Source: Candidatus Zhuqueibacterota bacterium (lineage in GTDB: Bacteria > Zhuqueibacterota > Zhuqueibacteria > Zhuqueibacterales > Geothermadaptataceae). Taken from it: a stretch of DNA of 45,799 nt. The notes under the pieces were generated by a model, which made no database searches, had not been told where the DNA came from, and worked only from the letters and a program-made list of their open reading frames with translations. Position numbers and translations under genes: made by a program. Where the stretch lies: NCBI GenBank assembly GCA_030950365.1, contig JAUZRQ010000049.1:1-45799 (forward strand), written 5' to 3'. Below are positions 1 through 45,799 of the stretch, piece after piece; the first letter of the stretch is position 1, and the number at the start of each line of letters is the position of its first letter.

Positions 1-350
1 GTCCCAAGTGCAACTTGGGACGGAGGGGGTAAGGGTACATTCTCTCGCCGGGGCGCGGAGAGCGCAGGGTAAGGTGGCTCACACGCAAAGTCGCAATGCA
101 AAGCGCACGGTTTATCCAGCCCCTCGCCTGTTCCCCGTCCATCTAGAAAATCAGTGACAGTCTTTGGTTTTCTTCCTCCCCAAGTGCAATTTGGGATGGA
201 GGGGGGGGAAGGCTTTTCATAATGTCACAGAAGAAGCTAAGCTTCTTTACTTCCGTCCCAAGTACAACTTGGGACGGAGAGGAAAGCCCGCAGGTTGTCC
301 GGCCACTCGGCTCTTCCCCGTCCATCTAAAAATCAATGACAATCTGTGAA
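1..350. repeat. Cluster of short-loop palindromes and a duplicated unit
   Basis: There are three hairpins of one family. One is at 1-21 (9-bp arms, 3-nt loop GCA). One is at 179-195 (same loop, one G-T wobble). One is at 252-278 (perfect 12-bp arms, loop ACA). All share the core CCCAAGT / ACTTGGG. A second unit beginning TTCCCCGTCCATCTA occurs at 131-166 and again at 314-349, so part of the block is duplicated about 183 bp apart. Positions 41-108 hold degenerate CGC(A/G)GAG-type text. Positions 341-364 hold a degenerate ACAGATT-type repeat. No gene is credible in 1-371. It may be a REP/BIME-like intergenic cluster. Confidence 0.75.
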
Positions 351-371
351 ATCTGTGGTTCATCTTCCCGC

Positions 372-3323
372 TCACCACCCCTTCATTGGATCTCGACGCA
401 CGCGGATTTTGCCGAAATACGATGTTCCATTCACCGTCAGGGTGATGCGGTACTCGCCGGGCGGGGCCGGTTTGCCCTGCAACCGTCCGCGGAAGGCGCG
501 GCGGAACAGGTTCATGGCGGTGAATTCCTCGGCCATTTCATCCCACATGCGGTTGAGCTCGCTATCGTAGTGGAAGGTATCCAGCGTGCTCCGGGCCTGT
601 TGCACCAGCGCCTTCTGCTTCGGCGTCAACCTCGGCAACCTCTCGATGCGCTGGATGAGCTTGCGAAACCTGCTGACGAACTGCCGCGTCTGCTCCGGCG
701 TGGGATCGAAGCGCAAATCCCATAGCACGCGGTGGATGCCCGCCTCACCCGGTCCATACAGTATGCGTTTGTTTTCGCCGAGCAGATCGCTAATCTCCAA
801 TTGCACCATCCCACCTGCATCGTTTTTGAGATAATAATTGATCAGCCCTCCGCTGACCAGTTTGGCGCGGACGATGTTTTTGCGCTTCGGAATGTACGGC
901 GGATTCTCACCGGCGAAGAAGAAATGCCCGCGCACGCCGCCGCGGGTATGGTCGTTCCAGATCGTCGCCGGGCGCTGCTCGAAAAGATGCGCCCCGGCGT
1001 TGAGCACCTCATCGCTGAGCTGCTGCAGCGGGGTGATGTCATCGAGAATCCACAGGCCGCGGCCATGGGTGCCGGCGATGAGATCCCCGTCGCGGGGATG
1101 GATGACCAGATCGTGCACCGCCACCGTGGGCAGGTTGTGCATCAGCCGGTGCCAGCTTTTGCCGCCGTCGAGGGTGACGTATATCGCGAATTCCGTGCCG
1201 GCGAACAGTAGCTTTGGATTCTTTGCATCCTCCCGCAGCACATAAACCGGCTGCCCGTCCGGGATGCCGCGGGTGATCCGCGACCAGGTATTGCCGTAAT
1301 CGGTGGTTTTGAAAATCCAGGGCCGCAAGTCGGCGCTGCGGTGACCGTCGAAGGTCACGTAGCAAGTGCCCTCATCGAAATGCGATGCCTCCACGTGGCT
1401 CACCCACAGGCCCTCCGGCACGCCGCGGATGCGCTTGCGCACATTCTTCCACGTGACGCCGCCGTTGCGTGTAAGCTGCACATTGCCGTCATCCGTGCCC
1501 ACCCACAGCACCGCCGGGTTCCGAGGCGATTCGGAAAACGCGGTGATGCTGCAGTGAGTTTCGGCGCCGGTCACATCGCGGGTCAGGCCGCCGGTGTCGC
1601 GGCGGGTCTTTTCCGGATCGTTGGTGGACAAATCCGGGCTGATGATCCGCCAGTGGTAGCCCTCATCCACCGATTTGAACAGATAATTGCCTCCCAGATA
1701 CAGCACCTTCGGATTGTGCTTCGACATCACCAGCGGCGCGCGCCAGTTGAACCGGAACTTCGGCGGCAACCGGTTGCCGGAAACCGTGTCTTTTTCGGTC
1801 ACGTAATCGCGGTAATTGATGATATTTTTCGGACTCGGCCTGGTGAATTCCACCTCGCGCGTGGCGATGTTGTAACGACGGAAGCTTCCATTTTCCGCCT
1901 CGGTGTAGCCCTTGCGCCAGTCCGTCGGATCAATCTGGATGAACATGCCGTCGCCCCAGTGCAGCTTCCACCAGCTATCATTGAGAATGCCGCGCACGTC
2001 CTTGCTGAAGCTGGGCCCGCCCCAGGTGCCGTTGTCCTGGGTGCCTCCGTACACGTAGTACGGATCGCGCATGTCCACGCCAATAGCGTAAAACTGCCCG
2101 ACAGGCATGTTGTCGAACAGCACGAAGGTCCTGCCATGGTCGTGGGTCAGAGTCAGCCCTTTGTCTTTGCCGAGATAGTAGCGATCTTTGTTGGTGGGAT
2201 CGAGCCACATGGCGTGAAAATCCAGCCCGCCCTCGAACTCCAAGCCACCGACGTGCAGGGTGCGGCCGCCGTCGAAGGAGTAGCGGAAGGTGGTGGTCAG
2301 CACGTACACGCGCTGATCGTCCAGCGGATTGATGCGAATCTGGCTGTAATAAAACGGCCGGTTGTTGTAGCGGTTGACGTAGGTCCAGGTTTCGCCGCCG
2401 TCTTCAGAGCGGTAGATGCCGGTGCCCAACTTGCTCATGTCGTAATAATCCGGATCATCTTCGCGCGGCTGAAAGCCGTGCTCGATGATTGCCATGAGAA
2501 TCTTTGGATTTTGCCGGTAAATCGCCAGACCGATACGTCCGGTCGGCCCCTCGGGCAGGCCGTTGGTCAGCTTGCGCCATGTGTTGCCGCCGTCGGTGGT
2601 TTTGAAAATGCCGCCGTTGGGGCCGCCACTGTCGAACCGGTACGGCCGACGCAACCGCTGGTAAAACGCCACATACAAAGTGTTGGGATCGGTCGGGTCC
2701 ATCACCAGATCGATGGCGCCGGTTTTGCCGTCGTTGGGCAGCCCGTTGGTGAGCTTCGTCCAGGTTTTGCCGCCATCGGTGGTTTTGAACAGGCCGCGAT
2801 CGCCGATATAGCCCCACAGATAGCCGATGGCCGCCACATACACGATATTCGGATCGTCTGGATGCAGCACGATGCGGGCGATTTGGTAGGTGTCGCGCAG
2901 CCCCATGTTTTGGAAGGTCTTGCCGCCATCGGTGGATTTATAGATGCCGTCTCCCCAGGCCACGCTGTTGCGGTTGTTGGCCTCGCCGGTGCCCACCCAG
3001 ATGATATCCGGATTCTTTTGAAACAGAGCGATGTCGCCGATGGAGGCGCTGCCGTAGTGATCGAAAATGGGCTGCCAGGTGATGCCGGCGTTGGTGGATT
3101 TCCACACGCCGCCAGAGGCTGAGGCCACGATCACGTGGGTGTGGTCGGATTCCAGCGCTTCCACGTCCACGATGCGGCCGGCGAAATTGCCCGGCCCGAT
3201 ATTGCGCCACTTCATTTCGCGCAGCAAAGCATTCACCGAAGGCTGCGCCAGAATCCCGGCAGCCACAAATGTCAGTAGCAGAACAGAAATCAGCCCGGAA
3301 AAGAATTTCTTGTGAGATGACAT
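372..3323 (-). CDS. Secreted BNR-repeat / sortilin-like beta-propeller protein
   Basis: This is a large exported protein of the VPS10/BNR 'glycosyl hydrolase' group, whose biochemical function is usually unknown. I place the start at 3323 because GGGAGG lies at 3329-3334, and a typical signal peptide follows (basic start, hydrophobic run, cleavage near GILA-Q). An in-frame ATG at 3350 has no such site. The mature protein carries about ten Asp-box-like motifs of the form (S/T)xDGGxTW spread over residues ~60-700, as expected for one or two beta-propellers. The C-terminal ~200 residues contain a helical stretch and end in a small beta domain with PPGEYRITLTVNG. No type IX sorting tail is visible. 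The family assignment is firm. Sialidase or other catalytic activity should not be assumed, because no catalytic set is evident. Confidence 0.85.
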   Translation of the reverse strand: MSSHKKFFSGLISVLLLTFVAAGILAQPSVNALLREMKWRNIGPGNFAGRIVDVEALESDHTHVIVASASGGVWKSTNAGITWQPIFDHYGSASIGDIALFQKNPDIIWVGTGEANNRNSVAWGDGIYKSTDGGKTFQNMGLRDTYQIARIVLHPDDPNIVYVAAIGYLWGYIGDRGLFKTTDGGKTWTKLTNGLPNDGKTGAIDLVMDPTDPNTLYVAFYQRLRRPYRFDSGGPNGGIFKTTDGGNTWRKLTNGLPEGPTGRIGLAIYRQNPKILMAIIEHGFQPREDDPDYYDMSKLGTGIYRSEDGGETWTYVNRYNNRPFYYSQIRINPLDDQRVYVLTTTFRYSFDGGRTLHVGGLEFEGGLDFHAMWLDPTNKDRYYLGKDKGLTLTHDHGRTFVLFDNMPVGQFYAIGVDMRDPYYVYGGTQDNGTWGGPSFSKDVRGILNDSWWKLHWGDGMFIQIDPTDWRKGYTEAENGSFRRYNIATREVEFTRPSPKNIINYRDYVTEKDTVSGNRLPPKFRFNWRAPLVMSKHNPKVLYLGGNYLFKSVDEGYHWRIISPDLSTNDPEKTRRDTGGLTRDVTGAETHCSITAFSESPRNPAVLWVGTDDGNVQLTRNGGVTWKNVRKRIRGVPEGLWVSHVEASHFDEGTCYVTFDGHRSADLRPWIFKTTDYGNTWSRITRGIPDGQPVYVLREDAKNPKLLFAGTEFAIYVTLDGGKSWHRLMHNLPTVAVHDLVIHPRDGDLIAGTHGRGLWILDDITPLQQLSDEVLNAGAHLFEQRPATIWNDHTRGGVRGHFFFAGENPPYIPKRKNIVRAKLVSGGLINYYLKNDAGGMVQLEISDLLGENKRILYGPGEAGIHRVLWDLRFDPTPEQTRQFVSRFRKLIQRIERLPRLTPKQKALVQQARSTLDTFHYDSELNRMWDEMAEEFTAMNLFRRAFRGRLQGKPAPPGEYRITLTVNGTSYFGKIRVRRDPMKGW

Positions 3324-3352
3324 GAATGCCTCCCTTCGCTTCGCAATCATCC

Positions 3353-3385
3353 AAGCACCTGACCCCTTCGAGATGCCAGGTGCTT
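3353..3385. repeat. Inverted repeat in divergent intergenic region
   Basis: AAGCACCTG at 3353-3361 pairs with CAGGTGCTT at 3377-3385 (9-bp arms, 15-nt loop). It lies between the divergently transcribed BNR-protein gene and the small lipoprotein gene. It shares TGCCAGGT text with the hairpin at 14629-14661, so it is more likely a dispersed palindrome than a terminator. Confidence 0.45.
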
Positions 3386-3483
3386 CAAGAATATTTCAGT
3401 CATCCGGCTTATCACTTTGACTCGATGATCGATACCCTGGATAAAGGACACGTTTTATCCAATCTTTGTTCAAGGAGACGATG

Positions 3484-3870
3484 ATGCGTCTGAAATACGG
3501 ATTTTTGCTGGCGGGCGCGGCTCTGATGATGGCCTGCGGCCCTTCGCTGCAGCTCGAAAATCCGCGCCACTATGATCGCGATCATATCGTTCAGGAAGAA
3601 ATTGAAAATACCCACGCATCCACAGCGTTGGAGCTGATCGAAAACCTGCGGCCGCACTGGCTGCGCGGCCGGGGCACCAAATCGATCCGCTTTGCCGAAG
3701 TATCGTATCCGTATGTGTATGTCAACGGCAACCGGCTTGGCAGTATTCACACGCTGGCCACGCTTCCGGCGGATAACATCACCGACATGCGATTTTTGAA
3801 CGCCGGTGAGGCAACCATCCTGTTCGGCATGAACCATCCCAGCGGCGCCATTGTGATCGAGATTTTTTAA
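3484..3870 (+). CDS. Small lipoprotein resembling an isolated TonB-receptor plug domain (paralogue 1)
   Basis: I chose the ATG at 3484 because GGAG at 3474-3477 sits six bases upstream. The adjacent ATG at 3481 would have only three. The product is about 128 residues: a short hydrophobic leader ending in a lipobox (LMMAC), a linker, then a compact domain. The domain contains LRPHWLRGRG, YVYVNGNRLG, DNITDMRFL, ATILFG and HPSGAIVIEIF. This order matches the plug-domain pattern seen in the SusC protein of this window (VVDG, then DIESIEIL, then AIYG, then NGVVLITT), but with no barrel. A close paralogue lies at 5891-6283, with a gamma-glutamyltransferase-like gene between them. The stop shares the tetranucleotide TTAA (3867-3870) with the convergent enzyme gene. 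Lipidation and plug homology are read from the sequence; function is unknown. Confidence 0.75.
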   Translation: MRLKYGFLLAGAALMMACGPSLQLENPRHYDRDHIVQEEIENTHASTALELIENLRPHWLRGRGTKSIRFAEVSYPYVYVNGNRLGSIHTLATLPADNITDMRFLNAGEATILFGMNHPSGAIVIEIF

Positions 3871-5597
3871 CGGCGCGATTCCAGTATGGGGCGGTTCTCC
3901 CGGCTTGCCAGAAATAATAAGGTTTGCTTTGATTCTTCGGCTGACTTTCCCGCAGGTCGCCGCGCCGTACGCACCACGCCATCGCGGCGCGGATCGGCCG
4001 CACCGGTCCACCGACCCCGCTCGAAGGCCACCGCATGCACACCGCCGAAATAGGCATTGAGTCCTCGCAGCATGAGGTCCTTTTTCGGCTCGGCAAGCTG
4101 GTATCCCGCTCCGGCGAGGGCTTTCTCAATGAGAGATTTCAATTTCGCATCTTCGATGTACACGCGCCGATCCGGACGCACATGCAGGCGCGGAAATGCC
4201 ACGGCTTGCTGGATGGATAGCCCGGCATCGATCCAGAGTTGCACCACCTGCGTCACCGCCGAAATGATGCGCGCACTGCCCGGGCTGCCCAGTCCGAGGA
4301 CCGGTCTCCCATCGCGGGCCACTACGGTGGGGCTCATGGACGAATACGGCATGCCCCCCGGGCGCAGAGCAAACGGATGCGCTGGGTCATCGAGCACGAA
4401 TTCGTGCATGTAGCTGTTGTACAGGAATCCCAGCTCGGCATTGGCCACTCGCGCGCCGAAATAGCTGTTGATGCTGGCCGTCACGCTGACCACCATGCCG
4501 TTCGCATCCACGACCGAAAAGTGGGTGGTTTCGCCTCCTCTTTCCATGTCCTGCCACTGCCGGCGGGCCGCCGCTTTGTCCAGCCGTTTTCGGATTTCAT
4601 CCTCATACCGGCTCAGGTCCGGGATTGGCTGCTGTTTCCGGTTACGGTGCCCCAACCATAAGGCCCGGGCCAATAAAAGCGGCCGCTCGGGACTTGACGG
4701 CTGCAATTGCTCCGCCGGCAGTTGATTCAAAAAATTGAGAATCTGCAGCACCACCCAGCCTCCGCCGGGCGGCGGCATAGAATACACCGTGCAATTCCGG
4801 AACGAAACCCGAATCGGGGGGATTTCACGCGGCTCCGGGAACTGGCGCAAATCATCGAGGCTGATCCAGCCGCTGTGACGCTGCATGTCCTCGGCCATGA
4901 TTTGCGCAATAGCGCCGCGGTAAAAATCCTCACCCCCGATCTGCGCCAGCCGTTTCAGAGTCTTCGCGAGGCGCGGCTGCTTCCAGATCTGGCCTTCCGA
5001 TGGCACGCTGCCATCCGGATTGAGAAACAGCAGCCGGGTGGATGCATGCTCGCGCAGACGTTCGGCATGCCGCTGCCAGACACGCTGGCGAAACGGCCCG
5101 ACCCGAAATCCACTTTCCGCATATCGAATGGCCGGCGCCAGCACATCGGCCCAGCTCACCCGGCTGCTGCCGTAGTTTTGTAGAGCGTACTGCAGCACCT
5201 TGACGCTGGACGGTACGGTGGTGGCGCGGTGCCCGGCAATATCCGAGGCCGTCATGTTTGGCGGTAGCTTTCGCGGCGCGTAGGATGTTCCGTTGATCAT
5301 CACCGGCTGGCCGCTTGCCGGATAGATCAACACTTGCGTTTGCCCGCCAAGACCGGACATGGCCGGCTCGGTCACGGCCAGCGCAAATGCCACGGCCACG
5401 GCGGCATCCACGGCATTGCCGCCGGCCTCCAAAGTGGTGCGCCCCGCATCGGCGGCCTCGGGCGTGGCCGCCGCCACCACGCCGGCAAAGGTTTCGTTCG
5501 CAGGCTGCGGGTTGGAAGAGCAGGCCCCATGGGCGAGCGACAGGAGGCATAGCAGGGCAAAGAATGTGTTCCGGTTTTGCAATGATTGAAACTGCAT
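3867..5597 (-). CDS. Gamma-glutamyltransferase-like Ntn hydrolase, exported
   Basis: This is a member of the gamma-glutamyltransferase family, in which an autoprocessed precursor exposes an N-terminal Thr nucleophile and acts on gamma-glutamyl compounds in the periplasm. The length (576 aa) is normal. Visible landmarks are a hydrophobic leader with a Cys at 26 (poor lipobox, so cleavage type is uncertain), the AGGNAVDAAVA motif near 58, GLGGQ near 82, the processing-site motif ETTHFSVVD with the predicted nucleophile Thr357, PYSSMSPT near 417, and GLGSPGSARI near 435. One oddity is that the segment usually reading (Y/G)RExAP, whose Arg holds the substrate alpha-carboxylate, reads GTSYAP here. 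Substrate preference may therefore differ from classical GGT. The gene lies alone on its strand between two plug-like lipoprotein genes on the opposite strand. Confidence 0.88.
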   Translation of the reverse strand: MQFQSLQNRNTFFALLCLLSLAHGACSSNPQPANETFAGVVAAATPEAADAGRTTLEAGGNAVDAAVAVAFALAVTEPAMSGLGGQTQVLIYPASGQPVMINGTSYAPRKLPPNMTASDIAGHRATTVPSSVKVLQYALQNYGSSRVSWADVLAPAIRYAESGFRVGPFRQRVWQRHAERLREHASTRLLFLNPDGSVPSEGQIWKQPRLAKTLKRLAQIGGEDFYRGAIAQIMAEDMQRHSGWISLDDLRQFPEPREIPPIRVSFRNCTVYSMPPPGGGWVVLQILNFLNQLPAEQLQPSSPERPLLLARALWLGHRNRKQQPIPDLSRYEDEIRKRLDKAAARRQWQDMERGGETTHFSVVDANGMVVSVTASINSYFGARVANAELGFLYNSYMHEFVLDDPAHPFALRPGGMPYSSMSPTVVARDGRPVLGLGSPGSARIISAVTQVVQLWIDAGLSIQQAVAFPRLHVRPDRRVYIEDAKLKSLIEKALAGAGYQLAEPKKDLMLRGLNAYFGGVHAVAFERGRWTGAADPRRDGVVRTARRPAGKSAEESKQTLLFLASRENRPILESRR

Positions 5598-5890
5598 GAC
5601 AGGCTATCTTTTGTTTATCTTGTTACACGACATTTCAGGAAATGATCGATAACGAATCAGCGCTGCCGCTTTAAAAAACCGAAAAAACAAAGGGGCCTAC
5701 CGCCAATTGCATATATGTTTGAACCGCACCCCACCGCCTCTCCGCACTTTTTCATTGCATTTTTTGGGCGCCCGTCGTAAACTGGTTGTGGATGCACAAC
5801 CGAATTCGATGTCCGATCATGCTCACCTGCCCGGCGCGTGTGCACCCGCAAAACCGGCAAAACCCGCCGATCAAAATGCACAGGTGTCCC

Positions 5891-6283
5891 ATGTCATTTT
5901 TCAAACTCAGCCTGATTTTCGTGCTGCTGGCGCTTTGCGCCTGCGCCGCACCGCGCAACGGCGAGCAGGCAACCGGTGGCCGTGATCGCAATTTGATCAG
6001 CCTGGCAGAGATACAATCCAGCCATGCGTCCAATGCCTACGACCTGATCCGCGAACTGCGCCCGCACTGGCTGCGTGGTCGCGGCCAGAAGTCCATCAAA
6101 TTTGCCAGTGTGGCCTATCCAGTGGTGTATGTCAACGGCAACCGCCATGGCAGCGTGCAGTCGCTGTACAATCTCACCACGGACAACATTACTGAAATCC
6201 AGTTTCTCGATCCGGGCGATGCCACCGTGCGTTTCGGCGCCAATCATCCCAGCGGCGCCATACTGGTTACCATGTTCTACTGA
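5891..6283 (+). CDS. Small lipoprotein resembling an isolated TonB-receptor plug domain (paralogue 2)
   Basis: The reading frame is open further upstream, but the ATG at 5891 starts a clear lipoprotein signal (MSFFKLSLIF, then a hydrophobic run to LCACA). Only a weak AGGTG precedes it at 5882-5886. The ~130-aa product is strongly similar along its length to the protein at 3484-3870. Shared blocks are LRPHWLRGRG, KSI(R/K)FA, YP-V-YVNGNR, DNIT and (G/A)NHPSGAI. The C-terminal half, from VVYVNGNR to HPSGAILVTMF, follows the strand order of TonB-receptor plug domains. No beta-barrel or TonB box is present. Possible roles include a periplasmic or outer-membrane-anchored regulator or partner of a TonB-dependent transporter. 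This is inference only. Confidence 0.75.
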   Translation: MSFFKLSLIFVLLALCACAAPRNGEQATGGRDRNLISLAEIQSSHASNAYDLIRELRPHWLRGRGQKSIKFASVAYPVVYVNGNRHGSVQSLYNLTTDNITEIQFLDPGDATVRFGANHPSGAILVTMFY

Positions 6284-6519
6284 TTGTCCCGAACCCCTGC
6301 CCCGTACCGCGCAGCCGCGCTACCGCTCCGGCACCGCTTCATCCAGCCTGCTCAAAACCGTAAGCACAGGAAAGCGAAAAAAACTTCGCAACCGGGTATC
6401 CTTGTGTCAACCGCTCGAACCGCGGTTAAAAAACATCAGTTTTCAGCCATTCGAGGTATCCCTGCGGTGCGAACAATACAAGTCAAGTCCTGATTCGCTT
6501 TGGGAGCCAATAAAATAGC

Positions 6520-6553
6520 GAGGCCCCGCCTCTCCAGCCTGAAGCAGGGCCTC
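6520..6553 (-). terminator. Probable rho-independent terminator of the SusC/SusD transcript
   Basis: GAGGCCC at 6520-6526 pairs with GGGCCTC at 6547-6553. Read on the minus strand it lies 18 bases after the SusD stop and is followed by GCTATTTTATT. The loop is long (20 nt) and the T-tract interrupted, so efficiency is uncertain. Confidence 0.5.
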
Positions 6554-6570
6554 TTGTCTGGACGGAAGGA

Positions 6571-7977
6571 TTACGGATTTATGGTACGGCCCGGATAAGT
6601 CGGATTTCCTGGATCATTTTCCACGCGATGGTACAGCGGCTCATCGTATTTGGGCGTGTTCGGATTGGTGTTAAGCTCATCATCGGAATACAGGAGCCGC
6701 CGCGGAATGCGTTTGCCTTCGGGCACATACTGGAAAATCGGAAACGCGGTCCGACGCCAGTCGCTCCATATCTGCATGTTCAGGAACATGGCCTTGTATT
6801 TTTCCAGCATGATGGCCTCCAGCAAGTCCACGCCGCTGAGGTTAGCATAGCGTGGCAACGAATTGGCCGGCAATCCCCATTTGGCCTCGAGTCCGGGCTG
6901 AATCACATCGTTCAGCGTGGCCAGCGCCCCGGCTTCATCGCCGAGCTTGTACTGGCACTCGGCAATGATGAACTGGTTTTCGAACCACGATACCAGATCC
7001 ATGTCCCAGTCCTTGGCGCCGAACGTTTCCGGATTCAGCGGGCTGGCATCGCCGAAGAACTCGCCGGGTTTAGAGCCAACGTATTCGCCGTCCTCGTTTT
7101 TAGCGAAGTATACCTCCAGCCGGGGATCGTTATGCGCCTTCAGCAGCTCCACCAGATAGTTGCCGGCGCGCACATATCCGAAGCGCCTGGTTTCGAACTG
7201 CCACCAGATGGCTTCTTCACCGGCCACATCCGAGTGGCGCGTACGCCAGTTGTCGGCATCGCTGGCGATGCCCATCTGCGCCTCGGTCAGCGCCTTTTGA
7301 TAATTGGCCGGATCGACCTCGGCCCAGTTGAGTAGGATGCGCGCTTTCAGCGTATGCGCCGCGGCGATCCATTTGTCCTTGTCGCCGCCATACGTCAGGT
7401 CCCACTTGCCGTCAAAAAACGGTTGTCCGGCGTTCAGGTCTTCGATCGCACTGTCGATCAGGTTCAGGATCGCGTTGTGCACTTCGGATTGTTTGTCGTA
7501 CTTCGGAAACGGGATTTCTGGATTGGCGGCCTCCGAGTACGGAATATCGCCCCACAAATCGGCGGCCGTGCTCATCACCAGCGCCTCCCACATCTTGGTG
7601 ATGCCCACCAGGGTGCGCTTGCCCTCGGCCGCGCCTTTTTCCTCGATGAGTCGCATATCCACCAGTCCGCCTCCGCCATAAATATCAAACCACTGCGAGG
7701 AAAACTGTGCCGGGGTTTGGTTGTAGATGTCGTAGCCGGAATAGTGCTGCGCCACACCGGCCATTTGTTGCATCCACATCATGACGGTGCGGTTCAAATG
7801 GGCTTCCATGACGCCATACATGGAAACCTGCACCCCCAGGAACAGATTTTCCAGGGGCACGTCCGTGGCCCGGTTCGGATCGTTATCCAGATTCGGCCCC
7901 GAGAGAAAATTCTTGCACGCCCCGAGCCACATCATCATGACGCTGATAGTAATTATGGAAACGAGTTTTCTAAGCAT
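6571..7977 (-). CDS. SusD/RagB-family nutrient-binding outer-membrane lipoprotein
   Basis: This is the surface-exposed binding lipoprotein that caps a SusC-type TonB-dependent transporter and hands over oligosaccharide or peptide ligands. The start at 7977 is set by GGGAGG six bases upstream; an ATG at 7998 would overlap the SusC stop and lacks a site. The leader LVSIITISVMMMWLGAC has a good lipobox. The mature part shows the SusD-like fold signature: an N-terminal helical region with repeated Trp/Gln-rich helices (MMWMQQMAGVAQHY), an ALVMSTAADLWGDIPYSEA stretch typical of TPR1 of this family, and a C-terminal W-DWRRTAFP region. Length (468 aa) fits the 'SusD-like 2' subgroup. It sits 17 bases downstream of susC, so the two are almost certainly co-transcribed. 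The substrate cannot be named: no polysaccharide-degrading enzyme lies alongside. Confidence 0.92.
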   Translation of the reverse strand: MLRKLVSIITISVMMMWLGACKNFLSGPNLDNDPNRATDVPLENLFLGVQVSMYGVMEAHLNRTVMMWMQQMAGVAQHYSGYDIYNQTPAQFSSQWFDIYGGGGLVDMRLIEEKGAAEGKRTLVGITKMWEALVMSTAADLWGDIPYSEAANPEIPFPKYDKQSEVHNAILNLIDSAIEDLNAGQPFFDGKWDLTYGGDKDKWIAAAHTLKARILLNWAEVDPANYQKALTEAQMGIASDADNWRTRHSDVAGEEAIWWQFETRRFGYVRAGNYLVELLKAHNDPRLEVYFAKNEDGEYVGSKPGEFFGDASPLNPETFGAKDWDMDLVSWFENQFIIAECQYKLGDEAGALATLNDVIQPGLEAKWGLPANSLPRYANLSGVDLLEAIMLEKYKAMFLNMQIWSDWRRTAFPIFQYVPEGKRIPRRLLYSDDELNTNPNTPKYDEPLYHRVENDPGNPTYPGRTINP

Positions 7978-7994
7978 CGCTTTCCTCCCGGTCA

Positions 7995-10900
7995 TCAATA
8001 GTTAAAGTAAATGGTCATGAAGAAGGAGCGGGTTTGCGGCTGGTTGAAGTAATCGCTGTCACGCTGATTGGTGGCCTGACGCCGGTTCGACTCGGGGTCA
8101 TAGCCGGTATAGTCGGTCCAGGTGTACAGATTGCGGCCGCTCAAAATCACCCGCACATCACTCAGGCCAAAGTTTCTCAGGAACTGATTCCGGAAGGTGT
8201 ACGAAACGGAAATTTCACGCAACTTCACATAGCTGGCGTCTTCGGTGAACAGCCAGCCATCACCGGAAAAACCGGAAGCAATGCCGCGGAAGAATTTCTC
8301 GTCATACACAATATCCTTGCCCACGCCATTGGTCGCGCCCGGGCCGATGGCCTTTTCGCCATGTTTGAACCAGCGATTGATCGGTCCTACCTGGCCGCGC
8401 ACCTCGGTGTCCTTGTGCGTGCCGTAGGAATACAGCGCGCCTTTGGTGTGGTTCATGATTTCGAATCCCTGCTTGAAATCCAGCAAGGTGGTGATGGTGA
8501 GGTTGCGGAACAGGCGAAATTCATTGCGGATACCGCCCGTCCAATCCGGATTCGGATCGAAACCGGACCACAGCCGGTCGGTGTGCATGATTGGATAGCC
8601 GTCTTCCGCAATGTACACATCGCCTTTTTTCCACTGACCTTTGTATTTCTCGTCGATATCGACGAGCTGGCCGTTCTCTTCGACCTTCAATCCGTAGCCA
8701 AACCGCACCCAGGACTGCAGGCGCATTTCGCCCAGCGGATGACCGGGAGACGCATAGGCCCAGCGCCCCACCTGTTCCCAGATTTCCTTGCTGGGATCCT
8801 TTTTGATATCCTCCGCCGTGATGCCGGCCATTTCCAGCACCATGTTTCGGTTGCGGGCATAGTTGATCGAAATATCCCAGTTGAAATTCCGCGTACGGAT
8901 CGGATTCAGGTCCAGGGTAATTTCCAGACCCTTGTTTTCGATCACTGCCGCGTTGGCCGTCTGTGAAAAGAATCCGGTGGACGGCACCACATTGAGATCG
9001 AACAGCACATCGGTGGATTTGTCATAGTAGTACGTGATGTCCAGGCCGATGCGGTTGTTGTAAAACCCCAGAAACGTGCCGATTTCGAACTCTTTGGTAC
9101 GCTCGGGCTTCACGTTATCGTTGCCGAGGTTGCCGCTGGTGTAATAGCCCTTCAGGCCCTGATAGGTCATGTTCAAAATGCCCGACCAGCCGGTGCTCTT
9201 GACGCCGGAATTGAAACCGGAAATGGTGGTGTACACGCCGGGCTGCACACCGGCTTCGCCATAGGCCACGCGCAGTTTACCGTAATCGATGTACGGCAAT
9301 TTTTTGAACTTGGTGAATTCCCACGCCGCGCTGGCCTTGGGATACCAGTGCCGTTTCTGGCTCTTGCCGAACGTGGACGAGCCTTCGTTCCGGAACGCGC
9401 CAGTCAGGTACAACTGATCGAACAGGTCCACGGTCAACTGGCCGAAGAACGATTCCGTGTGAATGAGATATTCGTACTCGTCCGCACGCAGGTTGGTGGA
9501 AATGGTGTTATCCAGTTGATTGAAGCCCGGGATGCCCATATCGATGCCGGTAACATCGAAGCGCCGGAAGCTGCGGCTGTTCAGGTTGTGGCCGAGCATC
9601 AGGGTGGCGTTGATGTTTTTGTAGTTCTTCAGCAACTTGTCGCCCTGCACCGTCAGCACCAGGTTGCCGTCGAGCTCATGATAGAGGAAATCCACCTTTT
9701 TGATGCGGCCGACGCCGTCTTCGCGCGAGCTGCTGATCGGCACGATTTCGGCGCGTGCGTCGGTCCAATAATCGGAGCCGAGCGTGTAATCCAGCTTCAC
9801 CCAGTCGAGCAGGTTGTATTCCAGCTTCACGTTGCCGTACACGCGGTTCATGGTCGCCGGATTGTCGTGCTCGTATAGAATGAAAAACGGGTTATCGAAC
9901 TTTCGGCTGGCGCGGAGCTCTTTGGCATCGGAATAGCGGTACGAGCGGTGGTAGCCGGTCACCGGGTGCAAATACGGCCAGTTATTGAATTCCGGTGGTG
10001 TCCGCAATGAAGCAATGCCCACGCCGATGGCGTTGTCACCGCGCTGCAGGTAATGGGCCTTGGTGTTGGCGTAGGCCAGGTTGCCGGTCAGTTTGAACTT
10101 GGACGATAGCACCTGACTGGCCTTCAGCCGCGCGGAATATCGCCGGTAATCCGAACCGGCCTTCCAGTGGCCTTTTTCGTACAGATGGCCGAGCGAAATG
10201 TAGAAGGTCGTCAGTTCATTGCCGCCGGAAATGGTGATGTTGTTTTCGTTGGTCCAGCCCATGTCGGTCAGTTCGCGGGCGTGGTCGTAAATCGTGTCGA
10301 TGGGAGCACCGGGATCGTAGTGCGGCGCGCCGGGAACGTTCAGCGGACGGCCCCAGCTTCGCGAGTAGTTCTTGCGGAACTTGCCCTTGGTTCCCTGACC
10401 AAACCAGGTCTGCAGCGGATAGAATTTCGACTGCTTGGTCATGCCGAGCACCTGCTTGTAGCTGATGCGCGTTTTGCCGGGCTTGCCGCTCTTGGTGGTA
10501 ATCAGCACCACGCCGTTGGAAGCACGCGATCCGTAAATGGCCGAAGCCGCAGCCCCTTTCAGGATTTCGATCGATTCGATATCCTCGAGGTTCAAATCGG
10601 CCGCACGGTTTTGCGCTTCGGTACCGCCATTGAAGCCGTTGGTGTAAAGCGTCACATTGCTGATGGGAGTGCCATCAACCACAAACAGCGGTTGGGTCGG
10701 GCGGTCGATGGTCGCCGCGCCACGGATGCGGATATAGGTGTTGGTACCGGCGTCGCCGCTGGTCTTGGTGATCTCGAGATTGGCCACCTTGCCGCTCAGT
10801 GCCGAAACGATATTCGCATCGCCGGCATTGACCACTTCCTCCGCACGTACCTTGGCAATGGTCACGCCGAGCTTTTCCTTGATCTGCGTGCCACCGGCGC

Positions 10901-11255
10901 CCGTCACCACAATGGACTCGAGTTCCAGGACGTCCTGCGTCAACTCGAAATTCTGCTCGATGGTGCCCGGAACCAGCTTAATCTTCACGGTTTTGGATTT
11001 GTAACCAATGAACTGTGCAGTGAGCTCAACCTCCTGCCCCAACGCCATTTCCGGAGGGATCCGGATCAAATAGGAGCCATCGCTGGCGGTTGCCGAGCCA
11101 TAATAAGTGCCTTTCACGATCACATTCGCGCCCACCAGCGGCTCGCCAAGGTCATCCTTGACGACGCCCTTGATCCGTACTCCGGTCTGTGCCAGGACCA
11201 GAGCTGGCAACAACAGCAAGACGAGGCCAATCGCCCAAAACGATTTTTTACTCAT
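7995..11255 (-). CDS. SusC/RagA-family TonB-dependent outer-membrane transporter
   Basis: This is a TonB-dependent import channel paired with the adjacent SusD lipoprotein. GGAGG lies eight bases before the ATG at 11255, so the GTG three codons upstream was rejected. Domains in order are a Sec signal peptide ending LVLAQ, a carboxypeptidase-regulatory-like domain (~25-105, beginning VRIKGVVKDDLGEPLVGANV), a plug domain (~110-260, with VVTGAGGTQIKEKLG, RIRGAATI, FVVDGTPI, SIEILKGAAASAIYGSRASNG), then a beta barrel to the terminal aromatic residue (FMTIYFNY). The length of 1086 aa is typical. A long upstream region (11256-11902) holds two operator-like palindromes, and an RpiR regulator gene lies just beyond. 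Together these suggest regulated uptake, possibly of sugars or amino sugars. Confidence 0.95.
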   Translation of the reverse strand: MSKKSFWAIGLVLLLLPALVLAQTGVRIKGVVKDDLGEPLVGANVIVKGTYYGSATASDGSYLIRIPPEMALGQEVELTAQFIGYKSKTVKIKLVPGTIEQNFELTQDVLELESIVVTGAGGTQIKEKLGVTIAKVRAEEVVNAGDANIVSALSGKVANLEITKTSGDAGTNTYIRIRGAATIDRPTQPLFVVDGTPISNVTLYTNGFNGGTEAQNRAADLNLEDIESIEILKGAAASAIYGSRASNGVVLITTKSGKPGKTRISYKQVLGMTKQSKFYPLQTWFGQGTKGKFRKNYSRSWGRPLNVPGAPHYDPGAPIDTIYDHARELTDMGWTNENNITISGGNELTTFYISLGHLYEKGHWKAGSDYRRYSARLKASQVLSSKFKLTGNLAYANTKAHYLQRGDNAIGVGIASLRTPPEFNNWPYLHPVTGYHRSYRYSDAKELRASRKFDNPFFILYEHDNPATMNRVYGNVKLEYNLLDWVKLDYTLGSDYWTDARAEIVPISSSREDGVGRIKKVDFLYHELDGNLVLTVQGDKLLKNYKNINATLMLGHNLNSRSFRRFDVTGIDMGIPGFNQLDNTISTNLRADEYEYLIHTESFFGQLTVDLFDQLYLTGAFRNEGSSTFGKSQKRHWYPKASAAWEFTKFKKLPYIDYGKLRVAYGEAGVQPGVYTTISGFNSGVKSTGWSGILNMTYQGLKGYYTSGNLGNDNVKPERTKEFEIGTFLGFYNNRIGLDITYYYDKSTDVLFDLNVVPSTGFFSQTANAAVIENKGLEITLDLNPIRTRNFNWDISINYARNRNMVLEMAGITAEDIKKDPSKEIWEQVGRWAYASPGHPLGEMRLQSWVRFGYGLKVEENGQLVDIDEKYKGQWKKGDVYIAEDGYPIMHTDRLWSGFDPNPDWTGGIRNEFRLFRNLTITTLLDFKQGFEIMNHTKGALYSYGTHKDTEVRGQVGPINRWFKHGEKAIGPGATNGVGKDIVYDEKFFRGIASGFSGDGWLFTEDASYVKLREISVSYTFRNQFLRNFGLSDVRVILSGRNLYTWTDYTGYDPESNRRQATNQRDSDYFNQPQTRSFFMTIYFNY

Positions 11256-11828
11256 TAGCGCCACCTCCAGGATTTTGAGACGGGTTCACCTCAAACATGG
11301 TCCAAGACAGGATTCGCTGTACTCTCACCTCCTTCCTGTGCTTTTTTCACCCCTGTTCATCGCAATACTGACTTGTTGCGCATGCAAAATCCCCCCTGCC
11401 AAAAGTTGCCTCCCTCTCTGATTTTCCATCCGCATCCGCGATTTCAAGAGGAAATTTTCCTTCCCAGAGGAGGAAACCGGCGGGTAGGTCCAATTTCTCT
11501 CATGCTGGAAAGGCTTTCTCCATCCTGAAGGGCGTTCGCAGAATGCATCTACCTGTTCGGCGGGACAGAAAAACGGTATCAAAATTCAAATCCCATAGAG
11601 CCCCGTCAACAGTTCACGCAGAGACACTCCTCCCGCACAGAAAATCAAAAATCCAGCCGTCCTGCTTAATTATGCAAAACCCTTGCTTTTGCGAGTCGCT
11701 ATTCAACCATAAGCTGGATTTTGCTATTCTGGCTTCCGGATCATTCGCGATGGCTTACAGCAACGATCTTTGAGTGGGTTGATTTGTTTGAAGGACGACT
11801 TGCAATTGTGACGATTCAGCAATACTCG

Positions 11829-11845
11829 TGAAACAAAATGTTTCC
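11829..11845. promoter_or_regulatory. Candidate operator palindrome 1
   Basis: The perfect palindrome is GAAACA-AAA-TGTTTC at 11830-11844, flanked by T. It lies just downstream of the RpiR-type regulator stop and far upstream of susC. A second, related site follows 16 bases away. The shape (short A/T-rich arms with a 2-3 nt centre) suits a dimeric HTH repressor. Binding is not shown. Confidence 0.35.
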
Positions 11846-11860
11846 AAAGCAGGTCATCAT

Positions 11861-11876
11861 CAAACATTTGTTTCAA
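11861..11876. promoter_or_regulatory. Candidate operator palindrome 2
   Basis: AAACA-TT-TGTTT lies at 11862-11873 with flanking C and C, and shares the AAACA/TGTTT arms with the site at 11830-11844. Paired sites suggest cooperative binding. The RpiR-type protein encoded next door is the natural candidate. Confidence 0.35.
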
Positions 11877-11902
11877 AATAGTGCTAAAAAAAAGAACGCT
11901 TG

Positions 11903-12787
11903 TCAAGAAAATTTTGACAATTTGTTATTTTTTTGCGCAGAATGTTCCCGGCGGACATATTCAATTTTCTCAATAGTTTGCAGGGTTTTGTCCTTCATCT
12001 CGTGCCCGATTTGCCCGATCAGGGCATACAGCAGCGCCATCACCGATACCATGGAATTGGAGATGGTCAGGCTATCCACCACCACCTGCAACACCACTTC
12101 GCTATAGGGTACAATCTTGCTGGTAGCCTTATCGGTAAAGGCGATCACCGGCATGCCCCGTTCGCTGGCAAAGCTGGCCGCTTCGATGGTCTCGGATGAG
12201 TACGGCAAAAACGCGAACGCCACGATCACATCGTTAGGCGACAGGTTCACCAACTGCTCGGCGAAGGTGTAGCCGCCCACGCGCATGGCCGTGGCGCGGA
12301 TGGACACCCGGTTGAGCAGGTAAGCCGCGATATCCGCCATGTAATAGGATATCCCCAGGCCGATGGTGTACACCTGGCCGGCATTCTCCAGCAGCGTAAC
12401 TGCCTTTTTGAACTGGTCTTTATCGACCAGGCACAGCGTCGCCTGCAGGTTGCTGGCGGATTCCTCGAAAATCAATTGCAGGTAATCGGTGTCCGGTATG
12501 GGACCGGAATAGAGGGATTTGAAACGACGGAGCGGGTCAAGTTCGGAGCGGATGGTGGCGAGAAATTCGGTTTTCATTTCCAGAAAGCCGTTGTAGCCCA
12601 GGGCCTGCGCCAGCCGCACGATAGTGGACTTGCTGACGTTCAGCTCCTGCTCCAGCTCGCGCACCGAACTGAGGGCAAACTTTTGCGGATTTTCCACGAT
12701 GAAGTTGGCAATGAGCTTCTGCGAGTCGGTCAGGTTGGCTATGCGCGAACGGATACGCTGTTTGAGCGCTTTTATCTTCTTTTCCAT
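11903..12787 (-). CDS. RpiR/MurR-family transcriptional regulator (HTH + SIS)
   Basis: This is a sugar-phosphate-responsive regulator. The start at 12787 is supported by AAGGAGA about seven bases upstream, although the frame stays open to 12883. The N-terminal domain (residues ~1-77) has the RpiR winged-helix pattern, with LTDSQKLIANFIVENP followed by the recognition region LNVSKSTIVRLAQALGYNGF. The C-terminal SIS domain (~115-265) shows YTIGLGISYYMADIAAYLL and an NDVIVAFAFLPYSSETIEAA segment, the usual phosphosugar-binding loop. It lies upstream of susC/susD in the same direction, separated by 650 bases that contain two palindromes, so it probably controls that uptake pair. The effector is not identifiable from sequence. 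Confidence 0.92.
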   Translation of the reverse strand: MEKKIKALKQRIRSRIANLTDSQKLIANFIVENPQKFALSSVRELEQELNVSKSTIVRLAQALGYNGFLEMKTEFLATIRSELDPLRRFKSLYSGPIPDTDYLQLIFEESASNLQATLCLVDKDQFKKAVTLLENAGQVYTIGLGISYYMADIAAYLLNRVSIRATAMRVGGYTFAEQLVNLSPNDVIVAFAFLPYSSETIEAASFASERGMPVIAFTDKATSKIVPYSEVVLQVVVDSLTISNSMVSVMALLYALIGQIGHEMKDKTLQTIEKIEYVRREHSAQKNNKLSKFS

Positions 12788-12942
12788 AAAGTGTCTCCTT
12801 ATCCGGTCAATATGGATGGAAAATATTGAATCGAGCGCGAGAATGCAATAAAATCTTGCAAAATCAAAACCCTTTTTGCCCACCGCCCGGCTGGCGTTTT
12901 GTAAAAATCCTTTTGCAATCCATTGACGATTGGGTTAAATTT

Positions 12943-12957
12943 TGGCACCATTTCAGC
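12943..12957 (+). promoter_or_regulatory. Weak candidate sigma-54 promoter
   Basis: TTGGCAC (-24 half) is followed at exact GG-N10-GC spacing by CAGC rather than TTGC. It is about 125 bases before the start at 13083. The -24 half is perfect and the -12 half poor, so this is only a candidate. Confidence 0.25.
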
Positions 12958-13082
12958 GAGGCGTTTGGCAAATTAAACCGTATCCTTTCAGTCACTCGAA
13001 AAAGAAGCGATGATTCAGGGAATGGCAAAAATCCAAAATTGCAGGTGTGGCTGAATTGTTGTATTAAACTTGAGATGAAATC

Positions 13083-13724
13083 ATGCGACGCATGAATCTG
13101 CTCAAAACGCTGCTGTGCCCGGTTCTCATCCTGACGTTTTGCGTTACCTATGTTTTTCCGCAACCCGCCTCGACCGATTCATCCGGGCGCCGTATGGTCT
13201 TTCTTGGCCTGCTCAGCAAAAACCTGCCTGAAAGCGTCCACAACGACATTCGAAGCCGGTTTCTGCAAATGTTCCGTGGCAACCGGTCGCTGGACGTCGT
13301 GGAAACCGCCGAGCTGGCAGGTGAACCGCTGTTTGGCCAGGTGAACCAGATTCTTGCCGATATGAACCTGCCGGAGCTTCGCCGGCTGGCCCTGAAAAAC
13401 GACATCGATCATTTGTTCTGGGCGCGGCTCGAAGGCAACCAGAAGCGAAGCCTGCACATCCATGGAACCATGTACCGCTACGACGCGCTTACCGAAAAGC
13501 TGCATCAGTACAATTTTCAAACCAGCTACGAGCGCATTGGTAATGAGCTGGTGGCCTTCAAATCGAAATACGTCGATCCGGTCACGAAAACCAAATCGGA
13601 CCTGAATTTAAGGTCGGCGCTGGCCATTGCCGGACTGCTGCTCGTTAGCATCCTGGTGTTTGGTAGCAACAAGGCCGGCAGCAGCGGAGCGAAAAAAGAA
13701 CCGTCCGGTTCGACCGATGAATAA
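13083..13724 (+). CDS. Exported protein of unknown function with C-terminal membrane segment
   Basis: I do not recognise the family. The ~213-aa product begins with a signal peptide (MRRMNLLKTLL, hydrophobic run, cleavage near VFPQP). It has a periplasmic middle part with alternating strands and helices (VFLGLLSKNLPESVHNDIRS, then a helix to MFRGNRSLDVVETAEL), and a single hydrophobic segment near residues 180-197 (ALAIAGLLLVSILVFG) followed by a short charged tail. The middle is loosely reminiscent of periplasmic proteins that begin with a CsgG-like alpha/beta fold, but this is not firm. The start is ATG 13083 or the ATG three codons later; only a weak TGAGAT precedes it. It is divergent from the RpiR gene. 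A MITE-like element follows immediately. Confidence 0.65.
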   Translation: MRRMNLLKTLLCPVLILTFCVTYVFPQPASTDSSGRRMVFLGLLSKNLPESVHNDIRSRFLQMFRGNRSLDVVETAELAGEPLFGQVNQILADMNLPELRRLALKNDIDHLFWARLEGNQKRSLHIHGTMYRYDALTEKLHQYNFQTSYERIGNELVAFKSKYVDPVTKTKSDLNLRSALAIAGLLLVSILVFGSNKAGSSGAKKEPSGSTDE

Positions 13725-13731
13725 AAATCGT

Positions 13732-13921
13732 GTAACTGTTCAATCTCAGTCTCCTATCCGTCATCGCGAGGATCCGCCAGCTGGCAGAGACGACGCGATC
13801 TCATAGCTATATTTACAAAGAGATCACCGTCCGCCAGCAGTCGGACAGGCGCACCCGCCTTACGGCGGCTGCTCGCGATAACGGACAAGATTTCATCAAA
13901 TGGGAATAACTGAATAGTTAC
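13732..13921. mobile_element. MITE-like element, copy 1 (about 190 bp)
   Basis: The outer inverted repeats are GTAACTGTTCA (13732-13742) and TGAATAGTTAC (13911-13921), 10 of 11 matching. Nested inside are TCCGTCATCGCGAG (13757-13770) against CTCGCGATAACGGA (13872-13885), 13 of 14 matching. GATCTC (13797-13802) pairs with GAGATC (13820-13825). A near-perfect palindrome TCCGCCAGCTGGCAGA lies at 13773-13788. No coding capacity. A related element is at 36316-36520 and a short remnant at 42776-42839. It resembles non-autonomous transposable elements; no matching transposase is in the window. Confidence 0.7.
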
Positions 13922-13950
13922 AAAATCGTTTTCATCATAGAGGAAAAAGC

Positions 13951-14619
13951 ATGCACTTGCGGAATTTCATTTTCAGCGGCCTGTTGTTTGTCCTGTTGCT
14001 TGTAGGTTCTGCCTGTCGCAACAGCGCGGAAAGCGACCGGCAGAACGAGCCGTTTTTGCAAATCACCAATGGCCGCTTCGATGTGCAGGCGGTCATTCTG
14101 TACAACGACACGTCCTATACCGGCATGCCCATGGGCTCGGGTACCATCGCTTTCGATTACGACGGCGATTTGAAAGGCAGTTTTTCGGCATCCGGCGCGC
14201 TGTTTGTGGCGCAGAAGGATAGCCAGGGTGTGGCAGCCATCATCGCCAAATTGTTCAACATTGATTTTGAAGTGTACCGCGAAGGCCTGAGCCTGGTGGG
14301 CTTCCGGCCGCGCGGCGACGGCACGGCGGATATTTTCGTGCTGGGCACCAAGGTCGGAGTCTCGCTGGATTCCGTCCAGACCGGGTACAGTTATGGCATC
14401 GGGCCCCTACAGCCATTCAATGGCCTATTCCTGCTCGGACTGGATATCGACGAATTCTGGGCGGGCGAGAAAAATTTCATCGATATTGCGGAAAATGCGT
14501 TTGTGCTCACCGCCGGCATTATCACCATCGACGCCCGCGACAGTTCGGCGGTTTCCGGCACGTTCGCCGGCACGACCGACATCAACCGCACGCCGAAGGT
14601 CAGCATGCGCAGTCAATAG
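13951..14619 (+). CDS. Hypothetical lipoprotein, probably beta-rich
   Basis: The family is not recognised. The start is well set by AGAGGA seven bases before the ATG. A clear lipoprotein signal (MHLRNFIF, hydrophobic run, lipobox VGSAC) gives a mature protein of about 200 residues after Cys22. The mature part has alternating hydrophobic/polar residues and many Gly-Ser turns (MGSGTIAFDYDGDLKGSFSA, then SSAVSGTFAGTTD at the end), as in small all-beta lipoproteins. No catalytic motif is seen. It is separated from the exported protein upstream by the MITE-like element. A strong hairpin lies ten bases after its stop. Confidence 0.75.
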   Translation: MHLRNFIFSGLLFVLLLVGSACRNSAESDRQNEPFLQITNGRFDVQAVILYNDTSYTGMPMGSGTIAFDYDGDLKGSFSASGALFVAQKDSQGVAAIIAKLFNIDFEVYREGLSLVGFRPRGDGTADIFVLGTKVGVSLDSVQTGYSYGIGPLQPFNGLFLLGLDIDEFWAGEKNFIDIAENAFVLTAGIITIDARDSSAVSGTFAGTTDINRTPKVSMRSQ

Positions 14620-14628
14620 CTTAGTGCC

Positions 14629-14661
14629 AGATACCTGGCACCTTGTAGGTGCCAGGTATCT
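14629..14661. terminator. Strong hairpin between convergent genes
   Basis: This is a perfect 14-bp stem (14629-14642 with 14648-14661, loop TTGTA) between the lipoprotein stop and the stop of the minus-strand methyltransferase gene. No T-tract follows on either strand. It may act as a bidirectional stop or transcript-end stabiliser, or be a dispersed palindrome of the TGCCAGGT family. Confidence 0.5.
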
Positions 14662-14679
14662 CCACCGGCAGCCTATGAC

Positions 14680-15375
14680 TCACATCACAAACGGAATAAA
14701 CCGCTTTGTGCGCCGTGCATATTCCGCATACGCCTGGCCGAACTCCTTCGCCACCTGTGATTCTTCATGCTTCGCCAGCCATACGTAAAACACCACCAGA
14801 ATCGGCCACAGACTCAGCGTCAACAGAGTGGGCCAGTGCACCAGCCAACCAAACGTGAATAGAAACATGCCGGTATATTGCGGATGGCGCATCCAGCGGT
14901 AAACGCCGTCGGTCACAAGCCCTTCGAAACGGTGAATCTTGCGCCAGCCGGCGGCAATCAGCACCACCCCCGCCAGGCTGAGCAGCGTGCCCACAATGGC
15001 CGGCCAGTGGCCGAGGGCCTGGAAATACCCCGAGACCAGGCTCGGCACATCCACCAGCGGCGAAAGCAAAAACAGCACCAGTGGCACGCCGAACATCTCG
15101 GTCATCAGCGCGATGATGAAGGCGATGAACACGCCTTTGGTTTTCCACACGTGTTTGGTGGGCCAGCGAAACGGAAACAGCGCCAGGAAGCCCAGCACTA
15201 CCAGCACGTTAAACAAAATCAGGCCGTTCCGGCCAAAGGTTTCGCGCAACCAACTGATGGTGATCGGCGGGCCGTGGTGCGGTAGCAGCTCCACGCTGTA
15301 CATCGCGACAAAAAACACGATGGATAGCCAGCCCACAACGCTTTTCCAGCTTATGGAACGGTTTTCCGTGGCCAT
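14680..15375 (-). CDS. Isoprenylcysteine/phospholipid methyltransferase-family membrane protein
   Basis: This is an integral membrane methyltransferase-like protein of the ICMT/PEMT superfamily, which uses S-adenosylmethionine to methylate lipids or other hydrophobic substrates in the membrane. It has 231 aa with about six hydrophobic segments. The diagnostic C-terminal half shows GVYRWMRHPQYTGMFLFTFG (residues ~158-177), then a Trp-rich turn, then HEESQVAKEFGQAYAEYARR, the cofactor-binding signature of the family. AAGGAGG just upstream of the ATG fixes the start. It is divergent from nadB. The exact substrate cannot be deduced; the bacterial members are mostly uncharacterised. Confidence 0.85.
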   Translation of the reverse strand: MATENRSISWKSVVGWLSIVFFVAMYSVELLPHHGPPITISWLRETFGRNGLILFNVLVVLGFLALFPFRWPTKHVWKTKGVFIAFIIALMTEMFGVPLVLFLLSPLVDVPSLVSGYFQALGHWPAIVGTLLSLAGVVLIAAGWRKIHRFEGLVTDGVYRWMRHPQYTGMFLFTFGWLVHWPTLLTLSLWPILVVFYVWLAKHEESQVAKEFGQAYAEYARRTKRFIPFVM

Positions 15376-15705
15376 ACTCCCTCCTTGTGTTTGATTTCAC
15401 AACGCTTCATGCCGGGGCAGGAAGGTTCTCCGCGTGCTCGGTGTTATGGTTTTGGGCGATCGCCGCGCTAAAGACGCCAGCAATCAACCATAGTCTATTT
15501 AACCAGACGCAAAACTCCAAACAAAATCCAGCGAACCGATGCGCTGCTGCGGCTGAGGTATCCAAATTATTCTTGCTTACAATGCCGGAATTCGGTACAT
15601 TTTATATTCATTTCGGAAGACCGGATTGACAGCTCCGGAAAGATGGTGAATTAATGTAGCGTGCAAGCCTTTCATTGCCAAACCCGCTTATTATTATAGA
15701 TCCGC
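15376..15705. other. Divergent promoter region upstream of nadB
   Basis: These 330 bases lie between the divergent methyltransferase and nadB genes. A TTGACA hexamer at 15626-15631 followed ~19 bases later by TTAATG is the best promoter-like pair for nadB, but it is weak. No gene or clear repeat seen. Confidence 0.3.
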
Positions 15706-17316
15706 ATGACAACACCATTGCATCGCGAGAGCCTTCGCACGGATTTTCTGATCATCGGCGCGGGGGTGGCCGGTCTATATGCCGCGCTGCATGCGACGCG
15801 GTTTGGTCGCGTCCTGCTGCTGGCCAAAGCCCCGCTGCCTGAAAGCAACTCGTTTCACGCCCAGGGCGGCGTGGCAGCAGCCATTGACGCGGATGACCCG
15901 CCGGAGCAGCATTTCGAGGACACGCTGCGCACCGGTGCCGGCCTTTGCCATCCCGAGGCCGTGAGGGTGCTGGTCAACGAGGGACCGGAGTGCGTCCGAG
16001 AGCTCATAGATCTGGGCATGCCGTTCGATCGCCAGGGAGTGGACGTGGCGCTGGGATTGGAGGGCGGTCACCGCCACCGGCGGATTTTGCACGCCGGCGG
16101 CGACGCCACCGGCCGCTGGCTGGTGCAATTTTTGGCGGATCGAGTACGCCGCCACGATCGCATTCGGTTGCTCGAACACACCCGGGCGCTGGGGCTGCTT
16201 TCCGATGGCGAGCGCTGTTCTGGCGCGCTGGCCTACCACCCGGATTCTGCCAGCCTTCTGCGGATTCTGGCGCCAGCGACCATCCTCGCAACCGGCGGCG
16301 CCTGCGCGCTGTGGGCCCGCAGCACCAATCCCCGCGGTGCCACCGGCGACGGCATGATGCTGGCGTACAACGCCGGCGCCGAGCTGGCCGATCTCGAATT
16401 CATTCAGTTTCATCCAACTGCGCTGGCCCTGCCAGGCGCACCGCCGTTTCTCATCAGCGAAGCCGTGCGCGGCGAAGGCGCGCACCTGCTGAACGCCAAC
16501 GGCGAGCGGTTCATGCTGGATGTGCATTCGCAGGCCGAGCTCGCCCCGCGCGATGTGGTAGCGCGCGCCATCGTGCGCGAGCAGCAGTGTTCCGGCGCCA
16601 ACGGCGTGTCCCTCTCCCTGCGCCATCTGGACGCGACCACTATCCGTCGCCGGTTCCGATCCATTGATCGCCGGCTGCGGGAATACGGGCTCGATCTGGC
16701 CCGCGATTGCATTCCGGTTGCGCCGGCAGCACATTACTTCATTGGCGGGGTCAAAACCGGTTTGCACGGCGAAACGCGCGTGCGCGGGCTGTTTGCCTGC
16801 GGCGAGGTGGCCTGCACCGGTGTGCACGGCGCCAACCGGCTGGCCAGCAACTCGTTGCTGGAATGTCTGGTATTCGGTCGCCGCGCGGCGCTGGCTGCCG
16901 CTGATGCGATCGATGGAGCAGCGCCCATCACAGATTGGCCCGCCGAAGCCGACGCCTCTCCCCCATCCGATGCGGCAGTCACGTTTCCCGACCTTCGCGC
17001 GCGACTGGCGCAGATCATGGATAAGCATGTGGGTATTCTTCGGCATGCGGACGGTTTGCGTGAGGCTGAAGCCGAGCTGGAATCGCTGCTGGCGGCCTCT
17101 GGCGCGGAGCATCCCCTGCGGCCCAATATCCAACTATGCCGGTTGATCGTGCAGGCGGCGCGGCGGCGTGAAGAATCGCGCGGCGTGCATTTCCGGGAGG
17201 ATTTTCCGGCATCGGTCGCGGAGTTTCAGCGGCATAGCATCATCAACCCACCCAATCTTCGGGAATCGATGGATTATGCAGAAGCAACCGATCGAACTGG
17301 ACTGGCAGCGGATTGA
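15706..17316 (+). CDS. nadB: L-aspartate oxidase
   Basis: This is the first enzyme of NAD de novo synthesis: a cytoplasmic FAD enzyme that oxidises L-aspartate to iminoaspartate, passed to NadA. It has 536 aa, the usual length. Visible are the N-terminal FAD motif (IIGAGVAGLYAA, residues ~13-24), NSFHAQGGVAAAI (~47), GGHRHRRILHAGGDATG (~120-136), the substrate-site region FHPTAL and RGEGAHLLN (~240-265), ELAPRDVVARAI, and the C-terminal FAD segment GEVACTGVHGANRLASNSLLE (~365-385). These features separate it from the related fumarate reductases. No ribosome site stands out before the ATG. The 3' end overlaps nadC by 41 bases in another frame, which points to translational coupling. Confidence 0.95.
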   Translation: MTTPLHRESLRTDFLIIGAGVAGLYAALHATRFGRVLLLAKAPLPESNSFHAQGGVAAAIDADDPPEQHFEDTLRTGAGLCHPEAVRVLVNEGPECVRELIDLGMPFDRQGVDVALGLEGGHRHRRILHAGGDATGRWLVQFLADRVRRHDRIRLLEHTRALGLLSDGERCSGALAYHPDSASLLRILAPATILATGGACALWARSTNPRGATGDGMMLAYNAGAELADLEFIQFHPTALALPGAPPFLISEAVRGEGAHLLNANGERFMLDVHSQAELAPRDVVARAIVREQQCSGANGVSLSLRHLDATTIRRRFRSIDRRLREYGLDLARDCIPVAPAAHYFIGGVKTGLHGETRVRGLFACGEVACTGVHGANRLASNSLLECLVFGRRAALAAADAIDGAAPITDWPAEADASPPSDAAVTFPDLRARLAQIMDKHVGILRHADGLREAEAELESLLAASGAEHPLRPNIQLCRLIVQAARRREESRGVHFREDFPASVAEFQRHSIINPPNLRESMDYAEATDRTGLAAD

Positions 17317-18163
17317 TCCACTGATCCGGATGGCGCTGGATGAAGACATCGGCGCGGGCGACATCACCACTGAACGGATCGTGCCGCCGGAACGCGAGTC
17401 GCGCGCCCGCATCGTGGCCAGGGCCGATGGCGTGATCACCGGCCTGCCGGTGGCGGAACGGGTATTGCATGCCGTGGATGCATCCACCCAGTGGCGCCCC
17501 CGCATGCGTGACGGTCAGCGTGTGCGTGCCGGCGAGACCGTGGCTACGATGCTGGGCGCGGCGCGCAGCCTCCTCACTGCGGAACGCACCCTGCTCAATT
17601 TTCTACAGCGCCTGTCGGGAGTGGCCACCATCACCGCGCGGTTCGTGGAAGCCATCACCGGTTTGCCGACACAGATTCTCGATACCCGTAAAACCCTGCC
17701 CGGCTGGCGGCTGCTGGATAAATACGCCGTGCGCATGGGCGGCGGCCACAACCACCGCATCGGCCTGTTCGATGGTATTTTGATCAAGGAGAACCACATT
17801 GCCATGGCCGGCGGCATTGCCGAGGCGGTGGCCCGGGTGCGCCGCGGCGGCGCGCAGGATCGGTTTATCGAAGTGGAAGTGACTACTTCGGATGAGGTGC
17901 GCGAGGCGCTGGCCGCCGGCGCGGATATGCTGTTGCTGGATAACATGGATCTGCCGACCCTGCGTGAGGCGGTGAAGCTGGCGGCCGGCCAGGCCAAAAC
18001 CGAAGCCTCGGGCGGCGTGCGGCTCGACACCGTACGCGCCATTGCCGAAACCGGTGTGGATTACATCTCCGTCGGCGCGCTGACACACTCCGCGCCAGCG
18101 CTGGATCTGGCTATGTACCTGGATGGGGAAATTGACGATGACGCTCCTTTTGCGAAAGAATAG
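17276..18163 (+). CDS. nadC: Nicotinate-nucleotide pyrophosphorylase (carboxylating)
   Basis: This is quinolinate phosphoribosyltransferase, converting quinolinate and PRPP to nicotinate mononucleotide with loss of CO2. I start at ATG 17276, inside the end of nadB, because conserved sequence begins directly after it (IDPLIRMALDEDIGAGDITTE); the frame is open further upstream but with no family homology. The 295 aa match the family length. Motifs are DGVITGLPVAERV (~51), ERTLLNFLQRLSGVAT (~103), the catalytic DTRKTLPGWR (~136-145), MGGGHNHRIGLFDGILIKENH (~154-174), EVEVTTSDEVREAL, LLLDNM, ASGGVRLDTV and GVDYISVGALTHS near the end. It forms an operon with nadB and probably nadA. Confidence 0.95.
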   Translation: MQKQPIELDWQRIDPLIRMALDEDIGAGDITTERIVPPERESRARIVARADGVITGLPVAERVLHAVDASTQWRPRMRDGQRVRAGETVATMLGAARSLLTAERTLLNFLQRLSGVATITARFVEAITGLPTQILDTRKTLPGWRLLDKYAVRMGGGHNHRIGLFDGILIKENHIAMAGGIAEAVARVRRGGAQDRFIEVEVTTSDEVREALAAGADMLLLDNMDLPTLREAVKLAAGQAKTEASGGVRLDTVRAIAETGVDYISVGALTHSAPALDLAMYLDGEIDDDAPFAKE

Positions 18164-18234
18164 CACGAGGCGATTGCCGCCATGGCCCGACTCTGCATGG
18201 AAACAAAAACAATTTTTGCGTACCCGGCGCCTCC

Positions 18235-18259
18235 GCTACAAAATGGCCCTTTTTGTAGC
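18235..18259. promoter_or_regulatory. Hairpin between nadC and nadA
   Basis: GCTACAAAA (18235-18243) pairs with TTTTGTAGC (18251-18259), loop TGGCCCT. A T-rich run (TTTTTT at 18268-18273) follows about nine bases later. It may be an attenuator, a partial terminator or an RNA-processing site within the nad operon. Evidence is structural only. Confidence 0.35.
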
Positions 18260-18327
18260 TGGATAAATTTTTTGTTAAAACTTCAAAAAGTATTATACGG
18301 CAAACTAAGGATACAGGAGTGGATTTC

Positions 18328-19275
18328 ATGGCAACCTACACGGAGATCACCGAAGAGATTCAACGGCTGAAGGCCGAAAAAAACGCGGTCATTCTGGCGC
18401 ACAATTATCAAATTCCCGAAGTCCAGGACCTCGCCGATTATGTGGGCGATTCGCTGGGGCTCTCGCAAATTGCCGGCAGGACCGAAGCCGAAATGATCGT
18501 GTTTTGCGGCGTGCATTTCATGGCCGAAACCGCCGCCATCATCAGTCCGGATAAAAAGGTGCTCATCCCAGATCCCGAGGCCGGTTGTTCGCTGGCCGAT
18601 TCGATCACGGTCGAGCAACTGCGCGAATGGAAGCGGCAGCACCCCGATGCGGTGGTGGTCTCGTATGTCAACACCACGGCGGCCATCAAGGCGGAAAGCG
18701 ATTACTGCTGCACCTCGACCAACGCGGTGAAGGTGGTGCAGGCAATCCCGGAAGACCGCGAGATCCTGTTTTTGCCGGACATGTTTCTCGGCGCGTACAT
18801 TTCCGAAGTCACCGGACGCAAGCTTTACATCTGGCCAGGCGAGTGCCATGTGCATGCGGCAATTCGGCCAGAAGAGATCGTGGAAATGCGCCGGGCGCAT
18901 CCCACAGCCGACATGCTGATTCATCCCGAATGCGGCTGCGTCACCTCGTGCATGTATTTGACCACGGATGACAGCGTGGGCCTCGGCGAAACCTATATTT
19001 ATTCGACCGAAGGCATGATCAAACACGTGAACCGCTCCCCACGCGATGAATTCCTGATCGCAACCGAGGTCGGCATTTTGCACCGCATGCAAAAAGAAGC
19101 GCCGGGCAAGACGTTTTATCCCATCAACCGTGAGGCAATTTGCCAGTACATGAAAATGATCACGCCGGAAAAGGTGTTGCGATCGCTGCGGGAGGAGGTG
19201 TTCGAGGTGCGCGTGGATGAGGCCATCGCCAGCAAAGCCCGCCGCGCCATCGATCGCATGCTGGCGATTGTTTGA
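18328..19275 (+). CDS. nadA: Quinolinate synthase A
   Basis: This is the oxygen-sensitive [4Fe-4S] enzyme that condenses iminoaspartate with dihydroxyacetone phosphate to quinolinate. ATG 18328 is preferred over GTG 18319 because AGGAG at 18315-18319 is eight bases upstream. The 315 aa correspond to the compact three-domain type. The cluster ligands are predicted as Cys87 (DPEAGCSLAD), Cys173 (WPGECHVHA) and Cys272 (REAICQYMK). Substrate-site residues are in HNYQIPEVQDLADYVGDSL (~25-43), YVNTTAAIKA (~113), HPECGC (~199) and STEGMIKH (~226). It lies 164 bases after nadC with a hairpin in the gap, so the three genes supply the complete aspartate-to-NaMN route. Confidence 0.95.
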   Translation: MATYTEITEEIQRLKAEKNAVILAHNYQIPEVQDLADYVGDSLGLSQIAGRTEAEMIVFCGVHFMAETAAIISPDKKVLIPDPEAGCSLADSITVEQLREWKRQHPDAVVVSYVNTTAAIKAESDYCCTSTNAVKVVQAIPEDREILFLPDMFLGAYISEVTGRKLYIWPGECHVHAAIRPEEIVEMRRAHPTADMLIHPECGCVTSCMYLTTDDSVGLGETYIYSTEGMIKHVNRSPRDEFLIATEVGILHRMQKEAPGKTFYPINREAICQYMKMITPEKVLRSLREEVFEVRVDEAIASKARRAIDRMLAIV

Positions 19276-19864
19276 TGAGTATGCTGATGGCAATGAGATC
19301 ACGGGCTGGAATAGGCAGATGGGGACACTCTCGCCGAGGCGCCGAGAGCGCTGGGGGATTTTGCTGGTATCAGCGAAACATTTTGTCTGGCATCTTGGAG
19401 AATAGAACACAGATAAAACGGATGACGCGGATGTTCACCGATTTTGGTTGTGTGACAGGACGACCCATGAATTGGATAACCATTCTGAATCGATTGTCAT
19501 CTCGAATTTCCAAAATCTATGCTGATTTCGTTTTTCCATGAATATCGTTTATTTTTGTTAGCCACGGATTTACACGGATTGAACAAGGATAATATATAAA
19601 TGGCATTGTAGGCCAATCAAACAGATCAGCGCATGTGGCACAAGCTTCCAGCTTGTGATTTCGTTAGAGAAGAACAAAGTAAGGAAAAAAACCAAACCTT
19701 TCGAATACCGAACGAACAAAAAAGGTGCCGTTGACAGCCGTTAAAAGAACGATAATCATTCCTCCATCCCCGTCTCATCCGTGTCCATCCGTAGCTCCAC
19801 TTAAACATTCTCTCTGCGTTCCCGGCGTCTCTGCGAGAAATTCATTTTTTGGCACCCGTCCACC
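19276..19864. repeat. Repeat-rich intergenic region
   Basis: There are 589 bases with no gene. They contain degenerate dispersed repeats: CTCTCGCC-type text at 19327-19355, (A/C)GGAT-type text at 19407-19445 and 19561-19580 (CCACGGATTTACACGGATT), and minus-strand ACGGATG text at 19770-19797. CGCAGAGACGC-type text lies at 19808-19842. A short-loop palindrome CACAAGCT-TCC-AGCTTGTG sits at 19639-19657. No terminator was recognised after nadA. Confidence 0.6.
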
Positions 19865-21274
19865 TCAATGCAACTCAATTTTAATTGTCGCCCATTTTCC
19901 CTGCCGGAAGCGCCACACGGACAGCACGGCCCGCGTGAAATGGCCGGAAACAATGGCCAGCCAGATATCCGTGGCGTGTAAATCGCGGACAGCTTCAATG
20001 ATCAAGCACAGGCCCACCGGCACAACGATCTGCGACACAATGGAAATGACCATCGGACCGCGGGTGTCGCCCGTGCCCTGCAGCCCGCCGGTATAAACCA
20101 GCGCCAGGGTGATAAACAGCGCCGAAACGGACAGAAACCGCAGCAGGCTCACGCCGAAGGCCAGCACCACCGGATCGTCATCGAGACCGAAAAACGCGTA
20201 AAACGCCACCGGCTGCCAGAAATACCAGAAGCCGATGAACGCGGCCAGCAGCAGTCCGATACGCGCCGCCGTGCGCACGGCCTCGATGCTGCGCTCGGGT
20301 TTGCCGGCACCAAGATTCTGTCCCGCCACCGCGGCGGTGGCGCCCATCAGCCCAACCGACGTCCAGGTAATCAGCGAAAAAAGCTCGGTATAGCCCACCG
20401 TATAGGCCGCCTGAGCCTCGGCGCTTTGCGGCAGCGCGCCGATGAACCGCAGCATGATCATGCCGGCGGCGTTGACGGCCACGCCCTGAAATCCGGTGGG
20501 CAGGCCGAAACGGAACAGCGTACGGATCACCTGCAGGTCCGGCCGGCGGATATCCCGTAGCAACAGCCGCACCACGAACCGCCCCCGAAAGAGCCAGATC
20601 ACCCCGTAAACGCCCGTGACGAGCGCGGCCGTCACCGTACCAATGGCCGCGCCGCGAGTGCCCAGGGCCGGCACCGGGCCCAGACCCGGGATCAGGATCA
20701 CGTTCAGCGCTAGATTCATCAGCGTGAGGGCCACGCCCAGTCGCAGCGGCGTGCGCGCATCGCCGGCGGATCGTAACGCACCACCGAGCATGAAAAACAA
20801 CAATTTGCCCAGGCTGAACACGAACATGATGCGCAAATACGGCAGAGCCTCGGCTTTGACTTCAGGCGCGGCGTTGACCACATCCAGCAGCGCAGGGCCG
20901 AGAAAATAGCCCAGCGGCGCCAGGATGACACAGGCCAGAAAAAACGACGTGAGCAACGCCTGATAGACCACCCGCTTCACCTTTTCCACATCGTTGGCGC
21001 CGGCGAATCGGGCCACCATCACGCCCATGCCCGTGTACAGCGAGGTGATGAACACAACCACCACCAGAAATATCTGCCAGCTCACCCCGATGGCGGCGTT
21101 GCCCACATATCCCACGTAGTGGCCGACCATGGTGTGGTCGATGATCCCCTGCAGACCGGCAAGCATATTTTGCAGCATAGTGGGCCAGGCCAATTTCCAC
21201 ACCGCCTTCAGGATCGGCCCCTCGGTGATGCCGCGGTCGAAGCGGATGTGGGATACCGGGCTACTCACGGTCAT
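19865..21274 (-). CDS. MATE-family multidrug/metabolite exporter
   Basis: This is an inner-membrane cation-coupled antiporter of the multidrug and toxic compound extrusion family. The start is placed at ATG 21274, giving 469 aa with about 12 hydrophobic segments. The longer frame to 21421 runs through the lipase gene and lacks membrane character. Two MatE repeats are visible: the first begins ILKAVWKLAWPTMLQNML, contains DHTMVGHYVG and a YTGMGVMVARFAGAND motif. The second begins near GFQGVAVNAAGMIMLRFIG and contains SVGLMGATAAVAGQNLGAGK. The start overlaps the upstream lipase stop by 14 bases, so the two genes form a coupled pair. The substrate is unknown. Confidence 0.92.
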   Translation of the reverse strand: MTVSSPVSHIRFDRGITEGPILKAVWKLAWPTMLQNMLAGLQGIIDHTMVGHYVGYVGNAAIGVSWQIFLVVVVFITSLYTGMGVMVARFAGANDVEKVKRVVYQALLTSFFLACVILAPLGYFLGPALLDVVNAAPEVKAEALPYLRIMFVFSLGKLLFFMLGGALRSAGDARTPLRLGVALTLMNLALNVILIPGLGPVPALGTRGAAIGTVTAALVTGVYGVIWLFRGRFVVRLLLRDIRRPDLQVIRTLFRFGLPTGFQGVAVNAAGMIMLRFIGALPQSAEAQAAYTVGYTELFSLITWTSVGLMGATAAVAGQNLGAGKPERSIEAVRTAARIGLLLAAFIGFWYFWQPVAFYAFFGLDDDPVVLAFGVSLLRFLSVSALFITLALVYTGGLQGTGDTRGPMVISIVSQIVVPVGLCLIIEAVRDLHATDIWLAIVSGHFTRAVLSVWRFRQGKWATIKIELH

Positions 21275-22193
21275 ACCTACGCACCAGTTCGTTCCACAGA
21301 TGCGTGGCGTAAAAGACCGGCGCGTGATCGGCCACGTGATCGAGAATAACCTGATCATACAGCCGCAAGCCCTTTTCGCGCAGGATCCACTGCAAATGCC
21401 AGTACGCACCGCGCAGGCCATCGGTTAGCTTGCGCCGCCAGCCCGGTTTGCGTGTTAACCGCCCAAGCGCGTTGATGTAGTGCAGTTCGCCCACATGGCG
21501 ATAAAACAGCGGCGGCGGCAGCAGCGCGATAAAATCGTTATTATTCACCACCCGGTAACAGGAGACCGGATAGAATTGCCGGAACGTCCAGTTGCCGATC
21601 CGCGGACAGCCGAAGGTAAAAACCCCGCGAGCCGCCGGAAAACGTGCGCCCGCCAGCACCGCCAGCGCGCCTCCAAGACTGTGGCCGGTGAACCACACCG
21701 GCCGCGATGGCCGTTCGCGCAACAGGCTCAGCAGCGTCTGATGCAGATCGCCCCATACCTCATCAAGGGCTTCCTTGAATCCTTGATGCACTTTTCCGCG
21801 GCCATTGATAGGCACCATGCCAATCTTCAAATCGGCGATGATATCGCTGAGTTCGTGGCGCTCTGTGCCGCGAAACGCCACCAACGCCCAATCATCGTTT
21901 GCGGTCAAATAGCCCTGCGTACCGCCACGATCGAACATTTGCACTTCGGTAAAGCCGGCTTTAGCCAGCACATTGGACACAAACGCTTCATCGCGCACAT
22001 AGGCCAGATACGACGCCTCAGCGCACCACCACGCGTTCTCGATTCGGAACACATCGGCGGCGGCGACGAACGGCACGGCCTCCGCCTGGTCGAAATAGAC
22101 ATATTCGAGGTTCGGCGAGAATAGCGCCTGAAAAGAAAAATCAGCTGGTAGTGGGCGACTAACCAGATTGTTCCCAGATAATTTGGATTGCAA
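21261..22193 (-). CDS. Class 3 (Rhizomucor-type) lipase-like hydrolase
   Basis: This is an alpha/beta hydrolase of the lipase 3 family, which cleaves acylglycerols or related esters. The start at 22193 is a TTG, since no nearby in-frame ATG exists; AAAGGA lies about nine bases upstream. The 310 aa show the nucleophile elbow WFTGHSLGGALA with Ser172, the NNNDFIALLPP segment with Asp220, and ADHAPVFYATHL with His290 as the likely triad His. An oxyanion-region motif VAFRGTER lies near 105. No signal peptide is evident, so it is probably cytoplasmic or exported by an unknown route. It precedes and overlaps the MATE exporter gene; a lipid-related role for the pair is only inference. Confidence 0.85.
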   Translation of the reverse strand: MQSKLSGNNLVSRPLPADFSFQALFSPNLEYVYFDQAEAVPFVAAADVFRIENAWWCAEASYLAYVRDEAFVSNVLAKAGFTEVQMFDRGGTQGYLTANDDWALVAFRGTERHELSDIIADLKIGMVPINGRGKVHQGFKEALDEVWGDLHQTLLSLLRERPSRPVWFTGHSLGGALAVLAGARFPAARGVFTFGCPRIGNWTFRQFYPVSCYRVVNNNDFIALLPPPLFYRHVGELHYINALGRLTRKPGWRRKLTDGLRGAYWHLQWILREKGLRLYDQVILDHVADHAPVFYATHLWNELVRRYDRE

Positions 22194-22265
22194 ATTCTAA
22201 TATCCTTTTGGGATTGGATGGCTTCTTTCCACCATAGCTACATGGACAGGCCTTTTTATATAAAA

Positions 22266-25019
22266 TCACTTGCCCCTATATGGCACCCCCTGTTTGATCC
22301 AGTCCGGCGCCGGCAGGCCTTTGAGATAGTGATCGAAATACTGCTTCATTTTCATGGCGTAATCCAGCTTATTGGGATATTTGCGCAAATGGTGCGGCTC
22401 GCCGCGGTACTGCAGGAACACGCAGTCTTTGCCCAGCCGGCGCATGGCCAGATACAGCTCGATGCCCTGATACCACGGCACCGCGCCGTCCTCATCACCG
22501 AACATGATCAGCAGCGGCGTGTTGATGCGGTCGGCGAAAAACACCGGCGAGTTGGCAATGTACCGCTCGGGGTATTCCCACAGGCTGCCGCCGATGCGGC
22601 TCTGGGTCTGCTCATACTGAAACTGCCGCGCCAGTCCCGATCCCCAGCGGATGCCGCTGTACGCGCTGGTCATGTTCGACACAGGCGCGCCGGCGATGGC
22701 GCAGGCAAAAATATTCGTCTGCGTGATGATAAATGCGGTCTGGTAGCCGCTCCACGAATGCCCGTGCAAGCCGATGCGGTTGGGATCCGCAATGCCCATG
22801 TCGATGAGCTTCTGCACGCCGGGCACCAGCGACTTGGTGGCCGCGAACCCGGGCCGGCCGACTTCGAACCGGATGTCCGGCAGGAAGATGGCGTAGCCGT
22901 TGCTGGCGTACAGCGGAAAGCACGGCCGGTGATTAACCACCGGCTGATTGAACTGATGCAGCCGCTGCGAGAAAAAGCGGTAGAAATACACGATCACCGG
23001 ATAGCGCTTGCCGGGCTGGTAATTGCCCGGCTTGATCAGTACGCCCTGCAGCGGCCGGCCGTCGAGACTGCGCCACTCCACCAGCTCGGCGCTGCCCCAG
23101 GCAAAATTTTTGATCTGCGGATTGACGTGGGTCTGTTTTCGGCGTTTGCGGAACGCGCTGTCGGTGATCCACAGGTCCGGGAATTCGGTGTAGCTTTCGC
23201 GCGTGTACAGGAGGCGGTCGACCTCTTTCGCCCGGGCAATCAGCCGGAACCGTTTCGGCTCTTCGAGCAATTTTTTCACGCCCTTCCGCCCCACCCGGCA
23301 GGTGAATATGCCGTTGTGCTTCTTCCGATCGTGATAGCCCAGCAGCAGGAGTTTCTCGCCCGCCTTGAACGCCAGCTTTTTGCGATCGAATTGGTGCACG
23401 CGGAAAATCCACTGGCTGCGGCGGCCGTAGCCGTCGGTCAAACAGATGGGCTCGCCGCCATTGGTGGGGAATTGCCAGAGGTCGTATTTGTCGTAAATTA
23501 GCACCGCGGCGTCGTTTTCCACCCAGCCGGCGATGCCGTAGCCTGGCGGCGGATACGGATAATCGTGATCCTCGTTGAAAAACACCACGCGCAGCTTTTG
23601 CGTCAGGTTGCGCGTTTCGCCGGTGCGTGTGTTCACCAGGTGCCAGTGCTGGTTCTGGTAGTACACCGCAAACCGTCCCTGTGGCGACAGGTACACCGGT
23701 CGGCCGCGCAGCCGCTGCGAAATGCGCCGCCGCTCGCCGGTTTTCAGATCGACCACGTAAGCGTCGTACAGCCGGCCTATCCAGGTCATGTATTTGCGGT
23801 ACGGCACATCGGTGATGCCCAGCGCATAGTCTGGGTTTTCGGGGCGAAAAATGCGCGTCAGCGCGGTATCGCCGAGCTGCACCACGCGGCGGTCGGCCAG
23901 GTGAAACACCGCCGTGTAGGTGGTGTCCTGCATGGCCTTCCAGATTTTCTTCTGGTGCGGATTGATGTACGGGTCGTTCCAGTGCCAGACATCCACCTCG
24001 CGTTTTTCGAGGATTTTGTCCAGGTCGTACAGATCGTTTTCGTCCTCTTTCTTTTCCACCGCACCGGTTTCCGGCTTTTGAGGCCGCAGGCCGAAAAACA
24101 GTCGCTGGCCGTCCATGCTCCAGCTCAGGTAATTTTTCGACGGGATCATCCAGCCGGCGGGGACGCTTTCGGAATCCGCCGCCTTTAGCAACTGCCCGTC
24201 GGCCGCGTTCCACATCCACAGCGTGCCCGGACCGGTTTGGCCGTCGTCCTTTTCTTCGGCTTCCACGAAGGCGAGCCGCGGCGCGCGCGTGCTCCAGCGC
24301 AGATTCGTGTAGCGGTGATACGCCTTTCCGATGAGCGTGTCCACCGGCGCGTCGGCCTCGCGCAGACGGCGCACGAACACGCCATGCCGCTTCGCCGCGG
24401 TGTCGGCCACGGAAAAGGCCAGGTAACTCGAGGTGCTGTCGAAGGCAAACGACCGCACGCCGGTCATCTCGTAATCCCGGCCGGCGGTCAGATCGCGCAG
24501 CAGCAGCTTGGTGCCGGAGACGCGCTTGCCGGATTTTTTATCTTTGCCGCCGTTTTTCTTTTTCTTTGCCTTTTCCGCCGCGAAGTGCACGGCAAACCAG
24601 CGGCCATCGTTCGAAAACCGAAACCGCTGCACGTTATGAAACGTGTCGATCCGGCCGGTGCGCAGGCGGATGAGCAGCACCCCCGACCTGGGTTTGTCCT
24701 TTTTCTTTTTCTCTCGCTCCAGAAACGGCGCCAACCACAGCGCCGCGCCCCATTCCTCGGTGGAAGCGATTGCCGGCTTTGAGCCGTGCGGCAGCACGTG
24801 CCGTTTTTTGCCGTTGATCTGCTGGAACACCGCCTCGCCGTCGCCGCGATCCGGCGCGGCCTCGTAGGCCAGCCAGCCGCCCTTCGCCGAAATCACCGGC
24901 GATTTGATGGCTTTGAATTTCATCACATCCTCGAAGGTCATGGCGCGCTTTTTCTGCCCAGCCGCCACGACCGGAAGCAACAACAAAACAACCCCAATCC
25001 AGCCAAAGTACCGTTTCAT
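22266..25019 (-). CDS. Secreted S9-family prolyl oligopeptidase-like peptidase
   Basis: This is a serine peptidase of the prolyl oligopeptidase/dipeptidyl aminopeptidase group. I start at 25019 (AGGA eight bases upstream); two in-frame ATGs lie 5 and 9 codons earlier. The 917-aa product has a signal peptide (MKRYFGWIGVVLLLLP, cleavage near VAAGQ), a long WD40-like propeller region (~40-600), and a C-terminal alpha/beta hydrolase domain. The triad is Ser755 in GHSWSGYQ, Asp844 in GDEDGAVPWYQG and His876 in RGEPHHLRKYP. Two Lys-rich low-complexity insertions (residues ~101-110 and ~149-166) interrupt the propeller. It acts on peptides in the periplasm or outside the cell. It stands alone; neighbours face the same way but are far apart. 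Confidence 0.92.
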   Translation of the reverse strand: MKRYFGWIGVVLLLLPVVAAGQKKRAMTFEDVMKFKAIKSPVISAKGGWLAYEAAPDRGDGEAVFQQINGKKRHVLPHGSKPAIASTEEWGAALWLAPFLEREKKKKDKPRSGVLLIRLRTGRIDTFHNVQRFRFSNDGRWFAVHFAAEKAKKKKNGGKDKKSGKRVSGTKLLLRDLTAGRDYEMTGVRSFAFDSTSSYLAFSVADTAAKRHGVFVRRLREADAPVDTLIGKAYHRYTNLRWSTRAPRLAFVEAEEKDDGQTGPGTLWMWNAADGQLLKAADSESVPAGWMIPSKNYLSWSMDGQRLFFGLRPQKPETGAVEKKEDENDLYDLDKILEKREVDVWHWNDPYINPHQKKIWKAMQDTTYTAVFHLADRRVVQLGDTALTRIFRPENPDYALGITDVPYRKYMTWIGRLYDAYVVDLKTGERRRISQRLRGRPVYLSPQGRFAVYYQNQHWHLVNTRTGETRNLTQKLRVVFFNEDHDYPYPPPGYGIAGWVENDAAVLIYDKYDLWQFPTNGGEPICLTDGYGRRSQWIFRVHQFDRKKLAFKAGEKLLLLGYHDRKKHNGIFTCRVGRKGVKKLLEEPKRFRLIARAKEVDRLLYTRESYTEFPDLWITDSAFRKRRKQTHVNPQIKNFAWGSAELVEWRSLDGRPLQGVLIKPGNYQPGKRYPVIVYFYRFFSQRLHQFNQPVVNHRPCFPLYASNGYAIFLPDIRFEVGRPGFAATKSLVPGVQKLIDMGIADPNRIGLHGHSWSGYQTAFIITQTNIFACAIAGAPVSNMTSAYSGIRWGSGLARQFQYEQTQSRIGGSLWEYPERYIANSPVFFADRINTPLLIMFGDEDGAVPWYQGIELYLAMRRLGKDCVFLQYRGEPHHLRKYPNKLDYAMKMKQYFDHYLKGLPAPDWIKQGVPYRGK

Positions 25020-25330
25020 GAGCCATCCTGTCATTTGGTTCTTCAACGCATTGCCCTTTTAAAACACGCCCCGCTGTGAAGGACAGCCGCCCCTGCCGCT
25101 GCGTTCAAAATTCGTGGTCCAGTTAATATGCCAACATGAACAACCACCTGGCGCCATGATGCATTGTTGAACGCGGCGCCCATAAAAAGCACGGGACGGT
25201 GGGGAGCGACCTCTTGTGTTTTGCCCGTTTCATCCATATGCTATTCACATGCTGCGAGCGAATATGCCAAGTGGCTTATGATATGATCATCTCCACATCC
25301 GAATCCATACGCCAATGATTGGTAGAGAAC

Positions 25331-25705
25331 TCATTTCTTCCTATTTTGCCGAATCCCATTTTCGATCCGTTTGGCCACCGCATACGCATCTTCTTTTACT
25401 CCCCAATCATAAAATTGCAGTACCGTGCCTCCCCAATTTTCAAGGCTGGCCTGTCTTTGCCTGTCATACTCTGTTTTCTCATTGTGGCTTTCGCCATCGA
25501 TTTCAATCGCCAGCAACAAATCTTTGCAATAAAAATCGACGATATAGTTATCAATGCGTCTTTGGCGATCAAAATCATTTCCCAGAATCTGCTTGCCTTT
25601 CAGGGACTGCCAGAGCATAACTTCTGCCTGAGTGCTGTTTTTGCGAAGCTGTTTTGCTAATGGCTTGAGTTTGGGATGGTACGGAATGATTTTGCGCCTG
25701 GGCAT
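25331..25705 (-). CDS. DUF559 (Vsr/restriction-endonuclease-like fold) protein
   Basis: This is a 124-aa protein of the DUF559 family, related in fold to very-short-patch-repair endonucleases. The start at 25705 is fixed by GGAGG seven bases upstream; the open frame further upstream reads through repeats and is not coding. Sequence marks are LRKNSTQAEVMLWQSLKGK (~21-39), the QRRIDNYIVDFYCKDLLLAIEIDG block (~48-71) with the family Asp, Glu and Asp of the predicted metal site, ESHNEKTEYDRQR (~72-84), and a closing GGTVLQFYDWGVKED strand. Immediately upstream lie several inverted GC-rich palindromes. DUF559 genes are frequent, probably mobile, and their role is not established. Confidence 0.88.
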   Translation of the reverse strand: MPRRKIIPYHPKLKPLAKQLRKNSTQAEVMLWQSLKGKQILGNDFDRQRRIDNYIVDFYCKDLLLAIEIDGESHNEKTEYDRQRQASLENWGGTVLQFYDWGVKEDAYAVAKRIENGIRQNRKK

Positions 25706-25766
25706 GGGTTTTCCTCCACCAGAGCTAGCATTCGTTCCTCTCTGCGTTAAAGGCACGGTTTTATCT

Positions 25767-25959
25767 CCCCTCCCAGGAGGGGACTTCGCTTTTCTCCCCT
25801 CCTGGGAGGGGGCGGGGGTGGGTGCCGTTCCGCCGTTTGCCATGCCAAAAGCAGCGGCCAAAGCTTTGTGCCATAGCCGCTGGGACCGGAGGACAATTCC
25901 AGAGTTCGGTGCAAAAAGCAAAGTTTGCGACCCACCCCTAAATCCCCTCCCGGGAGGGG
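25767..25959. repeat. BIME-like set of CCCCTCC/GGAGGGG palindromes
   Basis: There are three palindromes: 25767-25782, 25796-25811 and 25944-25959 (the last a perfect 16-mer, CCCCTCCCGGGAGGGG). The second and third are inverted copies extended by GGGGGTGGGT (from 25814) and ACCCACCCC (to 25939), enclosing about 115 bases. This is the architecture of paired REP-type elements. It begins about 60 bases upstream of the DUF559 start. Confidence 0.7.
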
Positions 25960-26040
25960 ACTTTTGGCTCCCCCGGCGGAAGGGACTTTTGCGGCCCCCT
26001 TCCCTTAAATAACGAAACCTTTTCATCTCTTTAGCCCCCC

Positions 26041-26136
26041 GGTAGCCGCAGGCTTTATGCCTGCGGCCATTGGCAGCCCGCGATGCCGCTATTATCACGC
26101 CCTCTGGCGTCACGCAAGCTGAAGCTTGCGGCTACC
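26041..26136. repeat. Inverted pair of palindromes (second family)
   Basis: GGTAGCCGCA (26041-26050) is inverted at 26127-26136. Each end carries its own hairpin: GCCGCAGGC-TTTAT-GCCTGCGGC at 26045-26067 and GCAAGCT-GA-AGCTTGC at 26114-26129. This is a BIME-like arrangement adjacent to the previous one. No gene lies in 25706-26234. Confidence 0.65.
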
Positions 26137-26234
26137 GCATTCCGCTTTGACGGCCGGATTCCCGACCGACTTTTACAGACAAGAATGCCTGTGCTACAGC
26201 CTTTATAATCTTTGCCCCTTTGTGGTGCAATCAT

Positions 26235-27722
26235 TCATTTCCCCGGGCGGCGGCCACGCAACCCCTTAGCCCACGACTCCCACATGCCCATGCCTTTGAG
26301 CTGATCCGCCAGCGAGGTGGTCTCCACCAGCTTTTTCACCTCGTCGTACGACTGCCGGCCCCAGGTCACATCCATCTCGGCGAAGCCGTACGTCACCGCC
26401 GCGGCGATGAGCATGTTCAGCCGCAGTTGCCGCAAATCCACCTTGTCGTACGTGTCCGAGCGCGCGTGATAATTCGGCCCGTAATTGGCCGATTCCTGAT
26501 TCGCCACCAGATTGCCCACGCCCTGCAGCATGAAATCCAGATTGTCCGTGCCCACCAGCGGCTCGTTGATGTGCGTGAACGGCCCGAGACCGGCCACCGG
26601 TTTCAGCGCCTTTTCCACCGCGGTCAGCAGCTCGCTGCGCCCATTGGTGAAAAATCCGGTAATGCGCCCGCTGCCAATGTCGAACGACGCCGCCATCACG
26701 TAGTTGTCCAACTCCTTTTCGTGCTGCTCCGTGTATTTCCACGAGCCGATGATGCCCTGCTCCTCGCCGTTCCACAGCGCGAAACGGATCGTCCGCCGCG
26801 GCTGCAGGCCCAGCTTCTTGATCTGCCGTGCGATATCGATCAGCATGGCCACATTGCAGCCGTCGTCCAGCGCGCCGGTGCCCAGATCCCACGAGTCCAG
26901 GTGCGCACCAACGATGACGATTTCCTCCGGCTTTTCGCGGCCCTTGATTTCGGCGACCACGTTGTAGCTGGTGTACGGTCCGCCACGTTTCACTCGGATG
27001 ATGGCCGTGGCTTGAAGCTGTTTGCCGGCGCGCAGCAGCCGCAGCGCCCGTTTGGCGCCCTCGCGCTCCATGACCAGCAGCGGATGCTTGTTGTCCGGTC
27101 CCAGGGACGCGTTGTGGCGGTACAGCAAATTGCGCGGCCGCGACGCCATGTAAATCAGCCCCTTCACGCCCGCGGCAAACGCCCGTTTTTCGATCTCCAC
27201 GGCCTCGCCGTACTCGCGGAACAGATCGTCCAGATTTCGGAGTTCGTGTGTTTCCACCAGCACGAACGCGCCGCGGGCCTTCTCGCCCAGCCGGGCGAAA
27301 TCATCTTCCGTGCCGAAACCGCCATCCACCAGCGGCGCGGTGAGACCCTTCGGCGGCGTGCCCACGGAAAACGGCATGGCCACCACCCGCGGCGTAAACG
27401 ACACATCGCCGTGGATGCGCAGCTCGGACGACTCTTCCAACCATAGCGCCGGCATTTCAAACGGCTCTTTCCAGACCTTCACGCCAATGTCCTGGAATTT
27501 CTGCACCCCCCATTCCACGGCCTTGAGATTGGCTTCCGAGCCGGTGGGCCGCCCGCCGAATTGATCGGTCAGCTCCTGCAGGTCTTCTTCCAGCGGCGTG
27601 TCCTGCAATAGCGCCGCCAGGAGCTTTTGCACATCGCCGGTCTGCGAATAAAGCGGCCGGGCGATAAAGCCAACCCAGGCCAGTAGTAAAATGACCCCGG
27701 CAAAATACGTACGTCTGTTCAT
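26235..27722 (-). CDS. Secreted M28-family metallopeptidase (with PA-like insert)
   Basis: This is a zinc aminopeptidase/carboxypeptidase of family M28, exported to digest peptides. The start at 27722 has GGAGG six bases upstream; the longer frame to 27794 has none. The 495-aa product begins with a signal peptide (cleavage near LYSQ). An N-terminal helical part is followed by a PA-like region (~110-255). The peptidase domain carries the dinuclear-zinc set: His274 (VGAHLDSW), Asp286 (GALDDGCN), catalytic Glu320 and ligand Glu321 (WNGEEQG), Asp348 (SFDIGSG) and His419 (NYHARSD). Everything needed for activity appears present. It is one of three large secreted hydrolases in the window, suggesting a protein-degrading life style. 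Confidence 0.93.
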   Translation of the reverse strand: MNRRTYFAGVILLLAWVGFIARPLYSQTGDVQKLLAALLQDTPLEEDLQELTDQFGGRPTGSEANLKAVEWGVQKFQDIGVKVWKEPFEMPALWLEESSELRIHGDVSFTPRVVAMPFSVGTPPKGLTAPLVDGGFGTEDDFARLGEKARGAFVLVETHELRNLDDLFREYGEAVEIEKRAFAAGVKGLIYMASRPRNLLYRHNASLGPDNKHPLLVMEREGAKRALRLLRAGKQLQATAIIRVKRGGPYTSYNVVAEIKGREKPEEIVIVGAHLDSWDLGTGALDDGCNVAMLIDIARQIKKLGLQPRRTIRFALWNGEEQGIIGSWKYTEQHEKELDNYVMAASFDIGSGRITGFFTNGRSELLTAVEKALKPVAGLGPFTHINEPLVGTDNLDFMLQGVGNLVANQESANYGPNYHARSDTYDKVDLRQLRLNMLIAAAVTYGFAEMDVTWGRQSYDEVKKLVETTSLADQLKGMGMWESWAKGLRGRRPGK

Positions 27723-28274
27723 GGCCTTCCTCCTCAAATTGACCGTTTGTGATTGCTTAGAGTCTAACATCTGACTTTTTGTTTGAAATCTCATCCCAGG
27801 GTGGATACCGTTGTCGCTCAGCGAACCGATCCTCTTATGCCAGATTCAACGATGCTTTTCTGCTCTCGGTAAGCCGAATGCTCCATGTTGAACGGCATGG
27901 GTTCCCTGTTCATCCTTTTTTAGCCAGGATGTACAGGATAAACAGGAAAAATGCATGGCAAAAATAGGCGAATCACCATGAATAAGAATCATCCTGTCAA
28001 TACTATTTTTCACCAGCGCATTGACTTTTGGGAGCGCGCAAAAGAGAAATTAAGAATTTCAATCATCGCTGAAGAGATGGGAAATTGTTTATTAGCGAAC
28101 TGACTTAGTACCGATTTTCTGACCAAATGGCATAAGCGCGCTGCATCCGGTAAAATTAAATGGCATTTGCAAAAAATCAAATGGATTCATCCGAGGACGG
28201 GACATGGGGAGCGTTTCCCCAGTATGCAGTTTGCAACGGACGGCCCCCCACAAAAATGCGGCACCAATGGCAGG
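27723..28274. other. Intergenic region with a degenerate dispersed repeat
   Basis: These are 552 bases without a credible gene. Positions ~27908-27948 carry degenerate repeated text of the CAGGATGTACAGGATAAACA type. No terminator is obvious after the C25 protease gene, and no promoter was identified for the M28 gene. Confidence 0.5.
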
Positions 28275-31200
28275 CTACCGCGCGATGGCGAGCTTCTGGA
28301 TATGCTCCACCTGCTGCGGACCGCGACGCACCACGATTTTGTACAGATACACGCCGTTAGCGAGCCGGTCGCCCATCCTATCGCGGCCATCCCAGCGAAT
28401 TTGATTGAAGCCAACCTGCGGCACGAACTCGAGGGTATGAATCAAGCGGCCGGCCAGGGTGAAAATCTTGATCGTGCCCTGTTCGGCGGGAGCGGTGAGC
28501 TCGAAGGTGAACACGGTTTCTTTGACAAAGGGATTGGGATAATTCATCACGTTACGCAGGGCCAGCCGGTCGGACACCACAAATTCGACGCGTTTTTCGG
28601 CCATGTAGCCAAACCGGTCGTGTACGGTGATCTCGAGCACGTGCTCTCCGGGCGAGAGCTGCGGCCGGAACCGCACTTCGGCCCGCTTTTTCGCCGAATC
28701 TGAAAAGGTGACAAATTGCGCCTGCCAGCGCGGATCGGCAAAGGCGATGACTGCGCCGTCGAGCTTCAGGGTGATGTCCGCCGTATCCTGCACCGCCAAC
28801 GGGCTGTCGTCGTAAATTTCGCAAACCACCAGCGGTTGCGGCGCCACAAATTCGCCATCCGCGGCGTCCCGGCCATCGAACTGCACGCGGATCTCCGGCG
28901 CCAGGGTATCTTCCACTACGGCCACCGTCAGCCATGCCTGGTTGTTATTCTCAAAGGGCTCGGCAAACGCATCGTCGGGATCCAATTTCAACGCCAGGCG
29001 ATAAATGCCAGGCTGCGCTGCCGCCCAGGCCAGATTCCCCATGCGAATGTCACCCGGCTGCAGCGAAAAATAGGTTGCCGCGTCGGTCGTATTTGAGGAC
29101 AGGTTCTGCAGCGCCAGTTGCACCGAATCCACCGGTTGCTGGCCAAAATTGGCCACCGGCAGGCGGAAATGCACAGGTTGCCCGGGAAAGACCGAATCGG
29201 CGCTCACGCTCACCTGCGATGCCGCCAGCACAAGATCGCCAGCGGGTTCAAAAAGCACCTGCCAGGAGGCCAGTACCGGCGAATCCAGCCCATCGTCATC
29301 GGCAAATTCCGCACACAGGCGCACATACGGATAGGCTTGCGGATCGATCGCCGCAAGCGCCTGTTCGGCGGGCAATTCGCTCAGAAGCGGTTTCCAGGGT
29401 CCCGTGCGACGGGAGCTGCCCCACAGCGAAATTTTCACCGTGCCCGGCTTTGATCCGGCCAGCGCCTTTTGCGGCGCTCCTTCCTGCCACTGGCAGCGTT
29501 GCCAGCGCGCCGCCGGCCCGATGACGGGCGACCACGCCACGCCGGCCGTTTTGAACGGCAGAAAGGTCCATTCGGCCCGGGCCTCGCCGGTTCCGGCCGG
29601 CCTGCGTATTTCTGCGAACGCCGTACCGCGGCCGCGCGCACCGATAAACGCCCACGAACTCTGCGCCTGCGCCTGTTCGAATTCCCGGCTGCCCCATTCG
29701 CGAAACGCCAGCACCAGCGCCGGGGTGACCAGCTTCACGGCGTCACCCCGTACGCCGGCGAGCAGAATGGCGCGCTGCGGCAGCGATTTTAGAAACGCCG
29801 CGGCCGCCGAAGCCGCGCTGGAATCCGCGGCCGGAAACCAGCGTGCCGGTCCGATCAGGCTATGCGCAATGGGATCGTAGGCCGCCAGATGCAGCCCCTC
29901 GCCGGCGCCATTCACCTGCTGGCCCTGAATCTCGATGATACACCGGTCGCCATCGTCGGTGCCTGCGGACACCACGCGGAAATCAACGCGGCGTGCGGAA
30001 TCCGCGGGTAGTCCCACCCCCTGCGCGAACGCTGCGAAGACGCCTTCCGCCAGGTGCCAGTTTTCCGCCTGCTGCCGGAACCCGGGCGATGTTTGCTCTG
30101 GATCGACAAAAAAGGCCGCGCTTTGCCACAGGCTGTCGTCCCGGGCCGTTGCTCGCACGCGCCAGAAATACACTCCGGGCGGCAACGGCAGGGGCACCTG
30201 CCACTCCGTGCGCAGCGGCTGTTCCGCCACCGGTGGCGAACGCATCAGCCGCGGACTGTCGAAGCGGTCGGTGGTGTCGACTTCAAACACGAAGGCCCGT
30301 GGCGATGGCGTCGTCGTAGCAGGATTATAAACCCGCAGCATCGGCTGCGGCTCCGGCACCACCGCCCATGGGAACGGCTCGGCCAGGGTCAATGTCAGCC
30401 GGCGGAACGCGATGTCCCGCTGAGCGCGGTTGTTGGATTCCACCGCTTCGTCAATGCGATTCTCAGGATCGACTTCGACCGCCAGTTGTGCCGGTCCCCG
30501 GCGGGATGATACCGGCCACAGCACTCGCAACGAATCCTGCCAGCCCACCGGCGGGAGCGCCGACTGCCACATCTGGCGATGTCCGGCGGCATCGGTTCCC
30601 TGCAAACGTACGGTCACGGAATCCACCGGCATCAGTCCGCGGTTGCGCACGCGCACCTGCACATACAGCAGCGAATCGCGATCGGTGGGCGGGTCCGGTT
30701 GCACGGCAATATCTCCGGCAGCCACGGTCAGATCCGGTTTCGTCGGCAGCGCCAGCCGCAAGCTCGGATCACCCAGCAGAGTGTATTGATCGATCAAATT
30801 GCGATTGACCGGCAGGCTGCCCAGTTGCAGCCACAGATGCAATTTGGCCAGGGTGGTGGCCACGCCCACCTCGCGCACGGAATCGCGCGCAATTGCCTGA
30901 AACAGGCCGTCCAGCAATATGCCATCCTGATACACGAACCCCCAGCCGCTGGTGCTCCAGAAAGCCACGGCGCCGCGCTCCGGCAGCCGTACGAAATCCT
31001 CACCAAAGCTGTTCTGCTCTGGATTGGCAAATCTTGCCGTATGGCAGGTCATGCTGGCGATGAACGGTAACCGGCCGCTGTTCTGTAGCCGCGGGATGTC
31101 TTCGTTGACCATCATCAATTCCCAGGTGCGGCTGCCGGCGTGCCCGGAGAAGGTAAACAACATACAGCCCACATCGATGGCCCGCAAAATCTCCGGCAAC

Positions 31201-33539
31201 AGCTCGCCGCGCTGCCGGCCTTCGGTGGTTTTGTAAATGCGAGTTGCCCGGCCCGCCACCGGTGGCGGCTGCACGAATTGTTCAATTAGTTGCTCGCTTT
31301 GCTGAAAAAACAACCCCTGTTCGTACGCGTTGATGCCGCCGTTCAAAAACACGAACTGCTTGCTCCAATCGGGAAGTGGCTGGGTTTCGTAGTGGATGAT
31401 CTTATCCACCATCGCCTCGGCCTCCGCCGGCGTCTCCACCGGCAGCCGGCCGATGAACAGGTCTGGCAAAAAATCCTCCGGCCCGTCCACGCACACCAGA
31501 CGGCTATCGCTGACTGGATTGCCGTACACCGGGATGAAGTTGGCTTTGCGGCTGAACGGAGAGAACCGGCGCGGATCCCAGGTGCCATCGCCGATGAGCA
31601 GCACGAACCGCGGCGCTGGCGGTTGCCACTGCCGATACGCATAGGCAAAAAACCGACGCAGCGCCTGCACAGACACGATACCGTGGTTGAATTCGTCGTA
31701 CACGTCTTCGACATTCACCACGGCAACGCGCAGGCCGGCATGCTGCTGTTTGAATCCGGCCAACCGTTGCGCCGCCGGCAAAAAATCGGCATGCGCCACG
31801 ATGATCATGTCCACCTGCTGCCGGTGATCGCGCCAATGGCTCGGCGCGTCCAGCCGCAGCGAATCCGGCGGATGCAGGCCCGCCGGGGTGATCACCAGAT
31901 ATTCACGCGGGGCGCTGAGGGTATCCGAAAACAGCGCATTCCATAAATCATCAGCTCGCTGCCAGGCGGAGTCCGGCGACAGCAGCCGGCCGTGGGATAG
32001 ATCGAATATCCAGAACGGTTGATCGGCAATGCCGCGAATGTGGAATTGCTGGCGCCACTGGTCGGATCGCGGCCGGGCGCGAAACCGCAGCGAACCGCCA
32101 TGCATGGACAACCGCTGCCAGAAACCGACCTCAAACCAATCTACATAAATCTGATCGATGGGCGCGCCGGTATCGCCGACGTTTTTGATTTGAATCCGGT
32201 TCTCCCCTGTTTTGAACAGAGAAGCCGGAACCGCGGTTTGCATCAACACCTCGGCATTGTCCGAGAACAGGGTATCGGCCACGCGCTGTCCATTCAGCCA
32301 GACCTGCACATGGTGGTTGGGCTTGACGGATGTGCGGGTGATGCCGCGCACGCGTACGCGCAAACTGCCCGGTGGCGCATTTTGAGCGGGCGCGGGCAGG
32401 TCGAATGCATGCTCGAGCTGGCTGCCGCCAAACAGCCGCTCCCAGATCCAGCCTTCGCCGGGAATGCGGTCGGTGGTGAATATATCGGCATCGTCATCGC
32501 CGTGGTAGTAGCCGAGATTGCGCTCCACGTGCAGCCACTGCCAGGCTGAATCGGTAACAGCGGCAGCCGGCTGATTCCCGGCGGGGGGCGACTGATAGAC
32601 CGGGGAAGGATTGTCGGACAGCGTCAGCCAGTAAACATTGGCCGCCGTTTCCTCATTTTCCCAGGCATCCTCACCGGGCGGGCGCTCTCCCCAGAACCAG
32701 ATCGCCTCCCCGGCTTCTAGCAGGCTATCGCCATCATCGGCGAAAAACACTGGCACCGGCTCGCCTCGATTGGTCATGCGGATGCGCTGGCGCAGCAAAC
32801 GCTCCGTCGGCATCCCGGCGGCCAGCAGGTCCTCAACGCGCAGCCGAACCATGCCATCGCGGCTGACGTAAATTTTTAACGCGGGATCGGATGCTGCCTG
32901 GCTCCGTTCCCCGGGCCCGGCGGTGCGGTCAGAGGATCTCCGCCAGTATGGCGCCTGAGCCGCATTGAGAGCCAATTTCAGAAATCGCCGTTCTTCGGGC
33001 AGCAATGAGGACGATTTCCGGTTACCGGTCGGTGGAAATTGCAGGCGAACGGTTGCGCTGGTGATGGCCTGAAGCCGGCCGTCCGGCCGACGAGCGATGG
33101 AATTGACCTCCATCCGACCGAGCCGGAATCCGCGCCAGATGCCGATTTCAGAAAACCGGACAAACCGGTCAGGCAGCTGCACCGATAGCAGGGAATCCGC
33201 CGGAACGGGAGTGAGCCCGGTGACCGAATGCTCCAGCCGCACGTCGCCGTCCGGTGGCAGGATGACGAGAAACGAGCGCGTCCATTGCGCCAATGGTGGG
33301 ATGGAGTTGTTTGGAGCACCGGACGATTTTCGCAACGCCTTCGCGGCCCGGATGCCCTCCAGTGAAACCTGGAATTGCAGGCGTTGCGGCGAGTTTTCGA
33401 GGATTTGCACGCCGGATCGTTCACCAGCCCATACTGTCTGGCTCCACAGAACCAGGATCAGCGCAGTACAGGCGATCGCGCAAAGCAATGTCATCAACGG
33501 TTTCAAGCGTGGCAAACGAATTCCTTTCGATATAACCAT
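28275..33539 (-). CDS. Gingipain-family (C25) protease, PorU-like type IX secretion component
   Basis: This is a very large (~1754 aa) cell-surface cysteine protease. In type IX secretion, PorU of the same family removes the C-terminal signal of cargo and attaches it to surface glycolipid. I start at ATG 33539, followed by a signal/anchor (hydrophobic run to VWA); no good ribosome site is seen. Domains are an N-terminal beta-rich region, then the C25 domain with LLIGDGTWDPR (~648-657), catalytic His800 in TFSGHAGSRTW and Cys832 in ASMTCHTARF, ending near LLGDPSLRL. After it come two CARDB-like Ig domains (around residues 950-1030 and 1460-1545) and a C-terminal FlgD-like sorting domain (YPNPFVKETVF to GVYLYKIVV). 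Having its own sorting tail, it could be cargo as well as sortase. It is downstream of a glycosyltransferase and an aminotransferase gene. Confidence 0.88.
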   Translation of the reverse strand: MVISKGIRLPRLKPLMTLLCAIACTALILVLWSQTVWAGERSGVQILENSPQRLQFQVSLEGIRAAKALRKSSGAPNNSIPPLAQWTRSFLVILPPDGDVRLEHSVTGLTPVPADSLLSVQLPDRFVRFSEIGIWRGFRLGRMEVNSIARRPDGRLQAITSATVRLQFPPTGNRKSSSLLPEERRFLKLALNAAQAPYWRRSSDRTAGPGERSQAASDPALKIYVSRDGMVRLRVEDLLAAGMPTERLLRQRIRMTNRGEPVPVFFADDGDSLLEAGEAIWFWGERPPGEDAWENEETAANVYWLTLSDNPSPVYQSPPAGNQPAAAVTDSAWQWLHVERNLGYYHGDDDADIFTTDRIPGEGWIWERLFGGSQLEHAFDLPAPAQNAPPGSLRVRVRGITRTSVKPNHHVQVWLNGQRVADTLFSDNAEVLMQTAVPASLFKTGENRIQIKNVGDTGAPIDQIYVDWFEVGFWQRLSMHGGSLRFRARPRSDQWRQQFHIRGIADQPFWIFDLSHGRLLSPDSAWQRADDLWNALFSDTLSAPREYLVITPAGLHPPDSLRLDAPSHWRDHRQQVDMIIVAHADFLPAAQRLAGFKQQHAGLRVAVVNVEDVYDEFNHGIVSVQALRRFFAYAYRQWQPPAPRFVLLIGDGTWDPRRFSPFSRKANFIPVYGNPVSDSRLVCVDGPEDFLPDLFIGRLPVETPAEAEAMVDKIIHYETQPLPDWSKQFVFLNGGINAYEQGLFFQQSEQLIEQFVQPPPVAGRATRIYKTTEGRQRGELLPEILRAIDVGCMLFTFSGHAGSRTWELMMVNEDIPRLQNSGRLPFIASMTCHTARFANPEQNSFGEDFVRLPERGAVAFWSTSGWGFVYQDGILLDGLFQAIARDSVREVGVATTLAKLHLWLQLGSLPVNRNLIDQYTLLGDPSLRLALPTKPDLTVAAGDIAVQPDPPTDRDSLLYVQVRVRNRGLMPVDSVTVRLQGTDAAGHRQMWQSALPPVGWQDSLRVLWPVSSRRGPAQLAVEVDPENRIDEAVESNNRAQRDIAFRRLTLTLAEPFPWAVVPEPQPMLRVYNPATTTPSPRAFVFEVDTTDRFDSPRLMRSPPVAEQPLRTEWQVPLPLPPGVYFWRVRATARDDSLWQSAAFFVDPEQTSPGFRQQAENWHLAEGVFAAFAQGVGLPADSARRVDFRVVSAGTDDGDRCIIEIQGQQVNGAGEGLHLAAYDPIAHSLIGPARWFPAADSSAASAAAAFLKSLPQRAILLAGVRGDAVKLVTPALVLAFREWGSREFEQAQAQSSWAFIGARGRGTAFAEIRRPAGTGEARAEWTFLPFKTAGVAWSPVIGPAARWQRCQWQEGAPQKALAGSKPGTVKISLWGSSRRTGPWKPLLSELPAEQALAAIDPQAYPYVRLCAEFADDDGLDSPVLASWQVLFEPAGDLVLAASQVSVSADSVFPGQPVHFRLPVANFGQQPVDSVQLALQNLSSNTTDAATYFSLQPGDIRMGNLAWAAAQPGIYRLALKLDPDDAFAEPFENNNQAWLTVAVVEDTLAPEIRVQFDGRDAADGEFVAPQPLVVCEIYDDSPLAVQDTADITLKLDGAVIAFADPRWQAQFVTFSDSAKKRAEVRFRPQLSPGEHVLEITVHDRFGYMAEKRVEFVVSDRLALRNVMNYPNPFVKETVFTFELTAPAEQGTIKIFTLAGRLIHTLEFVPQVGFNQIRWDGRDRMGDRLANGVYLYKIVVRRGPQQVEHIQKLAIAR

Positions 33540-33612
33540 GAGGCGCACAAGCTTCCAATTACTGGCGGCATTGAGAAATGTACAAAATGTATCGACGGAT
33601 TTGCAAAGGGAA

Positions 33613-34821
33613 TCAAGAAGGCAATGTGGATTGCAGGCAGGCATTGAAATGGCGCGCCAGTTGTCGCGTCAGGCGATCATAGCCGAAGTCGCGTACATCT
33701 TTTTGCCACGACTGCAGCGTGCCATTTTTGAACTCGACAAACCAGTAGGTTAGTGCGGCGACGATTCCATTGATTTCTTCCGGATCGAATTCGCGCCCCA
33801 GCTTTTCGCGCCGGATGAACCGCCGCAGGCTGCAATCCGGACCGATGGCGAGGTACGGCCGTTTTTCCGGCAGCAGCCAATAGAAACTGGCGTACACCCA
33901 AAAATCGGTTGCCGGGTGTTCCGGAAGAAACGTCAGGATGACCTCAGCCCGTGGATGCTGTACAGCATTGCCGTTTTCCTGTCCGATGAGCCAGACGAAC
34001 TGTTTTTCACCAGCCACACGCGTCAGAAATCCCTTGATTTCGTCGTTGACCGGACCTTCCCACAGCAGCAAGAAATCGCGCATCCAGGCAGGATGTTTTT
34101 TGAAAATGGCCTCCAGCGCCAGTAGAAACGCGCGCAGAGCGCGCAGATGCAGCACAGGCTGCGAAAACAGGATGCGAAACGGTGCGGACTTTTTGGTCCT
34201 GGGCCGTTCTTCTCCTTCATCGCCGGGGTCGAAGCCTTCGGGCAGATAGCGCATTTTGGCCCGGGGCATCTGGGACAGCCGGCTCAGCCAGAGGTCCCGG
34301 CGATCCTCACTGCTGATGACGATCAGCGAGGCGGACTCCATGAGCATGTCCAGCACTCCCGACAGCACGTTTTGCTGCCACAGCGTCAGGTCTACCTGTT
34401 TGGGCATGGCCAGGCGGCTCAGATCCGGAATCCAGGGCAGATCGAATTTTCGCGCAAGGTGCCCGGCCAACCAGTGCGTTTCCAGTGAATGGCCAAAGGA
34501 GAATATTAAATCAAATTCGCCGGTTTTGGCCAGGCGGCTGGCCGCCCAGTAGATGCCCGGGAACCGCCAGATCAGTTGCACTTGCGACGTGGCCGGCATT
34601 TTCGCCAGTCCGTTCATATCCTGTACCGCCAGCCCATTGTCCCGGGCCGAACGTTCGTCCGGTGCGGCCGCCGCCTCGCCGCCGCGTCGCAGCTCATCGG
34701 AAAGGCAGACCGGTTCCCAGCCGGCATCTGGCAGGAAGCGAATGAATTGATTCAGGCGGAAATCCTGTGCAACAACCGGCGGCCGGTAGGCAATTTCATC
34801 GATAATCAATACCCTGGGCAT
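33613..34821 (-). CDS. GT-B-type glycosyltransferase
   Basis: This is a 402-aa protein with the two-lobed plan of GT-B glycosyltransferases. The N-lobe begins PRVLIIDEIAYRPPVVAQ and contains a FDLIFSFGHSLETHWLAGHL motif typical of the acceptor-side lobe. The C-lobe starts near KSAPFRILFSQPVLHLRAL and includes VWLIGQENGNAVQHPRAE and LPEKRPYLAIGPDCSLRRF before a C-terminal helix. The classic E-x7-E motif is not clear, so activity is less certain than fold. AAGGA lies eight bases before the start. It lies 73 bases upstream of the C25 protease gene and downstream of a sugar aminotransferase gene on the same strand, consistent with surface-polysaccharide assembly. Confidence 0.72.
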   Translation of the reverse strand: MPRVLIIDEIAYRPPVVAQDFRLNQFIRFLPDAGWEPVCLSDELRRGGEAAAAPDERSARDNGLAVQDMNGLAKMPATSQVQLIWRFPGIYWAASRLAKTGEFDLIFSFGHSLETHWLAGHLARKFDLPWIPDLSRLAMPKQVDLTLWQQNVLSGVLDMLMESASLIVISSEDRRDLWLSRLSQMPRAKMRYLPEGFDPGDEGEERPRTKKSAPFRILFSQPVLHLRALRAFLLALEAIFKKHPAWMRDFLLLWEGPVNDEIKGFLTRVAGEKQFVWLIGQENGNAVQHPRAEVILTFLPEHPATDFWVYASFYWLLPEKRPYLAIGPDCSLRRFIRREKLGREFDPEEINGIVAALTYWFVEFKNGTLQSWQKDVRDFGYDRLTRQLARHFNACLQSTLPS

Positions 34822-35000
34822 AATGACGTCCTTGTTTGATACATCATGGTTTCCTTGTCGGTCCCAGGCTCAGAACAGCCGCATGCATAATAAGCGGTGC
34901 AAACCATCGATCCAGCAGCGAGTCATAATTCACCCCATTTTTTACACTAATACCTGCAAAATCGAGCGGAACCGGAAATTTTTTCCGTACAAATTCCGGC

Positions 35001-36104
35001 TCAGGACACGGCGCGGATGAGCTGTTCCGCCACATAATCGACCATGGCGTCGGTCATTTCCGGGAAGATCGGCAGGCTGAGCAACCGCTCCGCCGCCGTT
35101 TCAGAGACCGGAAAATCGCCCTGCCGGTAGCCAAGATAGCGATAGGCCGGCTGCAAATGCAGCGGAATCGGATAATGAATGCCGGTCTGGATACCGGCAT
35201 CGGCCAGTCGCGTTTGCACACGGTCGCGCTCGAGCACCTGTACGACAAATAGATGGTACACGCCTTCGAAACCTTCCGGCTCAGTGACCGGTTGAATAGC
35301 TTCGTGTTCCGCGAAATGTTTCCGATAGCGTGCGGCGATGTCGCGCCGGCGCTGATTCCACCGGGGCAGGTGCTTGAGCTTGATGCTCAGCACCGCAGCC
35401 TGCAGCGTGTCCAGCCGGTGATTGAAGCCCTCCTCCACGTGTTCGTATTTGCTGATGCGGCCGGAGTCGCGAAGAATGCGGACCTTTTCGGCCAGAGCTT
35501 CATCGTTGGTGACCACCGCACCGGCATCGCCGAAGGCGCCCAGATTTTTGCCGGGATAAAAACTAAAACAGGCCATTTGGCCGAATCCGCCCACGACTTT
35601 GCTGCGGTACAGCGCCCCGTGCGCCTGGGCGGCATCTTCAATCACCAGCAAATCATGTTCTCTGGCAATGTGCAGAATGGCTTCCATGTCCGCGGGCTGG
35701 CCATAGAGATGCACTGGCACAATAGCGCGCGTTTTCGGGGTGATCGCCTTTTCGATTTTTTGCACATCGATATTCAGGGTGTGCGGATTCACATCCACGA
35801 AACGCAGGCGTGCGCCGGTGCGCGTGATGGGCGCGGTGGTGCCGATAAACGTGTTCGGCACGGTGATGACCTCATCGCCCGGGCCGATGCCCAGAGCTCG
35901 TAACGCGAGGTAAATGGCGTCGGTGCCGTTAGAGACACCCACGGCAAATTGAGTGCCGCAAAATTCGGCGAAGGCCGCCTCGAATTGGCGCACCGCCTCC
36001 CCGCCGACAAAATCGCAGCGTTTCAAAATGGCGTCAAATGCCGCGTCGATTTCAGTGCGCAAGGCTTCGGTTTGCTGTGGCAAATTTAGAAAAGGTACCT
36101 GCAT
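35001..36104 (-). CDS. DegT/DnrJ/EryC1/StrS-family nucleotide-sugar aminotransferase
   Basis: This is a PLP-dependent sugar aminotransferase making an amino sugar for a surface polysaccharide. ATG 36104 is preferred (AAGGAG six bases upstream) over the longer frame to 36182. The 367 aa match the family. Landmarks are VSNGTDAIYLALRALGIGPG (~58-76), VPNTFIGTTAPI (~82), the PLP-pyridine Asp157 in IEDAAQAHGA, the Schiff-base Lys186 in FYPGKNLGAFGDAG, and GFNHRLDTLQAAVL (~222). It resembles the WbpE/PorR type. In Porphyromonas gingivalis PorR acts in making the A-LPS to which type IX cargo is anchored. The neighbouring glycosyltransferase and C25 protease make that comparison interesting, but the product sugar is not known. 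Confidence 0.92.
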   Translation of the reverse strand: MQVPFLNLPQQTEALRTEIDAAFDAILKRCDFVGGEAVRQFEAAFAEFCGTQFAVGVSNGTDAIYLALRALGIGPGDEVITVPNTFIGTTAPITRTGARLRFVDVNPHTLNIDVQKIEKAITPKTRAIVPVHLYGQPADMEAILHIAREHDLLVIEDAAQAHGALYRSKVVGGFGQMACFSFYPGKNLGAFGDAGAVVTNDEALAEKVRILRDSGRISKYEHVEEGFNHRLDTLQAAVLSIKLKHLPRWNQRRRDIAARYRKHFAEHEAIQPVTEPEGFEGVYHLFVVQVLERDRVQTRLADAGIQTGIHYPIPLHLQPAYRYLGYRQGDFPVSETAAERLLSLPIFPEMTDAMVDYVAEQLIRAVS

Positions 36105-36315
36105 GGTCTTCTCCTTCTCATGGGTCATCCGGGAGGAAAATGCAATGGAAATACAACCGATGGAATTTAACAATCTGGCCATAAATCACAATCGAAAAAT
36201 CGAAGGAAATGGGGGGCACCACATAGGCTCAAAGCACACGAAGAAAAAAATCTGGTATTGTTTTGGAGGACATTTGCAAATGCTTGTTTCCATTCATGTC
36301 CAAATCAGTGCTATC

Positions 36316-36520
36316 GCAACTATTCAGCATGCGCCGTTATTTGTCATTCAGGCTTTCAGCGGCGCCCGAAAGGGAGACGCTGAAATGCCGGAATCTCATA
36401 TCCTTAATTTTTCCCGGGAAAGAGATTGCGGTCTCCGCCATTAGTCGGACACGTCCGCCAGCTGGCGGAATCGGATTGACAATTTAAATATCGAAATTGT
36501 TGATACGGCTGAATAGTTAC
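36316..36520. mobile_element. MITE-like element, copy 2 (about 205 bp)
   Basis: The terminal inverted repeats are GCAACTATTCAGC (36316-36328) and GCTGAATAGTTAC (36508-36520), 12 of 13 matching. ATTTGTCATTCA lies at 36339-36350. A perfect palindrome TCCGCCAGCTGGCGGA at 36454-36469 is also found, with one change, in copy 1. Internal GGAATCTCAT and AGAGATTGC correspond to GCGATCTCAT and AGAGATC of copy 1. Non-coding. Confidence 0.7.
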
Positions 36521-36638
36521 GTGCCATCTGTGTTCAATCAGTGTAATCTGTGGTTCAACAACGCATCGATATTCCTGTTTGAAACGGCAGATTCACGCAG
36601 ATGATAGTCCCTGGCGCCCGGCCAAAGCCTGCCAACAA

Positions 36639-36673
36639 AAAAAGCCGGGCATGGAATTTCAGCCCGGCTTTTT
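36639..36673 (-). terminator. Rho-independent terminator after the sorting-tail protein gene
   Basis: AAAAAGCCGGGC (36639-36650) pairs with GCCCGGCTTTTT (36662-36673), with an 11-nt loop. On the minus strand it lies 35 bases after the stop at 36708 and ends in a run of seven T. It separates this gene from the DegT gene downstream. Confidence 0.85.
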
Positions 36674-36707
36674 GAGAGGAGCATGTAGAATGTTCACTGC
36701 ATGGAGT

Positions 36708-38765
36708 TTAGCGGATGTAAATCATCGTTTTTCTCTGCCGCTGCACGGACGCGGTCAGCACGAACCCGCCCTGATGAATTTCTTCCTTGATTTCCAGCAC
36801 ATAAAAGTACGTTCCGCTTGGCAGCGCTTCGCCGTGATCCCCGGTCGCATCCCAAATATAGCGATGCATGCCTGCACGCAGTCGCTGCCGTACCAGTTGC
36901 CGAACCCGTTGGCCCTGCGCATTAAAGATTTTCAATTCCACCAGCGACGGCTTGGCAAGATAAAACGAAATCTCCGTACGGGGGTTGAAGGGATTCGGAT
37001 AATTCTGGTACAGCACGAACTCACGCGGCTGCCGGCCGATATCCCGGGTCATCAGATTGGTTTCGATCAGCACGACATACATAGTAAGATTGCTCGTGGC
37101 TTCCGGCGCCGCATTGCCGCCAAGCGTAACCTGGCCGGCCGGCACGCGCGCTTCCCACACATCCATATACAGGGCCGGTCCGGAAACGCGAATCCGGTAC
37201 GGCGTGCGTTCAAAGTTGCTGGTCAACCAGGTCGGCCAGGAAGTTGCGCGGGAATCATAACCAACAAACACCCGCCCGGGCTCATTCAAATAAAAAGATA
37301 GAAACGAACTCGAGCGATTGAAACGATCGCCATTGGCCGTTTTGATCCACACCAAATTGCGCAACCGCTCCGGGATGCGCAGAATCTGATAACTTTCATC
37401 CACGTAATAGGTTTCGCTTTCCTCGAGCCGCGCCAGCTGGTACCGGTCCGGCGAAACGCTGTGGACCTGAATCGGCCCTTCATTTTTCAACGGATCATTT
37501 GCCGGTGGCTCTTCGCGGCCGCGCTTAATATAGGTAAACGTACTGTTGGCAGCGATTTGATTCTGAAACGGCGACTGATCTTTGATGCCATTGACCGTCA
37601 ATGTGTACTGCCGGTTAAGTTGATGCGGTGAGGTCACCAGCATCACTTCGCGCTGGTTTTCCTGCAAAGTAGCGGACTGCACCACAATGCCATCGGAAAT
37701 GTGATAGTTTTCCTTTTTTTCTGCGGTCGCCGGCGTCACTTTCTCCGAAAACAATACTCGCACATGCTGCAAATCGTCCATCGTGACATCCACAATACGC
37801 GGAGCCTGGTGATCCTCTTCATGATAGGTATAGGTCCACTGAATCGACCGCGGCATGATGTTGGGCGGTTCGGCCAGATCGGCAATATTGCGCACAGTGA
37901 GCAGATAATCGACGCCGTTCTGGTGCAGGCTGGTGGTCATCACCACCGTCCGGCCGTCCGATTGAAGCTTCACCTGGCCAATGGAAATGCCGCCGCTAAT
38001 GGCGTAATTGGCGCGATTCTCCGCACTAATGGGCAGCACTTGTTCATTAAATACGACCTCAACCCGGTTATTAGACGGAACATTGACATTCAGTACAAAT
38101 GGCGCTGTGGTATCTGCCGTCGGATTGGCGTAATCGTTGCTGTTATACACGTATACCCATTGCGTGCCATCGGCGATGGTGTTGGGCGGCTCGGCCATGT
38201 CCTGAATGTTGGACAGGTGTAAAATATAGGTTTTGCCGCTCTGATGGTCGTCGGTGGTGAGGGTTACGGATACGCTGTCACTATTCAGGCGAGCCTGACG
38301 CACGCGAACGCCGTTGCGGATCTCGTAATTGGCCACCGATTCAGCCGTTGACGGCCGCACGGGCTCCGAAAACACTACAAGCAGCGAGTTTTTGGCCAAC
38401 GGTTTGACGTTGACCAGCCTGGGTGGCTGAGTGTCTTCGGCTGTTAGCGTGGCTGAGACTTCTTTTGACGGCGAGGATTCATTGCGAGCCGTATCGTAGG
38501 CCGTCACCACGAAATAATAGGTTTTCCCGGGCTGCAGACTGCCAATCCGGTACTGGGTCACGTTCCCCACATCAATGACCTGATCATACTGGCCACTGTG
38601 GGTGCCGTAATAAATTTTATAGCCGGCTAAATCAGCTTCCGTGTTAGGATCCCACGAAATTTTCACACTTTTTCCTGCCATAAGCGCTGGCGGGATCATC
38701 AACCACAACAGCAATGACGATAAAAGCCAGGTTGTCCGTCCAAAGGTGCATCGTCGAAAAAACAT
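36708..38765 (-). CDS. Secreted FN3/Ig-like protein with type IX C-terminal sorting domain
   Basis: This is a 685-aa exported structural or adhesive protein. The ATG at 38765 has AGGAGG ten bases upstream. A signal peptide (cleavage near ALMAGK) is followed by a fibronectin type III domain (~31-110, VKISWDPNTEADLAGYKIYYG), then three SbsA-type Ig repeats (~112-215, 220-318, 320-412). Each repeat has the pattern '(V)VFSEPV-P-TAE--ANY-I--G' and ends in '(L)TV-NI-D(L/M)AEPPN'. A beta-rich segment to ~585 leads to a FlgD-like sorting domain (NYPNPFNPRTEISFYLAKPS to GTYFYVLEI). It is therefore a predicted type IX secretion cargo. A near-consensus sigma-54 promoter lies upstream at 38888-38903, and a sigma-54 activator gene lies directly behind it. 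Confidence 0.9.
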   Translation of the reverse strand: MFFRRCTFGRTTWLLSSLLLWLMIPPALMAGKSVKISWDPNTEADLAGYKIYYGTHSGQYDQVIDVGNVTQYRIGSLQPGKTYYFVVTAYDTARNESSPSKEVSATLTAEDTQPPRLVNVKPLAKNSLLVVFSEPVRPSTAESVANYEIRNGVRVRQARLNSDSVSVTLTTDDHQSGKTYILHLSNIQDMAEPPNTIADGTQWVYVYNSNDYANPTADTTAPFVLNVNVPSNNRVEVVFNEQVLPISAENRANYAISGGISIGQVKLQSDGRTVVMTTSLHQNGVDYLLTVRNIADLAEPPNIMPRSIQWTYTYHEEDHQAPRIVDVTMDDLQHVRVLFSEKVTPATAEKKENYHISDGIVVQSATLQENQREVMLVTSPHQLNRQYTLTVNGIKDQSPFQNQIAANSTFTYIKRGREEPPANDPLKNEGPIQVHSVSPDRYQLARLEESETYYVDESYQILRIPERLRNLVWIKTANGDRFNRSSSFLSFYLNEPGRVFVGYDSRATSWPTWLTSNFERTPYRIRVSGPALYMDVWEARVPAGQVTLGGNAAPEATSNLTMYVVLIETNLMTRDIGRQPREFVLYQNYPNPFNPRTEISFYLAKPSLVELKIFNAQGQRVRQLVRQRLRAGMHRYIWDATGDHGEALPSGTYFYVLEIKEEIHQGGFVLTASVQRQRKTMIYIR

Positions 38766-38887
38766 CCCTGTTTATCCTCCTCAAGAAACCGCGATCAAAT
38801 GGTCCCCGCACTCATATCCCGACCTCGTTTTGGTTTTTTGACCATCCTGTCCATTGCTTCTCCTACATTATTTTAGGTATTATTTCA

Positions 38888-38903
38888 AGCAAGAGCCATG
38901 CCA
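38888..38903 (-). promoter_or_regulatory. Sigma-54 (-24/-12) promoter
   Basis: Read on the minus strand: TGGCAT-N5-TTGCT, against the known consensus TGGCAC-N5-TTGCA. The GG-N10-GC spacing is exact. The predicted transcript start is near 38877, about 110 bases before the ATG at 38765. The next gene upstream encodes a sigma-54 activator, which supports function. Confidence 0.7.
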
Positions 38904-39094
38904 CAATCTAATCTTCGGCGATGGGTTGTTTTTACTGTAATTAGATTCACCTATTTTGTGAAAGTGCTGTAAGATTTTTGGCGGGAATGAAATTGCGTAA
39001 GACCAGATTACATCAATGTAATTGCGCTACAGCCAAGGGAGAGCGTGCTAAGGGGAACTATAAGGCGAAACTACGAAAATGGATAGAATGAAAA

Positions 39095-39119
39095 GCGGCC
39101 CGGCATCCTACCAGGCCGC
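39095..39119 (-). terminator. Probable terminator after the sigma-54 activator gene
   Basis: GCGGCC (39095-39100) pairs with GGCCGC (39114-39119), with further partial pairing inside. On the minus strand it is followed by TTTTC and lies about 34 bases after the stop at 39153. Confidence 0.55.
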
Positions 39120-39152
39120 GATTGTACAGCATCAATTCATTTTTGAATTGGA

Positions 39153-40253
39153 TTAGCGCATCAGATTGGTGTTCTTTTTCCAGGATGGATGGGTGATGTT
39201 GTGGTACTGAATCTTGTAATTGAGCGCCCGCGGGGAAATGCCGAGCAGCTCCGCCGCATCTTTCTGCACCCAATTACGCATTTCCAGTGCTTTGATAATG
39301 GCCTCTTTCTCAATCAGGTTCAGGTTTAGCGTATTCACGGTTAAAAGGCCCTCGTCGGAATGGCGGCGGCGTTCCTTACCGCCGGCGGCGAAATAATCCT
39401 TGCCAGGCATGGACAGCTCTTTCGGCGTGATGGCGTGATCCTCTTCCACCACCAGCACCGCGCGCTCGATCAGGTTCTTCAATTCGCGGATATTGCCCGG
39501 CCATGTGTGGTTCCGCAACAACTCCATAGTTTCGGCGGTAAAGCCCTTGGTACGCTTGCGCAATTCGCGGGAAAACTTCAGCCGGAAAAATTCCGCAATC
39601 AGCGGGATGTCTTCCTTGCGCTGCCGCAGCGGCGGAATGTGAATCGATACCACATTGAGACGGTAGTAAAGGTCAGCGCGGAACCGTCCCGCTTCGATTT
39701 CCGTCCACAGGTCTTTGTTGGTCGCGGCGATGATGCGTACATCGACCTTGATGGTTTTGTTGCCGCCGAGACGGTTGAACGTCTGGTCCTGCAGCACACG
39801 CAGAATTTTCGCCTGCGTGGACAGGTGCATGTCGCCGATTTCGTCGAGAAAGAGCGTGCCGCCGTCGGCCTGCTCGAATTTGCCAATGCGGGTCTGATAC
39901 GCGCCGGTAAAGGCGCCGCGTTCGTGCCCGAACAGCTCGCTCTCCAGCAAGTTTTCCGGCAACGCCGCGCAGTTCACCTTCACAAACGGCTTATCCGCAC
40001 GATTGCTAATAAACTGAATCAATCCGGCAATCAATTCTTTGCCGGTACCGGTTTCCCCCTGAATCAAAATGGTGGCATTGCTTTTGGCAACTTTTTTAAT
40101 TAAAGAGAAAATTTCTTTTATTTCCGGTGATCGGCTGACCAGCGGATAGTGATAGTCGAATCCGAAATTCTTTCCCCAGGTCGATTCGATGTCCTTCGGC
40201 AACTGACCGAAGTCCAGCTCCTTGAAATCAACAGTAGCTGTGCTGTTTGCCAT
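39153..40253 (-). CDS. Sigma-54-dependent transcriptional activator (AAA+ and Fis HTH, no receiver)
   Basis: This is an NtrC-family enhancer-binding protein that uses ATP to open sigma-54 promoters. The 366 aa consist of a short N-terminus (~35 aa, no receiver, GAF or PAS domain), the AAA+ domain, and a Fis-type helix-turn-helix. Walker A is GETGTGKE (66-73), the sigma-54-contact loop GAFTGA (113-118) is intact, and Walker B is GGTLFLDE (131-138). An RLNVVSIHIPPLRQRKEDIP sensor region and WPGNIRELKN follow. The HTH lies at ~325-350 (QKDAAELLGISPRALNYKI). The lack of a sensory domain suggests control by expression level or a partner. It lies directly upstream of, and in line with, the sorting-tail gene bearing a sigma-54 promoter. 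No strong ribosome site precedes the ATG. Confidence 0.93.
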   Translation of the reverse strand: MANSTATVDFKELDFGQLPKDIESTWGKNFGFDYHYPLVSRSPEIKEIFSLIKKVAKSNATILIQGETGTGKELIAGLIQFISNRADKPFVKVNCAALPENLLESELFGHERGAFTGAYQTRIGKFEQADGGTLFLDEIGDMHLSTQAKILRVLQDQTFNRLGGNKTIKVDVRIIAATNKDLWTEIEAGRFRADLYYRLNVVSIHIPPLRQRKEDIPLIAEFFRLKFSRELRKRTKGFTAETMELLRNHTWPGNIRELKNLIERAVLVVEEDHAITPKELSMPGKDYFAAGGKERRRHSDEGLLTVNTLNLNLIEKEAIIKALEMRNWVQKDAAELLGISPRALNYKIQYHNITHPSWKKNTNLMR

Positions 40254-40605
40254 AAGGTGTAATTTCTCCCGCTACTTTGGTTTCTCACTGTTTCATTTTA
40301 TTACATCGTCATAAATCGCCCCTACTTGAATTGCATTACAACAATTTCGTAATTCAAACCCGTGAATTGTCGGCAAAATATAATCAGAAAACCTGTGATA
40401 AAATACTTGAAAATTGTCATTTTTTTGTAATATTTCGCCACATCCAATTGAATTTTAAAAGCCTTATCAATATTTCAAGTCAGGGGCCGTTTCCGAAAAA
40501 TGCTTTTCGGTTACCTTACCAATTCGAAATTAATTGTACGGGCAAAGCCCCGCGTTTGCGCTTTTTAAATTTTTGTAAATTACAATTTTGAAGCGGCGGG
40601 GACGA
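40254..40605. other. AT-rich intergenic region
   Basis: These 352 bases are noticeably AT-rich, as expected for a promoter region of the sigma-54 activator gene (minus strand). A weak CGGGC/GCCCG hairpin near 40540-40555 could end the EcfA-type gene transcript. No gene is seen. Confidence 0.4.
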
Positions 40606-41469
40606 TTACAAATTTGGGATTCGCTCAAGGAATTGCAGGAAGGTTTCTGGATGAAACAGATTGGCAGGCAGGGTAAGCCCCATTTCATGCAGGCGACGCC
40701 GCAACCGGATGACCCGCGGAAGCCGAATGGGCCAATCGGCATCGGTGCGGGATTCGAGCTCGCCCGGCGTAAAGTCGGCAATCCAGCGCCCCTGATCCAT
40801 GACGTAAATGCGCTGCACGACCTGCACCAGAAAATCCAGATCGTGGCTGGCGATGACCAGGCCGCGGCCTTGCTGATGATAGTCGCGCAGAAACTCGATG
40901 AAATTGCGCCGCGTCGCGGGATCCAGCCCCGCGGTGGGTTCATCCAGCACCAGCCATTGCGGTTGCATGGCCAGCACGCCAGCAATGGCCACGCGCCGTT
41001 TTTCGCCCTGACTCAATTGCTCGATGGCGCGGCGCATGAACTCATCAGGCGGCAAGCCCACAATCGCCAGTGCCGTTTGCACCCGCTGCCGCACTTCAGC
41101 CTCAGACAGCCCCTGATTGCGCGGCCCGAAGGCCACATCATCGGCCACGGTGGCCTCGAACAACTGATTCTCCGGAAACTGAAACGCAATCCCGAGATGG
41201 CGGCGCAATTGCTCGTAGGCCTGCCGGTCCCGATGCACGTCCCGGCCATCCAGTAGCACGGAGCCGCTATCTGGCTTTTCCAACCCGGCCAGGATCTGCA
41301 GGAATGTGCTTTTGCCGGCGCCACTCGGCCCAATTACCCCAACGGTATCGGTGAAATTTAGAGAGAAAGACATATCCATTAAAACAGGCTGGGATGTGGC
41401 CTCTCCCGGCGTATCATAGCTAAAACTCACCTTCTGAAGTTCCAGCTTCATGCGGTCGGTCCCGATCAT
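40606..41469 (-). CDS. EcfA-type ABC transporter ATPase
   Basis: This is an ATP-binding subunit of the energy-coupling-factor type (vitamin, cobalt or nickel uptake). It has 287 aa. Visible are Walker A GPSGAGKST (47-55), the Q-loop with FQFPENQLF (96-104), which is characteristic of EcfA rather than other ABC ATPases, AVADD-like TVADDVAFGPRN (107-118), the signature LSQGEKRR (152-159), Walker B LVLDEP (173-178) and switch His209. Its ATG shares one base with the stop of the dGTPase-like gene (TGATG), so the two are translationally coupled. The expected membrane partners (EcfT, substrate-binding S protein, second EcfA) are not adjacent. A start six codons later is possible. The partner and substrate are unknown. 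Confidence 0.9.
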   Translation of the reverse strand: MIGTDRMKLELQKVSFSYDTPGEATSQPVLMDMSFSLNFTDTVGVIGPSGAGKSTFLQILAGLEKPDSGSVLLDGRDVHRDRQAYEQLRRHLGIAFQFPENQLFEATVADDVAFGPRNQGLSEAEVRQRVQTALAIVGLPPDEFMRRAIEQLSQGEKRRVAIAGVLAMQPQWLVLDEPTAGLDPATRRNFIEFLRDYHQQGRGLVIASHDLDFLVQVVQRIYVMDQGRWIADFTPGELESRTDADWPIRLPRVIRLRRRLHEMGLTLPANLFHPETFLQFLERIPNL

Positions 41470-42761
41470 CAGCGCATCCAGTCTAGTTGCAACGCATCGA
41501 TATCGAAATTTGGCTTGAGGTAGCCCTCATCCTGCAACCGCTTCAGTTCAGAGACGGCGAACGGGTCGGTCATGCCGGCGATGTGATCGCAAATGATGCG
41601 GGCGCGCAAACCGTCATCTTCAGCCCGGGCGATCCCCTGCTGCACCACATCCGGCAATAGCTCCGGATTGTCATTGTATGCCTGGTACAAATACAAAATC
41701 ACCTCGCGAGCCGGATCATCAAATTTGCGAACTTCTTCGCGCCAGATAATGCGTTCGTAAATGAATTTGTTGAGCTGTTTTTGCAGCGGATCGACCCCCT
41801 CGCCGAAATGCAGTATCTCGCGATCGAACTGCTCAAAGCGTTTTTCTTCTTCGTAAAAACGCGCGATCTCGTCAATGGCCACGTCGATGACATCGCTGAC
41901 CAGGAAGTTGATCAGCCCATGAATTAACCGATTCCGGTACAGATAATCGCTTTTCTGCAAAAGTGGTTTTAACTTGAGCTCCTCTTCTATTTTAAGCACT
42001 AGCTCCAGTTTGCGCACTTCATCCGTTTCCACCAGGCCGGCGCGCATGCCGTCTTCCAGATCATGGGTACGCTGGGCGATTTCATCGGCGATGGCCACCA
42101 CCTGGCCCTCGAGGGTGAGCGCCACATCATGCTCGAAGTTCAAATTGGCCGTGTGCAAATTGGGATAGTGGATGCGGTTGCGTTTGAGGCGGGTATGTTT
42201 CAAAATGCCTTCGCGCACAGGGGCGGTGAGATTGAGACCGGCGAATTCGTAGCGGAATTCCAGCTCATCCACCACCCGCAGGGATTGATAATTGTGTTTG
42301 AAGCCACCGGCATCGCCGTGCGGAAAGCCGGGCCGGTCGCTGAATTTGCCGCGCAGGATGAGGTCCAGAATGGCCTCGCCCAGGTGCCCAAACGGCGTAT
42401 GGCCGAGATCGTGCCCGAGCGCGATGGCTTCGGTGAGGTCCTCGTTGAGGCCCAGCGCCCGTGCGATGGTCCGGCTCAACTGCGACACTTCCATGGTGTG
42501 CGTGAGCCGGGTGCGGTAGTGATCGCCCACGTTGGTGAGAAACACCTGCCGTTTGTGTTTTAGCCGGCGAAAGGCGCGGGAATGGATGATGCGGTCGCGG
42601 TCGCGGGAAAACGATTTGCGGTATGGATGCGGGGCTTCGGGATGTATTCGCGTGCGGTCGGCACCCTGGCTTTTGCAGGCGTACGGCGCCAGCGCAAGCG
42701 CTTCGATGCGATGCTGGCGATCCAGCAGGAAAAGAGAAAATTGGCTTTTTTTCATGGGCAT
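41469..42761 (-). CDS. dGTPase-like HD-domain triphosphohydrolase
   Basis: This is an HD-superfamily hydrolase of the deoxyguanosinetriphosphate triphosphohydrolase-like group, converting dNTPs to deoxynucleosides and triphosphate. From ATG 42761 it has 430 aa. The frame also allows TTG 42767 or ATG 42755, and none has a convincing ribosome site. Conserved parts are YRKSFSRDRDRIIHSRAFRRLKHKRQVF (~48-74, with family RDRDRIIHS), metal His88 in RLTHTMEVS, His117-Asp118 in GHDLGHTPFGH, and the distal Asp in VVAIADEIAQRTHDLEDG. The C-terminal ~180 residues are helical, as in the short bacterial class. It is co-transcribed with the EcfA-type gene. The start is preceded within 15 bases by a MITE-family remnant. 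Confidence 0.9.
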   Translation of the reverse strand: MPMKKSQFSLFLLDRQHRIEALALAPYACKSQGADRTRIHPEAPHPYRKSFSRDRDRIIHSRAFRRLKHKRQVFLTNVGDHYRTRLTHTMEVSQLSRTIARALGLNEDLTEAIALGHDLGHTPFGHLGEAILDLILRGKFSDRPGFPHGDAGGFKHNYQSLRVVDELEFRYEFAGLNLTAPVREGILKHTRLKRNRIHYPNLHTANLNFEHDVALTLEGQVVAIADEIAQRTHDLEDGMRAGLVETDEVRKLELVLKIEEELKLKPLLQKSDYLYRNRLIHGLINFLVSDVIDVAIDEIARFYEEEKRFEQFDREILHFGEGVDPLQKQLNKFIYERIIWREEVRKFDDPAREVILYLYQAYNDNPELLPDVVQQGIARAEDDGLRARIICDHIAGMTDPFAVSELKRLQDEGYLKPNFDIDALQLDWMR

Positions 42762-42775
42762 GATCAAATGGCTTT

Positions 42776-42839
42776 GCCACTACTCAGCCATACCTGCGAT
42801 CTTGTGAATGACAAATCGCTGCACTGGCTGAATAGTCAC
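42776..42839. repeat. Short remnant of the MITE-like family
   Basis: On the minus strand GTGACTATTCAGCC (42826-42839) matches the family end, followed by ATTTGTCATTCA (42805-42816), identical to copy 2. The other end, GCCACTACTCAGCC (42776-42789), is a degenerate inverted partner. At 64 bp it is probably an internally deleted copy. It separates the AMMECR1 and dGTPase genes. Confidence 0.5.
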
Positions 42840-42868
42840 ATGGCTTTTCCACCCGCGCTGTTGTGGGA

Positions 42869-43474
42869 TCAGGCATCCCTGAAATCGGCTTCGGCGAAAA
42901 TCTCGGCTGAAAAAATGAACGTTTCGCAATCCGGCTTTTGCCAGCGGTCTTTGGGCAAACTCGCCTTGCGGCAGGTGGCGCTCAGCAGCTCCTCGGCCGC
43001 CCAACCGGCAGAGGTGGCCACCTGTGGCAGCAGCAGCCCCTGATGGCCATCGGCGCGCAACAGTACCCCATGTTTGCCGATTTCAATTTCTTCCGGCGAT
43101 TCAATGGGATGCAATTTGGACAGCACGGAAATTTCGATTTCCAGCTTCACCAGTTCATCCGGCGCCACCGCTTCGAAGCGCGGATCACGCGTAGCCGCGG
43201 CCATGGCCATTTCCATCACCACCAGCGGCAGATTCTCCAGCGCCTCCACCATGCCGATGCAGCCGCGCAGTTTCTCATCTTCGTAAAGGGTCACGAACGC
43301 GCCGCTTTTGAACCGCGCGGCGGAATCCACCGCCACAAACGGCGCGGTCACCGTGCGAAACAGCGCATCGGCGATGCTTTGCCGCGCCAGAAACAGAAGC
43401 TGCCGCCGCACGGTTTCTGATAGAGGCGGACGATTGAACAGGTTTTCGTCCAGAGATTCACTACCCGCACGCAT
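42869..43474 (-). CDS. amrA: AMMECR1-domain protein (AmmeMemoRadiSam system protein A)
   Basis: This is a ~200-aa AMMECR1-family protein, a conserved but biochemically unexplained family found from bacteria to humans and often encoded with MEMO and a radical SAM enzyme. The start is ATG 43474 or GTG one codon earlier; AGGA at 43484-43487 serves either. Landmarks are AFVTLYEDEKLRGCIGMVEAL (~58-78, the conserved LRGCIG), AATRDPRFEAVAPDELVKLEIEISVLS (~93-119), IGKHGVLLRADGHQGLLLPQVA (~131-152) and TCRKASLPKDRW (~166). It starts a few bases after the MEMO stop, so the pair is one transcript. No signal peptide: cytoplasmic. Confidence 0.92.
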   Translation of the reverse strand: MRAGSESLDENLFNRPPLSETVRRQLLFLARQSIADALFRTVTAPFVAVDSAARFKSGAFVTLYEDEKLRGCIGMVEALENLPLVVMEMAMAAATRDPRFEAVAPDELVKLEIEISVLSKLHPIESPEEIEIGKHGVLLRADGHQGLLLPQVATSAGWAAEELLSATCRKASLPKDRWQKPDCETFIFSAEIFAEADFRDA

Positions 43475-43479
43475 CACGC

Positions 43480-44325
43480 CTAATCCTTTGTGAAGGCGGC
43501 TGCGAGGTACCCGACCACCCGGGTTTTATCCACCCACACGTCGCCAGAATTTTGATACAACAAAATTTTGATTTTGCCAGCCCCGAGAAGCTGCGAGGCC
43601 AGAAGCGTGGCCACCACCGGCCCGCCGCCGCAGGCTTCCACTTCGCGCGCTTCAAGGGCCTCGGCCAGTTGCTTCGGCACGCCCTTCCGCAACGTTTGAA
43701 TAAACCGCGCGTCGATCATCTGCGCGACTTCATACGAATGGTAATGCGACAAATCCGAGCTGGCGATGAGCAAACAGTTGCGGCCCGCGCATGCTTCGGC
43801 CAGGGTGCGCCCGAGCAATTCGCAATACTCCCAGTTCTGATCGCCCATGATAATGGGCACAATCTGAAATTCGTCGAAAAGCTCCTGCAAAAACGGCAGT
43901 TGCACTTCCAGGCAATGCTCGCCATTGCCATTGCTGCTGTGTCCCTTCACGCCGGCAAAAATGCGCTCGTCTTTTTGCGTCAACCGTTTCCTGAGACCGG
44001 CGTCGATGGCCACCTCGCCCAGTGGCGTTTGAAACGCATCGCCCTCATACACACAGATGCCCTTGAAATATTCGAGATGGCTCGGGCCGACGAGCACAAC
44101 GGTTTCGGGCGACAGCTCGCGAATGGCGCCGTAGATGGTGCCAGCAACTTTGCCGGAAAACATGTACCCGGCATGCGGTGCCACAATGCCCACAACATCG
44201 TACATCGGCTCGATTTCGGTGTTCAGGTAATAATGGACATTGTTGCGCAGCTCTTCCTCCGTTCCCGGGTAAAACGAGCCCGCCACAGCCGGCCGCCTGA
44301 CCATACGCGCACCTGAATTTGCCAT
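43480..44325 (-). CDS. amrB: MEMO-family protein (AmmeMemoRadiSam system protein B)
   Basis: This is a 281-aa MEMO1-family protein with the LigB-like extradiol-dioxygenase fold. Conserved pocket residues are His51 (APHAGY), His83 (GPSHLEYF), the GEHCLEVQLPFLQ block with Glu136-His137, Asp191 in ASSDLSHYH, and Cys232 in ACGGGPV, corresponding to the metal/active-site residues of human MEMO1. The N-terminus RRPAVAGSFYPG is typical of the family. It is followed directly by the AMMECR1 gene. The radical SAM partner that completes the three-part system is not in this window. Upstream, 24 bases separate it from the endonuclease remnant. Its GC-rich coding contrasts with the AT-rich genes beyond 44350. 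Function in bacteria is unproven. Confidence 0.93.
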   Translation of the reverse strand: MANSGARMVRRPAVAGSFYPGTEEELRNNVHYYLNTEIEPMYDVVGIVAPHAGYMFSGKVAGTIYGAIRELSPETVVLVGPSHLEYFKGICVYEGDAFQTPLGEVAIDAGLRKRLTQKDERIFAGVKGHSSNGNGEHCLEVQLPFLQELFDEFQIVPIIMGDQNWEYCELLGRTLAEACAGRNCLLIASSDLSHYHSYEVAQMIDARFIQTLRKGVPKQLAEALEAREVEACGGGPVVATLLASQLLGAGKIKILLYQNSGDVWVDKTRVVGYLAAAFTKD

Positions 44326-44349
44326 GATTTCACCGCTTTGGGTTTAATA

Positions 44350-44553
44350 TTAGTGAATCAATTGGCTCATATCAATGCGAATTCCGCCTTTTGTCTTCGC
44401 ATAATACACAATGACTACATCGATGGATTCAGAAAGAGCCTGCTTTAAGCGATACATTTCGGGCTTTATGCTTACTGGAATCGTTCCAATATAACCATCT
44501 ATGCCTTTGGCCTCGTCGCCTGGCTGAGCCATTTGATATTTGGCATTGATCAT
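44350..44553 (-). CDS. MjaI-family restriction endonuclease, C-terminal part
   Basis: This is a 67-codon frame that directly follows, in the same reading frame, the TAA stop of the 129-aa part at 44554-44943. It contains EAKGIDGYIGTIPVSIKP and IDVVIVYYAK, which I recognise as the C-terminal half of MjaI-type enzymes (family recognising CTAG). The Asp, Glu and Lys residues expected of the PD-(D/E)xK-like centre probably fall here (GIDG, then SIKP). An ATG follows the stop at once (TAAATG), and AGGA lies eight bases upstream (44562-44565), so separate translation is possible. Otherwise it is the tail of a gene broken by one nonsense change. AT-rich like its neighbours. Confidence 0.7.
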   Translation of the reverse strand: MINAKYQMAQPGDEAKGIDGYIGTIPVSIKPEMYRLKQALSESIDVVIVYYAKTKGGIRIDMSQLIH

Positions 44554-44943
44554 TTAGGCAATCCTGGATAGAATCGCCTCTTGAAATCGCAAACCGATAA
44601 ATGTTTTTACAATAATTAAATCTTTTACCCAGGCCTCAATTAGTTCTTTATCGATATGATCCATCACATTCCGGAAGTTTTCAATCATATCTGCAATTTT
44701 TGCTGATGCTTCTTTGATTGCATTAGGATAACGATCCAAATACCATCTCTCCCATTCTTCAATGGTTTTGCCAGAAAACTGTTGAATCAATTCACTCATT
44801 TGTCCCACGATTTTCGGACGCGTAGCTCCAGCATTTTGATTGGCTAAATTGAGTATCTGTCTGGAATACTTTGGGAATTCATAGGGTTTTGCATGCAACA
44901 ATTTTTCTATTTCAGAATTTTTGAGGATAAATTTAGTTTTCAT
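44554..44943 (-). CDS. MjaI-family restriction endonuclease, N-terminal part (in-frame stop)
   Basis: This 129-aa product begins MKTKFILKNSEIEKLL. It contains YEFPKYSRQILNLANQNAGA, RPKIVGQMSELIQQF, TIEEWERWYLDRYPNAI and the closing VKDLIIVKTFIGLRFQEAIL, all typical of the N-terminal two-thirds of MjaI-type type II endonucleases (~200 aa in full). The stop TAA at 44554-44556 is in frame with the missing C-terminal part, so the intact gene would run 44350-44943. AAGGAG precedes the ATG by four bases, and the start overlaps the methyltransferase stop by 11 bases. It is therefore a restriction gene coupled to its methylase, either split or inactivated. Confidence 0.75.
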   Translation of the reverse strand: MKTKFILKNSEIEKLLHAKPYEFPKYSRQILNLANQNAGATRPKIVGQMSELIQQFSGKTIEEWERWYLDRYPNAIKEASAKIADMIENFRNVMDHIDKELIEAWVKDLIIVKTFIGLRFQEAILSRIA

Positions 44944-45799
44944 ACGGCTCCTTCATTGGGGCGAACTCTAAGAACTTCTTCTTCAACCGAAAAGGATAAT
45001 CACAATCAACCTCAGCGAAACCATGCTTAATTAAATGAGCATTAATAAATGTCTTATTTTTCATATAAACATAAGCAAGCAAATGGTTTTGATCGTCATA
45101 TTTCGATTCATCAAATTTAAGAAAAACAGGTCGCTTTAAAATTTTCTTAGTTAAGAATTGGATCGCATGATCTCTTCTAGACTCCATGGGCTTCACACCC
45201 AACAACCGAACAATGAGCCCATTGTTTAATCGAATTAAATGGACATTTAAAATTTCTCTCACAATGAAAAACTCGACATCCTTCTTTTGCTTATCCCCCA
45301 TACGAATCGTTGATCCAAATTTTAATTTTCGAGGATCAATTTTTTTATCCATTTTCACTGGATCTTTAAAGACATATGGCAAATTCCGTATCTCTTCATC
45401 CCAATCAATATTTAAATCATCCTGCTTTTTAAATACAAGGTCATTCGGAAAAAGCGACAGATCATTTTGTTCCAGTTTCGTCCGAATTATTGGTACAAAG
45501 TCTTGATTGATTTCATATCCAATCGAATTTCTACCTGTAAGCATGGCAGCTAATGAGGTTGCGCCGCTGCCCAAAAAAGGATCCAAAACGGTTTCTCCAA
45601 CAAAGGTAAACATTTCGATCACTCGCCTGGGCAACTCAACCGGAAACATCGCAATATGATGTTCCTGCTTCTCGCCATTAAAATACCAGTGTCCAGAAAA
45701 ATAGGTTTTCCAGTTCTCTTTGGAAATGCGAGATTTTTCTTTAATCTCCTTCGATACAGCCGGGGGCTTACCCTGTTTCTTAAAAATCAGGATAAATTC
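44933..45799 (-). CDS. DNA (N4/N6) methyltransferase with nuclease-like C-terminal domain (5' partial)
   Basis: The frame stays open to the window end, so the N-terminus is missing; 288 codons are visible. The visible methyltransferase part has WKTYFSGHWYF, HHIAMFPVELPRRVIEMF, the AdoMet motif VLDPFLGSGATSLAAM and NSIGYEIN, as in beta-class enzymes where the catalytic (S/D)PPY motif lies further N-terminal, beyond the window. The C-terminal ~115 residues have the staphylococcal-nuclease (SNase) pattern: LIRLNNGLIVRLLGVKPMES, KRPVFLKFDESKYDD, LLAYVYMKNKTFINAHLIKHG. The catalytic set looks lost: the DGDT position reads NVHL and the GR before LLAYVY reads NH. It pairs with the MjaI-type endonuclease, so CTAG is the likely target. 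Confidence 0.8.
   Translation of the reverse strand, partial: EFILIFKKQGKPPAVSKEIKEKSRISKENWKTYFSGHWYFNGEKQEHHIAMFPVELPRRVIEMFTFVGETVLDPFLGSGATSLAAMLTGRNSIGYEINQDFVPIIRTKLEQNDLSLFPNDLVFKKQDDLNIDWDEEIRNLPYVFKDPVKMDKKIDPRKLKFGSTIRMGDKQKKDVEFFIVREILNVHLIRLNNGLIVRLLGVKPMESRRDHAIQFLTKKILKRPVFLKFDESKYDDQNHLLAYVYMKNKTFINAHLIKHGFAEVDCDYPFRLKKKFLEFAPMKEPYEN

Follow-up and report, generated by a model that had tools for sequence, protein, structure and literature searches.

TonB-dependent importers are taken as self-contained barrels with a built-in plug, and the closest described relative of the proteins analyzed here is the plug of the SusC/RagA family (PF07715), as in Bt1763 and RagA. In the published model of import by SusCD complexes, TonB disrupts the SusC plug or extracts it. 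According to the same report, how the system resets once the plug has been displaced is unclear in its details, and a closed, empty Bt1762-63 complex in detergent is without its whole plug, a loss that the authors think likely to be non-physiological (PMC7782687). Two groups of lipoproteins are also relevant for comparison. SusE, SusF and other surface lipoproteins of the utilisome are in some cases encoded with SusC and SusD (PMC7618045), and the N-termini of SusE and SusF have an Ig-like fold (PMC11216935). The DUF1735 spacers of PUL lipoproteins are lipid-anchored N-terminal modules at importer loci, which are fused to other domains (including GH18), form an Ig-like sandwich, and are reported in that source only from Bacteroidota (PMC11216935). 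The proteins described below, termed free plugs, resemble both groups in being lipid-anchored and, in part, encoded at importer loci, and one of them is fused to a GH115 enzyme. In contrast to both, they have the plug fold, and our survey, which covered Gemmatimonadota, Neomarinimicrobiota and the KSB1 phylum, found them in all three.

We analyzed a window of 45,799 nucleotides from a Candidatus Zhuqueibacterota (KSB1) bacterium that encodes two free plugs, P0001 (128 aa; 3484..3870, plus strand; lipobox MMAC) and P0002 (130 aa; 5891..6283, plus strand; lipobox CAC). Each begins with a hydrophobic signal followed by a lipobox Cys at residue 18, and pairwise alignment gives 60% identity across 98 aa (E 1e-45), which confirms their initial annotation as paralogous lipoproteins of about 130 aa. 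The lipobox Cys is present in 96 (92%) of the 104 free-plug alignment rows that have this column. The genome encodes a third member of the family on a different contig. The gene between the two, on the minus strand, encodes a gamma-glutamyltransferase (GGT; 3867..5597; Pfam G_glu_transpept, E 3.9e-115) with an N-terminus that appears lipobox-like by eye. Downstream of P0002 and convergent with it is a minus-strand gene for a SusD-like lipoprotein (6571..7998; Pfam SusD-like_2, E 5.4e-52), beyond which, on the same strand, lies P0003 (7995..11264), a SusC/RagA TonB-dependent transporter (TIGR04056, 569 bits) with its own plug (Pfam Plug, 62.1 bits). On the other side, a Sortilin/Vps10-BNR protein (372..3350, minus strand) is divergent from P0001, and S9 and M28 peptidases are also encoded near the plug genes. 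The promoter and terminator scan of this region was near background. In the gap that separates SusD from P0002, where the SusC-SusD genes end, a terminator-like hairpin (6520..6553, minus strand) is weakly supported, since five such sites were found in the region against a mean of 4.3 in shuffled sequence.

The assignment of P0001 and P0002 as plug domains relies on their predicted structures. The AF2 models of the individual proteins had mean pLDDT values of 89.9 for P0001 (29 sequences) and 85.3 for P0002 (14 sequences). In Foldseek searches against the PDB, all 50 matches listed for each protein were TonB-dependent transporters (E 1.3e-3 and weaker), and these align to the models over the transporter plug. 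Superposition on the plug region of SusC Bt1763 by VIA-align gave Z 8.6 and rmsd 2.6 over 90 residues for P0001, and Z 8.1 and rmsd 2.7 over 91 residues for P0002, with model residues of about 31-130, that is the whole domain, included in the alignment. Despite the modest Z of about 8 the assignment is convincing because every listed match is a plug-bearing transporter, and the predicted plug fold of both proteins is thus well supported. A transmembrane beta-barrel of about 22 strands is absent, as the proteins have only 128 and 130 aa and the models show the plug alone. The initial annotation had anticipated exactly this, a plug domain with no barrel.

Sequence profiles by themselves are near their limit for this assignment, and it is the fold comparison that decides. 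The Pfam Plug profile (PF07715) matched P0001 with E 4.5e-4 and 21.1 bits, below the curated cut-off of 23.9 bits, and gave no match to P0002. Of 29 members of the family, 15 were matched at E<=0.01. A 14-member family profile searched against solved structures matched SusC proteins weakly (E 0.08), and a 17-member profile matched some of the SusC proteins encoded in the loci compared below with E 4e-6 to 1e-4. For P0002, a weak local match to P0003 (25% over 52 aa, E 0.029) falls in the region where the initial annotation had seen a motif parallel with the plug of the nearby SusC. Such proteins carry the database name 'TonB-dependent receptor plug domain-containing protein', and the plug reading would annotate small lipoproteins that Pfam catches only around its cut-off.

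Using the 17-member profile, we identified the family in 9 of 82 genomes of the KSB1 phylum (15 copies), in 8 of the 120 Neomarinimicrobiota genomes sampled, and in 79 of the 121 Gemmatimonadota genomes sampled (E<=1e-12, matches without internal stops). Several Gemmatimonadota genomes have at least five to eight copies each, and these copy numbers are lower bounds, as no more than 35 candidates per genome were scored. A tblastn search of plasmids with one Gemmatimonadota member as query gave no match. We found no description of a natural barrel-less plug lipoprotein in titles and abstracts of the open-licence literature, in line with the earlier remark that free plugs are poorly described. 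The family is widespread and, it appears, uncharacterised.

The genomic context was compared across 94 plug loci, comprising 14 from the KSB1 phylum (including the window), 71 from 43 Gemmatimonadota genomes, and nine from Neomarinimicrobiota. Plug score decided the choice of the Gemmatimonadota loci, apart from one batch of 20, most of which were picked for long frames, and all were selected blind to the presence of SusC; 40 arbitrary regions of 16.4 kb from 11 of the same 43 genomes served as controls. Neighbours were detected with iterated profiles seeded with the proteins of the window, and SusC was counted at >=500 aa. A SusC gene was present in 29 of 71 Gemmatimonadota loci and in none of the 40 control regions (Fisher p 2e-7, a value that overstates independence, since the loci are related, several come from one genome, and the controls are from 11 of the same genomes). 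Six of 14 KSB1-phylum loci and one of nine Neomarinimicrobiota loci likewise had SusC, and the iterated profiles did not detect it in the remaining 42 Gemmatimonadota, 8 KSB1-phylum and 8 Neomarinimicrobiota loci. For 81 plugs, of which 38 have SusC nearby, mapping SusC proximity onto the family tree requires at least 21 changes, and this proximity therefore does not go back to one inherited event.

The arrangement of these genes is also recurrent. SusC lies upstream of the plug on the same strand for 19 of 86 Gemmatimonadota and 4 of 15 KSB1 plug ORFs. In the commonest layout SusC is followed after 1.2-2.9 kb by the plug (18 and 4 ORFs, respectively), and the one further Gemmatimonadota gap is 4.1 kb; the remaining 20 plug ORFs near SusC have other orientations. 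Among ten ORFs scanned between SusC and plug, eight matched Pfam SusD_RagB at E<=0.01, five of them above the curated cut-off, and 5 of 22 listed plug-SusC pairs have no ORF of >=200 aa in between. In genome G080, from the same order as the window (locus L018), SusC and SusD are 69-70% identical to those of the window and a plug lipoprotein follows directly. A Neomarinimicrobiota locus (L136) has the gene arrangement of the window, with SusC (51% identity to the window's) and SusD (47%) and then a convergent plug gene, whose product groups with the copies of the window. Thus SusC with SusD is the recurrent genomic partner of free plugs, and the linkage is partial.

The same survey bears on the GGT gene. 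The initial annotation had seen the two lipoproteins as placed symmetrically around the enzyme in a duplicated functional unit, and had named a lack of conserved linkage to GGT in related genomes as evidence against this view. Both plug genes are on the plus strand and GGT is on the minus strand, convergent on P0001 (with a 4-base overlap) and divergent from P0002, so that the arrangement is not symmetric. By iterated profiles, a GGT homologue occurs in just 2 of the 94 loci, the window and L018, and in the latter about 3.6 kb that contain other ORFs separate it from the plug. We therefore rejected a GGT-centred unit, and the window GGT is probably a neighbour and not a conserved part of the plug unit. 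Close pairs of free plugs (<2.6 kb apart) are common, with fifteen in the 94 loci including the pair in the window, and therefore do not require a GGT in between. A general linkage to Sortilin/Vps10-BNR proteins was not shown, as these were found in 6 of 71 Gemmatimonadota loci and 1 of 40 control regions (p 0.42). Within the KSB1 phylum, such a gene near the plug recurs in the window, L019 and L020, and in the latter two the related protein is also encoded divergently from the plug gene.

We used the residues that follow the lipobox Cys to compare the likely location of the free plugs and their neighbours. An acidic residue at positions +2 to +6 is present in 17 of 18 neighbouring SusD-type lipoproteins and in 11 of 96 free plugs; the sole exception among the former is the SusD of the window itself. 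These 18 proteins remain from 19 after one without a lipobox (L171) was dropped, and they include two (L022 and L029) without a Pfam SusD match. In Bacteroidetes, an acidic motif after the Cys directs lipoproteins to the cell surface (PMC5080379). If this export rule, known only from Bacteroidetes, holds here, SusD would be exported to the surface, with the free plug retained on the periplasmic leaflet. A second and likewise indirect pointer to the periplasmic side is the GH115 fusion, in which one ORF of 1090 aa (L163) combines a lipobox, a free plug (residues 14-131), a GH115 catalytic domain and a GH115 C-terminal domain; in B. ovatus, an enzyme of the GH115 family is predicted to be periplasmic (PMC4491172).

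On these grounds we tentatively propose that free plugs serve TonB-dependent importers, mainly SusC-SusD systems, as accessory subunits at their periplasmic side, with both the side and the action inferred. The lipid anchor would tether the free plug to the outer membrane, facing the periplasm at the opening of the SusC barrel. There it may bind the transporter, or the plug displaced from it, and could then help the channel to close after transport, or retain periplasmic enzymes where the imported oligomer emerges. The cargo of the importer in the window is plausibly a peptide, because GGT and the S9 and M28 peptidases are encoded nearby. Against the proposal, no SusC was detected near over half of the copies, the window's own SusD departs from the acidic-residue pattern, and the loss of the Lys-Gly motif described below means that free plugs have given up at least one feature of SusC plugs. 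Separately anchored plugs, often beside SusC-SusD, suggest that plug function or contacts are possible in trans.

A broader role as periplasmic adaptor or anchor is somewhat doubtful; here the plug fold would have been co-opted for contacts with proteins or other partners in the envelope, with the importer linkage as only one part of its use. It would account for the copies without SusC nearby, which are the majority, and for the free-plug modules in other barrel-less proteins. In addition to the GH115 fusion, L117 and L155 have a CarboxypepD_reg domain with two plug modules, L156 and L157 have this domain with one weaker plug module, and L146 has a plug pair with another N-terminus. The GH115 and CarboxypepD_reg fusions, all without a barrel, imply that the plug domain is a module able to stand without one. 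The genes adjoining SusC-free copies are diverse. Peptidases of the M28 (6) and M20 (6) families are the commonest among 137 neighbours scanned, and M1 (2) and M61 (2) peptidases also occur; these counts, which come from plug loci alone and so imply no enrichment, cover the 137 of 146 listed ORFs that were scanned together, the nine largest being scanned apart. The adaptor role is harder to reconcile with the presence of SusC in 29 of 71 plug loci against none of the control regions, as given above.

It is unlikely that the free plugs instead face outward and capture substrate for SusCD as surface lipoproteins, in the manner of SusE and SusF, by drawing on the capacity of plugs to bind ligands. 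Surface lipoproteins in SusCD operons do dock on SusC (PMC7618045), some genes next to the plugs encode hydrolases, and the isolated FepA plug binds siderophore at 5 uM, weakly, even though it behaves as unfolded (PMC11658791), whereas the models of the free plugs predict a well-folded domain. Two features argue against this role. Unlike the neighbouring SusDs, and unlike SusE and SusF, the free plugs are mostly without the residues that resemble a surface-export signal. They also lack a stretch of about 14 residues that SusC plugs have after P58 and a loop of about 13 residues after residue 86 (P0002 numbering, as for all positions below). Segments like these form apical loops.

The alignment of free plugs with SusC plugs shows both common and distinct features. 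Besides the fold and the order of elements, they share an Asp or Asn at 82 (98% of free plugs), A111 (99%), and G116 and G122 (100% each). Free plugs also retain R64-G65 (83% and 67%), aligned to the IRG motif of SusC plugs. In contrast, the Lys-Gly motif at 107-108 (94% and 97% in SusC plugs) is replaced, and at several positions the residue conserved in free plugs is not the usual one of SusC plugs, namely R57 (94%), W60 (73%), R104 and R114 (68% each) and H119 (58%). There is no obvious TonB box, as the linker columns of 111 free-plug rows show no conserved short motif, although TonB boxes are weakly conserved. A Lys or Arg of the plug helps to keep it in the barrel. The initial annotation had suggested that free plugs could gate, sense or decoy a transporter. 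Because the Lys-Gly motif and the two segments are missing, the free plug seems less likely simply to imitate the resident SusC plug.

Two more specific roles would place the free plug at a SusC barrel that stands open. We regard as decidedly unlikely that the lipid-tethered plug acts in trans to guard or re-seal the open barrel from the periplasm, or aids the return of the resident plug. If true, it would be a reset factor acting once TonB has drawn the resident plug from its SusC barrel, and the family offers a concrete protein with which to test SusCD reset. Very unlikely is a back-up stopper that comes from the periplasm to occupy the vacated barrel until the resident plug returns. The loss of the whole plug from Bt1762-63, which its authors think likely to be non-physiological, together with the unclear details of reset, leaves room for such a stopper, and the retained R64-G65 is consistent with it, but the replaced Lys-Gly motif and the conserved R57, R104, R114 and H119 argue against it. 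The accessory role at the periplasmic side remains our preferred reading.

The alignment for the phylogenetic comparison had 128 columns and 148 rows, of which 111 were free plugs and 37 were plugs of SusC proteins. Domains covering <85 profile positions and the SusC of L029, in which no motif was found, were left out of the trees, and the plug of L163 was excluded from the trees and from the plug counts per ORF. One branch (SH-aLRT 94) holds 34 of the 37 SusC rows and no free plugs, and the other three SusC rows fall outside it. The labels free plug and SusC change at least three times on the tree, compared with a mean of 33 for shuffled labels. Free plugs are thus a distinct family apart from most SusC plugs, in a tree that has few columns for its many rows and 66 of 145 forks open. 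A recent truncation of the neighbouring SusC is not supported by this tree, within the limits set by its few columns and many open forks. That free plugs are functionless, decaying remnants of truncated SusC genes, as a plug-like sequence without a barrel might suggest, is scarcely credible and already contradicted by the separate SusC branch, by the 92-100% conservation of R57, C18, L92, A111, G116 and G122, and by the matches without internal stops in 79 of 121 Gemmatimonadota genomes. P0001 and P0002 themselves fall into a group of seven rows (SH-aLRT 97) with the plugs of L018, L019, L020 and L021 from the KSB1 phylum and of L136 from Neomarinimicrobiota.

A Sortilin/Vps10-BNR protein is encoded at positions 372-3350 of the window, divergently from a plug lipoprotein, and this divergent arrangement is shared by L019 and L020, which makes three KSB1-phylum loci including the window. 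Among the Gemmatimonadota plug loci, 6 of 71 have such a protein close to the plugs, versus one of 40 arbitrary control regions from Gemmatimonadota genomes (p 0.42). Elongation factor G domains were matched by 4 of the 137 proteins neighbouring SusC-free plug copies. Farther along the window are genes for an S9 prolyl oligopeptidase-type peptidase (22266-25046) and an M28 peptidase (26235-27794).

At L018, a KSB1-phylum locus, a terminator-like hairpin accompanied by a T run was recognized by eye in the interval between the SusD and plug genes (8018-8050), and the plug gene may be expressed by read-through.

A single-ORF fusion of 1090 aa from Gemmatimonadota combines a lipobox, a free plug, GH115 and GH115_C (L163:5002-8274). 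Two barrel-less CarboxypepD_reg proteins end C-terminally in two tandem plug modules (L117:7633-9645 and L155:3502-6003). Locus L146 carries a tandem pair of plug-module proteins (229 and 232 aa; 7699-8388 and 8449-9147), in which, as judged by eye, a glycine-rich, zipper-like segment precedes the plug module in place of a lipobox.
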